From: Symbiodinium natans
Lineage: Eukaryota; Sar; Dinophyceae; Suessiales; Symbiodiniaceae
DNA: 64,000 nt
Direction: 5' to 3'
Assembly: GCA_905221605.1 (NCBI GenBank)
Contig: CAJNDS010002210.1
Location: forward strand, 299,501 to 363,500
Of the stretch, positions 1-64,000 are shown one piece after another (within the stretch, counting starts at the first letter, position 1; the number at the start of each line of letters is the position of its first letter). The notes under the pieces were generated by a model. That model did no database searches, had not been told where the DNA came from, and worked only from the letters and a program-made list of their open reading frames with translations. The position numbers were made by a program, and so were the translations under genes.

Positions 1-2
1 GG

Positions 3-3000
3 GTGTCGCTGTCTTCTGCTTGGCCCGAGTCGGTGTACGCGTGTAGCACAGTGCTGTTGTTTGCACGCCGGCCCGCCTCGCCAACCATGCCTCTTTCTTC
101 AGCCTCCACGCAGCGATCCCTTGCAGATGACGCTGCCACCTTGCTATCACTGTATGCTCAGCGGAAGAATGTGGCCTGCGTGCAGTTCCTGCAGTCCTTG
201 CCGTTGTTTTTGGTGCCCGATAGTGTGCAGCTCAAGGATTTGCCGCATCACCTTCGTGCTGCCATAGAAATCTTGCAATCCGAGGCCATCAACGCCGCGT
301 CGGCTCTTGAGTGTCGGTTCAGCTATCACGACAGCATGCTGTATCCCTTGGCTGTGCTGCTTGAGGCAACGGCGATCGCCTCCGGCATGCCTGCTATCTT
401 CTACATTGATACCGTGCATGGCCTGGTGAACTCCTTATTCCATCATCGCCTCTGCGTGAATTTGGGAAAGTTTCCTGAGTCCCGAAGCCGTTATTGGTTT
501 TCAGGAACCGGGAACATAGGGGATGGCAAGTCACCTGCAGTGAAACCCATCGTTTCCCTTTTGGATTCGGTTCTGGAACGCCATCCGCATTTGTGCGTGG
601 GCACGGCTGTCGATCGGTTTCATTATCAGCAAAGTGGTACGACTGCCGCTGCAATTGACAAGCTTCGTCAGTGTGAGGGGTACCTGACAGTCCATGCGGA
701 CGAAGCAGGCCGTTGTTTGTGTCCCAAGTTTGCTTCCGGAGGCGAGACAGATGTGAGCAAGTTTGTGGACCTTACTCACTTCTTCGATGCTGCGCACGGT
801 GGCGAATTCTCTCACACCAATAAGCTGGAGCGGCAAAAATATCTTGGCAAGAAACGGAGAGGAGATCCGAAGGGGCCCGTGCCGACCGAGCTGGAGTTGC
901 ACATCAAACACACCAACGTTCACTTCCTGTTCCTTCAGCAGGAGCATCATTTCAGCCATTTCTTTGCTCAGGCAGCAGCCACCCGTCCCACCGGGCTTGC
1001 CCAGCGGTTCTTGTTTTCCTTTGGGGCGTACGAAAACCCCAGCCAACAAGATCACCATGGCTTCTTTGAGCAGATTGCTGCTCCAATCATTTCGCGCTTG
1101 TTTGAGCTTGTGCTGACCCGTTTCGGCCCGCGAATCCCTGCTGCGGAGGAGATTGCGTTCCGGATCTCCGATGCCCAAGAATCCACCGTGGCTTCTCTCA
1201 GCGAAATGGTTTTCATGTTTGCCCGCCGCCGCGGCCGAGATGCGTTTCGAAGTGCTTTGCCCAAGAGCTTGTACTGGCTAGGCACGTCCTTGCTGACCAA
1301 TCATGTCTTGGAGCAGTTGTGGCCGCATGTTCTAGACAATACGGTGCCGTCCCAGTACGACCTCAACATTTCCGATGATGCGTTTGTGGCAAGCGTGCAT
1401 TTTATGCACAGGCGCTACCTCCGGGGCCAATCAATTTTGGCTGTCAACGTTGAAGAGAGGACGTGGTTCTTCTCTGATGCTGACCAGTTGACGGACGAGC
1501 AGGCGCTCTTTCTCCGCATTTTGCGTGGTTGCTCCACCCGCTCTGTTACAGTGGAGGCTTGCTGTCGTTGCGACTTGTGGTTGAAGTGCGAGATTCGCCA
1601 GCGGTCCCCTGCTGCGCTGGACTTGCTACAGCAGTTTTGGCAGCTCTGTTTTGATTTGAACCTGGGTATTTTGATCGGTGACCTTCGGAGCGATCCCCTC
1701 GTTTGCTCTCTGCGAAAGCACCACTTGTCGTGTCTCCACGACACTGCACGCACGTGGCTTGTACGCCATCGCATTCCACTTGAGAACTGGACTTTGTTCC
1801 CAGTCGATCCGAGCGAAGTCCCACAACAGGCTGCCGTTGCAGCGCGTGCCGCGCGGTGGAACTTCCGCGGGAGTGCTACGTCCGCGACTGCGCCGACCGC
1901 GCCTGATGCCCCCACAGCGCCAGCTTCTGTTCAATCGGACGCTGCGCGTGACCCAGATGCCTCGTCCAAGCTGACTCCCGCCAAGCGCGACCCAGGTGCC
2001 TTGGCCCAGGCGCGGCCTCCAACTGAGTGCAAGCCAGGTGCCTTGTCCTCACTGCCTCCCCACGAAATCACTGTGCCTGTTCGTCGCCAGGGTGATGTGG
2101 CACGATATCTTTCTGGGCACGCCGCCTGCAGAAGCTTTCGGCACAGGGTACATTATTCACACTTTGATGATACCAAGTACACCTTCCAGGTGCATTGCTT
2201 GGAAGGGGCTGCTTGTCCTTACAAAGTTCATGCCACGTACTTCCGCCAGCCTGCCGGGTACAAAGCGGGGACCCTGTTACTGACGGCCGTGGGAGATCAC
2301 AGTACCCACGACGGGTGCGCTCGAAGCGGAAAGATTTTCACCCCCGAGCAAGACAGTGTTGCTCAAACTTTCTTGCGCGCCGGTGGCGGCTGTCCCAAGC
2401 TTCTGCTGCGCAAGTTGCAGGACGAGTGCCGAGGAGGTCGGCTGCCTGATAAACGTCAGCTGACGAATTGGTTGCAACGTGCAAAGCAGAAGCGGGACGC
2501 AGACAGTGCGAAGCCAGAGCCCATCGACCGAAACCGCGCTGCAACTCTTGGCTGTAGGCTCTCACAATGGAACCGGGTGCCTGAAGCCGTGACGGACTTG
2601 TATACGTTCGCAGATCACATTCGCTTGGACCCGCTGGAGATATTTGTGCCGTTTGCTTGCCAAGGCATGTTGCAAGTCATGAAGCGGTGGTGCGGTTCCG
2701 AGGTGTGCTTGGTTGTGGATGTCAAAATGAAAGTTCTGGAGCGTGGTCGAGGCATTGCAACTGCAAGTTTGCTCACCAAGACAGGCCTGCGGAACACCCG
2801 GTTGGGACAAGGTCGCAAACAGGGCAAGGCCTGCGCGTCACGACCCTTTCCTCTCCTGCAGGCCATTGTGGGCTCCGAGTCGCATGAAGTCATCTCATCC
2901 TTCTTCAACCTTCTGTGTACTGTCTGGGATACGCATGCAACGCATTGCGTGCCACTGCGGGACCATGTGGTGCAAGTCCACAAAGATTTTGCGCCAGGCT

Positions 3001-4157
3001 TAGAGTCTGCGCGTAAAGCCTGTTTCCCTTGCAGTCGCCCGTGTGATGACGATTATCACTTTAGGCAGAAGCACCTTGAGCTCGACAGTCGTTTGTCGCA
3101 CACTGCGTTGGTAGCAGGCAGATTTCAGAAGGCTCATCTTGGGTGGCTGCAAGCCGTTTTAGGATCCCTGCGGCTTCTACCTCGCGCCTCCATCTTTGAC
3201 GCCTGCTGGCGAGGACTGCTAGCCCGCCTCACATCCATGGGCGAATGCACTGTGGCTGCGTACTTGGACAACACGTACACCGCTGCAATGCCACAGGCTC
3301 TCTTGCGCCACGAGCACGAATACTTGCCACATCATCGGTTTGCAGGTTGGTGGGTCGGATGTCGGGGCATTGTTTCGGGCACTGGCTGCGGCAGTAACCC
3401 TGCAGAAGCCATTCACAGTGCATGGCAGTCGAAACTCGAGTCCGTGGGTGGGCGTGCACCGTTGGGTGAAGTCCTTGGAGTCATGCAAAACCTGTATGCT
3501 GACCACTGGTTAGACTCCTTTGATTGGGCCTCCGACACTGCGCTGCACTTGCAAAGCGTGGATGTTGATCCCACACATCTGCACGGTGTGCAGACTCTCA
3601 GTGCCGTTCACCGTTCTGCCGCGACGGAGCTGTTTCGTAGCCACTCTGAGCTCAGCCCTTCCTTCCATATTTACGACATTGAAACGGATGCTCTGTCCGT
3701 TGTCGCAGTTCGTATGTCTTGTTATGCTCCCGTACTCGCTGAGGACATGGCGCAGCTTGGTGTGCAGCTTCTAGTCTGCTCGCCTCACCAGGTGAAGCAT
3801 TTTTTGCAAGAGGCTGGTGTCCTGCGCTGTGCAGGGGCAGCGTCGGAGTGGGAGTTTCAATATGGTCCGTGCAAGAAGCTCTTTGACAATATCGCTTACG
3901 TGACCGTTGAGCCTGCGCGGCTAGCTTGCACGTGTTTGCCTTATGCTCTGTGGGGCGGCTGCGAGCACATCCTGCTTTGTCGTGGGCTGACGTTCTCGCA
4001 CCGTCAGGCCGATCTCAGCTTGGAGAATGTGCGTATCAGCAAGCCTCGTGGCCGCCCTCCCGGCGCCCGCGCGAGGCAGGCCATGGGCAAAGCTCAGCCC
4101 AAACCAGCTCCGAAAAAGGTTCGGAAGCCACGGAAAGTGTATCCTGAGTTGAAGTGA
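3..4157 (+). CDS. P-loop ATPase / MULE-like transposase fusion with SWIM zinc finger (5' end may lie outside window)
   Basis: The frame is open from the window edge to a stop at 4157. The first ATG is at 87, so the true start is 87 or upstream. Residue numbers count from base 3. Residues 168-177 contain a Walker A P-loop (G170-NIGD-G175-K176-S177) followed by PAVKP, as in DUF3987-type ATPase/helicase proteins, with a DEAG motif near residue 238. Residues about 715-775 form a WRKY/FLYWCH-like zinc finger (C732, C738, H766, H769). About 890-1160 resembles a MULE transposase core, with candidate acidic residues D906, D995 and E1135 (in the SNPAEAIHS block). A SWIM finger is at C1309, C1311, C1320, H1322, and the tail is basic (KPRGRPPGA). 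MULE transposases cut and paste DNA in the nucleus. The ATPase-like N-terminus is unusual for them. No stops or introns occur, so the gene may be young or still used. The MULE part is more certain than the DUF3987 assignment. Confidence 0.62.
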   Translation: MSLSSAWPESVYACSTVLLFARRPASPTMPLSSASTQRSLADDAATLLSLYAQRKNVACVQFLQSLPLFLVPDSVQLKDLPHHLRAAIEILQSEAINAASALECRFSYHDSMLYPLAVLLEATAIASGMPAIFYIDTVHGLVNSLFHHRLCVNLGKFPESRSRYWFSGTGNIGDGKSPAVKPIVSLLDSVLERHPHLCVGTAVDRFHYQQSGTTAAAIDKLRQCEGYLTVHADEAGRCLCPKFASGGETDVSKFVDLTHFFDAAHGGEFSHTNKLERQKYLGKKRRGDPKGPVPTELELHIKHTNVHFLFLQQEHHFSHFFAQAAATRPTGLAQRFLFSFGAYENPSQQDHHGFFEQIAAPIISRLFELVLTRFGPRIPAAEEIAFRISDAQESTVASLSEMVFMFARRRGRDAFRSALPKSLYWLGTSLLTNHVLEQLWPHVLDNTVPSQYDLNISDDAFVASVHFMHRRYLRGQSILAVNVEERTWFFSDADQLTDEQALFLRILRGCSTRSVTVEACCRCDLWLKCEIRQRSPAALDLLQQFWQLCFDLNLGILIGDLRSDPLVCSLRKHHLSCLHDTARTWLVRHRIPLENWTLFPVDPSEVPQQAAVAARAARWNFRGSATSATAPTAPDAPTAPASVQSDAARDPDASSKLTPAKRDPGALAQARPPTECKPGALSSLPPHEITVPVRRQGDVARYLSGHAACRSFRHRVHYSHFDDTKYTFQVHCLEGAACPYKVHATYFRQPAGYKAGTLLLTAVGDHSTHDGCARSGKIFTPEQDSVAQTFLRAGGGCPKLLLRKLQDECRGGRLPDKRQLTNWLQRAKQKRDADSAKPEPIDRNRAATLGCRLSQWNRVPEAVTDLYTFADHIRLDPLEIFVPFACQGMLQVMKRWCGSEVCLVVDVKMKVLERGRGIATASLLTKTGLRNTRLGQGRKQGKACASRPFPLLQAIVGSESHEVISSFFNLLCTVWDTHATHCVPLRDHVVQVHKDFAPGLESARKACFPCSRPCDDDYHFRQKHLELDSRLSHTALVAGRFQKAHLGWLQAVLGSLRLLPRASIFDACWRGLLARLTSMGECTVAAYLDNTYTAAMPQALLRHEHEYLPHHRFAGWWVGCRGIVSGTGCGSNPAEAIHSAWQSKLESVGGRAPLGEVLGVMQNLYADHWLDSFDWASDTALHLQSVDVDPTHLHGVQTLSAVHRSAATELFRSHSELSPSFHIYDIETDALSVVAVRMSCYAPVLAEDMAQLGVQLLVCSPHQVKHFLQEAGVLRCAGAASEWEFQYGPCKKLFDNIAYVTVEPARLACTCLPYALWGGCEHILLCRGLTFSHRQADLSLENVRISKPRGRPPGARARQAMGKAQPKPAPKKVRKPRKVYPELK

Positions 4158-5140
4158 CCGCGCTCAGCACATTGGCGCTGGATGTCTCGCTCCGTCGGAC
4201 ACGACAGAGTCCTTGCCGGCACCTGGTGTAGCTGTGAGATGCCATGCGAAATGACAAAAGCTGTGTGCCATTGCCACGTGGTCTGCCTGTGTGTGCCTAG
4301 CAGCAGCATTGAAGCCAGTTGCGCGCCGTGCACAATGAGCATGGGTTGTTGCCTGCAGCTTTCGGTTGCGTGCTTTCTGGTTTCTTTGCTCGTTGCTACG
4401 TAGCTTCATGGCTGGGACACGCGTCTCCAAGCACACCAAGACAAGGCTGGCGTTCTCATTCGTTCTTAGGATGTGCCTGCTTGAACAGTGGCCAGGCGTG
4501 GCGGTCGAAGCGGCTGGCAACGTGCCCAGCAACCTGCCGCCTTTGTGCGAAGCAACGGTCGGGTTATGGGAGGAGTGCCGCCCGAAGCTTCACGTCGCGG
4601 CCTTGGCTTTATGTCCTGCTGACGTTGGTGCCTGTTGGAAGTGGATTAGGCAGCTCGGCAAGCAAGGTCGAGGTCAAGGCGGGCGCTTGCTGCTAGTCAG
4701 TTATATATACGTTTGCTTGAGTCGTAGGAACCTATTGCTTTTGGTAGAACTGGCTTCCGGCAGCGGAAGCGGCCTATACCACCTTCCGGGTGGCCTTGCT
4801 GGGGCTCCTGCACGAGTGGCATGTTCGTCTGCAAGCTTTTTGCAGGCAACTTTTCATGTCTAAATGTGCGCATTCTTGTGAGTCTAGCACCTTCTCCTTC
4901 TCGTGCTATCTCCACTGTGTGCATCATCCAGGACAGTTCAGACGCATGCTGCGACGGTGGAGATGCAAACGCACCTCTTGCAGATGGTCAAGGCAGTGGA
5001 CTTAGTTTCGTTCTCAGATGTGATGTGCCGCAGTATAGTGACATAGTATGTGACACCTGTGCGTTTCACGGTCATGGTAACGGGCTGGTGCGGCGCCCTC
5101 AAGAGATTCCCTCCTCTCCTGCGTGCTAAAGGCCAAGTGG
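4158..5140. other. Intergenic stretch, no recognisable gene
   Basis: This follows the transposase stop. Short ORFs occur in several frames, but none gives a recognisable motif. No terminal inverted repeat for the upstream element could be identified by eye. Confidence 0.5.
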
Positions 5141-5311
5141 GAGGATGTACGTGCAGCACACCTGGATGCGTCTCTTTGCCGAGCTCTTCCCGAGGGATGG
5201 TTTTTTGGAAAACTTGCGCAGACACTGCCGGGTGTCGTAACAGCTGCTCTCCGGCTGCATCTCTGCTTCTTGACAGATTGACATTGTTCTCTGCTTTTTC
5301 TGCGCCTTCAG

Positions 5312-5792
5312 GACTTCGAACCATCCCCGTGTACCGAAGAAGCGCTCTTGGCTCATGTCAGCCGTGCTGTTGCACGTCTGGAAGGCTTCGTGCGTCCGCT
5401 CTCATATCTGCAAGAGCGGGTTTGTTCTGTCCGGCAGGACACCCAGAACCTCGCAATATTGAGGTTCGTCGTTTGCTCAAGTGACTCGAGTGTGCTCGCG
5501 TGTGTTTGCTGTTGTTTGCCTTCGAAACCTTTCCTTGTAGGACGTCGGCCCCTATGAGCGCACTGAAGGGCGGGTGCAGAAAGTCATCCCAGTTTCCAAA
5601 GGGGCCGCTTTCTTGGTCTTGATAGAGTTTCGTTTGGACAAAGATGGGCCCCTACTCGGTCTTAGCGGAATCATAGACAGCTCCGAAGCCATTGTGCGTG
5701 GTGATCTGGCTTCTTTTTCGATTGGCTGGCGGCGGGATCGAGGCACGTGGGTACGCACGGCCGTCGCAATTTCAAAGCAGCCGGACATCTGA
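5312..5792 (+). CDS. Exon-like coding fragments, unknown protein
   Basis: A pyrimidine-rich tract ending in AG at 5310-5311 precedes an open segment (5312-5463) that reads DFEPSPCTEEALLAHVSR and onward, with an amphipathic, coiled-coil-like look. A second open segment (5541-5792) starts directly after TTGTAG and ends at TGA; it reads DVGPYERTEGRVQKV and ends in KQPDI. A GT-AG intron at 5232-5311 would join the first segment in frame to a short upstream ORF. The simple GT-AG intron between the two segments (5464-5540) breaks the frame; a later GT donor near 5495 would keep it. This may be two exons of an unrecognised gene, or a decayed remnant. No function is proposed. Confidence 0.28.
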
Positions 5793-6627
5793 GCGCAGAG
5801 ACTCTTGACTCTTGCTTGAGAAAAGCAGCAGTGTTTGCATTTGCAAACATGCGGTGTCTTAGCCGTCGTCGTAGCAGATACAAGCCGGCCCCCCCTACCT
5901 GTCCAGGGAACCAGCCCCTAGTTCTCAATTTCGGGTTTAGGTCGAACTTTAACTTTAGCGTTTGGAGCTTTTGGGGGTTAAGGTTTTAAAGCTTGAGGTT
6001 TAGGGATTCAGAGTTTAGGGTTTTGGGATTTTGGGTTTGGAGTTTGGAGTTGTGAACTGCACCTGTTCGCTTGCAATGCATGTTGCACCTCCTTTTTGAA
6101 GCTCTGTGTGTTCGGCAAAGGTTGAAAAAAAAACATTCCGGGGTCCGGAAAAAGAAGCGGGGTCGGTCACAAGACGCTGCGGGGTTGAGAAAAAGACGGT
6201 CGTTCCTTCTTTGACGGCTGCGAACAGGGTCGTCAAAGAGACATTTTTTTTTTGGGCCCCGTAACGAGGCCGGGAAAAAGACCGAGGCGAAAAAAAGACT
6301 TTCCGGGGTTGAAAAGGGTCGCGGGGTCGGAAAAAAAACATTCCGGGGCCAGGAAAAAGAGAAGCCCAAACGAAACTCGACGAGAGTGGTTCTTTACGAG
6401 GCAAAACGTTCCTGCACCAATCGTACTCAGGCTACTGGGAAAACTTCAAAAGCTGAGCAGACTCCAAGCTATGCACACAAAACTGCAAAACTCACCGTGT
6501 CGCACCCTCACAGGATGACGCACAGTTCTCGAACTTCGGCAAAAGGCTCAGCAAGGTACACACCGTTGCTTGCGAAAGCTCCGCCCACGAGATCGACCAA
6601 GCGCTGCGTCGCAAAAGGCATTGCGCC
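5793..6627. repeat. Degenerate TTTAGGG-like tract and A/G-rich repeated units
   Basis: 5930-6050 is a degenerate run of TTTAGGG-like words. 6120-6370 repeats a unit of roughly CATTCCGGGG-TCGG followed by an A run, with at least three decayed copies. No gene is seen. Confidence 0.5.
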
Positions 6628-6965
6628 GGACTTAGACTGGAACCGACTGAGAGGCTTGTTTGTTTTACTCGCAACGAGGAGCTGTGAAAGCCAGATCTGG
6701 CTTTCCGTGTGTGAAAAAACGCCACAACTGGGCCCAAAAATGGCTCCTAAACTTGCAAACTTGGATTCCAATTTGAGGCTCCAACGGGCCCTAGATTTTG
6801 GACCTGTGAACATACAAGGCCACCCAGGTTGGAGCCTCAAGTTTAGGAGCCATTTTTGGGCCCAGTTGTGGCGTTTTTTTCACACACGGGAAGCCAGATC
6901 TGGCTTTCACAGCTCCTCGTTGCGAGTAAAACAAACAGCCTCTCAGTCGGTTCCAGTCTAAGTCC
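6628..6965. repeat. Fold-back inverted repeat
   Basis: The left arm (6628-6785) is the reverse complement of the right arm (6828-6965). Matching blocks include GGACTTAGACTGG, GTTTTACTCGCAACGAGGAG, CCAGATCTGG and GGCTCCTAAACTTG. The left arm carries an extra piece of about 20 bp. The spacer of about 40 bp, containing GAACATACAAGGCCACC, recurs near 7290-7312. Confidence 0.7.
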
Positions 6966-7171
6966 TGTGTCAGTCTTCCCCCAAAATTAGAACAGCAGGC
7001 AGCAAGGCGGCAAAGTGTGAACTTGTTTGGAACCGGACCTTTCTCTAACAGTGCGAGAAAGATCGCACGGGAACAATGCAAGACTGTTCTCTTGAATGGC
7101 AGCTAAAGACAAGTTTAGCAAGATAAGACGCGTATCCGCGTTTTTTGTTTTCTTGAGTTGATGCAAACAGT

Positions 7172-7586
7172 ATCGAATAGAAAAAACTTGTTTCTGTAAG
7201 TTGATTTTCAATTATTATTGAACTCAAATGGGTTCCAAAAGCAGCTCAATTCTGGTCTGGGCACCGAAAACGGGCCCTAGATTTGGATTTCCTGTGTGAA
7301 CATACAAGGCCACCCCTTCGGTGCCCGCACCGCACCGCACCGCGCTCTCGGCCAGAGCTCCCCATCTCCTCCGCATGCCGCGCACCGCACCGCACCGCAC
7401 CGCGCCGCACCGCACCGCTCTCGGCCAGAGCTTTCCATCTTCTCCGCATGCACCGTGGGTCGGAAGTTGGCCAGAGTTTGCCGGCCTTCAACATAAGGGC
7501 AAGGTCAGAATTGAGCTGCTTTTGGACCCATTTGAGTTTAATAAAATTGAAAATCAACTTACAGACAAACAAGATTTTTATTTCGA
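7172..7586. repeat. Second fold-back element with CGCAC-rich centre
   Basis: Arm 7172-7254 (CTGTAAGTTGATTTTCAATT and onward to GCAGCTCAATTCTG) is the reverse complement of 7506-7586. The centre has CGCAC pentamer runs and a local duplication of the CTCTCGGCCAGAGCT block (about 7343-7378 and 7417-7453). The ORFs read through it are repeat artefacts. Confidence 0.65.
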
Positions 7587-8379
7587 TGCAAACAATGGCT
7601 ATAACCCAGCTGCCCGAAAACCAAAAGACCTTGAAAGAGAAGAACACACCCAAACCCAAAAGTCCTTTACCAGGGAAACCCCGAGTGGAGTTGAAGAGGC
7701 GTGAGGTCCTGTGGAAGGAACGCCAGGTGCGACTAACAAGCAAGAAGAGTCTGACCCAGTTGGCTGCCCAACGTCTTAACCTGGGCATAGCAAGGGCTTC
7801 AAACAGCTCATCCCGAGAAAGGTCCTGCCAAAATGAGCTGGTACTTGGCAACGGCATGGCGGAGTCCCCAGTCGAGTCAGCAGAGTTGAGGCGAGTTGGC
7901 ACGAAATGGAAAGCTGGATACAAGCCGGCTATGATGCAAGTGGCTGCAATGCGGCAGAGGATTGGGCGCAGGCTCCGTGACGGGCGGAGGATGCGTGGAA
8001 TGCAACGGCGGAGTCAACCAGAATCACGAGCCTGCGGGGCCCTTTTGCAGCAAGATGTTTGAGAAGGCGCAAAATGGCAGCAGTCTCAAGGATGTTGATG
8101 GGAGCAGGGCTTCTCCAAACCCATGCTTTGCCTTGCTGCCATTCCAGAGAGAGGACAACATCATTGACCAAAGGATTTTCAAGACCTTCGGCCTGCACGC
8201 GCGCCCTGCGGCCGCGAAACCTTGCTGACGCTCAGCGTGCACAGGCTAGATCTTCCCTGATATTGCCTGTAGGACGGCCGGTGGAGCCCGTCACTCAGAA
8301 GCGCAAAGACCGCCGACTGAAAATTTTTCCGGCTGGCTTCTTCAGCAGGGCAAGTGTTTGGACAAGCTTCTCACTTGAG

Positions 8380-9222
8380 GCCCCTTCAACTAGGCTGCTG
8401 AACAGGCTCCTAGTGCAGGATGGGCGACAGCTTTTTGAGGCCGGTTGGCTTTATTCCCATTACAGTGAAGTCATAAACGCTGTCGCCAACAAGGAGCCTC
8501 TTCTTCGGCGCCTTGCAGCTTGCTTGGGATTTGGCGTTCGCCTGGCTCAGGGAAGAGCCCCATTCCCATCACGTTGCCCTTCCCTGGCAGTTGCTTTTGG
8601 CCCCGGGTCGCAGGCGTCCTAGCTCTCTGTTGGGGCGGCAAATTGAGGATTGGGGAGGCGCTGTCAGCTTGCCGCCGCGACATTGTCCTGCCGAGTGACG
8701 TTGCGCACACTACAACCTTTGCACTAGCATTCAAGAACCCAAGACCCGTTATCGTGCTGCTAGGCACCAAAGTGCTAAGTTGACCAGCCCGAACTGCTGC
8801 AAGTCGTTGAGCTTGCATTCGCACACCTGAAGTTCGACCAGAAGCTCTGGCCAATGTCAGCTTCTACGTTGCGGAGCCGCTTTAATGTCTTAGTGCAGAG
8901 GCTGGGTGCCAATGTCTGGCAGTTCCAAGGAAAACGTTGTCTGGATTTGGGCTCGTTGCGCGCAGGAGGCGCGACATGGTTGTTCCATGTCGCGGAGGAC
9001 GCAGAGTTGTTAAGAAGGCGCGGACGGTGGCTAAGCAGAACGATGGAGATATACGTCCAGGAGATCACGGCAGTTCAGTTCGTGCATCTGCTTCGACCTG
9101 CGGCACAGGCTCGAGTTTTCTCTTTGGTCCGCTCCTTCGCCATCATCCTCGAGAAGGCTTTTGTTTTGCAGTCAATGCAATATCCGACCTCTGCTTGGTT
9201 TGGTCAGTTTTCGGCTGGCTGA
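8380..9222 (+). pseudogene. Frameshifted tyrosine recombinase (Crypton/DIRS-type integrase-like)
   Basis: Pieces of one protein lie in order in three frames. Up to about 8510: YSHYSEVINAVANKEP. Then 8513-8600: LAWDLAFAWLREEP. Then 8590-8755: WPRVAGVLAL, RIGEALSACRRDIVLPSD. Then 8779-9222: VDQPELLQVVELAF and SLRAGGATWLFHVAED, RRRGRWLSRTMEIYVQE. The catalytic layout of a tyrosine recombinase is visible: box I Arg in RIGE, box II Arg in SLRAGG, a GRW block in place of LGHS, and the nucleophile Tyr in EIYVQE. Such ORFs are common in dinoflagellate genomes. At least three frame changes and an in-frame TAA at 8776 argue for a dead copy. Sequencing error could explain single shifts but hardly all of them. 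Confidence 0.7.
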
Positions 9223-9259
9223 GCTTGAATGATATGAGGTGGAAAGATGTGGGGTTGGA

Positions 9260-9527
9260 GAAAACCGGTGGACGTCCATGCACTGGGATACTCGCAGACG
9301 CAGTGCAGAAATGGTCTGTGCTGCGCACTTAAGACAGTAATGAGATGAGCACCTGACAGCATAGGTGCGAGTTGATGTGTGTGTCGTGTTTGGTTTCAAG
9401 CTCTCCCGCCTCTCCCACCCTTTCGCCGCCGAAAACCGGTGGACGTCCATGCACTGGGATACTCGCAGACGCAGTGCAGAAATGGTCTGTGCTGCGCACT
9501 TAAGACAGTAATGAGATGAGCGCCTGA
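9260..9527. repeat. 97-bp direct duplication (9260-9356 and 9431-9527)
   Basis: Both copies begin GAAAACCGGTGGACGTCC and end near GATGAGC.CCTGA, offset by 171 bp and nearly identical by eye. It directly follows the recombinase pseudogene. Confidence 0.75.
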
Positions 9528-11595
9528 TTAGTTAAATTTTTGTGCGGTCAGGGCGGTTGTGTTGTCGTGCGAAAGCACTTGGGCAGCACCGAAGGATGAC
9601 AGGTCGTTGCTACTCGCTGAAGGCCCTCGGTGGTGAGTGCAAAACTTCCATAAAATCCATAGTGGCTGTGCCGGAATTCATGGTGTTTGGGTGGTGCGAC
9701 GTGGACGCAGCAACGATGTGGCAGTTGCTTCAGTAGGCCACTTGCCGCAAGCCCCCTCCCTCCCCCGCCCAATCGTGGCCTTCAATGTACCCTTTACAGT
9801 GAACTTTACAGCCTCAACCGGGGAATGGGTCTTGGGAGACTCAGCAGGTTTCTTTATGCAAAGCGCCTCAAAGGCCAAAGATCAAGCGCGGGAAATCATC
9901 ATTCCACAGCGGTCCACGGTCAACTTGCCGATGGCGCATGCGTTTCAACCAACCACATCTCGTGTTCGTTGAGGCATCAAGACGACATTCCAGACGTGCG
10001 TGAGCTTCCCGAAACATGGTTCTGACCGTAGCATGCAGGTCTCTGCGGCTCATAGGCCGGCTTGTATCGGTCAAAACTGTTGGTGGCCATCGTGCTGGCG
10101 AGCGACAGGGTTTCCGATCCAACGCCTACTTTGCGCTGGTCGCCGAGCTTCTGGAATGCAGACTTGTTGAGAACATTCCAACTTCATCCGGTGGCAATGC
10201 GTGTGTCACATGTGCCGGTTGTGTCAACATTCTATATAAAAAAAATGGCGTTTTGACCACGCGCATCGAGCAGCCGACGAGGCAACCGACGGAAAAACAC
10301 CACTGAAGGCAACAGGACGTGGCGACAAACGCGGCACACAGCGAATCCGAGGCAGTTGGTGCTGCGTCGCTAGCTTCTGAACACGTACACGTTCATCCCG
10401 ACGAATATCGGCCGTAGAGCCTGCTGCAAACCGGAGCATCCATCGGATGGTAACTTCAGCAGCTTTGGTAAGATGTGGCAGCAGATCATGCGAGCCTGTG
10501 AAGTACAAAACATACAAAAGCAATTTGGGCGTGGTTGTGTACGTCGAGCGTTGGCACTGAATGGTGACCCGTGTGCGTTGCTTACACCTTTAAGATCACC
10601 TCTTCAGACTCTTGCCAATAGAGAAGCACTAGAGGGCAACCGGGCGAAATTTGGCGGCTAAAGCCAGCCGCGCAGGCCACCGCAAAGCACTTGTCCCCCA
10701 ATCAGTTTGTCGCATGGTGTTTTGGCAGCGTGCATTGCGTGAGCGGGCGCTTCTTCCGGCCCCGCACTTGCAAAATTACTGTGCGCGAAGCTTGTCGAAC
10801 GGGCGAGCGTTGTTAAAGTCGTCGGTGCTCATGCCGAGGTGCTGTGGCCGGTCACGGCACCGGTTCCTGTAGATGCCCCATGTGCTGCTGACTGGCCGCG
10901 AAGCTTCGCGCAGTAAGGGCGCGCCGTGTAGTTGCGTGTCATGCCATTGATAATTGCCGTTTCATTCCGGTGCGCAACAGCTCCCGGCAGGAAACGCAAC
11001 CTTGAAAGGTACAGGAGAAACCCAGTTGCGTGTTGCCTCCTCGCTTTTTTCGAGGTTTTGGTCCAGCCATCCTCAACGCAATGTGTGTTTCCGGCTCTTG
11101 GTCCGGCTCTGTTGACTTTGTGACTGCATGTCTCTGGTTGTGCACAATGTGCCTCCATCATCAGTTCCGTGTTTTTTTTGATGTGATAGTGAAACCAGCA
11201 CTTGTGTCAGAGGTGCCATGTTAGCCCAAAGCCAATGACTGGGTCCGTGCTAGCCGGTAGGGGTTGGCCACCTCCGCGCCAAAACCGCCAACGAACGGGA
11301 AGCTCCGGGTCTTTTCGCTGGCAGCTCGCACGCTGGCATAAACGCCATCAGCTGCTACGGTTTCGAACGTCCGACATGTTCGTGCCGTGGACCATCGAAC
11401 ACCTGCTGTCGGCATGACATCTCCATGCCATGCTCCGAGAACTCAGAGTATTCACATGCCGTCGGTGATGTGGGCAGGAAACAAGAATATACACCGCCTC
11501 CAAACCTAGCTTCTCGAGCAACGCGACGCGAAGCGATACGAAACGATGCGAAGGCATGCGACACGATGCGCACGATGGGTTGCGCAGGCGTAAAC
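9528..11595. other. No recognisable gene or repeat
   Basis: About 2 kb of GC-balanced sequence with only short ORFs that overlap on both strands. No motif, array or RNA gene was recognised. Confidence 0.45.
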
Positions 11596-11690
11596 AAATC
11601 ACGGCTCCAGAACTTGAAAAAGCATCCATGCACCGATGCTGTCGCAAAGATGTTCCTGACTTCCTCAGCCGCCTGGAAAAACGCATGCAG
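11596..11690 (+). repeat. Segmental repeat R1, copy 1
   Basis: The block starts AAATCACGGCTCCAGAACTTG and contains TGTTCCTGACT and CTCAGCCGCCTGGA. It recurs at 12327-12486 and inverted at 14246-14426. Confidence 0.65.
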
Positions 11691-11899
11691 CACGCTCAGG
11701 GCACAGCTCGCTGGACGCTCGCTGGCACAAGCCAAACTCGGAGGCCACATTTGGCAAGGCCTCGGTTTTTTTTGGCAACTGGCCAAAAACGCTTGTGTGC
11801 AGACGCGGATGTGTTTGCCATCGCAAATAAAGGGACAGGGACTCCGCTCAGCGGCGCTGATCTAACCCGCACGCGGTTGACCGCAAGGGGCCTCAGCGG

Positions 11900-12031
11900 T
11901 GGCGGCGAAAGTGCAGACGACGCTACACGCGTTTGGCCAAGATGCTCCAAACGCTGTCGCTGCAACGCCACGGCGCACGCTGTGGTGGCAAAGCCGAAGC
12001 TGGACAAAATGCAGCGCTTGCTTGGCCGCCG
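11900..12031 (+). repeat. Segmental repeat R2, copy 1
   Basis: The block is GGCGGCGAAAGTGCAGACGA, then a CTACACGCGTTTGGCCA word and an AAGCTGGACAAAATG word. It recurs at 12681-12803 and, inverted and shortened, at 14039-14113. Confidence 0.65.
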
Positions 12032-12326
12032 CACGATTTGAGTCAGGTTGACAACCAACGCATTGTTCGAGCTAGGCATACGGCTGTTGCGCATGCGGGC
12101 ACCGAAAGTGAGGCTTTCTACTGGCTGAAAGCAAAATTTTTAGGCACGAACAGTTGTTCGGGCCTGCTGTTCGCTCACACCGCCACAGACGATAAGATGC
12201 CTGTCGGGAAACCGTCAGATCGCCGCAACTCGGAATCCCACCTGCCTCATCTTGCTGCACGGGGCACGCGGGGCGAAGCGATGCAAAACCATGCGACACA
12301 GTGCGCGGGGTGGGAGGCGTGGGCAC

Positions 12327-12486
12327 AAATCACGGCTCCAGAACTTGAAAAACCTCCAGACATCGATATCATCGATGCTGTCGCACTCACGAAGACAGCG
12401 AGGCCGATGTTCCTGACTCCCCTCAGCCGCCTGGACAAGCGCGCCAACAGCATGTTGCTGCCCTTTGAGGGAACAGCTCATGAAAG
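12327..12486 (+). repeat. Segmental repeat R1, copy 2
   Basis: A longer R1 copy that runs on into GGAACAGCTCATGAAAGC. The inverted copy at 14246-14426 shares this longer form. Confidence 0.65.
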
Positions 12487-12680
12487 CCAGCACAATCGAG
12501 GCAACATTTGGCAATGCCTCGGTTTCGTGGCAATTGGCCCTACACATTCGTGTGCAGATGCGGATGCGGTTGCCATCGCAGGTTACATGTCTGGGACTCC
12601 ATGGTCACAAGCGCCGACCTAGGACGCGTGCGGCCGAACGCAACGGGCTTCAGCGGAGCCGGGGACCCCGCCAAGGTGGT

Positions 12681-12803
12681 TGCGGCGAAAGTGCAGACGA
12701 CGCTACACGCGTTTGGCCACGATGCCCCAAGCGGTGCCGCTGCAACGCCACGCGCTGTGGTGGCGAAGCCGAAGCTGGACAATATGTAGCGTGCCTTGCC
12801 GCC
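12681..12803 (+). repeat. Segmental repeat R2, copy 2
   Basis: Contains GCGGCGAAAGTGCAGACGAC and the AAGCCGAAGCTGGACAA word, as in copy 1. The order R1-R2 is disturbed compared with copy 1. Confidence 0.65.
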
Positions 12804-13796
12804 GTCCATGTTTTTTTGACACTCAGAATTTTAGTAAAATTTTGCTGTGTGATGGGGATTCATGATGTAAGCAATTGCAGGCTGCACTGCCGATGGCATG
12901 TGGCACAAGAGGCTTCAGAGGAGCCGGGATCCTGGCAAAGTTGGTGGCGAGCTTGGTGGCGCAAACGGCTGCCGCTGCAACGATACGGCGCGAGCTGTGG
13001 CAAAGCCATGATTCGGCCGGGTAGCCTCGTCGAAAACATGGGCGAAGGCACGTGCTAGCACCCGAGCAACCTGCGGAAGATGTCTGCTGTAGCTATTCCC
13101 CGCACGCCCCCTCCCGGCTTACGCAAGGCCGTCAGCCTTGACAGGGAGAGGGCTTCAACAGTTTTTTGGTTTCACGTTTCTGTGCCTGTCGCCACGGGGT
13201 CCTCGGCGACTGTGCCAGCCGCCACTACAGCCGAAGTCGACAAACACCGTGCCGGCCGCCGCGACAAACGAAGTGGCCGCGTGCCAGTCCCCGCGGCATC
13301 AGCGAGATCCAGTTCGCGGTCCCGATGAGCCGCCTTTGTCGCGGCTGGCCAGGCTCGCCCCACCGATAGAGCCATGATCCATGCACTTCCTCGTGTGACA
13401 GATCGCCGCGTTGCGACGAGCCCACGCTGCCACCGCCGCGCTGCGCATAGCCGGGGCCCGCCAACGCACCCTCAAGAGGTCGCGCAGGGCATGAGGCCTG
13501 CAGTGGCCGAGCGCGTTCACCAGGCTAAGATCGTAAAGCACACGTGGGTGGGCGTCGGCCGCGAAGCGGTATGGCGGGATAGGTCGGGCCACAGCAGCGG
13601 TTGACGCGCGTTTTTTTGCGGCAGCCGATTGCGGATCAACGTTCTGCTCCAGGATCAGGCCTGCCGAACGCGAAAACAACCAACGAGATCAGAGTCTGGC
13701 AGCATGTCTGCAACCGGGCATTGCCTGCCCGCTCCTTTTCGGTTTCGTGAGTGCAACATCGTCGTATTGCAAGCTTCCATTCAAGCTCGTGGTTGT
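12804..13796. other. No recognisable gene
   Basis: GC-rich stretch with overlapping short ORFs on both strands and no recognisable motif. Confidence 0.45.
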
Positions 13797-14052
13797 GGAG
13801 ATTTAATTACGGTCAAAGCGGAGTTTGTTCATCGTCCCCAGCAGGTCGGTGGGATTCCGAGCGCTGCGATCTGATGGATTCCCGACACGCGTCGTATCGG
13901 CTGCAAAGGCGTAAGCGAACGCGTTGCGTTGGTTTTCAAACCGACTCAAATCGTGTGAACTGTCTGCTCCATGAACATCCATCACAAAGCAAGATTCACA
14001 AATTCCACAAAACGTGGACGGCGAGAATAATCGGTACAGTTTGTCCAGCTTC
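13797..14052 (+). repeat. Segmental repeats R4 (13797-13893) and R3 (13937-14052)
   Basis: R4 contains GGAGATTTAATTAC and GGTGGGATTCCGAG. R3 contains CGACTCAAATCGTGTGAA and CATCACAAAGCAAGATTC. Both recur in the same order near 14738-14838 and 14941-15055, about 1 kb further on. A short inverted R4 piece lies at about 12190-12243. Confidence 0.65.
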
Positions 14053-14426
14053 ACGTGGGCTGCTGCATATTGCAGCGCATCGCGTGTAGCGTCGTCTGCA
14101 TTTTCGCCGCCAACCTTGGGCAACCGCATCCGCATCTGCACACGAATGTTTCTGGCCAGTTGCCACGAAACCGAGGCCTTGCCAAATGTTGCCTCTCGAC
14201 TGTTGCGCCAGCCGTATGCCACCATCGGCAGTGCAGCCTGCAGTTGCTTTCATGAGCTGTTCCCTCAAGGGGCAGCAACATGCTGTTGCGCTCTTGTCCA
14301 GGCGGCTGAGGGAAGTCAGGAACATCTCTGCCTCTCATCTGGCCGCGCCGGCCGGCCTCGCTGTCAGCCCGTGCGTGCGACAGTTTTGGAGGAAAATTGT
14401 TCAAGTTCTGAAGCCGTGACTTGTTT
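14039..14426 (-). repeat. Inverted copies of R2 (14039-14113) and R1 (14246-14426)
   Basis: Reverse-complement copies of the blocks seen at 11.6-12.8 kb. Together with the direct copies they make a large, imperfect palindromic arrangement across 11.6-14.4 kb. Confidence 0.65.
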
Positions 14427-14737
14427 TTCACCCCGTGTCGCATGATTCGCATCGTTTCGCGTCACGTGCCTTCACCTGGATGGGCTGGGGCGCCATGCAC
14501 AGGTTCCGGTCTCGGGCAGCCGTAGTTGATGAGGTCGACCCCGAGGCGGAGCCGGCCAGGCCCGCTGCAACTCCGCCGATGATGCAAGCCGTGCTGAACA
14601 TGCACACATGTCACGACAATGACAAGGACAAGGTCATGGTGTGATGCATTGCGATGCTGACACCGGGATCGCCGCCGCTTGTCACTACACCTCTATGCAT
14701 GCTATGTGTCCTTCGATTTAGCACGCATTGTTGCGGA

Positions 14738-15055
14738 GATTTAGTTACTACAATGCCAACAACAAAGTTTGTTTACCGACCCCAGCTAGGATGGTGGGAT
14801 TCCGAGCTGCTGTGATCTGACGGTTTCCCGACAAGCGTGCGAACGCCTACTGCCCGAACACCTGTTCGTGCCAAGAAGATTTGCTGAACCCTCATTCATG
14901 CGCAACGGCAGTACGCCTAGCTCGACCAATGCGTTGGTTTGCAACCCGACTCAAATCGTGTGAATGGTCTGCTCCATCCATCACAAAGCAAGATTCGCAA
15001 GTTCCACAACACGTGGACGCCTGCCAAACAAGCGCTACATTTTGTCCAGCTTCGG
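14738..15055 (+). repeat. Segmental repeats R4 and R3, second copies
   Basis: The second pair ends directly at the reverse transcriptase remnant (from about 15055), so R3/R4 may be part of the sequence into which that fragment inserted. Confidence 0.6.
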
Positions 15056-15576
15056 CTTTGCTTGGCCAGCACGACGCGCTGGCGGCGGCAGCACGACAGC
15101 TAGAAGCAGGGGAATTCTTGGCAGCTTTCCTGGACTACATTTACGTCGTCACTGCCACCGCCACCATCGAGCGCGAGGCCGGGGTCGCTGCAAACCTTGG
15201 CAAAACGCGTGTGTATCATGCCCGTGGCAGCTCTGCGCCGCCAGGCATGCACGAGCTCGGGGAGGACATGTGGTGCGGCGACAAGCCCCCCGCACAACAC
15301 GGGTTCGTTGCTTTGGGAGTGCCCGTCGGCCACCCGGAATTCATTCGGTCATGCGCCAGTGGCCGCCTCGAAGAGGAGCGCTGCCTGCTGCTCCAATTGC
15401 CTGAGCTCCCGGACCTGCAGTGTGCCTGCGCTCAGCACCTGCTGCGCACGGTTCCCCCGGCCGCGATAGCCGAGTGCGCACGTGCGCATGACGATGCGGT
15501 CAGGCAGACGACGCAAGACATGCTGGGCGGCCAAGCGGCTGATGCTGAGGCTCTTGCCGGGGACTTGGACTTTTGA
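15055..15576 (+). pseudogene. 5'-truncated LINE-type reverse transcriptase remnant
   Basis: The frame reads ALLGQHDALAAAARQLEAGE, then FLDYIYVV, NLGKTRVYH, APPGMHELGED, GDKPPAQHGFVALGVPVGHP and RAHDDAVRQT. This order matches the RT domain and downstream region of non-LTR retrotransposons typical of dinoflagellates, where the block corresponding to FLDY is usually FLDD (the catalytic Asp pair). Here the second Asp is Tyr, and everything upstream of RT is missing. Parts of the internal region also look deleted compared with the usual order. The open frame continues upstream to 14881, but that part is repeat R3 and not RT. Not expected to be active. Confidence 0.65.
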
Positions 15577-16480
15577 CGCGCGGGTGGAAAACAGGCGCGA
15601 GAAAAATAAAGTTGTAACACTGTTGTAACATGTTGTAACCCGGCTTTGGTGGGAAGTCACGGGGACAGTGGCGCCGACCGACGAAAGTTGAAACGCATGC
15701 AGCGCATGGAAGCGTGAGCGAGCCTGAGAAAGATATACTATTCAACGATGCATGCCATGCGCAGTCACGAAATCCATGTGGGCTAGTCTCCCCCTTGCAA
15801 CCCATAATGATTATGGTTGATGCCACCTTGTTGCACACGTGCTGTGGCTGAGTTCACCACCTACAGAATGTTCCGTCGTGTTTCGAACTTGCAAAATCTT
15901 GAGTTTTGCATTTGTGATGCCGTCGCAAGCGGGTGCAAAATGTGTGTGTCTTTGCAGCTCCACACTCGTAAGCACACTATAATTCCATTGGTTAGTATGT
16001 TTTGTGGCTCCACAGCGCAACTTCCCCAACTTCCCCAGTGCATCGTCGCGGGAAGGCAGGCCGTCGTGGGTAGACAGGACACAGTCGTGTGGAGTGACCG
16101 CCGCAACCACAAACCTCGCACCTGAGCTTGCTGTACAGCTCGTCCAGTGGCAGGTGAGAGCACAATGAAAAGGGACGCCAGCTCAGCCGGTTCGGGTGTA
16201 TGCATTGCAGCACGTGCTAAGCTGCCTTGTTCTGTGCGAATCCGCATGGGTGCTACCATTGAGGAAGGTGCGGAGCAGACGAATGGCAACGCCACGGGCT
16301 CCAAAGCCAAGAAGGTTCCACCAGTCCGCCTCGAATTCCAGGGGTGCTCAATAATCATGTGCAGACCTGCACAATGAAGCCTTACATCCATGACGCGTAT
16401 GACGCGGTGTGGAGTCCATCCTAAACCTTCAGCCCTAACCCTTACAGCGTAAACCGCCATAAATAGCCTAAACCTGAAAC
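15577..16480. other. No recognisable gene; GTTGTAACA-type tail after the RT remnant
   Basis: 15605-15645 has a short reiterated GTTGTAACA motif that could be the 3' tail of the LINE remnant. The rest has no recognisable gene. An open frame on the minus strand (16508-15861) has no known motif. Confidence 0.4.
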
Positions 16481-16489
16481 CCGGACCCG

Positions 16490-17220
16490 AAACCCTAAAC
16501 CCATTCAACTTTCCTTCTCGAGCAAAATACGCTGTTGCAGCTGCGCCCCCCCTTGGTTCTACCCTTGGTTCTACTTGTAGACCCTCAAGCCCTAAGCCCC
16601 AAACCCCCCCAAAAAATGGATTCTACAAGCTTGACCGTGTGTTCCTCTGCAGATCATCCGAAGCCTTGCGTTGCGTTACCCCCCTAAGCTTTAAACCCTA
16701 AACCTAAACCCTCAAAGTTGTATGTGCGCGGCACGAAGCCCCGGTATGTGGTATCATCCTGAATTTCCCAAGTTGTGGCCTACCAACAGCAGCTTCAAAA
16801 ACCAAGTGTAAGTAAATTGATAGAAAACGTCCCGGCAGGTCAAATGATCAGTCCTAAACTTTGTATTCGCGAGGCCCCAGGAAGGCTTCCCCCCCTGTTC
16901 CCCCCCTCTCTCCCTCTTTAAAGTGTGAACCTAGGTTCCAAAATCGGTCAAAACGTTATTGGGACCCGCTACAATCTCTATAAACCCCAAACCCTAAACC
17001 CTAAACCCTGCAGCAGAAACCCTAAACCCTACACTTTCGATGATGTGCTGGTTCATGAAATAGCGCCGAGTTAACCCTAAACCCTAAACCCAAAAACCAC
17101 GAAACCCCAAACCTTAAACAAAAAAAAGCCCGAAACCACGAAACCTTCAGGCCAAGTCCGGGCCGTCATTGGGAGCTCGTTGCCAAGCTTCTGTTGTTCC
17201 GGCCATTGTGTCTTGATGGG
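16490..17220. repeat. Start of the telomere-like repeat region, CCCTAAA words between unique islands
   Basis: Short, degenerate CCCTAAA arrays (for example 16980-17035 and 17070-17115) lie between unique islands. The island at 17140-17215 begins after TTCAG and could be an exon, but no protein was recognised. Confidence 0.6.
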
Positions 17221-17312
17221 TTTAGGGGTTTAGGGGTTTAGGGGTTAGGGGTTTAGGGGTTTAGGGGTTTAGGGGTTTAGGGGTTTAGGGGTTTAGGGGT
17301 TTTAGGGGTTTT
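17218..17312 (+). repeat. Variant array (TTTAGGGG)n
   Basis: About twelve 8-bp units with one extra G compared with TTTAGGG, homogeneous over nearly 95 bp and then decaying into TTTAGGTG and TTTAGGG. Confidence 0.85.
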
Positions 17313-17533
17313 AGGTGTTTAGGGTTTAGGGGTCATAGAGTTTGTACGAGTATAGGGTTGTTTACAGGATTTGGGTTTGTAGGGTTTATAGGATTTTGGG
17401 ATTTAGCATTTATAGGGTGCATATGGTTTTTCGTGTGTATAGGGTTTAGATGGTTTGCAGGAGGGTTTCATGGCTGCGCAAAGCGCCTTTGTTCAGTTGG
17501 GAGTTGACATCACAAGCGACCACGCGAACCTTC

Positions 17534-17732
17534 AACCCTAAACCCTAAGCCCTAAACCCTAAACCCTAAACCCTAAACCCTAAACCCTACACCCTAAACC
17601 CTAAACCCTAAACCCTAAACCCTAAACCTTAAACCCTAAACCCTAAACCCTAAACCCCGCTTTGCTGTGGCTAGTCGGGTGCCAAAAAAAACCCTAAACC
17701 CTAAACCCTAAACCCTACTAAACCCTAAGCCC
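17534..17732 (-). repeat. CCCTAAA array with a short interruption
   Basis: About 24 units on the C-rich strand, interrupted near 17660-17690 by a GCTAGTCGGGTGCCAAAAAA sequence that recurs next to other arrays. Confidence 0.85.
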
Positions 17733-18376
17733 TAGTCAGCGTTGAGGGGGACTGGCGACACTGGTGGAGGTTGATGCATTCGCTAGCTCCTTCTTGCCTG
17801 CAAACCACACGGACGTCCATGGGCTTCGGCTCCCAAAATATTGAGCACTGCCCTCACCCTGCCTTGGATTTAGCTGCAGTCTGGGGTTTTGGGGCCTAAG
17901 TTCCTACACAGCCCGCAGTTCCGGCTGCCACAGGTCTGAGAACCGAAGTCCTCAAGGGGCACGTGTAGTTCCAAGCGTTGCATGTTTGACCGCCCTGACC
18001 TTGAATGCTTGATCATGTCTCTCCTTGTCAACGAAGTGAGGTTAGGTGTGGCAGTGGCCCGGCTAAATCCTAAACCCCAGTCCCTAAACCCCAATCCCTA
18101 AACCCTGAACCCTGAATCCTGAGCCCTGACCCCTAAACCCCGAAATTTTGGAGCACAGCCCCTGAAACCTCCAAGCCCTAAGCCCGCAGCTGCCAAAAAG
18201 GGGACCCAGAGACTTCAAACCCGTATCCCTTGAATTGTAATAGGAGCTCGGATATGATTTAAGGCAGATTCCTGAATTAAGACGTTTTGGGAGTCACTGG
18301 GTTGCTCGGTCTTCAGTCTCGACCTCCGCGCCAGAGTCTCGTGCAGAGGCAGCGTGTCGAGCGCAACGGCTCTTAA
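17733..18376. other. Unique islands with exon-like ORFs, no recognised protein
   Basis: A possible exon on + (about 17750-17845) reads LVEVDAFASSFLPANHTDV before a stop. An island at 17470-17535 reads GFMAAQSAFVQLGVDITS. Open runs of this length are expected by chance, so these are only candidates. Confidence 0.25.
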
Positions 18377-18483
18377 CGCTAAACCCTAAACCCTAAACCC
18401 TAAACCCTAAACCCTAAACCCTAAACCTTAAACCCTAAACCCTAAACCCTGAACCCTAAACCCTAAACCCTAAACCATAAAGC
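18377..18483 (-). repeat. CCCTAAA array
   Basis: About 14 units with single-base variants (CCTTAAA, CCCTGAA). Confidence 0.85.
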
Positions 18484-20027
18484 CCGAAATTCCCAGCCAA
18501 CATTCAAGCCTTGTCGAAGAAACCGCGCATATTGCCAAGGCCCCTTGTGGCAGGCCAACATCACAGACCTACGTGACGGACGGAAAAGCAGTGGCTGGCC
18601 TCAGGACAATCCTTGATCTGCAACAAAACGCATGTCGCGGGGCTTTTTTGTGTTCTTTTGTGCAGTTCCTGCGATGTCATCTGGGCTTTCCCAAACGAGG
18701 GGTTTTGAGGGGTACTTTACCCTGAATAACCGTAATATACCCCCCAAACATAATGATCCTTACTATCGGAATCCCCCACCAAAAAGGTACCCCCCTATTT
18801 TCGGAGAGCCCAATCTGAGCAAGAGGCGGGCTTGGCAGGGATGTGGCAACATGCGGCCATGAACTATGATCGCCTGTGAGGCATCGGGCTGGGTGCAAAC
18901 ATCAGCACCCCCTTGAGCCTTAAACTCATGTTTTTGGGGTGTCCTGGCTGGTAGAGTGTAGGGGAGCCTTCCCCTGGGTGCTCGCGCTCGCGAGGCAGAA
19001 AATCCGCGATAGGACGGTGTGGTTGGTAGCTTCGACTGGCTCCTTTTGGGTCTGGGACCGGGAGGTGGCTAAATCTCCAGCTCCGCGCAAGCGAGGCCAA
19101 AGAACCTAGAGGATTAAACTTTGCTATTCCCATTTCAAGATGAAACCCAATCATTTTCGATATATGAGTGGTCGTTGTGGCACCGTCTTGCGCGTATGAT
19201 GAGTGGGTAAAGGCTCAACCGCGGCGTCTTCATTTAGCGCCAATGCACCAGCATCTGCAATTTTTCCACAAAGTGCCGACAAGTTTACGTGGACTCGCCT
19301 GGCCCAACTGCCGGCATCTTTTACGACCATTTCCTGCTGCATTTTCAGATGTCTCCACGCACATGCATGTGTGAGTGGTTTAGGCTTCAGGGTTTAGGGT
19401 TTTTTGGAGCAGCAAGCTGTGCAGACTTGAGCAGAAGACGTTGCGCAAGCATACGGCCACAAGTATGTGCAGGGGCATGGCCTCATCCTAAACCCCAAGC
19501 CCTACAAGCTTACCCTAAACCCTAAGCCGCAAACCCTACGAGTCCCTGCAAGGTGGCCTGAGTGTCAGCTAGGGTTTAGGGTTTAGGGTTTATAGGGTTT
19601 AGGGTTAAATGGCCCCGCCGAGAATGCTCAATCCGTCCGTCGCCCACGCTGAGGTGGTCATCTCGGAGGTGGTGGATGTGGAGGCTAAACGCCTTTTCCA
19701 TTTGTAAGATTAGGATTCAGGGTTTTGGGTTTAGGGTGGCATACTGTAGAGCCTGGGGTTCAAAAAAGAAAGAAAAAGGGTGGCATGTGGATCAGCAGAG
19801 AAATGTTCGTTAATCACAAGGGGGGGGGTGCCCTTGGATGTTTTGTTTTTGGGTTCAGGGGCTCTGGTGCTTTGGGGGGCTCAGTCGTTGTGGGCTTCGC
19901 CCCTTGGGGCGTGGCTGCGGAGGATATGGCGTAGGATATGGCGTAGGGCTGTGTGAGAAAGGTTCATTTTTGTGGTTGTTTTAGGGGCTTGGGATTCTCG
20001 TGGGGCTCAGCTTTCGCGTTTCTGGCT
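18484..20027. other. Unique islands and short TTTAGGG runs
   Basis: Contains short G-strand runs (19569-19603, 19700-19735) and islands with open frames, for example 19617-19706 (+), which reads MLNPSVAHAEVVISEVVDVE and could be an exon. No family was recognised. Confidence 0.35.
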
Positions 20028-20302
20028 GGATGTTCCCCTTTATGCTGAGAGTCCTTAGTAGGGATTCAGCCTGGAGCGCTGTCTTGGCGAGCCTGTGGAG
20101 GCCGATCCTGGAACACAGGGTTTAGGGTTTAGGGTTTAGGGCTTGGGGTTAGCTTGTTGATTTTGAGCGGTGTTGATTCAGTGCTGCAAGGGTTCCTTAA
20201 ACATGACAGTCGTTGCGATGGAAGACAGTCCTTATTAGGGATGATAATAGGTGGTACTAGAATCCCTATGCAGGGCTGGTAGCATAAGGGGGAGCATCCC
20301 AA
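20028..20302. mobile_element. MITE-like family 1, two partial copies
   Basis: 20028-20067 matches the left arm (GGATGTTCCCC...AGTCCTTAGTAGGG). 20224-20302 matches the inner left arm plus the full right arm (AGTCCTTATTAGGG ... GGGGGAGCATCCCA). See the fuller copies at 22555, 23434, 35434, 43336, 44592 and 46771. Confidence 0.55.
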
Positions 20303-20329
20303 GTTTCTGGTCCCCAGATCTTCCAAACC

Positions 20330-20410
20330 CCCTTAACTAAGGAATTCACCCTAATTCATAACAAGGATCCTTAGCATAAATTAGGGTCTATTCCTTAATT
20401 CAGGGTATTG
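20330..20410. repeat. Short palindromic element next to a telomere-like array
   Basis: TTAACTAAGGAATTCACCC is mirrored by AATTAGGGTCTATTCCTTAA, and the end GGTATTGG resembles the ends of the element at 42013-42179. It abuts the long array that starts at 20412. Confidence 0.5.
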
Positions 20411-20411
20411 G

Positions 20412-20664
20412 AAACCCTAAACCCTAAACCCTAAACCCTAAACCCTAAACCCTAAACCCTAAACCCTAAACCCTAAACCCTAAACCCTAAACCCTAAACC
20501 CTAAACCCTAAACCCTAAACCCTAAACCCTAAACCCTAAACCCTAAACACTAAAACCCTAAACCCTAAACCCTAAACCCTAAACCCTAAACCCTAAACCC
20601 TAAACCCTAAACCCTAAACCCTAAACCCTACACCCTAAACCCTAAACCCTAAACCCCAAACCCT
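20412..20664 (-). repeat. Long CCCTAAA array
   Basis: About 36 near-perfect 7-bp units, with a few variants such as CACTAAAA and CCCTACA. Confidence 0.92.
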
Positions 20665-20767
20665 CGAGTGCTTCCCATTCCCAGGACCCTGCTGCAGAAG
20701 CGGAAGAGTTAGCAGGGCGCCTCGACCGAAGCCGTGGGTGTGTGGAGCCCCAGCATCCCAAGCGAGC

Positions 20768-20907
20768 TTTAGGGTTTGGCTAGGGTTTAGGGTTTAGGGT
20801 TTAGGGTTTAGGGTTCAGGGTTTAGGGTTTAGGGTTTAGGGTTTAGGGTTTAGGGTTTAGGGTGTAGGGTGTTGGGTGTTGGGTGTAGGGTGTAGGGTGT
20901 AGGGTAG
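20768..20907 (+). repeat. TTTAGGG array grading into TGTAGGG/TGTTGGG
   Basis: About 12 canonical units are followed by variant units GTGTAGG and GTGTTGG, a local spread of a variant. Confidence 0.85.
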
Positions 20908-20969
20908 CACTGGAAGCCTGTGCTTGGGCAGTTTCTGGCAGCACCCACGGGAGTCCGGACGCAAAACGT

Positions 20970-21149
20970 GTTTAGGGTTTAGGGTTTAGAGTAGAGGTTT
21001 AGAGGTTTAGAGGTTTAGAGGTTTAGAGGTTTAGAGGTTTAGAGGTTTAGAGGTTTAGAGGCGTAGAGGTTTAGAGGTTTAGAGGTTTAGAGGTTTAGAG
21101 GTTTAGAGGTTTAGAGGTTTAGAGGTTTAGAGGTTTAGGGTTTAGGGGC
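20970..21149 (+). repeat. Variant array (TTTAGAGG)n
   Basis: Two canonical units, then about 19 nearly perfect 8-bp TTTAGAGG units (one GCGTAGAG), then canonical TTTAGGG again. Confidence 0.9.
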
Positions 21150-21524
21150 AGGCTCATCCTCGTGGAGTGCAGTTGCGTAGACCTGTCGCTAGGAACGCTG
21201 GCAGTATGCATGCTTGGTGTTCCGATGGGGTGCTCAAGGTGTGCAACAGTACCCTTGCATGTCCAAGACAGGTTCATGCATAAGCATTGTGTCAGAACAC
21301 ACCCACAGGAGCTGGACTGCTTTTCCACCTGTAAACTAGGCCCACTGAATAGCACCCTTTGCTACCGGAATTGGAACGTCATGGCCGCGGCCGTCGCAAC
21401 AACGCTCAATGTGGCTGATGATGGCAGTGATGACGGCCAGTGCAGGCAACATTGCATGTTTCACCCGGGGGATATCCTCACTGGATTGGCGTGGTTGAGA
21501 ATCCGTCCTGCGCCTTTAGCTTGA
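21142..21524 (+). CDS. Open island between arrays, Cys-rich, unknown
   Basis: The whole island is open in one frame from the end of the preceding array to TGA at 21524. It reads LILVECSCVDLSLGTLAV, later HPQELDCFSTCKLGPLNS and ending IRPAPLA. An open run of more than 120 codons is longer than expected for a random island, so it may be an exon or a small gene. No family was recognised. The neighbouring island (21540-21720) is open on both strands and cannot be oriented. Confidence 0.3.
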
Positions 21525-21727
21525 GGTGGATGAAGGTTTTTCGTCCTGAACCAGAGCACATCAAAACACCGCAGAGATGCCTCTTGCGCCTGCGCCCATA
21601 GCTTGCGAGGACCAAGCGGGAGAGTTTCTTCAGTGCGGACGCAGGAGCATACGCAGGCCGGTACCGCTGCAGACCCTCAAAGGAAACCCCAAGAGATGTG
21701 CAATCTGTCATGGCGCGGAAGTTTTTT

Positions 21728-21786
21728 GTTTAGGGTTTAGGGTTTAGGATTTAGGGTTTAGGGTTTAGGGTTTAGGGTTTAGGGTC
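21728..21786 (+). repeat. TTTAGGG array
   Basis: About 8 units with one TTTAGGA variant. Confidence 0.85.
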
Positions 21787-21951
21787 TAACAAATGCCGAC
21801 GGAAGAGCTTGTTGAGTCTTCCTTTTCTTTTTTTGGCTATGCGCGGTCTGCCCAGGTCAGTCAGCAGGAACTGGTGGTGGTACTCCTACTCCCGTTGGGT
21901 CCACGGACCTTGCTGGCTGGCCTCCGCCAGCAAAGAGGAAATCCGAGGTCG

Positions 21952-22026
21952 GGTTTAGGGGGCTTCGGGTTTAGGGTTTAGGGTTTAGGGTTTAGGGTTT
22001 AGGGTTTAGGGTTTAGGGTTTAGGGG
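21952..22026 (+). repeat. TTTAGGG array flanked by a duplicated GGGGGCTTCGGG
   Basis: About nine units. The same GGGGGCTTCGGG word stands on both sides of the array, as if the array expanded inside it or duplicated the target. Confidence 0.8.
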
Positions 22027-22237
22027 GCTTCGGGATGTATGGGTTCAGGCGTTGGAATGCTTTAGACTTCCACGTTTTTTCGCGGGCGGAGGTATGGTGC
22101 AGATTGCTGGTGGCTTGTCCTGACTGCATGTTTTGGCATCTTGCACCTGGCATGGATGCTGTAAAGATACGACCCACAAAGGTCCCTGTTAGCTCTTAGG
22201 GCTTCGGGAGTAGGGCTCAAGGTTTCGGATTTAAGGT

Positions 22238-22363
22238 CCCTAACCCTAAACCCTAAACCCTAAACCCTAAACCCTAAACCCTAAACCCTAAACCCTAAAC
22301 CCTAAACCCTAAACCCTAAACCCTAAACCCTAAACCCAAAACCCTAAACCCTAAACCCTAAAC
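22238..22363 (-). repeat. CCCTAAA array
   Basis: About 17 units, nearly perfect. Confidence 0.9.
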
Positions 22364-22554
22364 CGCCTTGCAGCAGATCCAGGGAGCTGGGCCAAAGCTC
22401 TCAATAAGCACAGTCACAAGTCAGAATCCTGCGAACGACCCGGCAACAACAAACACTGGCTGGTTCTTAGTAGGGAATGAGGGAATGAGGAAGGAGACTA
22501 CCAAGCGAGGAACAACATCTCCGAACCAAACGGACGACGTCTGACACCCCAAAC

Positions 22555-22661
22555 TTGAGATGTGCCCCCCTTGTACTAGCAGTCCCTACTCGAGACCATG
22601 GCACCCGTATGTTACGTAAATCCTTATTAAGGACTGTTAGTATAAGGGGGAACATCCCAAC
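22555..22661. mobile_element. MITE-like family 1 element
   Basis: 107 bp with inverted ends TTGAGATGTGCCCCC ... GGGGGAACATCCCAA and inner arms around ACTAGCAGTCC / GGACTGTTAGT. No coding capacity. It is followed directly by CCCTAAA units. Confidence 0.75.
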
Positions 22662-23366
22662 CCTAAACCCTAAACTGTCTGGAGGTGCCAACCTTCTTAG
22701 CCAACCAAGCAGCGCGATCAATGCCTCGGCCATTGCTTTGTTCGAGCTGCGAGCCGAGACATCTTCGTGACTTTCTTGGTTTCCTTGAAGTTTTTGGATG
22801 GTAGAAGTTGCCGTATATGGGTACAACCTCCGATCTCTAGTTGGCATAGTTGATGGCTAAGACTAGGACGGTATCTGATCGTCTTGGAGCCCCTCTGTTT
22901 CGTTCTTGATGAGTGAAATATTCGCAGTAGTCCATCTGAAACAAGTCCAAGAATATCACCTCTGAAACAAAATGGAACTGAGGTCCAATCTTTTGATTCC
23001 GGTCAAATGTATTTAAGGCAACCGCTTGCTTGAAGCACTTCCTGAAGGTACATGTCCTAAATACCGCACCACACAACGAAGGGCAGCTTTGATAGGCAAG
23101 CAAAAACATACGTATATGAATGTATTCACAATACACCACAATACTATTCAATTCTGCATTACATTCTCGCCATCTTTGCTTGGGAAGCGTGGTGCGACTT
23201 TGTTGTTTCACAGACATCGTTCCTATCTTGATGGTTATAAGGTCTTTGGATATTGAAAGACGTTGGACTTGTTTCACTGGTGCACAGCCCTCATCGTTCA
23301 TGTGCTACTCATCTTCCACAGACCTGTTGGGATCTCATCCGCGCTCGCTCATTGCTTTGCTTGCAG

Positions 23367-23428
23367 ACATTCCGAGGCTTGCTTGTCACGCTGACGTACT
23401 GGTTCTGCTTCGTGCGCCTTGGACATGT
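23367..23428 (+). CDS. Candidate exon with a membrane segment (possible S1 of the channel gene)
   Basis: A pyrimidine-rich tract and TTGCAG precede an open segment reading TFRGLLVTLTYWFCFVRLGH, hydrophobic enough for a membrane helix. It lies upstream of the polycystin-domain exons in the right orientation, so it could be S1 of that channel. A MITE begins six bases downstream. This is inference only. Confidence 0.28.
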
Positions 23429-23433
23429 TAGGG

Positions 23434-23535
23434 TTGGGATGTTCCCCCCTTACATGAACCGTCCCGAATCGGGATGATGGCACCCCCAATTATAATCCCC
23501 ATGAAGGACTGTCAGGATAAGGGGGAACATCCCCA
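23434..23535. mobile_element. MITE-like family 1 element
   Basis: About 102 bp. The ends TTGGGATGTTCCCCCCTTA and TAAGGGGGAACATCCCC are inverted; the inner arm has GAAGGACTGTCAGG. Confidence 0.8.
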
Positions 23536-23835
23536 TGTTAGGTATCTAAGGTGTTTAGGGTTAAGTGTTTGTGAACTCTGACCATCTCCTTGGTGCAAGA
23601 ATCGGCTTGCTGGGAGAGGATCCTTCGCGCATCCGGTTCATATGCTTGTCATACGACTGGTGCATGAGATTCGCCCAGTTTGCGGTTATCCACGGGGCGA
23701 CCGTGACGCTGAGGTATTCGCAGGTTGTTCATCAAAATACAGCGGCGTCTTGGGAGATCCGGGCCACTTTCAAGCACCCTGGACGTGGAATAGTCCGCGG
23801 AGTTGAAAGTGTTGGGCAAACAAGGTTTATGGTTC

Positions 23836-23895
23836 GGGTTTAGGGTTTAGGGTTTAGGGTCTAGGGTTTAGGGTTTAGGCTTAGGGTTTAGGGTT
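23836..23895 (+). repeat. TTTAGGG array
   Basis: About eight units, then a GGTTCGGGTTCGGG run. The preceding island (23565-23830) is open on + (SRIRFICLSYDWCMRFAQ...) without a recognised family. Confidence 0.8.
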
Positions 23896-24053
23896 TGGTT
23901 CGGGTTCGGGTTCGGGGGGGTGCATGGCGCAGACCTTCTACATACTGGCGGGGCAGCCTGTCATTTGGCGGTCAGGATGTGCATGCCCCCAGGCATGAGA
24001 GAGCGAGCGCGCAAGAAAGAGGTAGAGATGAAAGCACGAAGAGAAACAGGGAA

Positions 24054-24112
24054 CGAGAGAGAGAGAGAGAGAGTGAGAGTGTGAGAGAGTGATAGAGAGA
24101 GTGAGAGAGACA
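24054..24112. repeat. GA microsatellite
   Basis: GAGAGAGAGA with GTGAGA interruptions. Confidence 0.9.
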
Positions 24113-24272
24113 GACATAGCCAAGGAACTGAGGGATTTCCCTGTGACATCTGCCGAGCTGCGTTTTTTTATGTCTGCACCCGTGTTGGTTGTGACGCCCA
24201 ACATCTGTGCCCCAACCCTCAATCCCGAACTGTAGAAGCAGACGCTGGGTGGGAGACCGTGACCCTAAACCC

Positions 24273-24411
24273 TACTTGGAGGTTCATGGTACTTTTTAAC
24301 CAATTATAACAGTACTTATACTGTACTTCCATATTCGGGCACTTAAGGGGCCTATAAGTGGGTGATACGTACAGTTATAATTGGATAATAAGTACCATGA
24401 ACCTCCAAGTA
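24273..24411. mobile_element. MITE-like family 2 element, full length
   Basis: 139 bp with a perfect outer inverted repeat of about 20 bp (TACTTGGAGGTTCATGGTAC ... ) and an inner one (CCAATTATAAC / GTTATAATTGG). Further copies lie at 42396-42524 and, decayed, at 33581-33690. No coding capacity. Confidence 0.8.
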
Positions 24412-24764
24412 AGCCCTGCAATTTGCAAGGATATCGCGGGAGGCGTTCCATAAGTGGGGAAGCCCCAAGAGGCGTTGCAAGGCCAATCAAACAGACTAGG
24501 CCCAGGCCTAGGCGTTGAGTGAGGGTTTCGGGTTTAGGTTTTGGGGTGTAGGGTGGTTGGAAAAGGGTTTAGGGTGACACTCTTAGGAGATGGGCCTCTA
24601 CTTCTTGCAGACATGCAAAGAACTGCCCGTCGCACATGCCCCGCTCTGAATGTTTCCAGCCGGTTGAGGGCTTCGCAGTCTTGCACTGCGGGCAGTTTTC
24701 TTCTAAGATTCGGGCTGGGCTCTACCATTATTTACTTTGAAAATTTGCGCTACGCACTGTGAGC

Positions 24765-25340
24765 CCTCCGTTACAGCTCCGTTACAGCACCTGCTACAGT
24801 TCCGTTACAGCTGCGTTGCACCTCCGTTACAGCTTCGTCACAGCTTCCGCTAGAGCTCCGTTACCGCTCCGTTGCACCTCCGCTACACCTCCGTTACAGC
24901 TTCCGTTACAGTTCCGTTGCAGCTCCGTTACAGTTCCGTTGCAGCTCCGTTATTGCTCCGATGCACCTCCGTTACAGCTCCCTTGCACCTCCGTTGCAGC
25001 TCCTTTACAGCTTCCGTTACAGCACCTGCTACAGTTCCGTTACAGCTCAGTTATACAGCTCCGTTACAGCTCCGTTGCAGTTCCGTTACGGCTCCGTGAC
25101 AGCTCCCGTTACAGCTCAGTTGTACAGCTCCGTTACAGTTCCTTTGCATGTCCGTTACAGGTCCGTTACAAGTCCGTTATCAAGTTGCTGCTTTTGCCAC
25201 GGCTCCGTTCCAGCTTCCGTTGCAGCATCGCTACAGCCGGTAGCGTTCCGTTGCAGCCTTCCGATCCGGCTCCTTTACAGCTCCGCGACAAATCCGTTAC
25301 AGCTCCGCTCCTTTCCGTTACAGTTTCTGTTATCAGCCCC
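24765..25340. repeat. 11-bp tandem repeat CTCCGTTACAG
   Basis: About 50 degenerate copies over nearly 580 bp, with substitutions (CTCCGTTGCAC, TTCCGTTACAG) and occasional 10- or 12-bp steps. Because 11 is not a multiple of 3, one open frame yields an 11-residue period (LQLRYSSVTAP). The 229-codon ORF here is treated as a product of the repeat. Confidence 0.85.
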
Positions 25341-25690
25341 GTTACCGGAGAGCATTTCTGTAATAGTAGAGGCCTGCAAATGATGGTAGAGCCCCGCCCC
25401 AATTCTAAGGACCTCATGCAGAAGCCTCTATACGAGAGGCTTATGTGAACAATGCATACCCGCTGATCCTCGCTCTTGACGCTAACCTCAAACCCTGAAC
25501 CCTAAAAGCTAAACCCTAAACAGGCAAGTTCGAGAAGGGAAATAACAACCTAAAACAGGAACTTCGAGAACATCATGGACCGGAGAACCAGCAAGCCTCT
25601 TGGCGTCAAAGCTCGAAACTCCACTTGCCCAAAACATCCGAAGTCCCGAAGCCCTACGCCCTCGGACTTCGTCCCTGCTGAGTGGCTCGT

Positions 25691-25802
25691 CCTAAACCCT
25701 AAACCCTGAACCCTAAACCCTAAACCCTGAGCCAAAACACCCTAAACCCTCAACCCCAAACCCGAAGCCCTAAACCCTGAACCCTAAACCCTAAACCCTA
25801 AA
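25691..25802 (-). repeat. Degenerate CCCTAAA array
   Basis: About 12 units with CCCTGAA and CCCTCAA variants. Islands on either side are open on + (for example 25850-25920, which reads DVGDEPDDIVFKDSKFPLR) and may be exons. Confidence 0.8.
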
Positions 25803-26425
25803 GCTATGCGGGAGGGAATAGCACCCGGCCCTCCAAGCCCAACGCACGTAAGGTTGAAAGCAGACGTTGGTGATGAACCCGACGACATCGTTTTCAAGGA
25901 TTCCAAGTTTCCATTACGGTGACGGTTTGGGAAAAGTTTAGAGGGTAAAGAAGCTCAAAGAAGCGAAGTTTAATCCCGGAATTCTGCCCAATCGCCCTGC
26001 GAGACGGTTTGGAGGGTTGAGAGTTGTTTCGGGTTTCAGGGTTTCTGGGTTGCGCGGGTTGTTTCGGGTCTAGGGTTTAGGGTCTCTGCCCAAAAGGTGT
26101 TGGGTCATGGGCAGATAGAGTCCTTAAACCCGAAACCCTGATTCCTCATAAACCCTAAGCCCTAAACTGCAGATGGTTCTAGTGTTCAGAGTTGGCCAGT
26201 TGCCAGGAGCTCTCACACAGGCTCCCCCAAAGCTCATCTGGGAGCTGATGCATTTCTCATGAACCCTCGTCCTCAGCAAGACATGTCTGACCTCTGTACC
26301 ATACATTCTTCTCTAAAACCTAAACCCTAAACCCTGAACCCTAACACCTAAACCCTAAACCAAAAAAATAAACCTAAACCCTAAACCCTGAGACGGGTAC
26401 CGGCCGAACCTGAGAATGTTCGCAG

Positions 26426-26542
26426 ATCTCGTGAGGACTACTCAGAGATGTACACGTGGCTTCGCGACGGCTACTTACCCCTGCTTTGGGAAGAAGGCCA
26501 GGCACGCAACAGCGAGAGACTGTTGTCTGAATCAGAACTTTA
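26426..26542 (+). CDS. Polycystin-like channel: extracellular-domain exon (first part)
   Basis: After GTTCGCAG the frame reads SREDYSEMYTWLRDGYLPLL and stays open to TAG at 26542. Polycystins have a D-x-W-x-W-L...LLP-L motif shortly after S1, and this segment fits it. The exon starts one base before the first codon. The donor was not fixed; a GC donor near 26491-26500 is likely, so the coordinates include the open run to its stop. It lies upstream of, and in the same orientation as, the exons at 29348-29679. Confidence 0.5.
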
Positions 26543-26593
26543 GCCCCGAAGCTCAAGACTGACTACTGACCCTTAAGTCCAAAACACCGCGCA

Positions 26594-26690
26594 ACCCAAG
26601 ACAACCTAAACCCTAAACCCTAAACCCTCAACCCTCAACCCTCAACCCTAAACCCTAAACCCTAAACCCCAAACCTTAAACCACGAAGCA
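26594..26690 (-). repeat. CCCTAAA array
   Basis: About 11 units with CCCTCAA variants in the middle. Confidence 0.85.
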
Positions 26691-27237
26691 GGCCCATATG
26701 GCCGGGGCCTCCTCGCCGGCCGGATGCGCCTAGTGGGGGGCGCTGCTTGGAGTGAAGCAGGTTTAGGGTTTAGGGTTTAGGGTTTAGGGTTTAGGGTTTT
26801 TTGGGGTTGAGGGCTTAACACCTGGGGGTTTCCGAAATTAGGGTACCTTCTGGGGTCCTTATTATGAGCGAATCCGACTATTTGGGGTCCGTGTTAGGGG
26901 CCCCAATTTTCGTAAACCCAAAACTCTGAAGTTGGGAGTTGAGGGTTTCTATGGATGTGCAGTAAAGGTTCATAGTTCACAGGCCTCTTTTGGACTTCGC
27001 TCGGGCTTTGTCAGCTTTCATAGAGGGAAGGCTTGCAGTTTAGGGTTTAGAATTTCCCTTGCACCGGACCTGGGCCCTAAACCCAGGCCCTGAAATCTCC
27101 GGGCCAGAGTTGGTGTCGAGCATCACAGAAATTCTAGAACCGACGCTCGAAACCCTCCCCCTGATAGGAAGGGCACAGTAGTGAAGCATAGGAGATGTAG
27201 AAGCTTCACGTGGAGGGGTGGGGGTAGGGGAGGGGAG

Positions 27238-27298
27238 AACCTAAACCCTAAACCCGAAACCCTCAACCCTAAACCCTAAACCCTCAACCCTAAACCCT
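27238..27298 (-). repeat. CCCTAAA array
   Basis: About eight degenerate units (CCCGAAA, CCCTCAA), followed by GTGTGCGCGTGCGAG, a word related to one found next to other arrays. Confidence 0.75.
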
Positions 27299-27595
27299 GT
27301 GTGCGCGTGCGAGGTCCGTTTATCTCGGCAGAGGGCGCAGCCAGTCAAATGCAGCGCAGCTCGGGCGAAGCAGCACCCAAAAGCGAATGAGCCGCGAATC
27401 TAAAGCCTCCAAAGCCCTAACCCTAAACCCTAAACCCTTAAACTAGGATAAACGTTGAGATGTTGCAACTTCCCCGCATTGATCCCCCTTTTACGCTCTT
27501 TAAAAGCGCCCTATCTTTCCGAAGAGAAGTAGTATTGCCGGTATTGGTCCCTGCAATGTGCCCTGAGTGTCAGCTAGGCGGGTGGCAAAGAAAAA

Positions 27596-27736
27596 ACCCT
27601 TAAACCCGTACACCCTAAACCCTAAACCCTAAACCCTAAACCCTAAACCCTAAAACCCTAAACCCTAAACCCTAAACCCTAAACCCTAAACCCTAAACCC
27701 TAAACCCTAAACCCTAAACCCTAAACCCTAAACCCC
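27596..27736 (-). repeat. CCCTAAA array preceded by GCTAGGCGGGTGGCAAA
   Basis: About 19 units. The preceding GTCAGCTAGGCGGGTGGCAA word also stands before arrays near 30019 and 31872, in altered form near 17670, and without its second half at 19568. Confidence 0.88.
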
Positions 27737-27855
27737 CAGACCCGAAAAGAAGTACTAGAAGCAGCCGTGAAGGCCTCAAGGAAATTGCGACAAGGGCTGG
27801 AGGTTCGTAAGGCCATCTTTACCCATTGGGTTCGACGTAGGGTTTCGGTTGGGGT

Positions 27856-27950
27856 TGGGGTTTAGGGTTTAGGGTTTAGGGTTTAGGGTTTAGGGTTTAT
27901 GGTTCAGGGTTTAGGGTTTAGGGTTTAAGGGTTTAAGGTTTAGGGTTAGG
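27856..27950 (+). repeat. TTTAGGG array
   Basis: About 12 units. The short island between this and the preceding C-strand array reads VKASRKLRQGLEVRKAIF on + and may be an exon. Confidence 0.85.
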
Positions 27951-27959
27951 GCTTTGGAG

Positions 27960-28150
27960 GCTTTATCGTTACTATTCGTATGTTTCGTTCTTATGACTAC
28001 TATGATTACTATTCGCACTGGTTTGACTGTTCTGAAGACACTTACTAATTCCTAGTGCTGGCATTGGTCTTACTTTTTTTCGGTTATTCTTCTTCCTATG
28101 TTTATTCTTCTTTGTATGGTTGCTAGTATTGCTGTTCTTCTGCTTGTTGC
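27960..28150. repeat. Degenerate triplet-rich T/A tract
   Basis: Rich in ATT, ACT, TTC and TAT triplets (TTACTATTCG..., TTCTTCTTCC...). A similar tract occurs at 46240-46600. Confidence 0.6.
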
Positions 28151-28411
28151 CCATTTTAATTCTGCACTATTACTGGTCTTGTTGCTCTTACGATCAACAC
28201 TCTAGTTACCATGAGCATCGTTGGGTGTGCTTGCAGACTGTGCGCTTTGAGGCCAGAACTGGTTTGGGGTTGACCTTGTGAGGTGGATCGAGCCGAGTGC
28301 TTTAAGAACGGCTGTTCTAGAAAAGGTTGCTCGCGGTCCTGCTTGGAAACCATTACTAGGGAAGGACTTCTGCGCCGTCCAAGCAGCTTACTAATCCCAA
28401 AATCGAGGACA

Positions 28412-28530
28412 CCAACCCTAAACCATAAACCCTAAACCCTAAACTCTAAGCCCTAAACCCCAAAACCCTAAACCCTAAACCCTAAACCCTACACCCTACA
28501 CCCTAAAAACCCTAAACCCTAAACCCTTCC
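28412..28530 (-). repeat. CCCTAAA array
   Basis: About 15 units with variants CCCTACA and CCCTAAAAA. Confidence 0.85.
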
Positions 28531-28534
28531 TAAG

Positions 28535-28635
28535 GGTGAGTCGTCAGAGAAGCGGTGGGTGGATGCCATCTACAATCAGTCCTGCTTCTCGGCGGGTGGT
28601 GAGACCACGATAGAGGAGGCGCGCCCGTGGTCTAG
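28535..28635 (+). CDS. Candidate exon of the polycystin-like gene
   Basis: Directly after a CCCTAAA array and AAG, the frame reads GESSEKRWVDAIYNQSCFSA and runs to TCTAG followed by GTTTTTGAGG (a GT donor). The position between the two polycystin-domain exons suggests it encodes part of the extracellular domain. The joining phases to the neighbours were not worked out. Confidence 0.4.
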
Positions 28636-28876
28636 GTTTTTGAGGTTTAGGGTCTCGGGTTTCATTCTTCAAACAAAAGGGTTTAGGGTTTAGGGTTTAG
28701 GGTTTCGGTTCGAGGCCGTTAGATATGGACGTACTTCCAAAGCACAGAGGTGAGTGCGCTCGACATGGGGATTTACGAAAATAGGGTACCCCCAATATAG
28801 ACCCCCCGACTAGCAGGATCCGCTAAAAACAAGGACCCCAATCAGGTACCCCCAATAGTCTCAACCTCGTTTTGAG

Positions 28877-28878
<2 letters not shown>

Positions 28879-28936
<58 letters not shown>
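28879..28936. repeat. Homopolymer C tract and neighbouring C and G runs
   Basis: About 58 C in a row, then a second run at 28963-28980, and G-runs at 29130-29146. CCTCGTTTTGAG before and AAACGAGG after (29157) form an inverted repeat around the tract. ORFs giving poly-proline here are artefacts. Confidence 0.9.
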
Positions 28937-28937
<1 letters not shown>

Positions 28938-29347
28938 ACCCCCTTCTCTCATTCGTTCTGTTTCCCCCCCCCCCCCCCCCGACCCCCTACCGAGGGGGTC
29001 GGGGGGCCAATCTCTGGCTTAAGAAGGGCAGTTCTTTGTAGGAAAAAAGGCTCTGGACCGGGGGTTTCTTAATTGAGAGGCGGGGGGGTTTAGAATTGAG
29101 TTCCGGGCTTGGGATTTCTTAATTGACGGGGGGGGGTGGGGGGGGGTCGATAAAAACGAGGTTGGCAGTTAACATTTATCGTAAACCCCCAGGTAGTAGT
29201 AAGTCGCCGGAAGTGGTGTCAGATTTCTCAACGCTCGAAAAAGCCGAAGGGCTTGCCGGGCTTGTGCCCCTGCACCGACAATCGGATTACTTTAGTGTTT
29301 AGGTTTTGGGGCTTAGGGCTTAGGGTGTAGGACCGCAGCCACGGCAG

Positions 29348-29679
29348 GACACCTACTGGTTGGACATCATGGAGGACCAGAATACCATGCTGGAGCATTT
29401 GCTCCACCTTGAGACAAGCGGCTGGATCACTCGGGAAACCATAGAATCTTGGCGCGCTTGCCAGATGCTCTCAGCTTTGTTTGAGCACTAAACATATAGG
29501 AACAACAACGAATATTGTTGGTAGTTACTCCGACCCCTAGATTAGGTGATCCGGCACATCGCTCTCAGGAAATTTCAATTCAAGCCTTCTACTTCAACGC
29601 GCAGAGCGAGAACTTTGTGCTGACGCAGGTTGAGTTCTCCTTGGAGGACACTGGGCACCCTGGATTTTTGGATATCTGA
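29348..29679 (+). CDS. Polycystin-like channel: two exons of the polycystin (TOP) domain
   Basis: Exon 29348-29443 (after ACGGCAG) reads DTYWLDIMEDQNTMLEHLLH and ends GWITRETI. Exon 29569-29679 (after GCTCTCAG) starts EISIQAFYFNAQSENF and continues VEFSLEDTGHPG to a stop at 29677. Joined by a 125-bp GA-AG intron in phase 0, the junction reads WITRETI-EISIQAFYFN. This keeps the spacing of the conserved polycystin block WLDRxTRxxxIxFxxYN, in which the N sits 16 residues after the W. The family forms cation channels whose large extracellular domain lies between S1 and S2. The 3' end of the second exon is not fixed; a GA donor near 29670 would remove the stop. Confidence 0.6.
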
Positions 29680-30298
29680 GGACTCTGCAAGCAGTTCCGT
29701 TGACTCCTTGGCACAAGTTTAGTGAACAAAGGCCAGAAGCCAATCAAGTCCGACGCGCCACGAAGCCTTGAAGCCTGCAGTCCTTAGCCCTAAACCTTAA
29801 ACCCTCTCATGCATTGTATCATCAGAGTAGTTAGCCGGCTGCTGCTGGGGGGGGGTTTGGAGTGTGGGGGGGCGGGGGGGTACATCTTCTGTTGCAAAGA
29901 AGGCCTTCCTGGGAACCAGTTGAACTCATTGGTCGATTTAAGACAAAGTCTTTAACATGTCCCATGTTTCAAGTTTTCGAGTAAGAAGTGCAGTCCCGGC
30001 AGTCCGCCGTTCAGACAGAGCTAGGCGGGTGGCAACAAAAAGCCCTAGACCCTCTTTTTCGATCGACTTGAGCGTTGCTTAGTGAGAGCCAATGGTGTCA
30101 GAATTTTCTGGCAGTAGTCGCAGCACCGGTCCGGAAAAGTGTGGCCTCAACTAGGGTTTAGAGTTTACATGCTGCTTGGGTCATGGAGTCGCTTAAAGCC
30201 CTCAGCCCTAAGCCGCACAGAAAGAAGGGTCGTGGAGTTGCTTGTAAGTAGGGAACCCAAGGTCGACACCAATGATAGGGCTTGGGGCTGAGAGGCCC
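29680..30298. other. Presumed intron or unique sequence, no exon recognised
   Basis: Contains a G-rich stretch at 29847-29882 and a GCTAGGCGGGTGGCAACAAA word (30020-30040), but no array longer than a few units and no convincing exon. Confidence 0.4.
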
Positions 30299-30429
30299 CC
30301 CTAAACCCTAAACCCTAAACCCTAAACCCTAAACCCTAAACCCTAAACCCTAAACCCTAAACCCTAAACCCTAAACCCTAAACCCTAAACCCTAAACCCT
30401 AAACCCTCAACCCTCAACCCTGAACCCTC
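30299..30429 (-). repeat. CCCTAAA array
   Basis: About 18 units. Confidence 0.9.
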
Positions 30430-30861
30430 AGCCTGGACACTTTGAACCATCCCTGCAGTGCGGTTGCAGAGGCCGTTAGAGCAGGTGGCAAAAACACCGA
30501 GCCCTCTTGCTGGCCCAGCCCCTAAACGCACAATGCAATTCCTAGGTAGGTTCTTAACCCTCTTCTGGCTCTCGTAAACAGGGACCTTACTCAGAGGGTC
30601 TATGTCTGCAAGGGTCCCCCTCATCCTGTCTCCTAAGGTACCTGCATGGTGAGAACGAGGTCCTGATGGTTCCCTCGTGCCTTGGGCCGAGTTTTGGGCT
30701 AGCAGTCCAAGAGTTGCTGGGTGTTCGAAAGTTCCATGTTCAATTCCTCAGCACTTCAGCACCAAGCACTGAAAGCCACGTCGTTCAAGTCGCAGGATGG
30801 TGTAGATTCGGGGAGCCCTTTTTTCGTAGGTATGGATATGATCTGAGTCCGGAATGAGAGC

Positions 30862-30932
30862 CACCCTAAACCCTAAACCCTAAACCCTAAACCCTAAACC
30901 CTAAACCCTAAACCCTAAACCCTAAACCCTCA
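30862..30932 (-). repeat. CCCTAAA array
   Basis: About ten perfect units. Directly after it, behind TTTGCCAG, a + strand island (30951-31055) reads DIYSAKGRFFLSNVGADVPE and may be an exon. Confidence 0.88.
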
Positions 30933-31589
30933 AGACACAGCATTCTTTGCCAGGGACATCTACTCCGCCAAGGGCCGCTTCTTTCTTTCGAACGTGGGCG
31001 CAGATGTGCCTGAGCTCATGCAGAGGAGCTATAGATGTTGCAATGTCAGGGTTTAGAGGTCTCACGGCTTCGGAAGACGGCCTAAATAGGATTCCAATCT
31101 TACGGCACCTGCTGAGATGTACACCACCGGATCCCTTTCCAGTTTCGCAGAAGGAGAAACCTTGCCTAAACCCCTAACCCTAAACCCTACACACTGTTTT
31201 GACATGTTCGAGAACCGACTGCCCACATCTTTTTCCTCCAAGAACGAACGGACCCAGACCCAGCCTGCGGATCGGCCAGCGATGCGGGAGCGAAAAAAAA
31301 ACCCTACAGCCTAAAGCCCTAAACCACTCTCTATCCTTGCAGCGCGGTTTGCCCAGCTAGACAGGAATAACAACCCTCAGCCCGAAAATTTAGACCATAT
31401 GGCCGTCATAACCCTAGACCCTAAACAGCCCTAAATCAACCTTTGTGCTTAAAACCCCAAAATTCTCTCACAGCCCAAAACGCCCCCAAACCCCCGAGCC
31501 CCACAAAACCCAGAAAAAGCCAAAAAGGCACAGCAAAAAGAACCAGCATCACAAACCCCAAAAACAGGGCCAAGCGGCACGGTCTCCAG

Positions 31590-31685
31590 GTCTTGGCGGG
31601 CTTTTGCCTGGCAGCGTGCCTCTTCGTCGAGGTGCTGATGTGGCGCCAAGCAGTCGCTCAGTTTTTTTGTCAAGGGTTCGGAGAC
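31590..31685 (+). CDS. Candidate exon with membrane helix (possible S2 of the channel)
   Basis: After GGTCTCCAG the frame reads VLAGFCLAACLFVEVLMWRQ and then AVAQFFCQGFGD. Polycystin S2 has the form FFLAAC...VEE, so this is a reasonable S2. Orientation and position (after the polycystin domain, before the pore) agree. The donor is likely GA in GGAGAC near 31683. Confidence 0.42.
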
Positions 31686-31730
31686 TCAATAAACCCTGAA
31701 CCCCAAATCCTAACCCCGAAACCCAAAACC

Positions 31731-31985
31731 CAAAACCCTAAACCCTAAACCCTAAACCCTAAACCCTAAACCCGAATCCCTGGACCCTAAACCTTCCAAG
31801 ATGACAGACCTTCGAACCGCATCCTTGCCTGCCTTGTGCGCGTGTGAGAGGCGAAGCCCTAAACCCAGAAAAGCTAGGCGGCTGGCAAAAACCCTAAGCC
31901 CTGAACCCTAAACCCTAAACCCTGAACCCTGAACCCTAAACCCTGAACCCTAAACCCTAAACCCTCAACCCTCAACCCTAAACCG
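31731..31985 (-). repeat. CCCTAAA arrays around a GTGTGAGAGGCGAAG word
   Basis: Arrays at 31731-31790 and 31892-31985. Between them CTTGTGCGCGTGTGAGAGGC (31836) and AAAGCTAGGCGGCTGGCAAA (31871) stand, both of which recur elsewhere near arrays. Confidence 0.8.
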
Positions 31986-32108
31986 CAACTTTGAGGCTTG
32001 TAAGGTCGCTTGGGGCGCAGGGTGGACTTGGGATTGGGAGTTTAGGGCGCACACCTTCTTGCAGAACCGGAACCCTATACCCTAAACCCTAAACACTAAA
32101 CTGCTCAG

Positions 32109-32188
32109 GTCAAGAATTTGGAGCTCAAGGCCTTCATTTTCAACATCTACCGCCTTGCCAACCTCTTGAGCTGCTCGCCTGAGAAGGG
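32109..32188 (+). CDS. Candidate exon of the channel gene
   Basis: After CTGCTCAG the frame reads VKNLELKAFIFNIYRLANLL to a stop at 32190. It could be the S2-S3 linker or the start of S3, but the likeness to polycystins is weak. Confidence 0.33.
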
Positions 32189-32241
32189 TTGAAAAGCACC
32201 GAGCAACTGAATTCCCTATTCATTCCAAGACCAAGTTCCAG

Positions 32242-32330
32242 TTAGGGTTTAGGGTTTAGGGTTTAGGGTTTAGGGTTTAGGGTTTAGGGTTTAGGGTTTA
32301 GGGTTTAGGGTTTAGGGTTTAGGGTTTAGA
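32242..32330 (+). repeat. TTTAGGG array
   Basis: About 12 perfect units. Confidence 0.9.
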
Positions 32331-32777
32331 GACCTCGTTCAAAAAAGGGTTTAGGGTTGAGGGCTTCGGCTTCCTCATTCCTAATCGGAGGGGCATCTTC
32401 TAGTACGATGTTTCTTCGGGGTTGGAGAGCGTCGAGGCACTGAAGGATCCTGGAAGCCTCTTGCGGCTCCATCTTCGTGGGTCAAGAACTCTCTGGGACA
32501 GAAGGGTGGCGTTGGGTTTAGGGTTTAGGGTTTGGGGTTTAGGGTTTAGGGTTTGGGGTTTAGGGTTTGAACCTCCTTCCTGGACAGCTGCGACCCACCG
32601 CCACCAGAGGAGTTGGGCCTTAGCCGTGTCGAGTTTGCAGCGTCCCAAGCCCGTGAAAAAACTGTGGGCTCGTTGGGGGGGGGGGGGGGGGGGCGGCGGC
32701 GGGTGAGTGGCGTCACAAACCTTCGGTGCCCAGACTTGTCAGGTGGACCTCTCCCAAGTACTTAGGGATACTTGGGG

Positions 32778-32892
32778 AAACCTAAACCCTAAACCCTAAA
32801 CCCTAAACCCTAAACCCTAAACCCTAAACCCTAAACCCTAAACCCTAAACCCTAAACCCTAAACCCTAAACCCTAGACCCTAAACCCTGAAC
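32778..32892 (-). repeat. CCCTAAA array
   Basis: About 16 units. Confidence 0.9.
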
Positions 32893-33045
32893 GAAACAGC
32901 CAACATTTTTGCTAGGGTTCCAAGTTCAGCATAGGCGCCGGGGCCCAATGCATACACCCCAAGATGTCATCTTCCCGACTTAGAACCGCTTTGCTAGGAA
33001 ATCCCAAAACCCTCATACCCCTAAATCCTACACCAATCCCTGAAC

Positions 33046-33140
33046 TCTAAACCCTAAACCCTAAACCCTAAACCCTAAGCCCTAAACCCTAAACCCTAAA
33101 CCCTAAACCCTTAGCCCTAAACCCTAACCTCTAAACCTAA
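33046..33140 (-). repeat. CCCTAAA array
   Basis: About 13 units with CCCTTAG and CCTCTAAA variants. Confidence 0.85.
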
Positions 33141-33147
33141 AGCCTAG

Positions 33148-33270
33148 GCTTCGTGGGCGGCATCGTCTACCTTTGCTACTATGCCTACCTCAGCAGCCCG
33201 GGCCCGCATTTGCAGCGGGTTCGGATTTCGCATCCTCAGTTCACAGCAAAATCTGTCTCTTCTGATTAAG
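33148..33270 (+). CDS. Candidate exon with membrane helix (possible S3 of the channel)
   Basis: After AGCCTAG, two bases finish a split codon and the frame reads FVGGIVYLCYYAYLSSPGPH, then LQRVRISHPQF, to TAA at 33270. The hydrophobic stretch fits one helix, and position and strand fit S3 of the channel. The exon is directly followed by GTAGGGTTTAGGG, so a GT donor near the stop would open into a TTTAGGG array. Confidence 0.4.
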
Positions 33271-33271
33271 T

Positions 33272-33340
33272 AGGGTTTAGGGTTTAGGGTTTAGGTTTAG
33301 GGTTTAGGGGTTTAGGGTTTACGGTCTAGGGTTTAGGGTG
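33272..33340 (+). repeat. TTTAGGG array
   Basis: About nine units directly after the candidate S3 exon. Confidence 0.85.
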
Positions 33341-33580
33341 CTAAACAAAGGCGAACTCGCAAAAGTACGATGCAAAAGCTTCTGAGTACCTTTTGGGGCT
33401 TCAAGCAAGTCCAAACCACTTCAGCAGGAGTGCACTCTGTCTACGAGAAGCTTCAAACACTCGGAACACTTGCCGAACGTAGTAGCGGACTCACCGCATT
33501 AGGGTTTAGGGTTTCGAATTTAGGGTTTAGGGTGCGAGCTGTAGAATTGGCATGCGGTTTGGCTTCCCATCCTTGAGTGC

Positions 33581-33690
33581 TACTTGGAGGTTCACGGGCA
33601 CATACTGCCTCAACTAGAACTGTACTTCTAAACTCGAACCCAAGATACCACGGGGACTTCTAACTATGAGCCAATGAGGCTCCAACCCAA
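33581..33690. mobile_element. MITE-like family 2, decayed copy
   Basis: The left end TACTTGGAGGTTCACGG matches the element at 24273. The right arm is barely recognisable. Confidence 0.4.
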
Positions 33691-33743
33691 TGCTGACAAA
33701 AGCGCTAGAAAGGTTGAAGAAGCCCTCCGAAGCCCTAAGCAAA

Positions 33744-33976
33744 CCGTAAACCCTAAACCCTAAACCCTAAACCCTAAACCCTAAACCCTAAACCCTAAAC
33801 CCTAAACCCTAAACCCTAAACCCTAAACCCTAAACCCATAAACCCTAAACCCTAAACCCTAAACCCTAAACCCTAAACCCTAAACCCTAAACCCTAAACC
33901 CTAAACCCTAAACCCTAAACCCTAAACCCTAAACCCTACACCTCAAACCCTAAACCCCAAACACTAAACCCCAAAG
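33744..33976 (-). repeat. Long CCCTAAA array
   Basis: About 30 units, degenerate at the right end. Confidence 0.92.
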
Positions 33977-34003
33977 TTTCAAGAAGCCCTCTAAACCCCT
34001 AAG

Positions 34004-34079
34004 CTAGACAAAGGCGGCTCCGTGGACCAGATCGCCTTGAAGCTTTCCGAGCTTAGTGACTTGCAGGCCTCGGCCAAGG
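34004..34079 (+). CDS. Candidate exon, amphipathic helix
   Basis: After CCCCTAAG the frame reads LDKGGSVDQIALKLSELSDL and QASAK, and ends at G followed by GTTTAGGGTTTAGGG, which would be a GT donor supplied by the array. Similar short helical islands follow (34585-34640 KKLYAAKAPELQALATE; 34320-34400 LEKERAQIEKC). Whether these belong to the channel or to another gene is open. Confidence 0.35.
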
Positions 34080-34132
34080 GTTTAGGGTTTAGGGTTTAGG
34101 GTTTAGGGTTTAGGGTTTAGGGTTTAGGGTTT
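34080..34132 (+). repeat. TTTAGGG array starting at an exon border
   Basis: Seven units. The first GT could serve as a splice donor. Confidence 0.85.
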
Positions 34133-34655
34133 TGACTTGCAGGCCTTGGCTGGTGATCTTTCAGAACCTTCCCCAAAAAGCCTTTTTTCAACAAAGCCCT
34201 TTAAACCCTAAACCCTGAACCCTCTTTCTAAAACCCTGAACCCTGAACCCTAACTCTTAAACCCTCCCCTAAACCTTAAACCCTCCCCTAAACCCTGAAG
34301 CCCTAAAGCCCTAAAGCCCTAAGCTCGAAAAAGAGCGAGCCCAGATTGAAAAATGTCGCTCCCCTGGTGGCAACCCTGGCCCCTCTGATGACCTGATCTT
34401 GGTTCGAGGGTTTCGGGAGACCGGGTGCCCTAAACCCTAAACCCTAAATCCTAAACTTTGAATCCTAAAACCCTAAACCCTCAACCCTAAATCCTAAACC
34501 CTACACCCTAAACGTCTATAGTCCCTGCGCAGTGGCGTACGTTGGCTTCTGAACCCTAAACCCTAACGACCCTATACCCCAAGAAGCTCTACGCAGCGAA
34601 AGCTCCAGAGCTCCAGGCACTAGCAACTGAACCCAGATTCCCAAGCCCTAAACCG

Positions 34656-34938
34656 GGTTTAGGGTTTAGGGTTTGGGGTTTAGGGTTCAGGGTTTAGGGT
34701 TTAGGGTTTAGGGTCCCAAACCCTAAACTCGCTTAAGCCCCACTCCCCAAGCCCTAAACTGTTGGCCCAACAGCACCAGCATGGAGCCTGCTCTTGCAGT
34801 GCTTGCAGACACCCTAACCCTAAACCCTAAACCCTAAACCCTAAACCCTAACCCTAAACCCTAAACCCTAAACCCTAAACCCTAAACCCTAAACCCTAAA
34901 CCCTAAACCCTAAACCCTAAACCCTAAACCCTAAGCCC
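34656..34938. repeat. TTTAGGG (34656-34715) and CCCTAAA (34812-34938) arrays in opposite orientation
   Basis: Two arrays facing each other, separated by about 95 bp of unique sequence. Together they can form a hairpin. Confidence 0.85.
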
Positions 34939-35433
34939 CTGACCAGCAACCCAGTAGCGCGTGCGCAGGACCAGGGCTTCATGGCTCGCGTTCCCGGTCA
35001 ACTCACCGGGGAGCCATGGCTTCCAGGGATTTAGGGCTGTGGCTTTGGGGGGTTTCGGGTTTAGGGTTTAGGGTTGAGGGCATATGGTTCAGGGTTTAGG
35101 GTTTAGGGTTTAGGGTTGAGGGCATATGGTTCAGGGTGCAGGGTTTAAGGGGCTGTAGGGTCTAGGGCGAGCGTTTAGAGTGTGGGGTTGCGGACTCGAG
35201 GGTTGGCGCAAAGGCTTCCCCCGCTCTTTCAATTCAAAGCTCGCTTTCGCCTCCAACAGTTTTGCCCCGCAGTGCGTGGCTAAGCCGAACTAAACCTTAT
35301 CCCGAAACCCTACTAAAGGCCTTTCTCCTGGGCAGGTAAGAAAAACCTCAAGCCCCCTAAGGTTCCCCCCCCCCCCCCCTTGCTGAACGCAACCATGCAG
35401 GATGGGCCCCGCCAGAGCCCGTATGGCTTAGAG

Positions 35434-35534
35434 TTGGGGTGTCCTCCCTGATACTAAAAGTCCTTAATAGGGATGATAGTTCCCCCTATTTCTAATTCCT
35501 ATTAAGGACTGGTAGTATAAGGGGGAACATCCCA
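35434..35534. mobile_element. MITE-like family 1 element
   Basis: 101 bp with ends TTGGGGTGTCCTCCCTGATA / TATAAGGGGGAACATCCCA and inner arms AGTCCTTAATAGGGATGAT / CCTATTAAGGACTGG. Confidence 0.8.
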
Positions 35535-35765
35535 GGCAGGTGAGAGGGGTCTTGTGCCCCCGAGGTTGGGGATTGGGATCTGGCGCAGGGCTGTTTCTGG
35601 GGCTTCGGCGGCGTTTTGGGGCTCCGAAGAGGCTCATGGTCTGCTAGCGGTAGTCCTTTCTTGCCAACATCAGTCACGGGTCTTTATTTTCAGGGTTTAG
35701 GGTTTAGGTTTTAAGGTTTAGGGTTAAAGAACTACTGACACCCCACTTGAGCTTTCGAGTTGTAG

Positions 35766-35834
35766 GCGCGGTACAGCTTGCTCGACGAGATTCACGACCT
35801 TGCGTTTGAAGCCTCCGTCTTGCCACTTGTTTAA
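35766..35834 (+). CDS. Candidate short exon
   Basis: After GTTGTAG the frame reads ARYSLLDEIHDLAFEASVLP to a stop. Helical; no family recognised. Confidence 0.25.
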   Translation, partial: ARYSLLDEIHDLAFEASVLPLV

Positions 35835-36537
35835 AGCTGCCCGTGCCGGGAAGCTTTTGGGAAGCGTGTCTGTTCAAGAATGACTCTATGTAGGGGAAAT
35901 ATCCGACAACCCCTTTGTTACCCCCCCAAAGAACGAAACAGGTGCCCCAACTTTTGGGAAACCCTCACATGATGCCTGATTCTTATCAGAACTGCTTGGG
36001 CTTGAGATCCCGCAGTGATGTGAAGTCTGAAATGGCAGCCTTGGCACAGTTTCCGGAACTTTGCTGGTGCTCTAGGTATCCGATTGCAGCCGGCTCGAGC
36101 GGCCAGACGTAGCAGCCCCCTCCCCCATGTATGGTTCGGGTCCAGAGGGCAGACGCTGTCTCTGTTGCGTTTTTGGCCATCTACACCAGATGTGGATGCG
36201 TGCATTGTAGGTGCAGCACCAAAGGTCAGACTGCCCCGAACCTACAAAGCCTGAAACACCAAAGCCCACCTCACCAAGCCCCTGCCCAGATATCGGGGAG
36301 CGCAGTGGATTTGCTTTTGGTACATGCTCGTGCTCCTCATCAAATTCGGGGAAGGCCCGGACCTGTGATTTTTAAGGGTCGGGCTTCAAATTGCTCGGGT
36401 TTAGGGTTTAGGGTTTGGGGTTTAGGGTTATTAGGGTTTAGGGTTCCGCGCTTCTTGCGGTGCAGGTGCCAGAAGGTCTATGGTCGAGGGTTAGGGGGTC
36501 GAAAACCGCAAGCTTCAACTCCCACGCGTTTGGGCTA

Positions 36538-36634
36538 CCGTACGGCCCCCTTATGCGAACGGTCCTTAATCAGTATTCTTATTTGAGGTACTATAATCCC
36601 TATTAAGGACTGTTAGTATGAGGGAACATCCCAA
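36538..36634. mobile_element. MITE-like family 1 element, left end decayed
   Basis: The right arm CCTATTAAGGACTGTTAGTA and GAACATCCCAA is well kept. The left arm retains GCCCCCTTATGCGAACGGTC only. Confidence 0.65.
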
Positions 36635-36884
36635 TGTTTGGCCCTCAGCCCGGCAACCCAGGAGCTCCAAAACCCTCCAAATCCCCTCAACCCTGGTCTT
36701 ACCGTCAGCAAAGGGTTTAAGGTGCTTTGGGTTTAGAGGGTTCAGGGGGTTTAAAGGGTTCTGGACATCAAAAAGGGGGGCCTTCAGGGGGAGGCTGTGG
36801 GAGTTCACGCCCCAGAAGTTCTTGGCCTCATGGTTGCGGTGTGCAGACACAACGTTGCACGCGAATGGGCTTCACCCTTCACTT

Positions 36885-37022
36885 CAGGGTTTAGGGTTTA
36901 GGGTTTAGGGTTTAGGGTTTAGGGTTTAGGGTTTAGGTTGTAGGGTTTAGGGTTTAGGGTCCCCGGCCAACTGCCCCAAGCCCGGATGCAAAAAGGGTTT
37001 AGGGTTTAGGGTTTAGGGTTTT
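36885..37022 (+). repeat. TTTAGGG arrays
   Basis: 36885-36961 (about 11 units) and 36995-37022 (four units). Confidence 0.88.
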
Positions 37023-37317
37023 GGGATTCTGGAACTTCCCAAGATGAGAGCGCCCCAACTACCCAAAAAAGGAGGACATGGGAAAGCATCCCCAGGGTAA
37101 AAACAAGGCTTTCGGGGGGCGCCAGGCAGCAAGCGCGCATAATTATATGAGAGTGTAATATGTAGTAATCATACATAGCAATAGTAAGTCATGACAATAC
37201 AACCATAGTAATAACCACAGGCAAGCTGGCCAACACCGATGGCTTCGGGTTCCATAGTAAGCCCCCCAGGCAATGGAGCCCATTAACGAAGCCCGTTAGC
37301 GAAGTTTGTTCAAGATC

Positions 37318-37498
37318 TGTTTAGTGTTTAGGGTTTAGGGTTTAGGGTTTAGGGTTTAGGGTTCAGGGTTTAGGGTTTAGAACCTTCGCATCGACATGCC
37401 AACCACCCGGATGCCCACTGTTGAAGCAGGGGGCGGGGGGATGTTTTTCCAGAACCCCAAACCCTAAACCCTAAGCCCTAAACCCTAAACCCTAAATG
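37318..37498. repeat. TTTAGGG (37318-37380) and CCCTAAA (37455-37498) arrays facing each other
   Basis: Opposite orientation across about 75 bp. The following island (37523-37610, after TACTAG) is open on + and reads SIVALKHIDLESFALLRSGR. Confidence 0.8.
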
Positions 37499-37978
37499 CT
37501 GCAGTTCGCCATGTTGTACTAGTCTATCGTCGCCTTGAAGCACATTGATCTGGAAAGCTTCGCGCTCTTACGCAGCGGAAGGCTGAAAAAGGAAAGAGAG
37601 GGGTCGGAATAATTACTAATGGTATTCTCTTATGGTCCCTATATAACTATACGCACAGGCCGCTACCTTTGCCGTCGCGCACTGTTTGAATATGGTTTTT
37701 GGTGGCACGGGAGGCATGCGCAGATGGCGAATTTTGGGCCAGGAAATTTGGGCGTTGCCGCTGTGGGTTTTTGCTTGATTTGGAACACTTTTTGTTGCCG
37801 CTGGGCGCCACGTTTGCCGTCTGGCATATGAGTACATTCTCAGCTCAGCAGCTTATGTGTACGCGCATACAAAAAACACTGTTATTTACGGTGTTTTCCT
37901 GCTTTGAGCCCAAGACATCCTATCATGTAGCAGAGCTGAGAGGCTTTCATTTGCGCAACAGTCGTGGTCCAATAGGAG

Positions 37979-38150
37979 GCAGGTAACACGGACGTTCTCA
38001 TCGTGCGGACACGGATGCTCTGGCCATTCGCATTCGCACAGACTGGTAACGCGGACGTTCTCATCGTGCGGACATGCATGCTCTGGCCATTCGCACGGAC
38101 TGGTACCACGGACGTTCTCATCGTGCGGACATGGATGCTCTGGCCATTCT
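37979..38150. repeat. Minisatellite, three units of about 60 bp
   Basis: Each unit contains CGGACGTTCTCATCGTGCGG and GCTCTGGCCATTC. A second pair of repeats (GCATGCGACCCACACGGAAC-type blocks at 38163 and 38264) follows. Confidence 0.85.
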
Positions 38151-38852
38151 GCAGTGTTTTCTGCATGCGACCCACACGGAACACTGTAAATGCCGATGGA
38201 AAACCATGCTAGAAGCGTCTGAAAAAAGCAGGTGCCGAAAACACTGCTCCCGCCGGTTTTTTCGGCATGCGACACACACGAAACACTGTAAATACCGATG
38301 TAAACGAGAGGCGCGGGTTGCGCTCGATCATCCGACCGGAGGGCAAAAAACGCTAAAGCAGATGCCTATGAAAAATCAAGAATCACTTCTGTCGCAAGGT
38401 ATGAGGACTGTCGTCCACCCGCATTGTTGTTCGGATTTAGGGAGTTTGTGAGTTCAGGGTGATAGCTTGTGGAATTTGTGTTTTTGCGGGTTTAGGGACT
38501 TTGGGACTTCATTACGGGTAAGAGCTTGTGGAATCTGTAGGGAATGTGTGAATTCAGGGTGAGAGCTTGTGGAACATATGTTTTGCGGGTTTCGAGTTTT
38601 TGGTACTTCATTCAAAGAAATTCACGGGCCCGGATGCAACCACACGCCCCCCCCCGCCCCATGAGTAGCAGCCGTGTCTGACAGCAAACCTGGCGGCCTG
38701 GGGGTAACTATACCATACTGACCCCCCAAAAAACCTGTTCCAATCATTAAGGCCCTTTTTTTTAACAGAAACCGACGAAGCAATACCCCCAAAACCCTAT
38801 TCTAATCATTAAGGCCCTTCTTTTACAGAAGCCGACGAAGCAATAGTTGCAG

Positions 38853-41823
<2,971 letters not shown>

Positions 41824-41998
41824 GTTTAGGGTTTAGGGTTTAGGGTTTTTAGGGTTTTTAGGGTTTTTAGGGTTTTTAGGGTTTTTAGGGTTTTTAGGGT
41901 TTTTAGGGTTTTTAGGGTTTTTAGGGTTTTTAGGGTTTTTAGGGTTTTTAGGGTTTTTAGGGTTCAGGGTTGAGGGTTTAGGGTTTCGGTTTTGGGGT
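41824..41998 (+). repeat. TTTAGGG array turning into a (TTTTTAGGG)n variant
   Basis: Starts GTTTAGGG right at the end of the S6 exon, so the array supplies the candidate GT donor. After three canonical units come about 13 units of 9 bp with two extra T (to about 41962), then degenerate units. Confidence 0.88.
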
Positions 41999-42012
41999 GT
42001 TGTTGGGTACGG

Positions 42013-42179
42013 ACTCCAATACCCCTTAATTTAGGATTATTCCTTAAAGCACACTAGGCCTCCTCAATACCCTCAACCCTCAACCCTCAACCCTAAACCA
42101 AAAACCCTAAACCCTAAACCCTCAACCCTAATCCCTACTATGGTTTAAGGAACACCCCTTAATTCAGGAGTATTGGGGT
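42013..42179. mobile_element. Inverted-repeat element with CCCTAAA units inside
   Basis: The ends CCAATACCCCTTAATT and AATTCAGGAGTATTGG, plus an inner TTCCTTAAA/TTTAAGGAA pair, form arms around a core of about 60 bp made of CCCTCAA/CCCTAAA units. A related short palindrome is at 20330-20410. Confidence 0.6.
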
Positions 42180-42247
42180 CTTTAGGAATTAAGGTTTGGG
42201 GAGCCGAAGCCACGCCCAGTAGAGTCTGAGAAGCCCCTGTTGTTCCG

Positions 42248-42397
42248 GTTTAGGGTTTAGGGTTTAGGGTTTAGGGTTTAGGGTTTAGGGTTTAGGGTTT
42301 AGGGTTTGGGTTTTAGGGTTTAGGGTTTAGGGTTTAGGGTTTGGGTTTTAGGGTTTAGGGTTTAGGGTTTGGGGTTTAGGGTTTAGGGTTTAGGGGG
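42248..42397 (+). repeat. TTTAGGG array
   Basis: About 20 units with TTTTAGGG and TTTGGGG variants. It abuts the MITE at 42396. Confidence 0.9.
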
Positions 42398-42524
42398 TAC
42401 TTATTCACCAATTATAACTCTACTTATAAACCACTGATACGCCCCTTAAGTGTCCTAATATGGTCAAAAGTACAGTTACAAGCACAGTTATCATTGGTTA
42501 ATAAATGCCACGAACCTCCAAGTA
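42396..42524. mobile_element. MITE-like family 2 element, left tip missing
   Basis: The inner arms CCAATTATAAC and GTTATCATTGG and the right tip CGAACCTCCAAGTAC are present. The left tip is replaced by TTTAGGGG, as if the array had overwritten it. Confidence 0.7.
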
Positions 42525-43078
42525 CCCTTGTTCACGCGGTTTAGGGTTGAGCGTTTGGGGGAACATCCTTATCCCAATGCCCCAAAAGGTTTTCTAAAGG
42601 GAATCCTAGCTCTAATCATCCTTAAACCATATTCCAACTTTCTGGAGTTTACTGCGAGGGTTAAGGGTTTAGGGTCTAGGCTAGGGGTTGTTATGAGTTG
42701 TTTCAGGTGTAGTGCAGGTGTTTCAGAATGTTGAAAAGCGACCCTGAACACGCCCAAAGAGGGACCTTGCCGTCGAAGGACATGCTCCTGACCTTTGCGA
42801 AGACGTTGACGAGCGCTGGGACTGTCGGTGCCAGCAACATCACGAATGTCGCCACCTGGTCTGAACTGGGTTTAGGGCTTGTGCGTGCTTGTGCTTGTGT
42901 GCTGGTGCGCTCGTGCGCTCGTGCTCTCGTGCGCTTGTGCGCTTGTGCGCTCGTACGCCCCCAACCCGAGGCTGAACTTTAAAGGATTCTATTCTATTTG
43001 GGGTATAAAAGGGGGGGGGAATACCCACTTGTACCTTTCCTTTGGGTCCCACTTGTAAGTTTCCTTGGGTGCTGCCAG

Positions 43079-43171
43079 GCATCGGGCATCGCTCACCTCA
43101 CCAAAACGCCGTGGTCCCCAGTCGCAAAGTTCTCGAACCTGTTCAGACACTTGGACTCAGAAAGTTTGGAT
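43079..43171 (+). CDS. Candidate exon downstream of the channel pore
   Basis: After GCTGCCAG the frame reads ASGIAHLTKTPWSPVAKFSN and LFRHLDSESLD(V), then GTTTAGGG, a GT donor made by a telomere-type unit. It could encode part of the C-terminal cytosolic tail. Another open island precedes it (42727-42868, reading LKSDPEHAQRGTLPSKDML). Confidence 0.38.
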
Positions 43172-43335
43172 GTTTAGGGTCTTTAGGGTTTAGGGTCTAG
43201 GGTTTAGGGTTTAGGGTTTGTCACAAGTTGCATGTGCAGTACTAAGTTTGCCTAGACAGACAGTTTGTCGAAGGCCTTTCCCAGCTGACTTCAGGAGTCT
43301 GTGTCAAAAAGCGGGTTAGCGGGTTCGGGTTTCGT

Positions 43336-43447
43336 TTGGGATGTTCCCCCCTTATACCAACAGTCCTTCATAGGGATTGCAGTACCCCCCCCCCCCCTTT
43401 TTGATAATCCCGATTAAGGACTGTGAGTATGAGGGGGAACATCCCAA
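43336..43447. mobile_element. MITE-like family 1 element
   Basis: 112 bp with ends TTGGGATGTTCCCCCCTTAT / GAGGGGGAACATCCCAA and an internal C run that extends its length. Confidence 0.82.
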
Positions 43448-43477
43448 GGTCCAGGGTTCAGGGCTCAGAGTTTAGCT

Positions 43478-43617
43478 TTGTGGTACTTTTACCGTAACTT
43501 TAGTTCCTTTTACCTTTTTTTGGGGGTTTAGTTGGGGTTTCTGAATCAGGCAGCTATTAAAGTTTATATTTTTGGCTACCCTCCTGAGTGCAGCCAAGTT
43601 AGGGTTGTGGAGGGCTT
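43478..43617. repeat. Dispersed repeat, copy 1 (copy 2 at 44836-44953)
   Basis: Shared blocks: TACCGTAACTTTAGTTCCTT / TACTGTGACTTTAGATCCTT, GGCAGCTA and CTGAGTGCAGCCAAGTT. Both copies are in the same orientation. Confidence 0.65.
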
Positions 43618-44591
43618 TCGGGCTTTTGGGGCGTTTCGGAGCCTGGAGCCCGGGTGCGCCAAACCTTTATAGCATTCTCCTTGGCTTCGGCAGTGCCCCA
43701 GCCTGAATCTAAAAACCCTTAAACAATAAACCCTAAACCCTAAACCCTGAACCCTAAACCCTAAACCCTAAACCCTAAACCCTAAACCCTAAGTCGAGAT
43801 CCTATCCCTAAACCCTAGCGCCCGGCACCGTCAGAGATGGTTGCGGGTTCAGGCTCCCATCGGGTTCCGGCAGAGGGAGCCCTAAACCCAAGCCCTCAAC
43901 CCTAAGCCCAAAACCCGAAACCCTAAACCCTCAGCCCTAAACCCTAGACCCCAAAAAAAACTCTAGTCCCTAAACCCTACCCAAACCCTACACCCTGGGC
44001 TCTCTAGGCCGTTTAGGGTCATTACCTTCCTCCTGGATGGCTGAAAAAGTTCCTGAAATCCCGGCTCAGGGTTGTTCTGGGCCTGGGGTCGTTGGGGCTG
44101 CTTTTTAAACATTTTGTTTGTGAATTGAAATTTTTCTGCGCCGTATTTGAGGGGTCCTGTCACAGGTTTCGGGTTTAGGGTAACCCTAACCCTAAAGCCT
44201 AAACGGGGCATGTTCAAGGCTCAAAGGGGTTTGCGTTCTTGGGTTTAGGGGGTTCATGAGTCCAGGGTTGCATGGTCTCAGGGTCTTAGGGTTTAGGGAG
44301 GGTTTAGGGTTTAGGGTTTCGGGTTTAGGGTTTAGGGCTTTTTCAGAAGGTTGGCCCACTAGATTTACTGGAAACAGATGCGCATTTTGTTATGAATGGT
44401 CTCTAGCCGAGAATCCTCAGTCTAGTGCTTCTTGTTCACAAGACACAGCGGCCGGCAAAGCCAGGCAAGCAGCATTCAGAAACCGGCACGCGAAAGGAAG
44501 CATGCCGAGTTTTTCCGGATTCCTCCGCAATACTGTGTCAGCATCTTAAGACAACAACATGCAGAAAAGACCATGTAACAAAACACCAATA

Positions 44592-44699
44592 TTGGGATGT
44601 TCCCCCCAAATCCTAACAGTGATTCCTTAATGGGGACCATAATCGGGGGTTACTGCAAATCCCTTTTAAAGGCCGTTAGGTAGGAGTGGGAACATCCCC
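44592..44699. mobile_element. MITE-like family 1 element
   Basis: About 108 bp with ends TTGGGATGTTCCCCCC / GTGGGAACATCCCC. The inner arm TTAATGGGGA is kept. Confidence 0.75.
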
Positions 44700-44835
44700 C
44701 CCCCACCCAAGACAAGACGACCATTAGCACATTCTCCCCAGGCGAAGGAGGCTCGCGGATGCAGAGCACCGAGAACCTGGGGGGTGAGACCACCGAGGCT
44801 TGGGGAGCCCTCTGGAGCCCTCTGTGGGCTCTTTT

Positions 44836-44953
44836 CTTTGTGCTTTACTGTGACTTTAGATCCTTAGCCTTTTTGGGTTTATTGGGTTTCTTCATATGGC
44901 AGCTAAAAATCTAATTTTTAGCTACCCTTCTGAGTGCAGCCAAGTTTTGGTGT
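44836..44953. repeat. Dispersed repeat, copy 2
   Basis: Second copy of the repeat at 43478-43617. An open frame running through it (44750-44910) ends in a hydrophobic stretch but is more likely chance. Confidence 0.6.
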
Positions 44954-46239
44954 GTTTTTTTTTTGGGTGGGGGCGCCTTGCGGGCTCACAGCCACCAGCG
45001 GAGGCTTCGAGCAAGAGGCCCCATTCCGAAAACCGAAAACCCTAAACCCCCTGTCCTGGCTTCAGGGGTTTTGCCCTTAAATCTCAGCTGGGGCTCCTTC
45101 CACACTCCTCCATGTTTTTTTTTCAAGGGGAGGGGGCTGGGCCTGGGGTTTTAGGGTTTCGGGTTTGGGGGTCAGCATGGGTTCCTGAAGGGTTTAGGGG
45201 TTAGGGGTTCACGTCCTTTTAGATCAGCTTGCTTTGACTGATATCTGTTTCCAACATTGAATCATAGGCCCAACGCCCAAGCTGGGAGTCCAAAAGCAAT
45301 CGGTCGGTCGTTCGGTCCTTCAGTAGCCAGTTGTGGGTTTGAAGGATGTCCGTGTGGATGCACGCTTAACCCCATCTGAACCTGCAAGCCCCTAGAGGTC
45401 TGGAGCTGAGAGCCCGGGCCCTCATGTTGAACGGTCCGAAGTTGGTAGGTAGGAGCTTTCTGTAGTGCTTAAGCAGCACTCAAGGCTTTTGGGCCAGACC
45501 CCTCCTAAGCCGCAAACCCTAAACCCTAAACCCTAAACCCTAAACCCTAAAACTGTTGTCTGAACTTTGGCTCTAGTAATGGCTGACCTTGTCCCCGTAA
45601 ACGCTTGCGAAAAGGGTGGGAAAAACACCCTAAACCGAGTGACATGTCCAGCTCTCAGGAGGTGCCGGACCCAACTGGCCCCAAAGATGCGGATCCGTCA
45701 TGCCAGCCACCTCGGGGCACTTGGAATATGTTTTAGTGTTTGGGCACTATAATTCCCAAGATACAGTACAGCAACTAATTTTTAGATTTTTGGGTACCGG
45801 AATTCTTAATTCAGTATAGGTCACTCCAGTCCTGCCGGAGTGACAGCGACGTCTCCGCGGTGAAGATGTGATTGGTGCTCCGACATGATGTTGGGGCTGA
45901 GCTTGCTTTGGAGCTAAGCCCTAAACCCTGAACCCTAAACCCTAAACCCTAAATCCTAAACCCTAAACCCTAAACCCTAAACCCGAAGCACTAAACCCCC
46001 CCGAAATGCTTCGGCGGCTTCGGAGACGGCACCCCGCCTGGCAGCCTGCAGCCCTAACCCACGAGTTCTCGCCTGTCTCGCGTCCAGTAGACGGGTGGCC
46101 CTCAACTGGGTTTAGGGTTTAGGGTTTAGGGGGATAAGGGGGTTGTACTGAGGAAGGGGGGTATGCCAGGGGGCATAAGGGGGTATAAGGGGGCTATAAA
46201 AGGGGTAAGGAGTGGGGTGTTCTTAGAAGGCACCTTATC
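44954..46239. other. Unique islands with short CCCTAAA arrays (45514-45552, 45918-45985)
   Basis: No exon was recognised with confidence. Confidence 0.4.
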
Positions 46240-46600
46240 ATGATTATGATGACGGCGGTTGTTATTCTTATTGTTGATATCATGACAATGTTATTGAGAT
46301 GACCACTATGGTTATTCTTCTTCTTCTTCTTCTTATTGTTATTCTTGGTCCGATTAATTCTTATGAAGCTTATACATCACATATATGCTTATTAATTGCA
46401 TTATGATCATGGTTGCCATGATTGGTAGTATTCTTGATATTATTGTTATTATTTTTGTTACTTTCCATTCTCATGATGATTTTCCATGATTTTTCTGATT
46501 AATGGTACAAGCAGTCGTCTTGGCATTATGATTATTGCGACCATTACTACTATGATCATTGTTGTTATGATTGTTAGTGGTAGGTTCTTCCCACCCCCAC
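46240..46600. repeat. AT-rich degenerate triplet tract
   Basis: Rich in ATT, ATG, TTC and TTA triplets, much like 27960-28150. No gene. Confidence 0.6.
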
Positions 46601-46770
46601 AGTGTTTGAGTCTTTCCCTGGTATGTGTTCCGGGTTTAGAGTTTAGGATCCCTGCCACCCCATGCATTGAGTTCCGCTGCCCCCACTCCCCCCCCCCCCT
46701 TCCCCCCTCCCAGCAATACAACCGACCCGCAGATTCTCTGCAGCAACCCCAAAACCCTAGAACCCTAAAT

Positions 46771-46872
46771 TTGGGATGTTCCCTCCTTATACTAACAGTC
46801 CTTAACAGGGACTCTAATGGGGTGTGCGAGAATCCCTATGAAGGACCGTGAGTAGAAGGGGGAAGATCCGAA
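46771..46872. mobile_element. MITE-like family 1 element
   Basis: About 102 bp with ends TTGGGATGTTCCCTCCTTAT / GAAGGGGGAAGATCCGAA. Confidence 0.78.
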
Positions 46873-47284
46873 CCCTAAATCCTCAAACCCTAAGCCCTAA
46901 ACCCTAAATCCTCAAACCCCTCTAGAAATTCAAGCCGCCAGAAGTTTCGTGAAAGCCGACAGCATGCCTCAAGGGACCAAAGGAGGGCCCCCTTCTAAGG
47001 GACCTTAGGGGTTCTTAGGGGGGGTACTTAGGGTATATAGGGGGCTATATAAGGTCCATACAGGGGCTATGTAGGGGAATACGATTAAGGGCCCTTCTAC
47101 AGTACGGGTCCCTCCTTCAAGTCCCTAAATGCCGGTCAGTAGGTCGTTCAGCGGGCTCTGCGCCCCAAGCCGAGTTCACTCTGCCCTGGACTTGGCGCTC
47201 CATGAACAGTTGGCAGGAAGTTTGTCATGGGCTATGAAGCCCGCATCCCGAAACCCTAACCCCAAACCCCAAAGCCTAAAGCCT

Positions 47285-47624
47285 AAAGCCTAACCCTAAA
47301 CCCTGAACCCTAAACCCTAAACCCTAAACCCTAAATGCATACAGGCGCAAAACCATAAGCCCTGAACCCTGAGCCCGACAGATCCTCGCCCGCCTCCGCC
47401 AGTGTGAGAGTCGGAGCCCTGGACCCTAAACCCTGAAACGATAACAGGCACACAACCCTCAAACCCTGAAATCCCGAAACCCTAGACCCTAAACCTCAGA
47501 CTCCGAGATAGCGCCGAGCAAACCCTAAACCCTAAACCCGAGACCCTAAACCCTAAACCCTAAACCCTAAACCCTAAACCCTAAACCCTAAACCCTAAAC
47601 CCTAAACCCTAAACCCTAAACCCT
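47285..47624 (-). repeat. CCCTAAA arrays (47285-47336 and 47519-47624)
   Basis: About seven and fifteen units. Between them is a CCAGTGTGAGAGTCGGAGCC word related to those at 31836 and 48231. Confidence 0.85.
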
Positions 47625-47843
47625 GTCGTTTGTTGGAATGAAGCGCCCGGGGCCAGGGCCGAGATCCCGCATCCCGAGATCCTTCATCCCCAGCCATGTG
47701 GGTGGTTTTCTACATTCGGGTCCCTTTTAGGTCCTATATGGTCCTAGATATACTACGGCACCCTTAGAACAAGGACCCAAAAAAGGGACCTTAATTTTGA
47801 GAACTACCAAAGTCTCCAAAACCATTTTTAGGTTATAGGGGGT

Positions 47844-48225
47844 TTGCACTTTTTTAGTCCCACAGTGGCCAGGAGGCGAAAGGGCTTCGGTCTAGGGTTT
47901 AGGGATGTCGGGTTTCCCAAAACCACGAATTTCCGCCTGCATCCGGAAGTGTTACCCTGCAACGGCTGTTCGGTTCTGCTCAGGGGATGGCCAGAAAAGG
48001 CCATCAGCGTCATGCTGGCCTTTGCATGAAGCATGGAGGCAGAAAAAAACATTCAACTCAACCCAGAAACCCTCAACCCAAACGCCACTAAACCCGAAAC
48101 CACAAACCCTAAACCCCAAACCCTAATCCAAAAACCCCAACCCCCAAACCTCAAACCCCAACCCCCAAACCTCAAACCCCAAACCCCAAACCCTAAACCC
48201 TAAACTCTAAACCCTAAGCCGTAAG
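47844..48225. other. Unique island and degenerate CCCTAAA/CCCCAAA run
   Basis: An open + frame at about 47915-48029 reads NFRLHPEVLPCNGCSVLLRG and could be an exon. 48105-48225 is a run of CCCCAAA and CCCTAAA words. Confidence 0.3.
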
Positions 48226-48255
48226 AAACCTTGTGCAAGTGTGAGAGCCGAAAAC

Positions 48256-48360
48256 CTAAACCCTAAACCCTAAACCCTAAACCCAAACCCTAAACCCTAA
48301 ACCCGAAACCCGAAACCCTAAACCCTAAACCCTAAACCCTAAACCCTAAACCCTAAAACG
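48256..48360 (-). repeat. Last CCCTAAA array before the AT-rich island
   Basis: About 14 units, preceded by CTTGTGCAAGTGTGAGAGCC. Confidence 0.85.
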
Positions 48361-48399
48361 CACAAATCGAGAAGCGTACCAAGTCGAAACCCTGAACCG

Positions 48400-49794
48400 T
48401 GTTTTTGTGGACTCGCCACCCAAGCCTCAGAGCCCTGTTTATCTGCTTTTATTGCATCCTTTAATACTATTATCCTCACGCTCTCCCATCATGCATTTAG
48501 TAATATTAAAAGTGGCGAATGAGATCTCTTTTGCCCACGGCTTTTGTCGCTCTCTTTCTTTCATATGCTTCCCTCGCGATACAATTTAATGAAAGCGCAA
48601 ACGAGGGCACGATGTGAAAGAAATTCAATGAAAACCTGTAGAATATTTTATAGCCCTTTTGCTTTCATTTTGCAACGCCACGTGCGTATTTGCTTTGAAC
48701 GCCATCGCACTTTTGATTACCGGGAACCCGAGAAATTTGCAGAGAATTTCGCGCTTACGTGAAGAGGACTTGCACTTACCAGGGTTGTTCTCGGCGCAGG
48801 CCTGATTATCGGACGCTCGCGAGGTATTGAGATGAGCGATAGTTCTCATGGTATCAAAGAATGTCGGTATTGAAGGAATTCGATTCATTTCTTGGGTTTC
48901 ACGATCTTTGTATTTCTTGGTCTCATTGGGTCGTCTTCTGTGCCCTTGGGCGTAATTAAGGGTGGCGGCGGGCTTTTAATGTATTGTCCAGGGGCTTGGA
49001 GTCGCGTGATGATATCGTGATTTGAGACGAAAGAAGATTTATTCTTCTCTAGTATAGATAATCTGAGATTGAATCTTATATCCATTTCCTCAATTCGATC
49101 AAATCAAATACAATTAATCCAAATAATTCGTAATCATTAGAATGATACCTGTACCTTTAGACATATTTTTCATTGAATCCTCAAACACAAGAAAAATATC
49201 AATCATAATACCTTCCAATAACGAAACGAACAGAATCCACCATTCACCGTCCCGAATTCGCCAGAAAACACGGCGCAGCCGAAAGACAAAAAAAGAGAAG
49301 AATAATCGCACTCGATATCATCCACATACGAAACCAATCCCAAGCACATCAATTTCTACTCATCAAATTCTCATCCCATATTCATCCAGTACAAATAGCA
49401 AGAAAAATAGATCCTGCCACTTCGAACTCCCACACGAAAATCGAATCTCGTGTCCCTCATTTAAAATAATTAATCCACGATAATGTCGTTTGCCTCATGA
49501 ATTCTTCCAATCGATTCCAAAATCATCGGCCCGAATCCTATCAATTTTTTCGTGCGTAATTAAAAATAATTTACGATTGAAATACTTAGTTTTAGAAAAC
49601 ATCTAACTGAAAAAAAGAAAATATAGAATAAATCCAGAAATAATCAATCCATTCGTATGAACAGATTTCTTAAAAACCTTGAAATTCCCTCCCAAATACT
49701 TCAGAATATAATTCTTTCCAATATTCATTTATTGTTCATTATCTTAAGAAAAACAGAAGTCATTCTGTATATACGTGTATATATATATATATAT
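48400..49794. other. AT-rich island without recognisable genes
   Basis: Base composition changes abruptly to AT-rich. Short ORFs are Lys/Ile/Asn-rich and not recognised. It ends in a (TA)n run (49779-49794) at the left border of the 11.3-kb inverted-repeat block. Confidence 0.5.
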
Positions 49795-49830
49795 GGTACC
49801 CCCCCCCCCCCCAGTGACCTACCCTTTTTC
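49795..49830. repeat. Left inverted end of an 11.3-kb block
   Basis: (TA)n, then GGTA, 14 C, then AGTGACCTACCCTTTTTC. The reverse complement, with minor changes, stands at 61051-61083 next to another (TA)n. Confidence 0.7.
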
Positions 49831-49939
49831 GCCTTGTCTCAAGTCATAGCTGCACTGCAAGCAAACTCGGTGTGCAATATAGCGTATTTCCTAGGGCGTA
49901 GACTAAAATACAACTAAAATCGCATACACGGGACAGTAG

Positions 49940-50215
49940 AAAAACCAAAAACACCAAAACCAAAAAAACCAAAAAACCAAAACCAAAAAAACCAAAAAAC
50001 ACAAAACCAAAAAAACCAAAAAAACCAAAACCAAAAAAACCAAAAATACCAAAAAAACCAATTTTCCGGGACTCTCAGGAAATCCCTATGAGGCTTCTCC
50101 AAGAGTCCCAGAAAATTGGTTTTTTTGGTATTTTTGGTTTTTTTGGTTTTGGTTTTTTGGTTTTTTTGGTTTTGGTATTTTTGGTTTTTTGGTTTTGGTA
50201 TTTTGGCTTTTTGGT
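49940..50215. repeat. Long hairpin of CCAAAAA and GGTTTTT units
   Basis: The left arm (49940-50076) is purine/C-rich CCAAAAA reiterations ending AATTTTCCGGGACTCT. The right arm (50102-50215) begins AGAGTCCCAGAAAATT and continues in GGTTTTT units. The loop is about 25 bp. The ORFs through it (KPKNQKYQNQK) are artefacts. Confidence 0.85.
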
Positions 50216-50219
50216 TCGC

Positions 50220-50690
50220 CTTCACGGTCACGAGGCAACAACTACGCATTTTTAAGTGTGCTTATGCTAATTGTGCTTTTCAAAAATAGTATACAAGTGG
50301 TCTTTCTAGTGCTTCAGAACTATTTGTTTCGTTATTATGTAAGTAGAGCCGCTAGTGTTTAGTGCATCTTTTGGTTGTACTCAAGTGTAGTAGACCTTAT
50401 TCAGCCATTACTTGGTGCTCTGGTAGCTAAATTCGCATGGATAATATTTGCCTGGTAAATGCGATTAACTATCTAGAAGCAGCATTTGCAATACTTGTCT
50501 TGAGAAAAAGCATTTATTGCTTAGAGTTGTTTGCTTAAAAAGTGACTCCTACTCGTCCAGGGATACCCCAAAACCCTATAGTCCAAACTTCACCAGAGAT
50601 TCTCCTGAAAAGCTTGCGCTTTTGGATGTTTTTACGTATTTGTGAATTTGCTTGTGGTATGGCCTTCACTTTAGAAGTACTTTTCTAGGA
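50220..50690. repeat. Left flank of the copia element, related to sequence right of it
   Basis: TTGTGCTTTTCAAAAATAGT, ACAAGTGGTCTTTCTAGTGC and TTATGTAAGTAGAGCCG also occur, changed slightly, at 59855-59970 and 59976-60090. The copia therefore sits inside an older repeated sequence. Confidence 0.65.
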
Positions 50691-50693
50691 TTC
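50689..50693. other. Target-site duplication, left (GATTC)
   Basis: GATTC stands directly before the LTR start at 50694 and again at 59850-59854 after the other LTR. Five bases is the usual length for Ty1/copia. Confidence 0.88.
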
Positions 50694-50903
50694 TGCAGCT
50701 GGAGTAGCCGCAATGGTGCGTTTGGGCTCACAGATGGTAGCTTGGATCTGCTTGCACGTCCTTCAGCTGAGTGCGCACTGCACTGTTTGTCAACGAGCGC
50801 CGGGCTCGGTTCCGTGGCTCAAGCTCTTCGGATTAACTCCACAAAAGGGGGCCCCCTGATGAGCCTAGAGGTCACGGGTGTGCATCTGACTATACAAGCT
50901 GCA
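50694..50903 (-). mobile_element. Ty1/copia 3' LTR (210 bp)
   Basis: Begins TGCAGCT and ends AGCTGCA, the TG...CA form of LTRs. No difference from the 5' LTR (59640-59849) was found by eye. It is the 3' LTR because the coding strand is minus. Confidence 0.92.
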
Positions 50904-50911
50904 CCACCCAT
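50904..50911 (-). other. Weak polypurine tract
   Basis: On the coding strand the bases next to the 3' LTR read ATGGGTGG, which may prime plus-strand synthesis. It is short, so the assignment is tentative. Confidence 0.4.
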
Positions 50912-50944
50912 AAAAAGGCTTCAGATGTACATCCGTTCTGTACC

Positions 50945-53900
50945 TTAGGAGGGCCCTTTTCGGAGATATTTGTCGATGTCGCCTATGGCGCTACGTCCCT
51001 GTTGTTTGGACTTCTTTGCCGATGTGAAACTCGGATCGAAGCGAATGCACCAATGCCAAGTCCTCAGGAACTTCAACATTCCATACCGGCTATCTTCACG
51101 TTTCTTCGTCAAGGCGTCGGCAAGGTCGTAGTCGGACTTCAACCAACGAAGTTCACATCCAGCTCGCTTTAGATTGTCCCTCAACTGGAACGCTTGCAGA
51201 GCAGCTCGCATGTTGCTCAGGCCCAATAGTGGTGACTCGTTCAGCTCCACGGCATCATATCCACCACGAGAGTCTGTGCAAAGTACTCCTCGAACCATGA
51301 GCACTTGTCGTTCGGTGCTTTCCACCAAATCGTCTCGTAGTGGTCTTGCGTCCGCGCTGCCACCTGCTCCATGAAGCTCTGTCCAGAGAAGTCTCGTCCG
51401 GAAGTTCTGGTCTTCAGCCTCCAAGATCGACTGCACTTCAGCATCATTCGATCCAATTGCACGTCTCTTCAATTTCCATGTGCGCCACGCCAACAAGGAC
51501 ATAGGGCATATGGCGCCTTGAAGACACTCAGGTCCTGCAACCATCGTCACGAGGCCACCAGTTGATTCTCCCTTCGGCCGATTGCTATGAGCCTGATCAC
51601 CCATTGAGATGAACACCAGCTCACTCCAGTGTTTCGCCTGTGGGAACTTTCGGAACTCCAGCCTGAAGTTTTCTTGCCGGACTTCTCCAATCATCGCCTG
51701 AATCTCCCTTGCCGTGCTCATAGTGCCAGACGTGACTACTTCGGTCAGCAACAAGTTGCACCTTGAGCACAACTGCGGTTGGGACTGTATCGCAAGCCAC
51801 TGCAATGCTCCCAATGCCGTTCTGCAGGCCTCGACATCCTTCTTGTTGAGCGGCTCATCGGTCCTGATGCGATCAACATCGATGTCCACATCGGCCAGCG
51901 TCTCGACGTAGTAGCTCTGGTCCACCGTGATCTTCTGGAATCCATTGTCGTCCCGCTCGGTGCAAATGTCGGTTCCAGCATGTCTGTAGCTGCCAGTTTT
52001 TGCCATACCCCATTTGTACGCCGAGTCAATCTGGCGCTTTACTTCCAACCACTCTTCGCTAGCATCTTCTCCAATGCGGTGGAAGTCATCAACATGGCCA
52101 CCCATTGCGCCAATCACTTTCGGATGGTTTCCGTCCATCTGGTGTTTCGACAGCCATATCCACAAGCAACGCTCGCCCAACACTGGTTGTCCGCCAAGAC
52201 GAGTCAACGTCTTGTGTAGGTCTAGCCACAATCCACGAGGTGCCGTCGTGCTGCCGTAGATATTCCGGAGAATCCGCATGATTCCTTCACCTTCTATTCC
52301 CAGGGCTTGCCTCAACTCTGCCACGCCAGTGGTCCACAGCTCCTGATCCGCAGCGGTGGGTTGCGTTTGAAGAAACGCCGTCGCCAGGTCCAGTCCTTCC
52401 ATGGTCCACTGATGATGCGCCGCCATTGTGTACAGCAGATTCCTTCCCAGTGTTGACTGCACAGGGCTCGCTGTCTTGAACGAGGGATCCAGCAGGTTCG
52501 GGTGTTGAAACCCAAGCAGCACAATCCTCGCCTTTGCTTTCTTGGTGCCATCCTTGTTGTGCAGCGTCTGCTTGTTGGTCCTCTGGTCTGCCAATGCTTC
52601 AGCTCGATCTTCTGGAGGTATCAGCTTCCACGTCAGCACCCACCGAGCTCGAACGATCCGGTTTGACTCGTATGCCTTCTTGACCTCCTCATCATCCAGG
52701 CACTTCCTCACAGCCTCGTTCTTCAAGAAGGAGTCCACTTCTTTTGCCTTGGCCCGTACGAACAGTTCCCTCTCCTTGTCGCTGAGACGTGACAGTTGTA
52801 CCTCACTGTCTTTCATCTTCTTGACCAAGTAGGCAACTGGATTCCTTTCCAGCATCTTTTGTTGGCGATGGGACAATGGCTCCAGGTCCATTTCAATGCG
52901 TAGGAATTCTTCAGTCTCGTCCATGGCCTGAAAGACGTCGAACTCTTGTAGTTCTTGTTCCGCCTCCTGGTAGAGCATGTCCACCCACGTCGTCTCCTTT
53001 AGTCGCTTCTGAGAATCGACCTTGGCCTTCTTGCTCTCAGGCATGTCGTAGTCATTGACAGGTGGTGGTGCCCGCGTGGCTGCCGCCGTAGTTGAAGAAG
53101 CACTGTCTGAACCGAACATAGGTCCTTCTTCCGCAACATCATCACCAGCACCAGACACTTGTAGTCGCTCCCGCACAGGCTTGGTCACATAGTCACCGGG
53201 TGCAAAGGTCACTTTCTGGACTGCTCTGCGACGAGGCACCAGTGCCGTGGTGTTATCTGGTTGTTCAGGTAGTTGTGGAAGCTCACGCTCATCCTCATCC
53301 GGCTCCTGGTTCACCAAGTCATGATACTCCTTGCGGGGCAGGACGTCGGCAAGTGATTTCCACTTGGTCATGTCCTCATTGCTTCCAGTTTCGTATTGGA
53401 ACCGTTCGGTTTCCGTCACGGGACGAACGGAATGTACGGAGCACCTGAGGAGTTGGCTGCCAACCAGCACCCACACGATGTGTTGTCGATGGTCTCCTGG
53501 TTGCTGATGAGGAAGCATCTCATGGAACACCACTCTTCCAGGACCAATCCAGTGCGGTCTTCCAGACTTTTTTGCTCCTCCTCTTGGTCCTTTGTACTGT
53601 TCTTGTGGCCACACTTTCCGCCAGACCTTCACGAGATCCAAGGTCTGAAAGGTGCGAATTGGCTGACGGACCGAGCTGTTTGCCAGTCGTGTGAGCACCC
53701 TCTTCGCCCTGGCGTTCGTGGCGATCTCCTGTGCACGTTGCCTCGCTGACACCAATTTCACATACTCCATGTTCACATTTTCCGGAAGTTCAGCGAACGT
53801 TCGAATGTCTTCATCACTCAAGCTGTACTGGCTTCCGAAGGCCCATTGATTTGCCGAGTAGCCAGCAGTGTACTCTGTCGCGTTCAGCGCTGCCACGGCC

Positions 53901-56900
53901 AATTGTAGGACAACTTGGGGATCTAGTTCCTTGTCATCCATGAAGATCGCAGAGGCCGTGTGCTTGATGTCCTGCATGAAGGCTTCGATTGTTCCATGTG
54001 CCCAGCTCTCCTTCTCGGCCGAGTGATGCACAAGAACATTCACATTGCTCATGAACTCATGCACTTGCTCTGACACGAAAGTCTTTGCTGAGTCCATGAG
54101 AACCACCTTTGGTTTTGGGAACGTGCCCAACCAGCGCTCGGAGAAGGTCCGGATGAGATCCTGTCCAGACTCCGCCCTCATCTGCAGGAAATCGTATGTG
54201 AAGAGAGGAGCTACCACTCTCAGTTTTGTGGCCACGTCCATGAAGCCAATGAACTTCACCTTGATTCGTTGCCCAGGTGGAACCCATTCGCCAGCATCTA
54301 TTGCAACCGCTTGCCAAGCTGCATACTGTTGGTGCGTGGCCGCTGGAGGAACTTGACCCGAGCTTGTTCCACCCGACTTGAGGCTTTGACATGCCGGGCA
54401 TCGGTAGCCCCTGGCCACTTCCACTTTCCAAGGTTCGTGTCCAGCTTCCTTGACGATCTGTGCCAAGTTGCGGTTCGAGGGATGACCTGCTGCCTTGTGG
54501 AACCTTGCTACCTGGGCTTCCCATGCTTGGCGGACTTTGTCAGGCACTTGCATAGGACTTGCTTCAGTAGACACATGCTGGTCATCGCCAAGATCACGAC
54601 GACGAGCACTGCTGTTGGACCCATTGGGATCATTGCCAGGAGATACGTTGGGATCGTTGCCAGGAGATACGTTGGGATCGTTGCCAGGAGATACGTTGGG
54701 ATCGTCGCCAGGAGATACGTTGGAATCGTTGCCAGGAGATACGTGGGGATCGTTGCCAGGAGATACGTGGGGATCGTTGCCAGGAGATACGTGGGGATCG
54801 TTGCCAGGAGATACGTTGGGATCGTTGACAGGAGATAAACCTTCTAAGGGAAAGGCCTCCATCTTCGCGTCTCCTGAAGCCCCACGTGGTAGATTGAATC
54901 CCAGTTTTTCCAACATCTGCACATCGGATGCTTTCATCTTGGGGAACATCCGTGTTGTGAAGACAGCGATACCAATCCTGTAACCACGCCATTTCTGTGA
55001 AGCATGCCAGCACTTTGGGTCGAGGCTCACGAACTTGCCTTTGGCATTGACAATGTGTCCCCGAACCAACACCCCTTGAGGATTTCGTCGTTTCACCACA
55101 GGCTGTCCATCTGGAGGCTCACCTTCGACCCACAGTCCGCCGGCTTCGAATTCTCCCAGAGCCATGAAGTAATTTCTCGTCTGTGGCATGTTGTTGACGT
55201 CGCGATGAACCTTGGCCGCGTGGTTGTAGTTGATCATGATGCTCGTGAAGGTGGCCTTGGGCAGAGCCTTGCGCACAAAGCCCGTGATGTATCTAGTCAG
55301 TTCGGTGTATCGAAGAGTCCGAGCCGTGACACCACCGAAAGCTCCATAGGAGTAACCACCAAGAAGGAAGCTAGTGACTCCATCTTGCGTTCCTCGTAGA
55401 GCACAAACACGACCAACTGCACCTCCCATATTTCTCGCCTCCAGGAGCACTTGCTCAAGCGTGGTCGTCGTAAACGATTGTCTCTGAATCGCAGCTTTCG
55501 CCATGTCATTCACCTTGTTGGCTGAGAAGATTGATGACTCTTTGGGGATGGTTGCCATAGCTTCAGCATCCAGCTCCTCTGCCATCGCCTCGTCAAACTC
55601 ATCTTCGGTGTCGTCGCGTTGCACCACTCCGTCAACTGGCAGTTCTCGTGCTTGCACAAGTTGAAGATGTCGGGTTGGTACCGTGTCCTGTCTCCAGAAG
55701 CGTACGATGGACTCCACCATGCGCCAGGGATAGTATGAGCTCTTGACCGTCTCATCTCCCTCGATGATTCCATGCTGATGGTTTCCAGGGCATAGTTTTG
55801 ACCGGAACATGTGATGGAAACGCTCATCAGTAGTCTTGATCAGCCATTTTTTTCGAAGGAAGAGCTCACCAGCGTGGTCCTTGAGTCCATAGCAGCATCC
55901 ATCCACTCTACAGGACAGCCACGATTCCATCCGGTTGCCGAAGTAGTTGTCGAGGTCGATCAGCGGCTGCTGTTTCCATCCATAGCATGGCCATGGCCAT
56001 TCAAAGTACACATCAACCTCATCGCCTGTGTTCATCACCTCTTTGATGAAGTTGTTGCACTCCCATAGCATGCGACGTTCTTTTCGACGGTAGGTTTCCA
56101 GCTGTGCCTTCCGTTCAGCCGTGTTGTAGTTCACCGACGTCCAGGCACACCATTTCGTGCAAGGCAATGAAAACCATATCCTTCGCGGCTTCCGCTCCTT
56201 GTACAGGAGTCGCAGCCGCTTCCAGGTCTCCTTGTCATAGAGGTCGTAGCCCTCGGCGAGGTTGATCCTTCGGGGCGCCAGGCCATATTGGGTCGCAGCT
56301 TCTGACAACCAGGAATGAGGAGCACACGCCACTTCCCAAAGACCGTCTCGATCATGGCAATGTAGTCCCATGAGCATTCCCGAGAGCATGGTCGTCATCA
56401 TCACGCTCATCTGCATGATTTTCTTACCCATGAAGATTGGTAATGGTTGGCTTGTAGTAGGCCTTGTGGTTGTCTTCGTCGTGGATCGCGTCGAGGAGAT
56501 CTTCAGTGATGAAGCCCCTCCTGCTCGTAGGCCACTGCCAGGTCGCCGTCCAGGGTCTCGGTGGCCATCGACCAACTGCTGGTTGAGGGACTGTCGGTCA
56601 TCACGACCTTCGGCTTGGCGGCATTCCCCTTGGTGATCTGCTGTCCAATCAGGTGCCTCAAAGACTCCTCGGCGTCGATCTTCCGCTGCATGGCCAAGCA
56701 GATCTCCGAGGTGGGTCGCGCTCCTTGCATCAGTGGTTCCAATTCGGCCAGCATCCTTGTCACCATTGCTGGGTTCTCCGTCTTTGTTGAAGATGCCGCT
56801 GATCCCTTCCTGGGGACGTACTCCAACCTCAGGTTGCACACCGCACAGTGGATCCATTGCCCATGAGGATTCATCTTCGCCTTGGACGCCAAGTGCGTCC

Positions 56901-59569
56901 CGAAGCACGGCCACTGGCCCTTGCTGGCTCGTGGGTCTCGTGTGTCCACTGGCATGCGACGTTCTGGATCGAATGGTCGGGCCTTCGCCTTGGCAGGCGT
57001 GGCTTGCTTGATATCGTCCTCGATGTTCGTGGTCGCCGGAGTCAGCTGCACGGGGCGCGACATTTCCAGCGGGGCTTGGAGAAGAAATTGTCGGGATTGT
57101 GGCTTCCAATGAAGCACCCATCTGAGCACGAAGTGCTGAGGCATTGTTGATCGTGCTCTCGCGGGCATGCTCGTACAATTGCCACACTCTAGATCTAGCA
57201 GCCACATCCTCTTGCTCATCAAGCTCCAAATCACATGCCGTCATGTCGAACCATGCTGTGCCTAGCTCAAGCAATTGGACTTGACCTGATGGGGATTGGG
57301 TAGATGACGTTCGAACAACAACCCTTGGCTTGCCATCCTGTGAACATCCGTTAGTGAGATATTGAACCACATCGAACATGTAGTGTCCCTTGCGACTGAC
57401 TTGAAGGCGGTAGATCTGGGGGTTTGCTTCGGTGGAGTTCAACGCATAGCCAGTAGCAAAATCAAGCACCAATCCAATGCCAGCCTTGCCCAAGAAATCC
57501 ATTCCCACAAGCAACGGTACAAGGGTCGACTTGTCAAGCTTGCTTTGATAGTACGCTGTCGGATTGGGAAGGGTATAGAGTTCAAAGTGCTTGGTGGTGC
57601 CCGATGCGTTGCTAGTAATGCGGACTTTGCATAGAGCCTTACCCCATCTACCATCACCAAACCGAAAGAAGGGACGCATGTATTCATCAAACTCCACGTG
57701 TGCGCTCTTGTCGACCTCTAGGACCGCCTGGATAAGGCCTTTGACCACTCCCTCAGGCGCAGCCGAGGCCGTGGCCCCACAGTCTACCATTCCAAACTGC
57801 GGCTTCGCCCCATCAGGACTTGTAGTGGTCGCGGCTTCCATGACGTGGGTAACCTCCAGGCCACCCAGGAAGTATTCCGAGGCATACGCATTGACGGTCC
57901 GGTAAGGGTCCTTGCCCTTTCCTTTGTTCTTGCCCTTGCCCTTGATCCAAGCGCCTTGTGCTTCAAGCCAGTGACTCCTTTTCCCCTTTGGCTTCCCCTT
58001 GCCCTTGCCGACGAAGTACATGTACTCATCCATTGTGTCCTGGTAGTAGCCGCTCTTGTACTTGCCCTTGGAGCGACCCTTGCCGCCAGGATGCCGTCGA
58101 TCAGGGCAATCTCGGGACAGGTGTCCAGGAGCTCCACAGTTGAAGCACTTCGCCGCTCCGGTGCCCGCAATGGCTCCAAAGCCCCTGTCCTTACGAAGGG
58201 CTTGTGTGGCCCGTTGGGCCTCAGACCAAGATCGTTGAGCCTCTAGAGCTAGGGCCTCTGCCATCTGCTCAGCTTGTTGAGCTTCTTTCAACTTCGCATC
58301 ACCTTCAGGATCGTCGTTGACCTCGCTCACGTGGGCCGCGTGCGAAGGGTATTCCTCATCCCAAGCACGCCAATCGTAGGTCTCGTCCGCGTAGTAGTCA
58401 TCATGCCACCAGGAAGAGTCCCACCAATCATCACCAGCGTCCTGGTAAAAGAGCTGCTCGTCTTCCGGCTGCTCCACATAATGCGCGTTGTAGCTCATGG
58501 TATGTCCACCGCCACGATGCCCCAAGAGTTGCTCATCCCACAGATTCTGTAACGAGGCCGCCACCACCTCGTACTCCAGCGAGTTCTTCGTAGTCGACAG
58601 GATGTCCCGCTTCTCCTCAGCTGTCAGCCCAGCCGCCTGAAGCAATCTCCAACCACGAAGGACGCCCATGATGAACGAGTCAGCCAGCGAAAGTTCATCC
58701 ACCGCTGACGTAGGCGGACGGGGATCACCAATTTGGCTTCCAGCTCTTTCATCTCGAGAGCCACCATCAGCAGCCCTGTGACTTGGAGAAGATCCCGTTG
58801 TTGCCGGCATGGTCGTAGGTCCAACACCGCGATCAGGCCGAGCATCACCATCACGGTCTTCCGTTGGGGCTGCCTCACCATCTTCTGTGGATCTTGTGGC
58901 CTCGTCAGGCTGCCACTCCTCATCTTCATACTCGTTCCACCAGGGCCAGCTTTCTGGTTCTGATGCTGGCAACCCGAAGTCACGTTGTTCTTGGCTGAGA
59001 CCAAGCTTCTCTTCATGAAGACGGATCAAGGCCTCCACGAACTCTTCATGAACCAAGGTCTCCCTCACCAAGAAGTTCCCGATGCCTTCTCCAGGGTTGC
59101 GACGAAAGGCAAAGTATTGAGCACATATGGCGGCCGCGTTGGGGAGAGTCTTCCGGACAAGCGGACTGCCAGCCAAGCGCTGCAAGAAGGCCCTCGTGCC
59201 GTCGGCATCATCGAAGCTCACGCGCCAAGACATGGCCAAAAGCCTGGCAGGACCTGACAGCTTGGCCAGCAACTTCGAAGCACAATACCGACGCTTGTGC
59301 GTCGGCGTCGACTGCACGAACCATGCCACCTCCCTTGTGTACCGTCTCCACGTCCTGGCTTGTCCATCCCAGGAGGGCACACTTGAGTGTTCTCTGCTGT
59401 CAGCCATCTCGGCGAAAGAGCACACGGAAAAATCTCGAAGAAATACGGAAAAGGAGAAAACCACTGCCAAAAGCAGCGGGCAGAGAGAAGGCGGGTACTT
59501 CCACGTAGTCGACGGGTGGCCAACTCTCTTATCACAAGCGCTGATTGCTCGCATGCACTGATCCACCAC
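50945..59569 (-). CDS. Copia Gag-Pol polyprotein with methyltransferase-like and 2OG-Fe(II) oxygenase-like domains
   Basis: 2874 codons, no stop. Met1 is at 59569; Met55 (59407) gives a more typical gag start (MADSREH). Domains: gag (about 60-450); CCHC knuckle C475, C478, H483, C488; a Gly/Lys-rich stretch (about 495-545); protease DCG at D596; a Rossmann/C5-methyltransferase-like domain (about 1070-1300) with SLPC at C1137 and FEWPWP at E1190; a 2-oxoglutarate/Fe(II) oxygenase-like domain (about 1370-1547) with H1455-x-D1457, H1522 and R1531; about nine octapeptide repeats GNDPNVSP (1577-1652); integrase zinc site H1691, H1696, C1724, C1727 and catalytic D1758, D1826, E1862 (D-35-E spacing); RT with D2394 and the HVDD box (D2494, D2495, where YVDD is usual); RNase H (about 2650-2820). 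The polyprotein would be cleaved by its protease and act in reverse transcription and integration. The two extra domains have no role in the standard copia cycle and might modify DNA bases. Their assignment rests on motifs only. Confidence 0.88.
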   Translation of the reverse strand: MVDQCMRAISACDKRVGHPSTTWKYPPSLCPLLLAVVFSFSVFLRDFSVCSFAEMADSREHSSVPSWDGQARTWRRYTREVAWFVQSTPTHKRRYCASKLLAKLSGPARLLAMSWRVSFDDADGTRAFLQRLAGSPLVRKTLPNAAAICAQYFAFRRNPGEGIGNFLVRETLVHEEFVEALIRLHEEKLGLSQEQRDFGLPASEPESWPWWNEYEDEEWQPDEATRSTEDGEAAPTEDRDGDARPDRGVGPTTMPATTGSSPSHRAADGGSRDERAGSQIGDPRPPTSAVDELSLADSFIMGVLRGWRLLQAAGLTAEEKRDILSTTKNSLEYEVVAASLQNLWDEQLLGHRGGGHTMSYNAHYVEQPEDEQLFYQDAGDDWWDSSWWHDDYYADETYDWRAWDEEYPSHAAHVSEVNDDPEGDAKLKEAQQAEQMAEALALEAQRSWSEAQRATQALRKDRGFGAIAGTGAAKCFNCGAPGHLSRDCPDRRHPGGKGRSKGKYKSGYYQDTMDEYMYFVGKGKGKPKGKRSHWLEAQGAWIKGKGKNKGKGKDPYRTVNAYASEYFLGGLEVTHVMEAATTTSPDGAKPQFGMVDCGATASAAPEGVVKGLIQAVLEVDKSAHVEFDEYMRPFFRFGDGRWGKALCKVRITSNASGTTKHFELYTLPNPTAYYQSKLDKSTLVPLLVGMDFLGKAGIGLVLDFATGYALNSTEANPQIYRLQVSRKGHYMFDVVQYLTNGCSQDGKPRVVVRTSSTQSPSGQVQLLELGTAWFDMTACDLELDEQEDVAARSRVWQLYEHARESTINNASALRAQMGASLEATIPTISSPSPAGNVAPRAADSGDHEHRGRYQASHACQGEGPTIRSRTSHASGHTRPTSQQGPVAVLRDALGVQGEDESSWAMDPLCGVQPEVGVRPQEGISGIFNKDGEPSNGDKDAGRIGTTDARSATHLGDLLGHAAEDRRRGVFEAPDWTADHQGECRQAEGRDDRQSLNQQLVDGHRDPGRRPGSGLRAGGASSLKISSTRSTTKTTTRPTTSQPLPIFMGKKIMQMSVMMTTMLSGMLMGLHCHDRDGLWEVACAPHSWLSEAATQYGLAPRRINLAEGYDLYDKETWKRLRLLYKERKPRRIWFSLPCTKWCAWTSVNYNTAERKAQLETYRRKERRMLWECNNFIKEVMNTGDEVDVYFEWPWPCYGWKQQPLIDLDNYFGNRMESWLSCRVDGCCYGLKDHAGELFLRKKWLIKTTDERFHHMFRSKLCPGNHQHGIIEGDETVKSSYYPWRMVESIVRFWRQDTVPTRHLQLVQARELPVDGVVQRDDTEDEFDEAMAEELDAEAMATIPKESSIFSANKVNDMAKAAIQRQSFTTTTLEQVLLEARNMGGAVGRVCALRGTQDGVTSFLLGGYSYGAFGGVTARTLRYTELTRYITGFVRKALPKATFTSIMINYNHAAKVHRDVNNMPQTRNYFMALGEFEAGGLWVEGEPPDGQPVVKRRNPQGVLVRGHIVNAKGKFVSLDPKCWHASQKWRGYRIGIAVFTTRMFPKMKASDVQMLEKLGFNLPRGASGDAKMEAFPLEGLSPVNDPNVSPGNDPHVSPGNDPHVSPGNDPHVSPGNDSNVSPGDDPNVSPGNDPNVSPGNDPNVSPGNDPNGSNSSARRRDLGDDQHVSTEASPMQVPDKVRQAWEAQVARFHKAAGHPSNRNLAQIVKEAGHEPWKVEVARGYRCPACQSLKSGGTSSGQVPPAATHQQYAAWQAVAIDAGEWVPPGQRIKVKFIGFMDVATKLRVVAPLFTYDFLQMRAESGQDLIRTFSERWLGTFPKPKVVLMDSAKTFVSEQVHEFMSNVNVLVHHSAEKESWAHGTIEAFMQDIKHTASAIFMDDKELDPQVVLQLAVAALNATEYTAGYSANQWAFGSQYSLSDEDIRTFAELPENVNMEYVKLVSARQRAQEIATNARAKRVLTRLANSSVRQPIRTFQTLDLVKVWRKVWPQEQYKGPRGGAKKSGRPHWIGPGRVVFHEMLPHQQPGDHRQHIVWVLVGSQLLRCSVHSVRPVTETERFQYETGSNEDMTKWKSLADVLPRKEYHDLVNQEPDEDERELPQLPEQPDNTTALVPRRRAVQKVTFAPGDYVTKPVRERLQVSGAGDDVAEEGPMFGSDSASSTTAAATRAPPPVNDYDMPESKKAKVDSQKRLKETTWVDMLYQEAEQELQEFDVFQAMDETEEFLRIEMDLEPLSHRQQKMLERNPVAYLVKKMKDSEVQLSRLSDKERELFVRAKAKEVDSFLKNEAVRKCLDDEEVKKAYESNRIVRARWVLTWKLIPPEDRAEALADQRTNKQTLHNKDGTKKAKARIVLLGFQHPNLLDPSFKTASPVQSTLGRNLLYTMAAHHQWTMEGLDLATAFLQTQPTAADQELWTTGVAELRQALGIEGEGIMRILRNIYGSTTAPRGLWLDLHKTLTRLGGQPVLGERCLWIWLSKHQMDGNHPKVIGAMGGHVDDFHRIGEDASEEWLEVKRQIDSAYKWGMAKTGSYRHAGTDICTERDDNGFQKITVDQSYYVETLADVDIDVDRIRTDEPLNKKDVEACRTALGALQWLAIQSQPQLCSRCNLLLTEVVTSGTMSTAREIQAMIGEVRQENFRLEFRKFPQAKHWSELVFISMGDQAHSNRPKGESTGGLVTMVAGPECLQGAICPMSLLAWRTWKLKRRAIGSNDAEVQSILEAEDQNFRTRLLWTELHGAGGSADARPLRDDLVESTERQVLMVRGVLCTDSRGGYDAVELNESPLLGLSNMRAALQAFQLRDNLKRAGCELRWLKSDYDLADALTKKREDSRYGMLKFLRTWHWCIRFDPSFTSAKKSKQQGRSAIGDIDKYLRKGPS
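54614..54838 (-). repeat. 24-bp tandem repeat coding for an octapeptide
   Basis: About nine units of GGGATCGTTGCCAGGAGATA+CGTT on the + strand, coding GNDPNVSP on minus. It forms a flexible linker between the oxygenase-like domain and the integrase. Confidence 0.92.
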
Positions 59570-59620
59570 AGTTCAGCAGCCTCCTTAGGAGGCACAGTCC
59601 TGCAGTTGCTGGTCCTGGAG

Positions 59621-59638
59621 CGTCGTGCTGCGCTACCA
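59621..59638 (-). other. Primer-binding-site-like sequence
   Basis: One base inside the 5' LTR on the coding strand the sequence reads TGGTAGCGCAGCACGACG, starting with TGG as expected for pairing to a tRNA CCA end. The tRNA was not identified. Confidence 0.55.
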
Positions 59639-59639
59639 A

Positions 59640-59849
59640 TGCAGCTGGAGTAGCCGCAATGGTGCGTTTGGGCTCACAGATGGTAGCTTGGATCTGCTTG
59701 CACGTCCTTCAGCTGAGTGCGCACTGCACTGTTTGTCAACGAGCGCCGGGCTCGGTTCCGTGGCTCAAGCTCTTCGGATTAACTCCACAAAAGGGGGCCC
59801 CCTGATGAGCCTAGAGGTCACGGGTGTGCATCTGACTATACAAGCTGCA
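59640..59849 (-). mobile_element. Ty1/copia 5' LTR (210 bp)
   Basis: Same sequence and orientation as 50694-50903, ending at the right target duplication GATTC (59850-59854). It should hold the promoter for the minus-strand transcript. Confidence 0.92.
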
Positions 59850-59854
59850 GATTC

Positions 59855-60090
59855 TTGTGCATTTTTTAAGCCTGATTGTGCAAGTTGCGTTTTTCAAGCA
59901 TAGTATATATGTGGCCTTTATTGAATACTTCAGACATCTTTGTTTCATCGTTATGTAAGTAGAACCGATTTCCATTATTGTGCATTTTTAAGCTTGCTTA
60001 TGCAAATTGTGCTTTTCAGACATAGTATACAAGTGGTCTTTAGTGAATACTTCAGCAATCTTTGTCTCATTGTTATGTAGGTAGAACCGT
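59855..60090. repeat. Two direct repeats of about 115 bp right of the copia
   Basis: Copies at about 59855-59970 and 59976-60090 share GTGCATTTTT(T)AAGC, CATAGTATA and TTATGTA.GTAGAACCG. A third copy lies left of the copia at 50247-50360. Confidence 0.7.
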
Positions 60091-60111
60091 TTCCATTTCC
60101 GCAAGTGTTTA

Positions 60112-60860
60112 TTTCGTATTTGGTTGAGTATGGTCCTTTAGATAGTATTCACTTGAGTCAAATTGGGCTATTTGCTTAAGAATTCCTCTAGTAGTTAAAT
60201 TCGCATAGAATGGATACTTCAAAAAAAATTGTTTCATGAATATGTAAACATAAGGTGTTTCATTTGACTTTGCAGGTAGTATTTCAATAATGCTTTGCCT
60301 GGTATAAACACAACTGTTTCAATGCATTAGTTGCTCAACAAAGCACTATTTGCCCTTTAAACCACACTTTGCCATATGTTGGTTGAATATGGTGCTTCTT
60401 TCGTATTTTGGTTGAGTATGGTCCTTTAAATGGTATTCACTTGAGTCAAATTGGGCTATTTGCTTAATAATTACTCTAGTAGCTAAATTCGCATAAAATG
60501 ATTATTTCAAAAATAAAATCGATTCATGAATATGTAAACATAAGGTATTTCAGTGGACTTTTCAGAGAGCATACTTTGCCTAGTACAAGCACAATTGTAT
60601 AAATAAAGTATTTGCACTTTAAACCCACACTTTGCCACATTTTGGTTGAGAATGGTGTCTATTTCGTATCTTGGTAGAGTATGCTCCCTTAAATGGTATT
60701 CACTCGAGTCAAATTGGGCTCTTTGCTTAATAATTACTCTAGTAGCTAAATTCGCATAGAACCAAGAAAAATGTTTCACTATTTGATTAATACTTTGCCT
60801 CGTACAAACACAATTGTATAAATAAATTAGTTGCTCCTTTAAAACGCACAATTTGCATAG
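60112..60860. repeat. Tandem repeat, three units of about 265-290 bp
   Basis: Units start TTTCGTAT.TTGGT.GAGTA at 60112, 60399 and 60662. Each contains CAAATTGGGCT.TTTGCTTA, CTAAATTCGCATA and ACTTTGCC. Parts recur left of the copia (GTAGCTAAATTCGCAT near 50425). Confidence 0.82.
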
Positions 60861-61050
60861 AAAAACACTGATCTAAACATCTAAAAACAGCTTTGTCCGC
60901 TTCAGATTCAAATTGTGGATTCTTCCAATGCTGGCTTATCGGGGTCTGTGAGGTGGGTGTCCCAGTAACTGTCCTTCATTACCCGGTGATTAACTACGCG
61001 ACTTTTGGGCCTTGTTTGTTGTTTTTTGTTAAAAAGGCCTAAAAAGGCCT

Positions 61051-61083
61051 AAAAAGGGTAGGTCGCTGGGGGGGGGGGGTAGC
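61051..61083. repeat. Right inverted end of the 11.3-kb block
   Basis: AAAAAGGGTAGGTCGCTG, then 11 G, GTAGC and (TA)n. It is the reverse complement of 49795-49830 apart from run length and three bases. It is preceded by two AAAAAGGCCT units. Confidence 0.7.
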
Positions 61084-61099
61084 ATATATATATATATAT

Positions 61100-61380
61100 C
61101 TTATATCATCGTCATTTATCTCAATCTACGATAATGGATGACCCGGATATATTAATATTCCATTGAATTTCGCTTTGTATAAATGAATGATGATTCAATG
61201 TCATCGAAATTCTACAATCAGTTAGGATAGAGTACAATTGAATATCTTATAATATCATTTCTTGTCTTTAATCCCTCAGGGTTTGTCAGCATATCCCCTA
61301 CATGAGATATTATCCTGAACCAAAAGGCAGGACAGCATCGCATGCAGCGAGCCTGTCGAAGAATTGATAGTCTAGACTGT
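61100..61380. other. AT-rich sequence, no gene recognised
   Basis: Composition similar to 48.4-49.8 kb, which suggests that the 11.3-kb block interrupted one AT-rich region. Confidence 0.45.
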
Positions 61381-61416
61381 AGTTGTCAACGGGGGACGTT
61401 CCGCACTTGATGGTCA

Positions 61417-61616
61417 TGTATGTATGTACGTACGTATGCATGTATGTACGTATGTATGTATGTATGCATGCATGTATGTATGTGCGTCTTCATGTATGTA
61501 CATGTGTGCATACATATATGTACTATATACATATACAGATATGCATCTATTTGCTAATACTAGTATCATTATATGTAATGTATACGTATATATATATATA
61601 TATGTATATATATAGA

Positions 61617-61651
<35 letters not shown>

Positions 61652-61800
61652 AAATATGAATACATATCTGTATATAAAGTATGTATGTATGTATGTATGT
61701 ATGTATGTATGTATGTATGTATGTATGTATGTATGCATGTATGTATGTATGTATGTATATATGAATACGTATCTGTACATAAAGTATGTATGTCTGTGTA
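61417..61800. repeat. ATGT / TATG microsatellites with TA runs
   Basis: 61417-61510 and 61676-61795 are TATG tetramers; 61590-61650 are TA runs. ORFs on both strands ([14 protein letters not shown]) are artefacts. Confidence 0.95.
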
Positions 61801-61902
61801 GGGAACGTTCCTTGCCTGGTAGTGCCCTTGAAGTCTCGGCGACTCTCCAAGGGAGCTCGCTGAGTGCGAACCTTTCCATCGCTGCTGGAGCCATGTGGGC
61901 CC

Positions 61903-61960
61903 TTTAGGGTTTAGGGTTTAGGGTTAGGGTTTAGGGTTTAGAGTTTAGGGGATTAGGGGT
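61903..61960 (+). repeat. TTTAGGG array
   Basis: About eight partly degenerate units. Confidence 0.85.
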
Positions 61961-62281
61961 TAGGGGTTTAGGATTTTGGGGTTTGGGAGCTGGTTCTGCG
62001 GCTGCGGCAGCTTGGGGGTTCCACGTTTGCAGGCCAATTCTCAGGTGTGCTAAAGGCCGCCAGATTTTAGGAGTGTTCAGCTCAGAGAAAAAGAGCTGCA
62101 GGGGGCAGGGCAGGGGGGGGGGGAATTGTGACGTTCTGTGGGTAGTTCCGTGTTTAGGTACCCATGAGAAGGCGCGCACGCCCCTGGTAAAAACAGGGAT
62201 CCCCAACAAAGGGGCCCGAATTCAGAGAGCCACCCATGTAGTGGCCACGGTGCCTTGCTCAGCCCAAGAGTTGTTGGGCTC

Positions 62282-62458
62282 CTAAACCCTAAGCTCCAAA
62301 CCCTAAACCCTAAACCCTAAACCCTAAACCCTAAACCCTAAACCCTAAACCCTAAACCCTAAACCCTAAACCCTAAACCCTCAACCCTCAACCCTAAACC
62401 CTAACCCCTCAACCCTAAACCCTAAGCCCTAAGCCCTAAGCCCTAAACCCAGAAACCC
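62282..62458 (-). repeat. CCCTAAA array
   Basis: About 24 units, degenerate on the right (CCCTCAA, CCCTAAG). CTTGTGCGAGAGTGAGCGAC at 62556 follows. Confidence 0.9.
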
Positions 62459-62638
62459 GAACCCCAAAAACTCCGAAGCCCAAGTGTGTCTCAAAGTCAG
62501 GGAAACATGTCATTACGGGATGGGTAAGTTCTGGAGATCTCTAAACCCTAAACCCCTTGTGCGAGAGTGAGCGACGAAACCCTAAATCCTGAACTCCTTA
62601 AGCCCGAAACCCAAAACCACCCTAAGCCCTAAACCCCA

Positions 62639-62896
62639 ACCCCTAAACCCTAAACCCTAAACCCTAAACCCTAAACCCTAAACCCTAAACCCTAAACCCT
62701 AAACCCTAAACCCTAAACCCTAAACCCTAAACCCTAAACCCTAAACCCTAAACCCTAAACCCTAAACCCTAAACCCCCTAAACCCTAAACCCTAAAAACC
62801 CTAAACCCTAAACCCTAAACCCTAAACCCTAAACCCTAAACCCTAAACCCTAAACCCTAAACCCTAAACCCTAAACCCTAAACCCTAAACCCTAAA
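62639..62896 (-). repeat. Long CCCTAAA array
   Basis: About 36 units, nearly perfect. Confidence 0.92.
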
Positions 62897-63006
62897 TGAG
62901 GCCTTCTCTCCTCCTCCTACGAGTACCCTGGTCGCTATGCGCAGTGGACCATCGGCTTCGCGGACCCGCCGGTCTGCAGGGCCACCCAGAGGGTCTCCAA
63001 AAAGGG

Positions 63007-63133
63007 TAGGGTTTAGGGTTTAGGGTTTAGGGTTTAGGGTTTAGGGTTTAGGGTTTAGGGTTTAGGGTTTAGGGTTTAGGGTTTAGGGTTTAGGGTTTAG
63101 GGTTTAGGGTTTAGGGTTTAGGGTTTAGGGTTT
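63007..63133 (+). repeat. TTTAGGG array
   Basis: About 18 perfect units, about 110 bp from the end of the preceding C-strand array and facing it. Confidence 0.92.
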
Positions 63134-63372
63134 GCTAAGGTTCCGCGCACACCACCACGCGGGACGTGTGTTGTGGTGTGCGCCCAGGTTCAACGCGCTC
63201 TCCCAACCCACCCACCCACATCTCAACCTTGGGCGGGTTTAGGGTTTTATAATATCGTGTGTAAGTACAGTAGTGGGAGGGGCGCTACGGGTCGCCTTTG
63301 ACCAAATCCTGGGGTACCCCCCGCGAAGGCCTCTCTGTCCCCCAAAGATCCATAGGTTTTTTTGGCGGGTTT

Positions 63373-63780
63373 AGGGTTTTTTTTTGCCCGGTGTTTCCAA
63401 ATTATGATGCTTATACCGGGCTTACAAGACCTATAGGTTTATGCCTTGGGCTCCCTTTGGTTTTTGGTCATGCGCCCTCTCTACAATTGGGGAGGGTCTG
63501 GGATTGGCCGAAGGAAACCTTTTAGGAGACCTTTTGGAAGGACTGTCCTGGGACCTCCTGAAACCCTGCTTACAAGATCCATAGGTTTACATGTTGGGCT
63601 CCCTTTGATTTTTGGTCTTGGGAGACGATTGGGGAGGGTTTGGGAGGCCTGGCCGAAGGAGGCTTCCTGAAAGGATTTCCTCGTGGCCCCCTGGAACCTC
63701 GGCCCCTGGGACCTAGGGTTTTTTTTGCCCGGTGTTTCGCAAATTATGATGCTTATACGGGGCTTACAAGACCCAGAGGT
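63373..63780. repeat. Direct repeat with a period of about 340 bp, plus a half-unit
   Basis: AGGGTTTTTTTTTGCCCGGTG and AAATTATGATGCTTATAC occur at 63373 and 63713. GCTTACAAGA.CCATAGGTTTA also occurs at 63569. No gene is supported. Confidence 0.75.
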
Positions 63781-63784
63781 TTAA

Positions 63785-63888
63785 GCTCAAAAAGGCTCAG
63801 AAATGGTCCGGGAAGAGCTCAAAAAAGCTCAGCCGAAAAGGCTCAGAAATGGTCCGGGAAGAGCTCAAAAAAGCGCAGAAATGGTCGG
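63785..63888. repeat. Short tandem repeat GGCTCAGAAATGGTCCGGGA
   Basis: Two and a half units of about 50 bp, with AAGAGCTCAAAAAAG between them. Confidence 0.8.
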
Positions 63889-64000
63889 GCCTAGTCCCCT
63901 TCTTTAAGGGCCTCAATTAAGCCTTTTGGTGGCTCTTGGGCCCTTTTGGGGGCTTCCTGGGGGCTTTCCTGGCCCTGCCGGGGTAAAATGAAGGAAAAAA

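Follow-up and report, generated by a model that had tools for sequence, protein, structure and literature searches.

A Ty1/copia retrotransposon of Symbiodinium natans encodes predicted C5-cytosine-methyltransferase and TET/JBP-like oxygenase folds in one polyprotein

An intact Ty1/copia retrotransposon of Symbiodinium natans encodes, within a single gag-pol frame, a block predicted to have a C5-cytosine-methyltransferase fold (MT) and a block predicted to be a TET/JBP-like 2-oxoglutarate (2OG)-Fe(II) oxygenase (OX). The element lies in the window, the whole 64,000-nucleotide stretch of DNA analysed here, in which positions 54930-56360 of the minus strand correspond to residues 1070-1547 of the frame 50945-59569. 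A first-pass annotation had proposed two extra domains between protease and integrase; the residues it named (D596, C1137 of SLPC, FEWPWP, H1455-x-D1457, H1522, R1531 and H1691) are numbered exactly in this frame, and the extra domains were located at residues 1060-1320 (MT) and 1336-1566 (OX). In the reading that we prefer, with a probability of roughly 0.55, this is an intact young copia element whose MT-OX cassette would modify the C5 position of pyrimidines in the element's DNA, countering silencing by the host.

The identification of the element as an intact Ty1/copia retrotransposon is drawn from its sequence. The Ty1/copia order of gag CCHC, protease, integrase, reverse transcriptase (RT) and RNase H is present (protease and RNase H assigned by eye), and the class was assigned from Pfam matches to CCHC, to RVT_2 (below cut-off) and, weakly, to rve. 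When the genome was searched (759 Mb in 2543 contigs), a second copy was found on contig C2434 (536044-545103), 99.8% identical, with identical LTRs, a GAATC duplication of its own, 300-bp flanks dissimilar from those in the window and an open stretch of 2843 codons. The two copies differ by 15 mismatches over the two main aligned pieces, in addition to the difference in linker length, and TG...CA LTRs with a 5-bp target-site duplication were seen at both independent insertions. The identical LTRs, together with a near-identical second copy that has its own duplication, indicate that the element has moved recently. One uninterrupted frame and the separately inserted second copy also rule out a frame artefact or annotation fusion. 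The LINE and DIRS architectures of SymbioLINE-Dnmt and SymbioDIRS-Dnmt3 were not found in the element, which has LTRs and the copia domain order instead, ruling out membership of either group. GAATC was duplicated at 2/2 insertions, and there may be a target preference.

Table 1. Features of the element in the window (residues are those of the gag-pol frame)
Feature	Position	Strand	Basis or remark
Target-site duplication, 5 bp	50689..50693	.	+ strand GATTC (element orientation GAATC)
3' LTR, 210 bp, TGCA...TGCA	50694..50903	-	100% identity to 59640-59849
gag-pol, single uninterrupted open frame, 2874 codons	50945..59569	-	first ATG is residue 55 (59407)
RNase H motif region	51254..51451	-	motif assigned by eye
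Copia-type reverse transcriptase RVT_2, residues 2340-2519	52013..52552	-	Pfam E 9.3e-6, 25.8 bits vs cut-off 31.6
Integrase core (integrase in all: residues 1691-1851)	54017..54277	-	weak Pfam rve, E 0.033; zinc motif start 54499
Linker after OX, (SPGNDPxV)n, 24-bp tandem repeat	54624..54837	-	96 bp (four units) shorter in second copy
OX block, residues 1336-1566, TET/JBP-like 2OG-Fe(II) oxygenase (predicted)	54872..55564	-	structure prediction and conservation
R1531, 2-oxoglutarate-binding Arg (predicted)	54977..54979	-	43/47 + 22/22 = 65/69
H1522, distal Fe(II) ligand (predicted)	55004..55006	-	invariant, 69/69
N1460 (Asp+3), likely base-contact residue	55190..55192	-	invariant, 69/69
H1455-R-D1457, Fe(II) ligands (predicted)	55199..55207	-	H and D invariant, 69/69
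MT block, residues 1060-1320, C5-cytosine-methyltransferase fold (predicted)	55610..56392	-	structure prediction and motifs
E1190, motif-VI Glu (F-E-W-P replacing E-N-V; FEWPWP 1189-1194)	56000..56002	-	E in 85/85 polyproteins
C1137, motif-IV catalytic Cys (SLPC)	56159..56161	-	Cys kept in 32/50 OX-bearing, 33/35 OX-lacking polyproteins
Protease active-site motif VDCGATAS (D596)	57761..57790	-	motif assigned by eye
CCHC zinc knuckle (gag), residue 474	58106..58147	-	Pfam zf-CCHC E 3.1e-7
5' LTR, 210 bp	59640..59849	-	LTR pair TG...CA
Target-site duplication, second side	59850..59854	.	+ strand GATTC

OX is predicted to form a double-stranded beta-helix with an HxD...H iron site and a 2OG-binding arginine, in agreement with the TET/JBP/AlkB-like block of the first-pass annotation. 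Its predicted model (pLDDT 88.6) was nearest to NgTET1, CcTet, FTO, AlkB and TET2, with TET proteins ranked top, and the best structural matches by VIA-align were NgTET1 and CcTet (5cg9, 7w5p, 8jkk), free-standing enzymes that share the HxD...H...R active-site set and have 18% and 13% identity to OX. Conservation was counted over 69 OX sequences (67 distinct; 60 clusters at 80% identity), comprising 47 database proteins with full OX, among them the element's own protein (P0002), and 22 own-genome copies. The invariance of the active-site residues and the abundance of copies rule out a chance motif. N1460 is presumably equivalent to TET2 N1387; in TET2, the position three after the Asp is likewise Asn, which contacts 5mC.

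Among sequence families, Tet_JBP was matched by 13 of 21 OX rows at E <= 1, with no other 2OG family among the Pfam matches; its best score, 28.7 bits in a set in which 6/10 rows matched, lies under the curated cut-off of 34.9, and we therefore name the block TET/JBP-like. No Tet_JBP match was obtained for the OX of the window copy, nor for nine distant copies and the Amphidinium protein P0085 (0/10 for these ten). Since Pfam returned no match for either block of the window copy, neither of which reaches a curated cut-off, the identification of both rests on relatives and predicted structures. Most sequence searches of the PDB ended without a match; the sole match of the A1 profile was CcTet (E 0.27), the A4 profile ranked a nucleoporin (E 0.3) over CcTet (E 0.96), and the comparison with NCBIfam gave no usable assignment. 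OX would probably oxidise DNA pyrimidines, acting on 5mC or converting thymine to 5hmU. The two enzymes could instead act on the element's RNA, through m5C and its oxidation or by repairing methylated RNA inside the particle in the manner of AlkB, for which the AlkB domains carried by plant RNA viruses offer a parallel; however, with Tet_JBP as the sole 2OG family matched, though below cut-off, and an MT model that matches DNA C5 methyltransferases, we consider an RNA substrate improbable.

MT is predicted to adopt the C5 variant of the S-adenosylmethionine-binding (SAM) Rossmann fold, which bears out the methyltransferase-like block of the annotation. All 50 rows that VIA-align listed for its predicted model (pLDDT 89.5) were C5 methyltransferases, and C1137 and E1190 occupy the catalytic places. 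Foldseek with the same model gave no match below 0.001, with glutamate-receptor domains ranked first, and was unconvincing by itself; neither PF00145 (DNA_methylase) nor any other methyltransferase Pfam was matched by any of 17 MT rows at E <= 1. Because Foldseek was weak and Pfam silent, we base the C5 assignment on the VIA-align matches and motif positions, and because PF00145 was not matched, we speak of a C5-methyltransferase fold and not of a PF00145 member. DNMT3A/B and M.HhaI, which have this fold at 5-10% identity, presumably share the motif order, with ENV in motif VI where MT has EWP. In PHROGs, a single MT member gave a match, at 0.023, to a phage DNA methyltransferase. At the sensitivity of the methods, neither the search of viral contigs (OX and MT) nor that of prokaryote genomes (MT only) yielded a confirmed relative, leaving a viral or prokaryotic origin unsupported.

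Conservation of the catalytic residues, which the annotation had expected among related elements, held for the His/Asp/His of OX but not throughout for MT, whose Cys is replaced by F, Y, S, A or G in 18 of the 50 polyproteins that carry OX; among the ten rows with Phe, five are near-copies of one another. The resulting S-L-P-F/Y resembles the x-P-P-Y/F motif IV of N-methyltransferases, and in the Phe and Tyr relatives the replacement with E1190 kept possibly reflects a changed chemistry or a base-binding role. With OX-lacking rows included, the RT tree requires at least nine changes of the Cys state, whereas the other MT motif residues are nearly fixed. This would suit base binding in some MT lineages and so speaks for MT and OX as non-catalytic components of the integration machinery that bind DNA or serve in targeting; yet a purely structural role needs neither the Fe ligands of OX (69/69) nor its 2OG Arg (65/69), and we hold this explanation to be very unlikely.

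These replacements also limit the pairing of a writer with an oxidiser put forward by the annotation: both folds are predicted in one polyprotein, but a strict succession of writer and oxidiser does not hold throughout, since the MT Cys is replaced in those 18 of 50 and 17 of 47 full-OX proteins keep the OX site without it. From the 18, OX is independent of any 5mC that the element makes for itself; from the 17, it must serve some purpose where the element does not methylate, with host 5mC or thymine as its substrate. Among the 47, the MT Cys was lost in 17, the OX Arg in 4 and both in none. The margins give zero double losses a probability of about 0.15, which is not significant, and mutual exclusion of the two losses was dropped as an explanation. 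On the RT tree, 14/41 OX-bearing and 2/27 OX-lacking rows have lost the Cys, but these counts come down to 2 independent pairs when well supported branches are used and to 4 when all are, too few to show a tie between Cys loss and OX. In the only two own-genome pairs that were countable, dN/dS was 0.059 and 0.107 for OX and 0.040 and 0.049 for MT, at dS values of 0.68-1.48 that are already high; other pairs are far diverged at silent sites, and a stop codon in the MT of one member (L026) was skipped in the count. In the L024/L026 pair dS was 1.38 in MT vs 0.68 in OX, perhaps through recombination between elements.

Both blocks are abundant in the genome, with at least 144 matches for MT (E <= 0.001) and at least 150 for OX (worst listed E 5.6e-21), mostly in long open frames; the places scored were the best 150 of 1578 OX candidates and 146 of 551 MT candidates. 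Among the matches listed, OX directly follows an MT row at 25 places, at 34 of 150 it stands over 3 kb ahead of an MT row in the same orientation, and at 91 of 150 there is no listed MT row within 9 kb, so that the pair is not obligatory. MT is also followed by OX in Amphidinium carterae P0085. There rve stands first, ahead of MT; the oxygenase that comes next is divergent (HVDRNN and H...GERYS recognised by eye), matching the OX profile at E 9.5e-5 in its second half, and RVT_2 comes after it. As read from such arrangements, OX sits in several slots of copia polyproteins: in pieces of one of the 34 places (C69), a protease-like motif is followed by OX and, in the other piece, an RNase H-like stretch by MT, and part of one of the 91 (C1740) has an integrase-like end (by eye), OX and then RVT_2. 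Of 30 own-genome loci read (L009-L038), 10 had a frame broken within the fetched stretch; the sets A1 (14 rows) and A2 (17 rows) were taken from 30 loci, omitting near-duplicates and broken copies.

With both blocks as query, 85 database proteins were found, 47 with full OX by profile, 3 with partial OX and P0085 with a weak match; where an integrase motif was found, the stretch from MT to integrase measures 46-143 residues without OX vs 274-348 with it. The named relatives are mostly from Symbiodinium, with Durusdinium and Effrenium for MT alone, and OX occurs in proteins named from S. microadriaticum and, in divergent form, A. carterae. P0004 (S. natans) is identical to P0005 over OX and RT, and the OX of P0005 is that of own-genome locus L020. 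In the tree of RT sequences, which has 68 rows, 41 of them with OX, the distribution of OX takes 4 changes, where shuffled labels take 21 on average; well supported branches force 2 of the 4, and one supported clade of 18 rows lacks OX.

The 91 listed OX places without a listed MT row nearby, and the retention of OX with an intact Arg where the MT Cys is lost, speak for another reading, in which OX is mainly a JBP-like thymine hydroxylase making 5hmU on retrotransposon DNA, dinoflagellate 5hmU has one of its sources in the copia enzymes as a group, and MT is a passenger of older date that is in part decaying. To our knowledge, the writer of dinoflagellate 5hmU is still unknown, and it could be a host gene instead; nor does the Asn at Asp+3, the TET2 state, favour thymine. 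JBP enzymes hydroxylate thymine according to the text of PMC12730594. For S. microadriaticum, Marinov et al. 2024 (PMC11071213) cites 5hmU in place of 12% of T, and for A. carterae 62%; proteins named from the two species have the domain, the one from A. carterae being divergent. The same paper, whose main text does not contain the word JBP, dates the finding of 5hmU in dinoflagellates to the 1970s and reports that in Breviolum most classes of repeats are enriched in it, Maverick most strongly. These levels and the repeat enrichment fit, but do not prove, a thymine-hydroxylase role for OX, which we regard as possible but a good way from likely. More doubtful still is the broader proposal that a diverse family of TET/JBP-like enzymes, spread over several architectures of dinoflagellate copia elements, writes 5hmU and/or 5hmC on the elements' own DNA, the mass of copies being a main source of dinoflagellate oxidised thymine; if it were true, retrotransposons would be the makers of a hallmark of the dinoflagellate nucleus. 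The OX family is large and diverse in the genome, has low dN/dS where countable, and is found in several named Symbiodinium strains and, divergent, in Amphidinium, making OX-bearing elements candidates for the maker of dinoflagellate 5hmU.

Under the reading that we prefer, a cassette directed at the element's own DNA, the element's protease would free MT and OX along with integrase and RT, and the freed enzymes would modify pyrimidine C5 in the element's cDNA or newly inserted copy. An intact MT would supply 5mC for OX to oxidise, much as the methyltransferase-TET pathway of phages proceeds; in elements that have lost the MT Cys, OX would act on host-made 5mC or on thymine; and the oxidised base would block or redirect host silencing. 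Fungal transposons bearing TET/JBP enzymes were reportedly described by Iyer et al. in 2014. In the text of a 2025 paper (PMC12730594), the fungal carriers, which like the element here encode their own TET/JBP oxygenase, are DNA transposons and some Helitrons, with no TET/JBP-bearing retrotransposon found in its survey; here, by contrast, the domain belongs to a retrotransposon polyprotein and stands beside a C5-methyltransferase fold. The phage hypermodification system described there likewise places a C5 methyltransferase and a TET enzyme, acting sequentially, in one mobile genome, but as separate genes accompanied by glycosyltransferases, whereas here they are fused in one polyprotein and no glycosyltransferase is among the Pfam matches of the window's protein. 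In the main text of de Mendoza et al. 2018 (PMC5890265), DNMTs lie inside Symbiodinium LINE and DIRS elements, Copia elements are said to lack any DNMT domain, and no word beginning with TET, JBP or oxygenase occurs. SymbioLINE-Dnmt and SymbioDIRS-Dnmt3 thus share with our element the host group and a cytosine methyltransferase inside a retrotransposon, but their architecture is that of LINE or DIRS and their DNMTs belong to PF00145, as opposed to an LTR/copia element with an MT undetected by PF00145, plus an oxygenase. The base-modifying enzymes of transposons have so far been known singly, DNMT in LINE/DIRS and TET/JBP in fungal DNA transposons, and our searches of the open-access literature turned up neither a retrotransposon described as carrying a TET/JBP-like enzyme nor a copia polyprotein described with a C5-methyltransferase-fold and TET-like cassette. 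The cassette bears on how copia elements flourish in dinoflagellate genomes.

Giant frames of 4000 to 7861 codons with an MT row were also seen in the genome. Part of one (L041, C69:705000-711500) has an RNase H-like stretch, MT and then a Tpt1/KptA-like RNA 2'-phosphotransferase (PF01885, E 1.8e-4, below cut-off; 3.1e-6 and above cut-off in P0086), together with a stretch that by eye looks like an SGNH hydrolase. Elsewhere in the window, an open frame of 1384 codons on the + strand (3-4157) lies at the window edge, with no Pfam match at E <= 0.01. Telomere-like units occur in both orientations (CCCTAAA 433, TTTAGGG 237) at 17550-48330 and 61900-63020, in the inner part of the contig, and the element stands between the two stretches.
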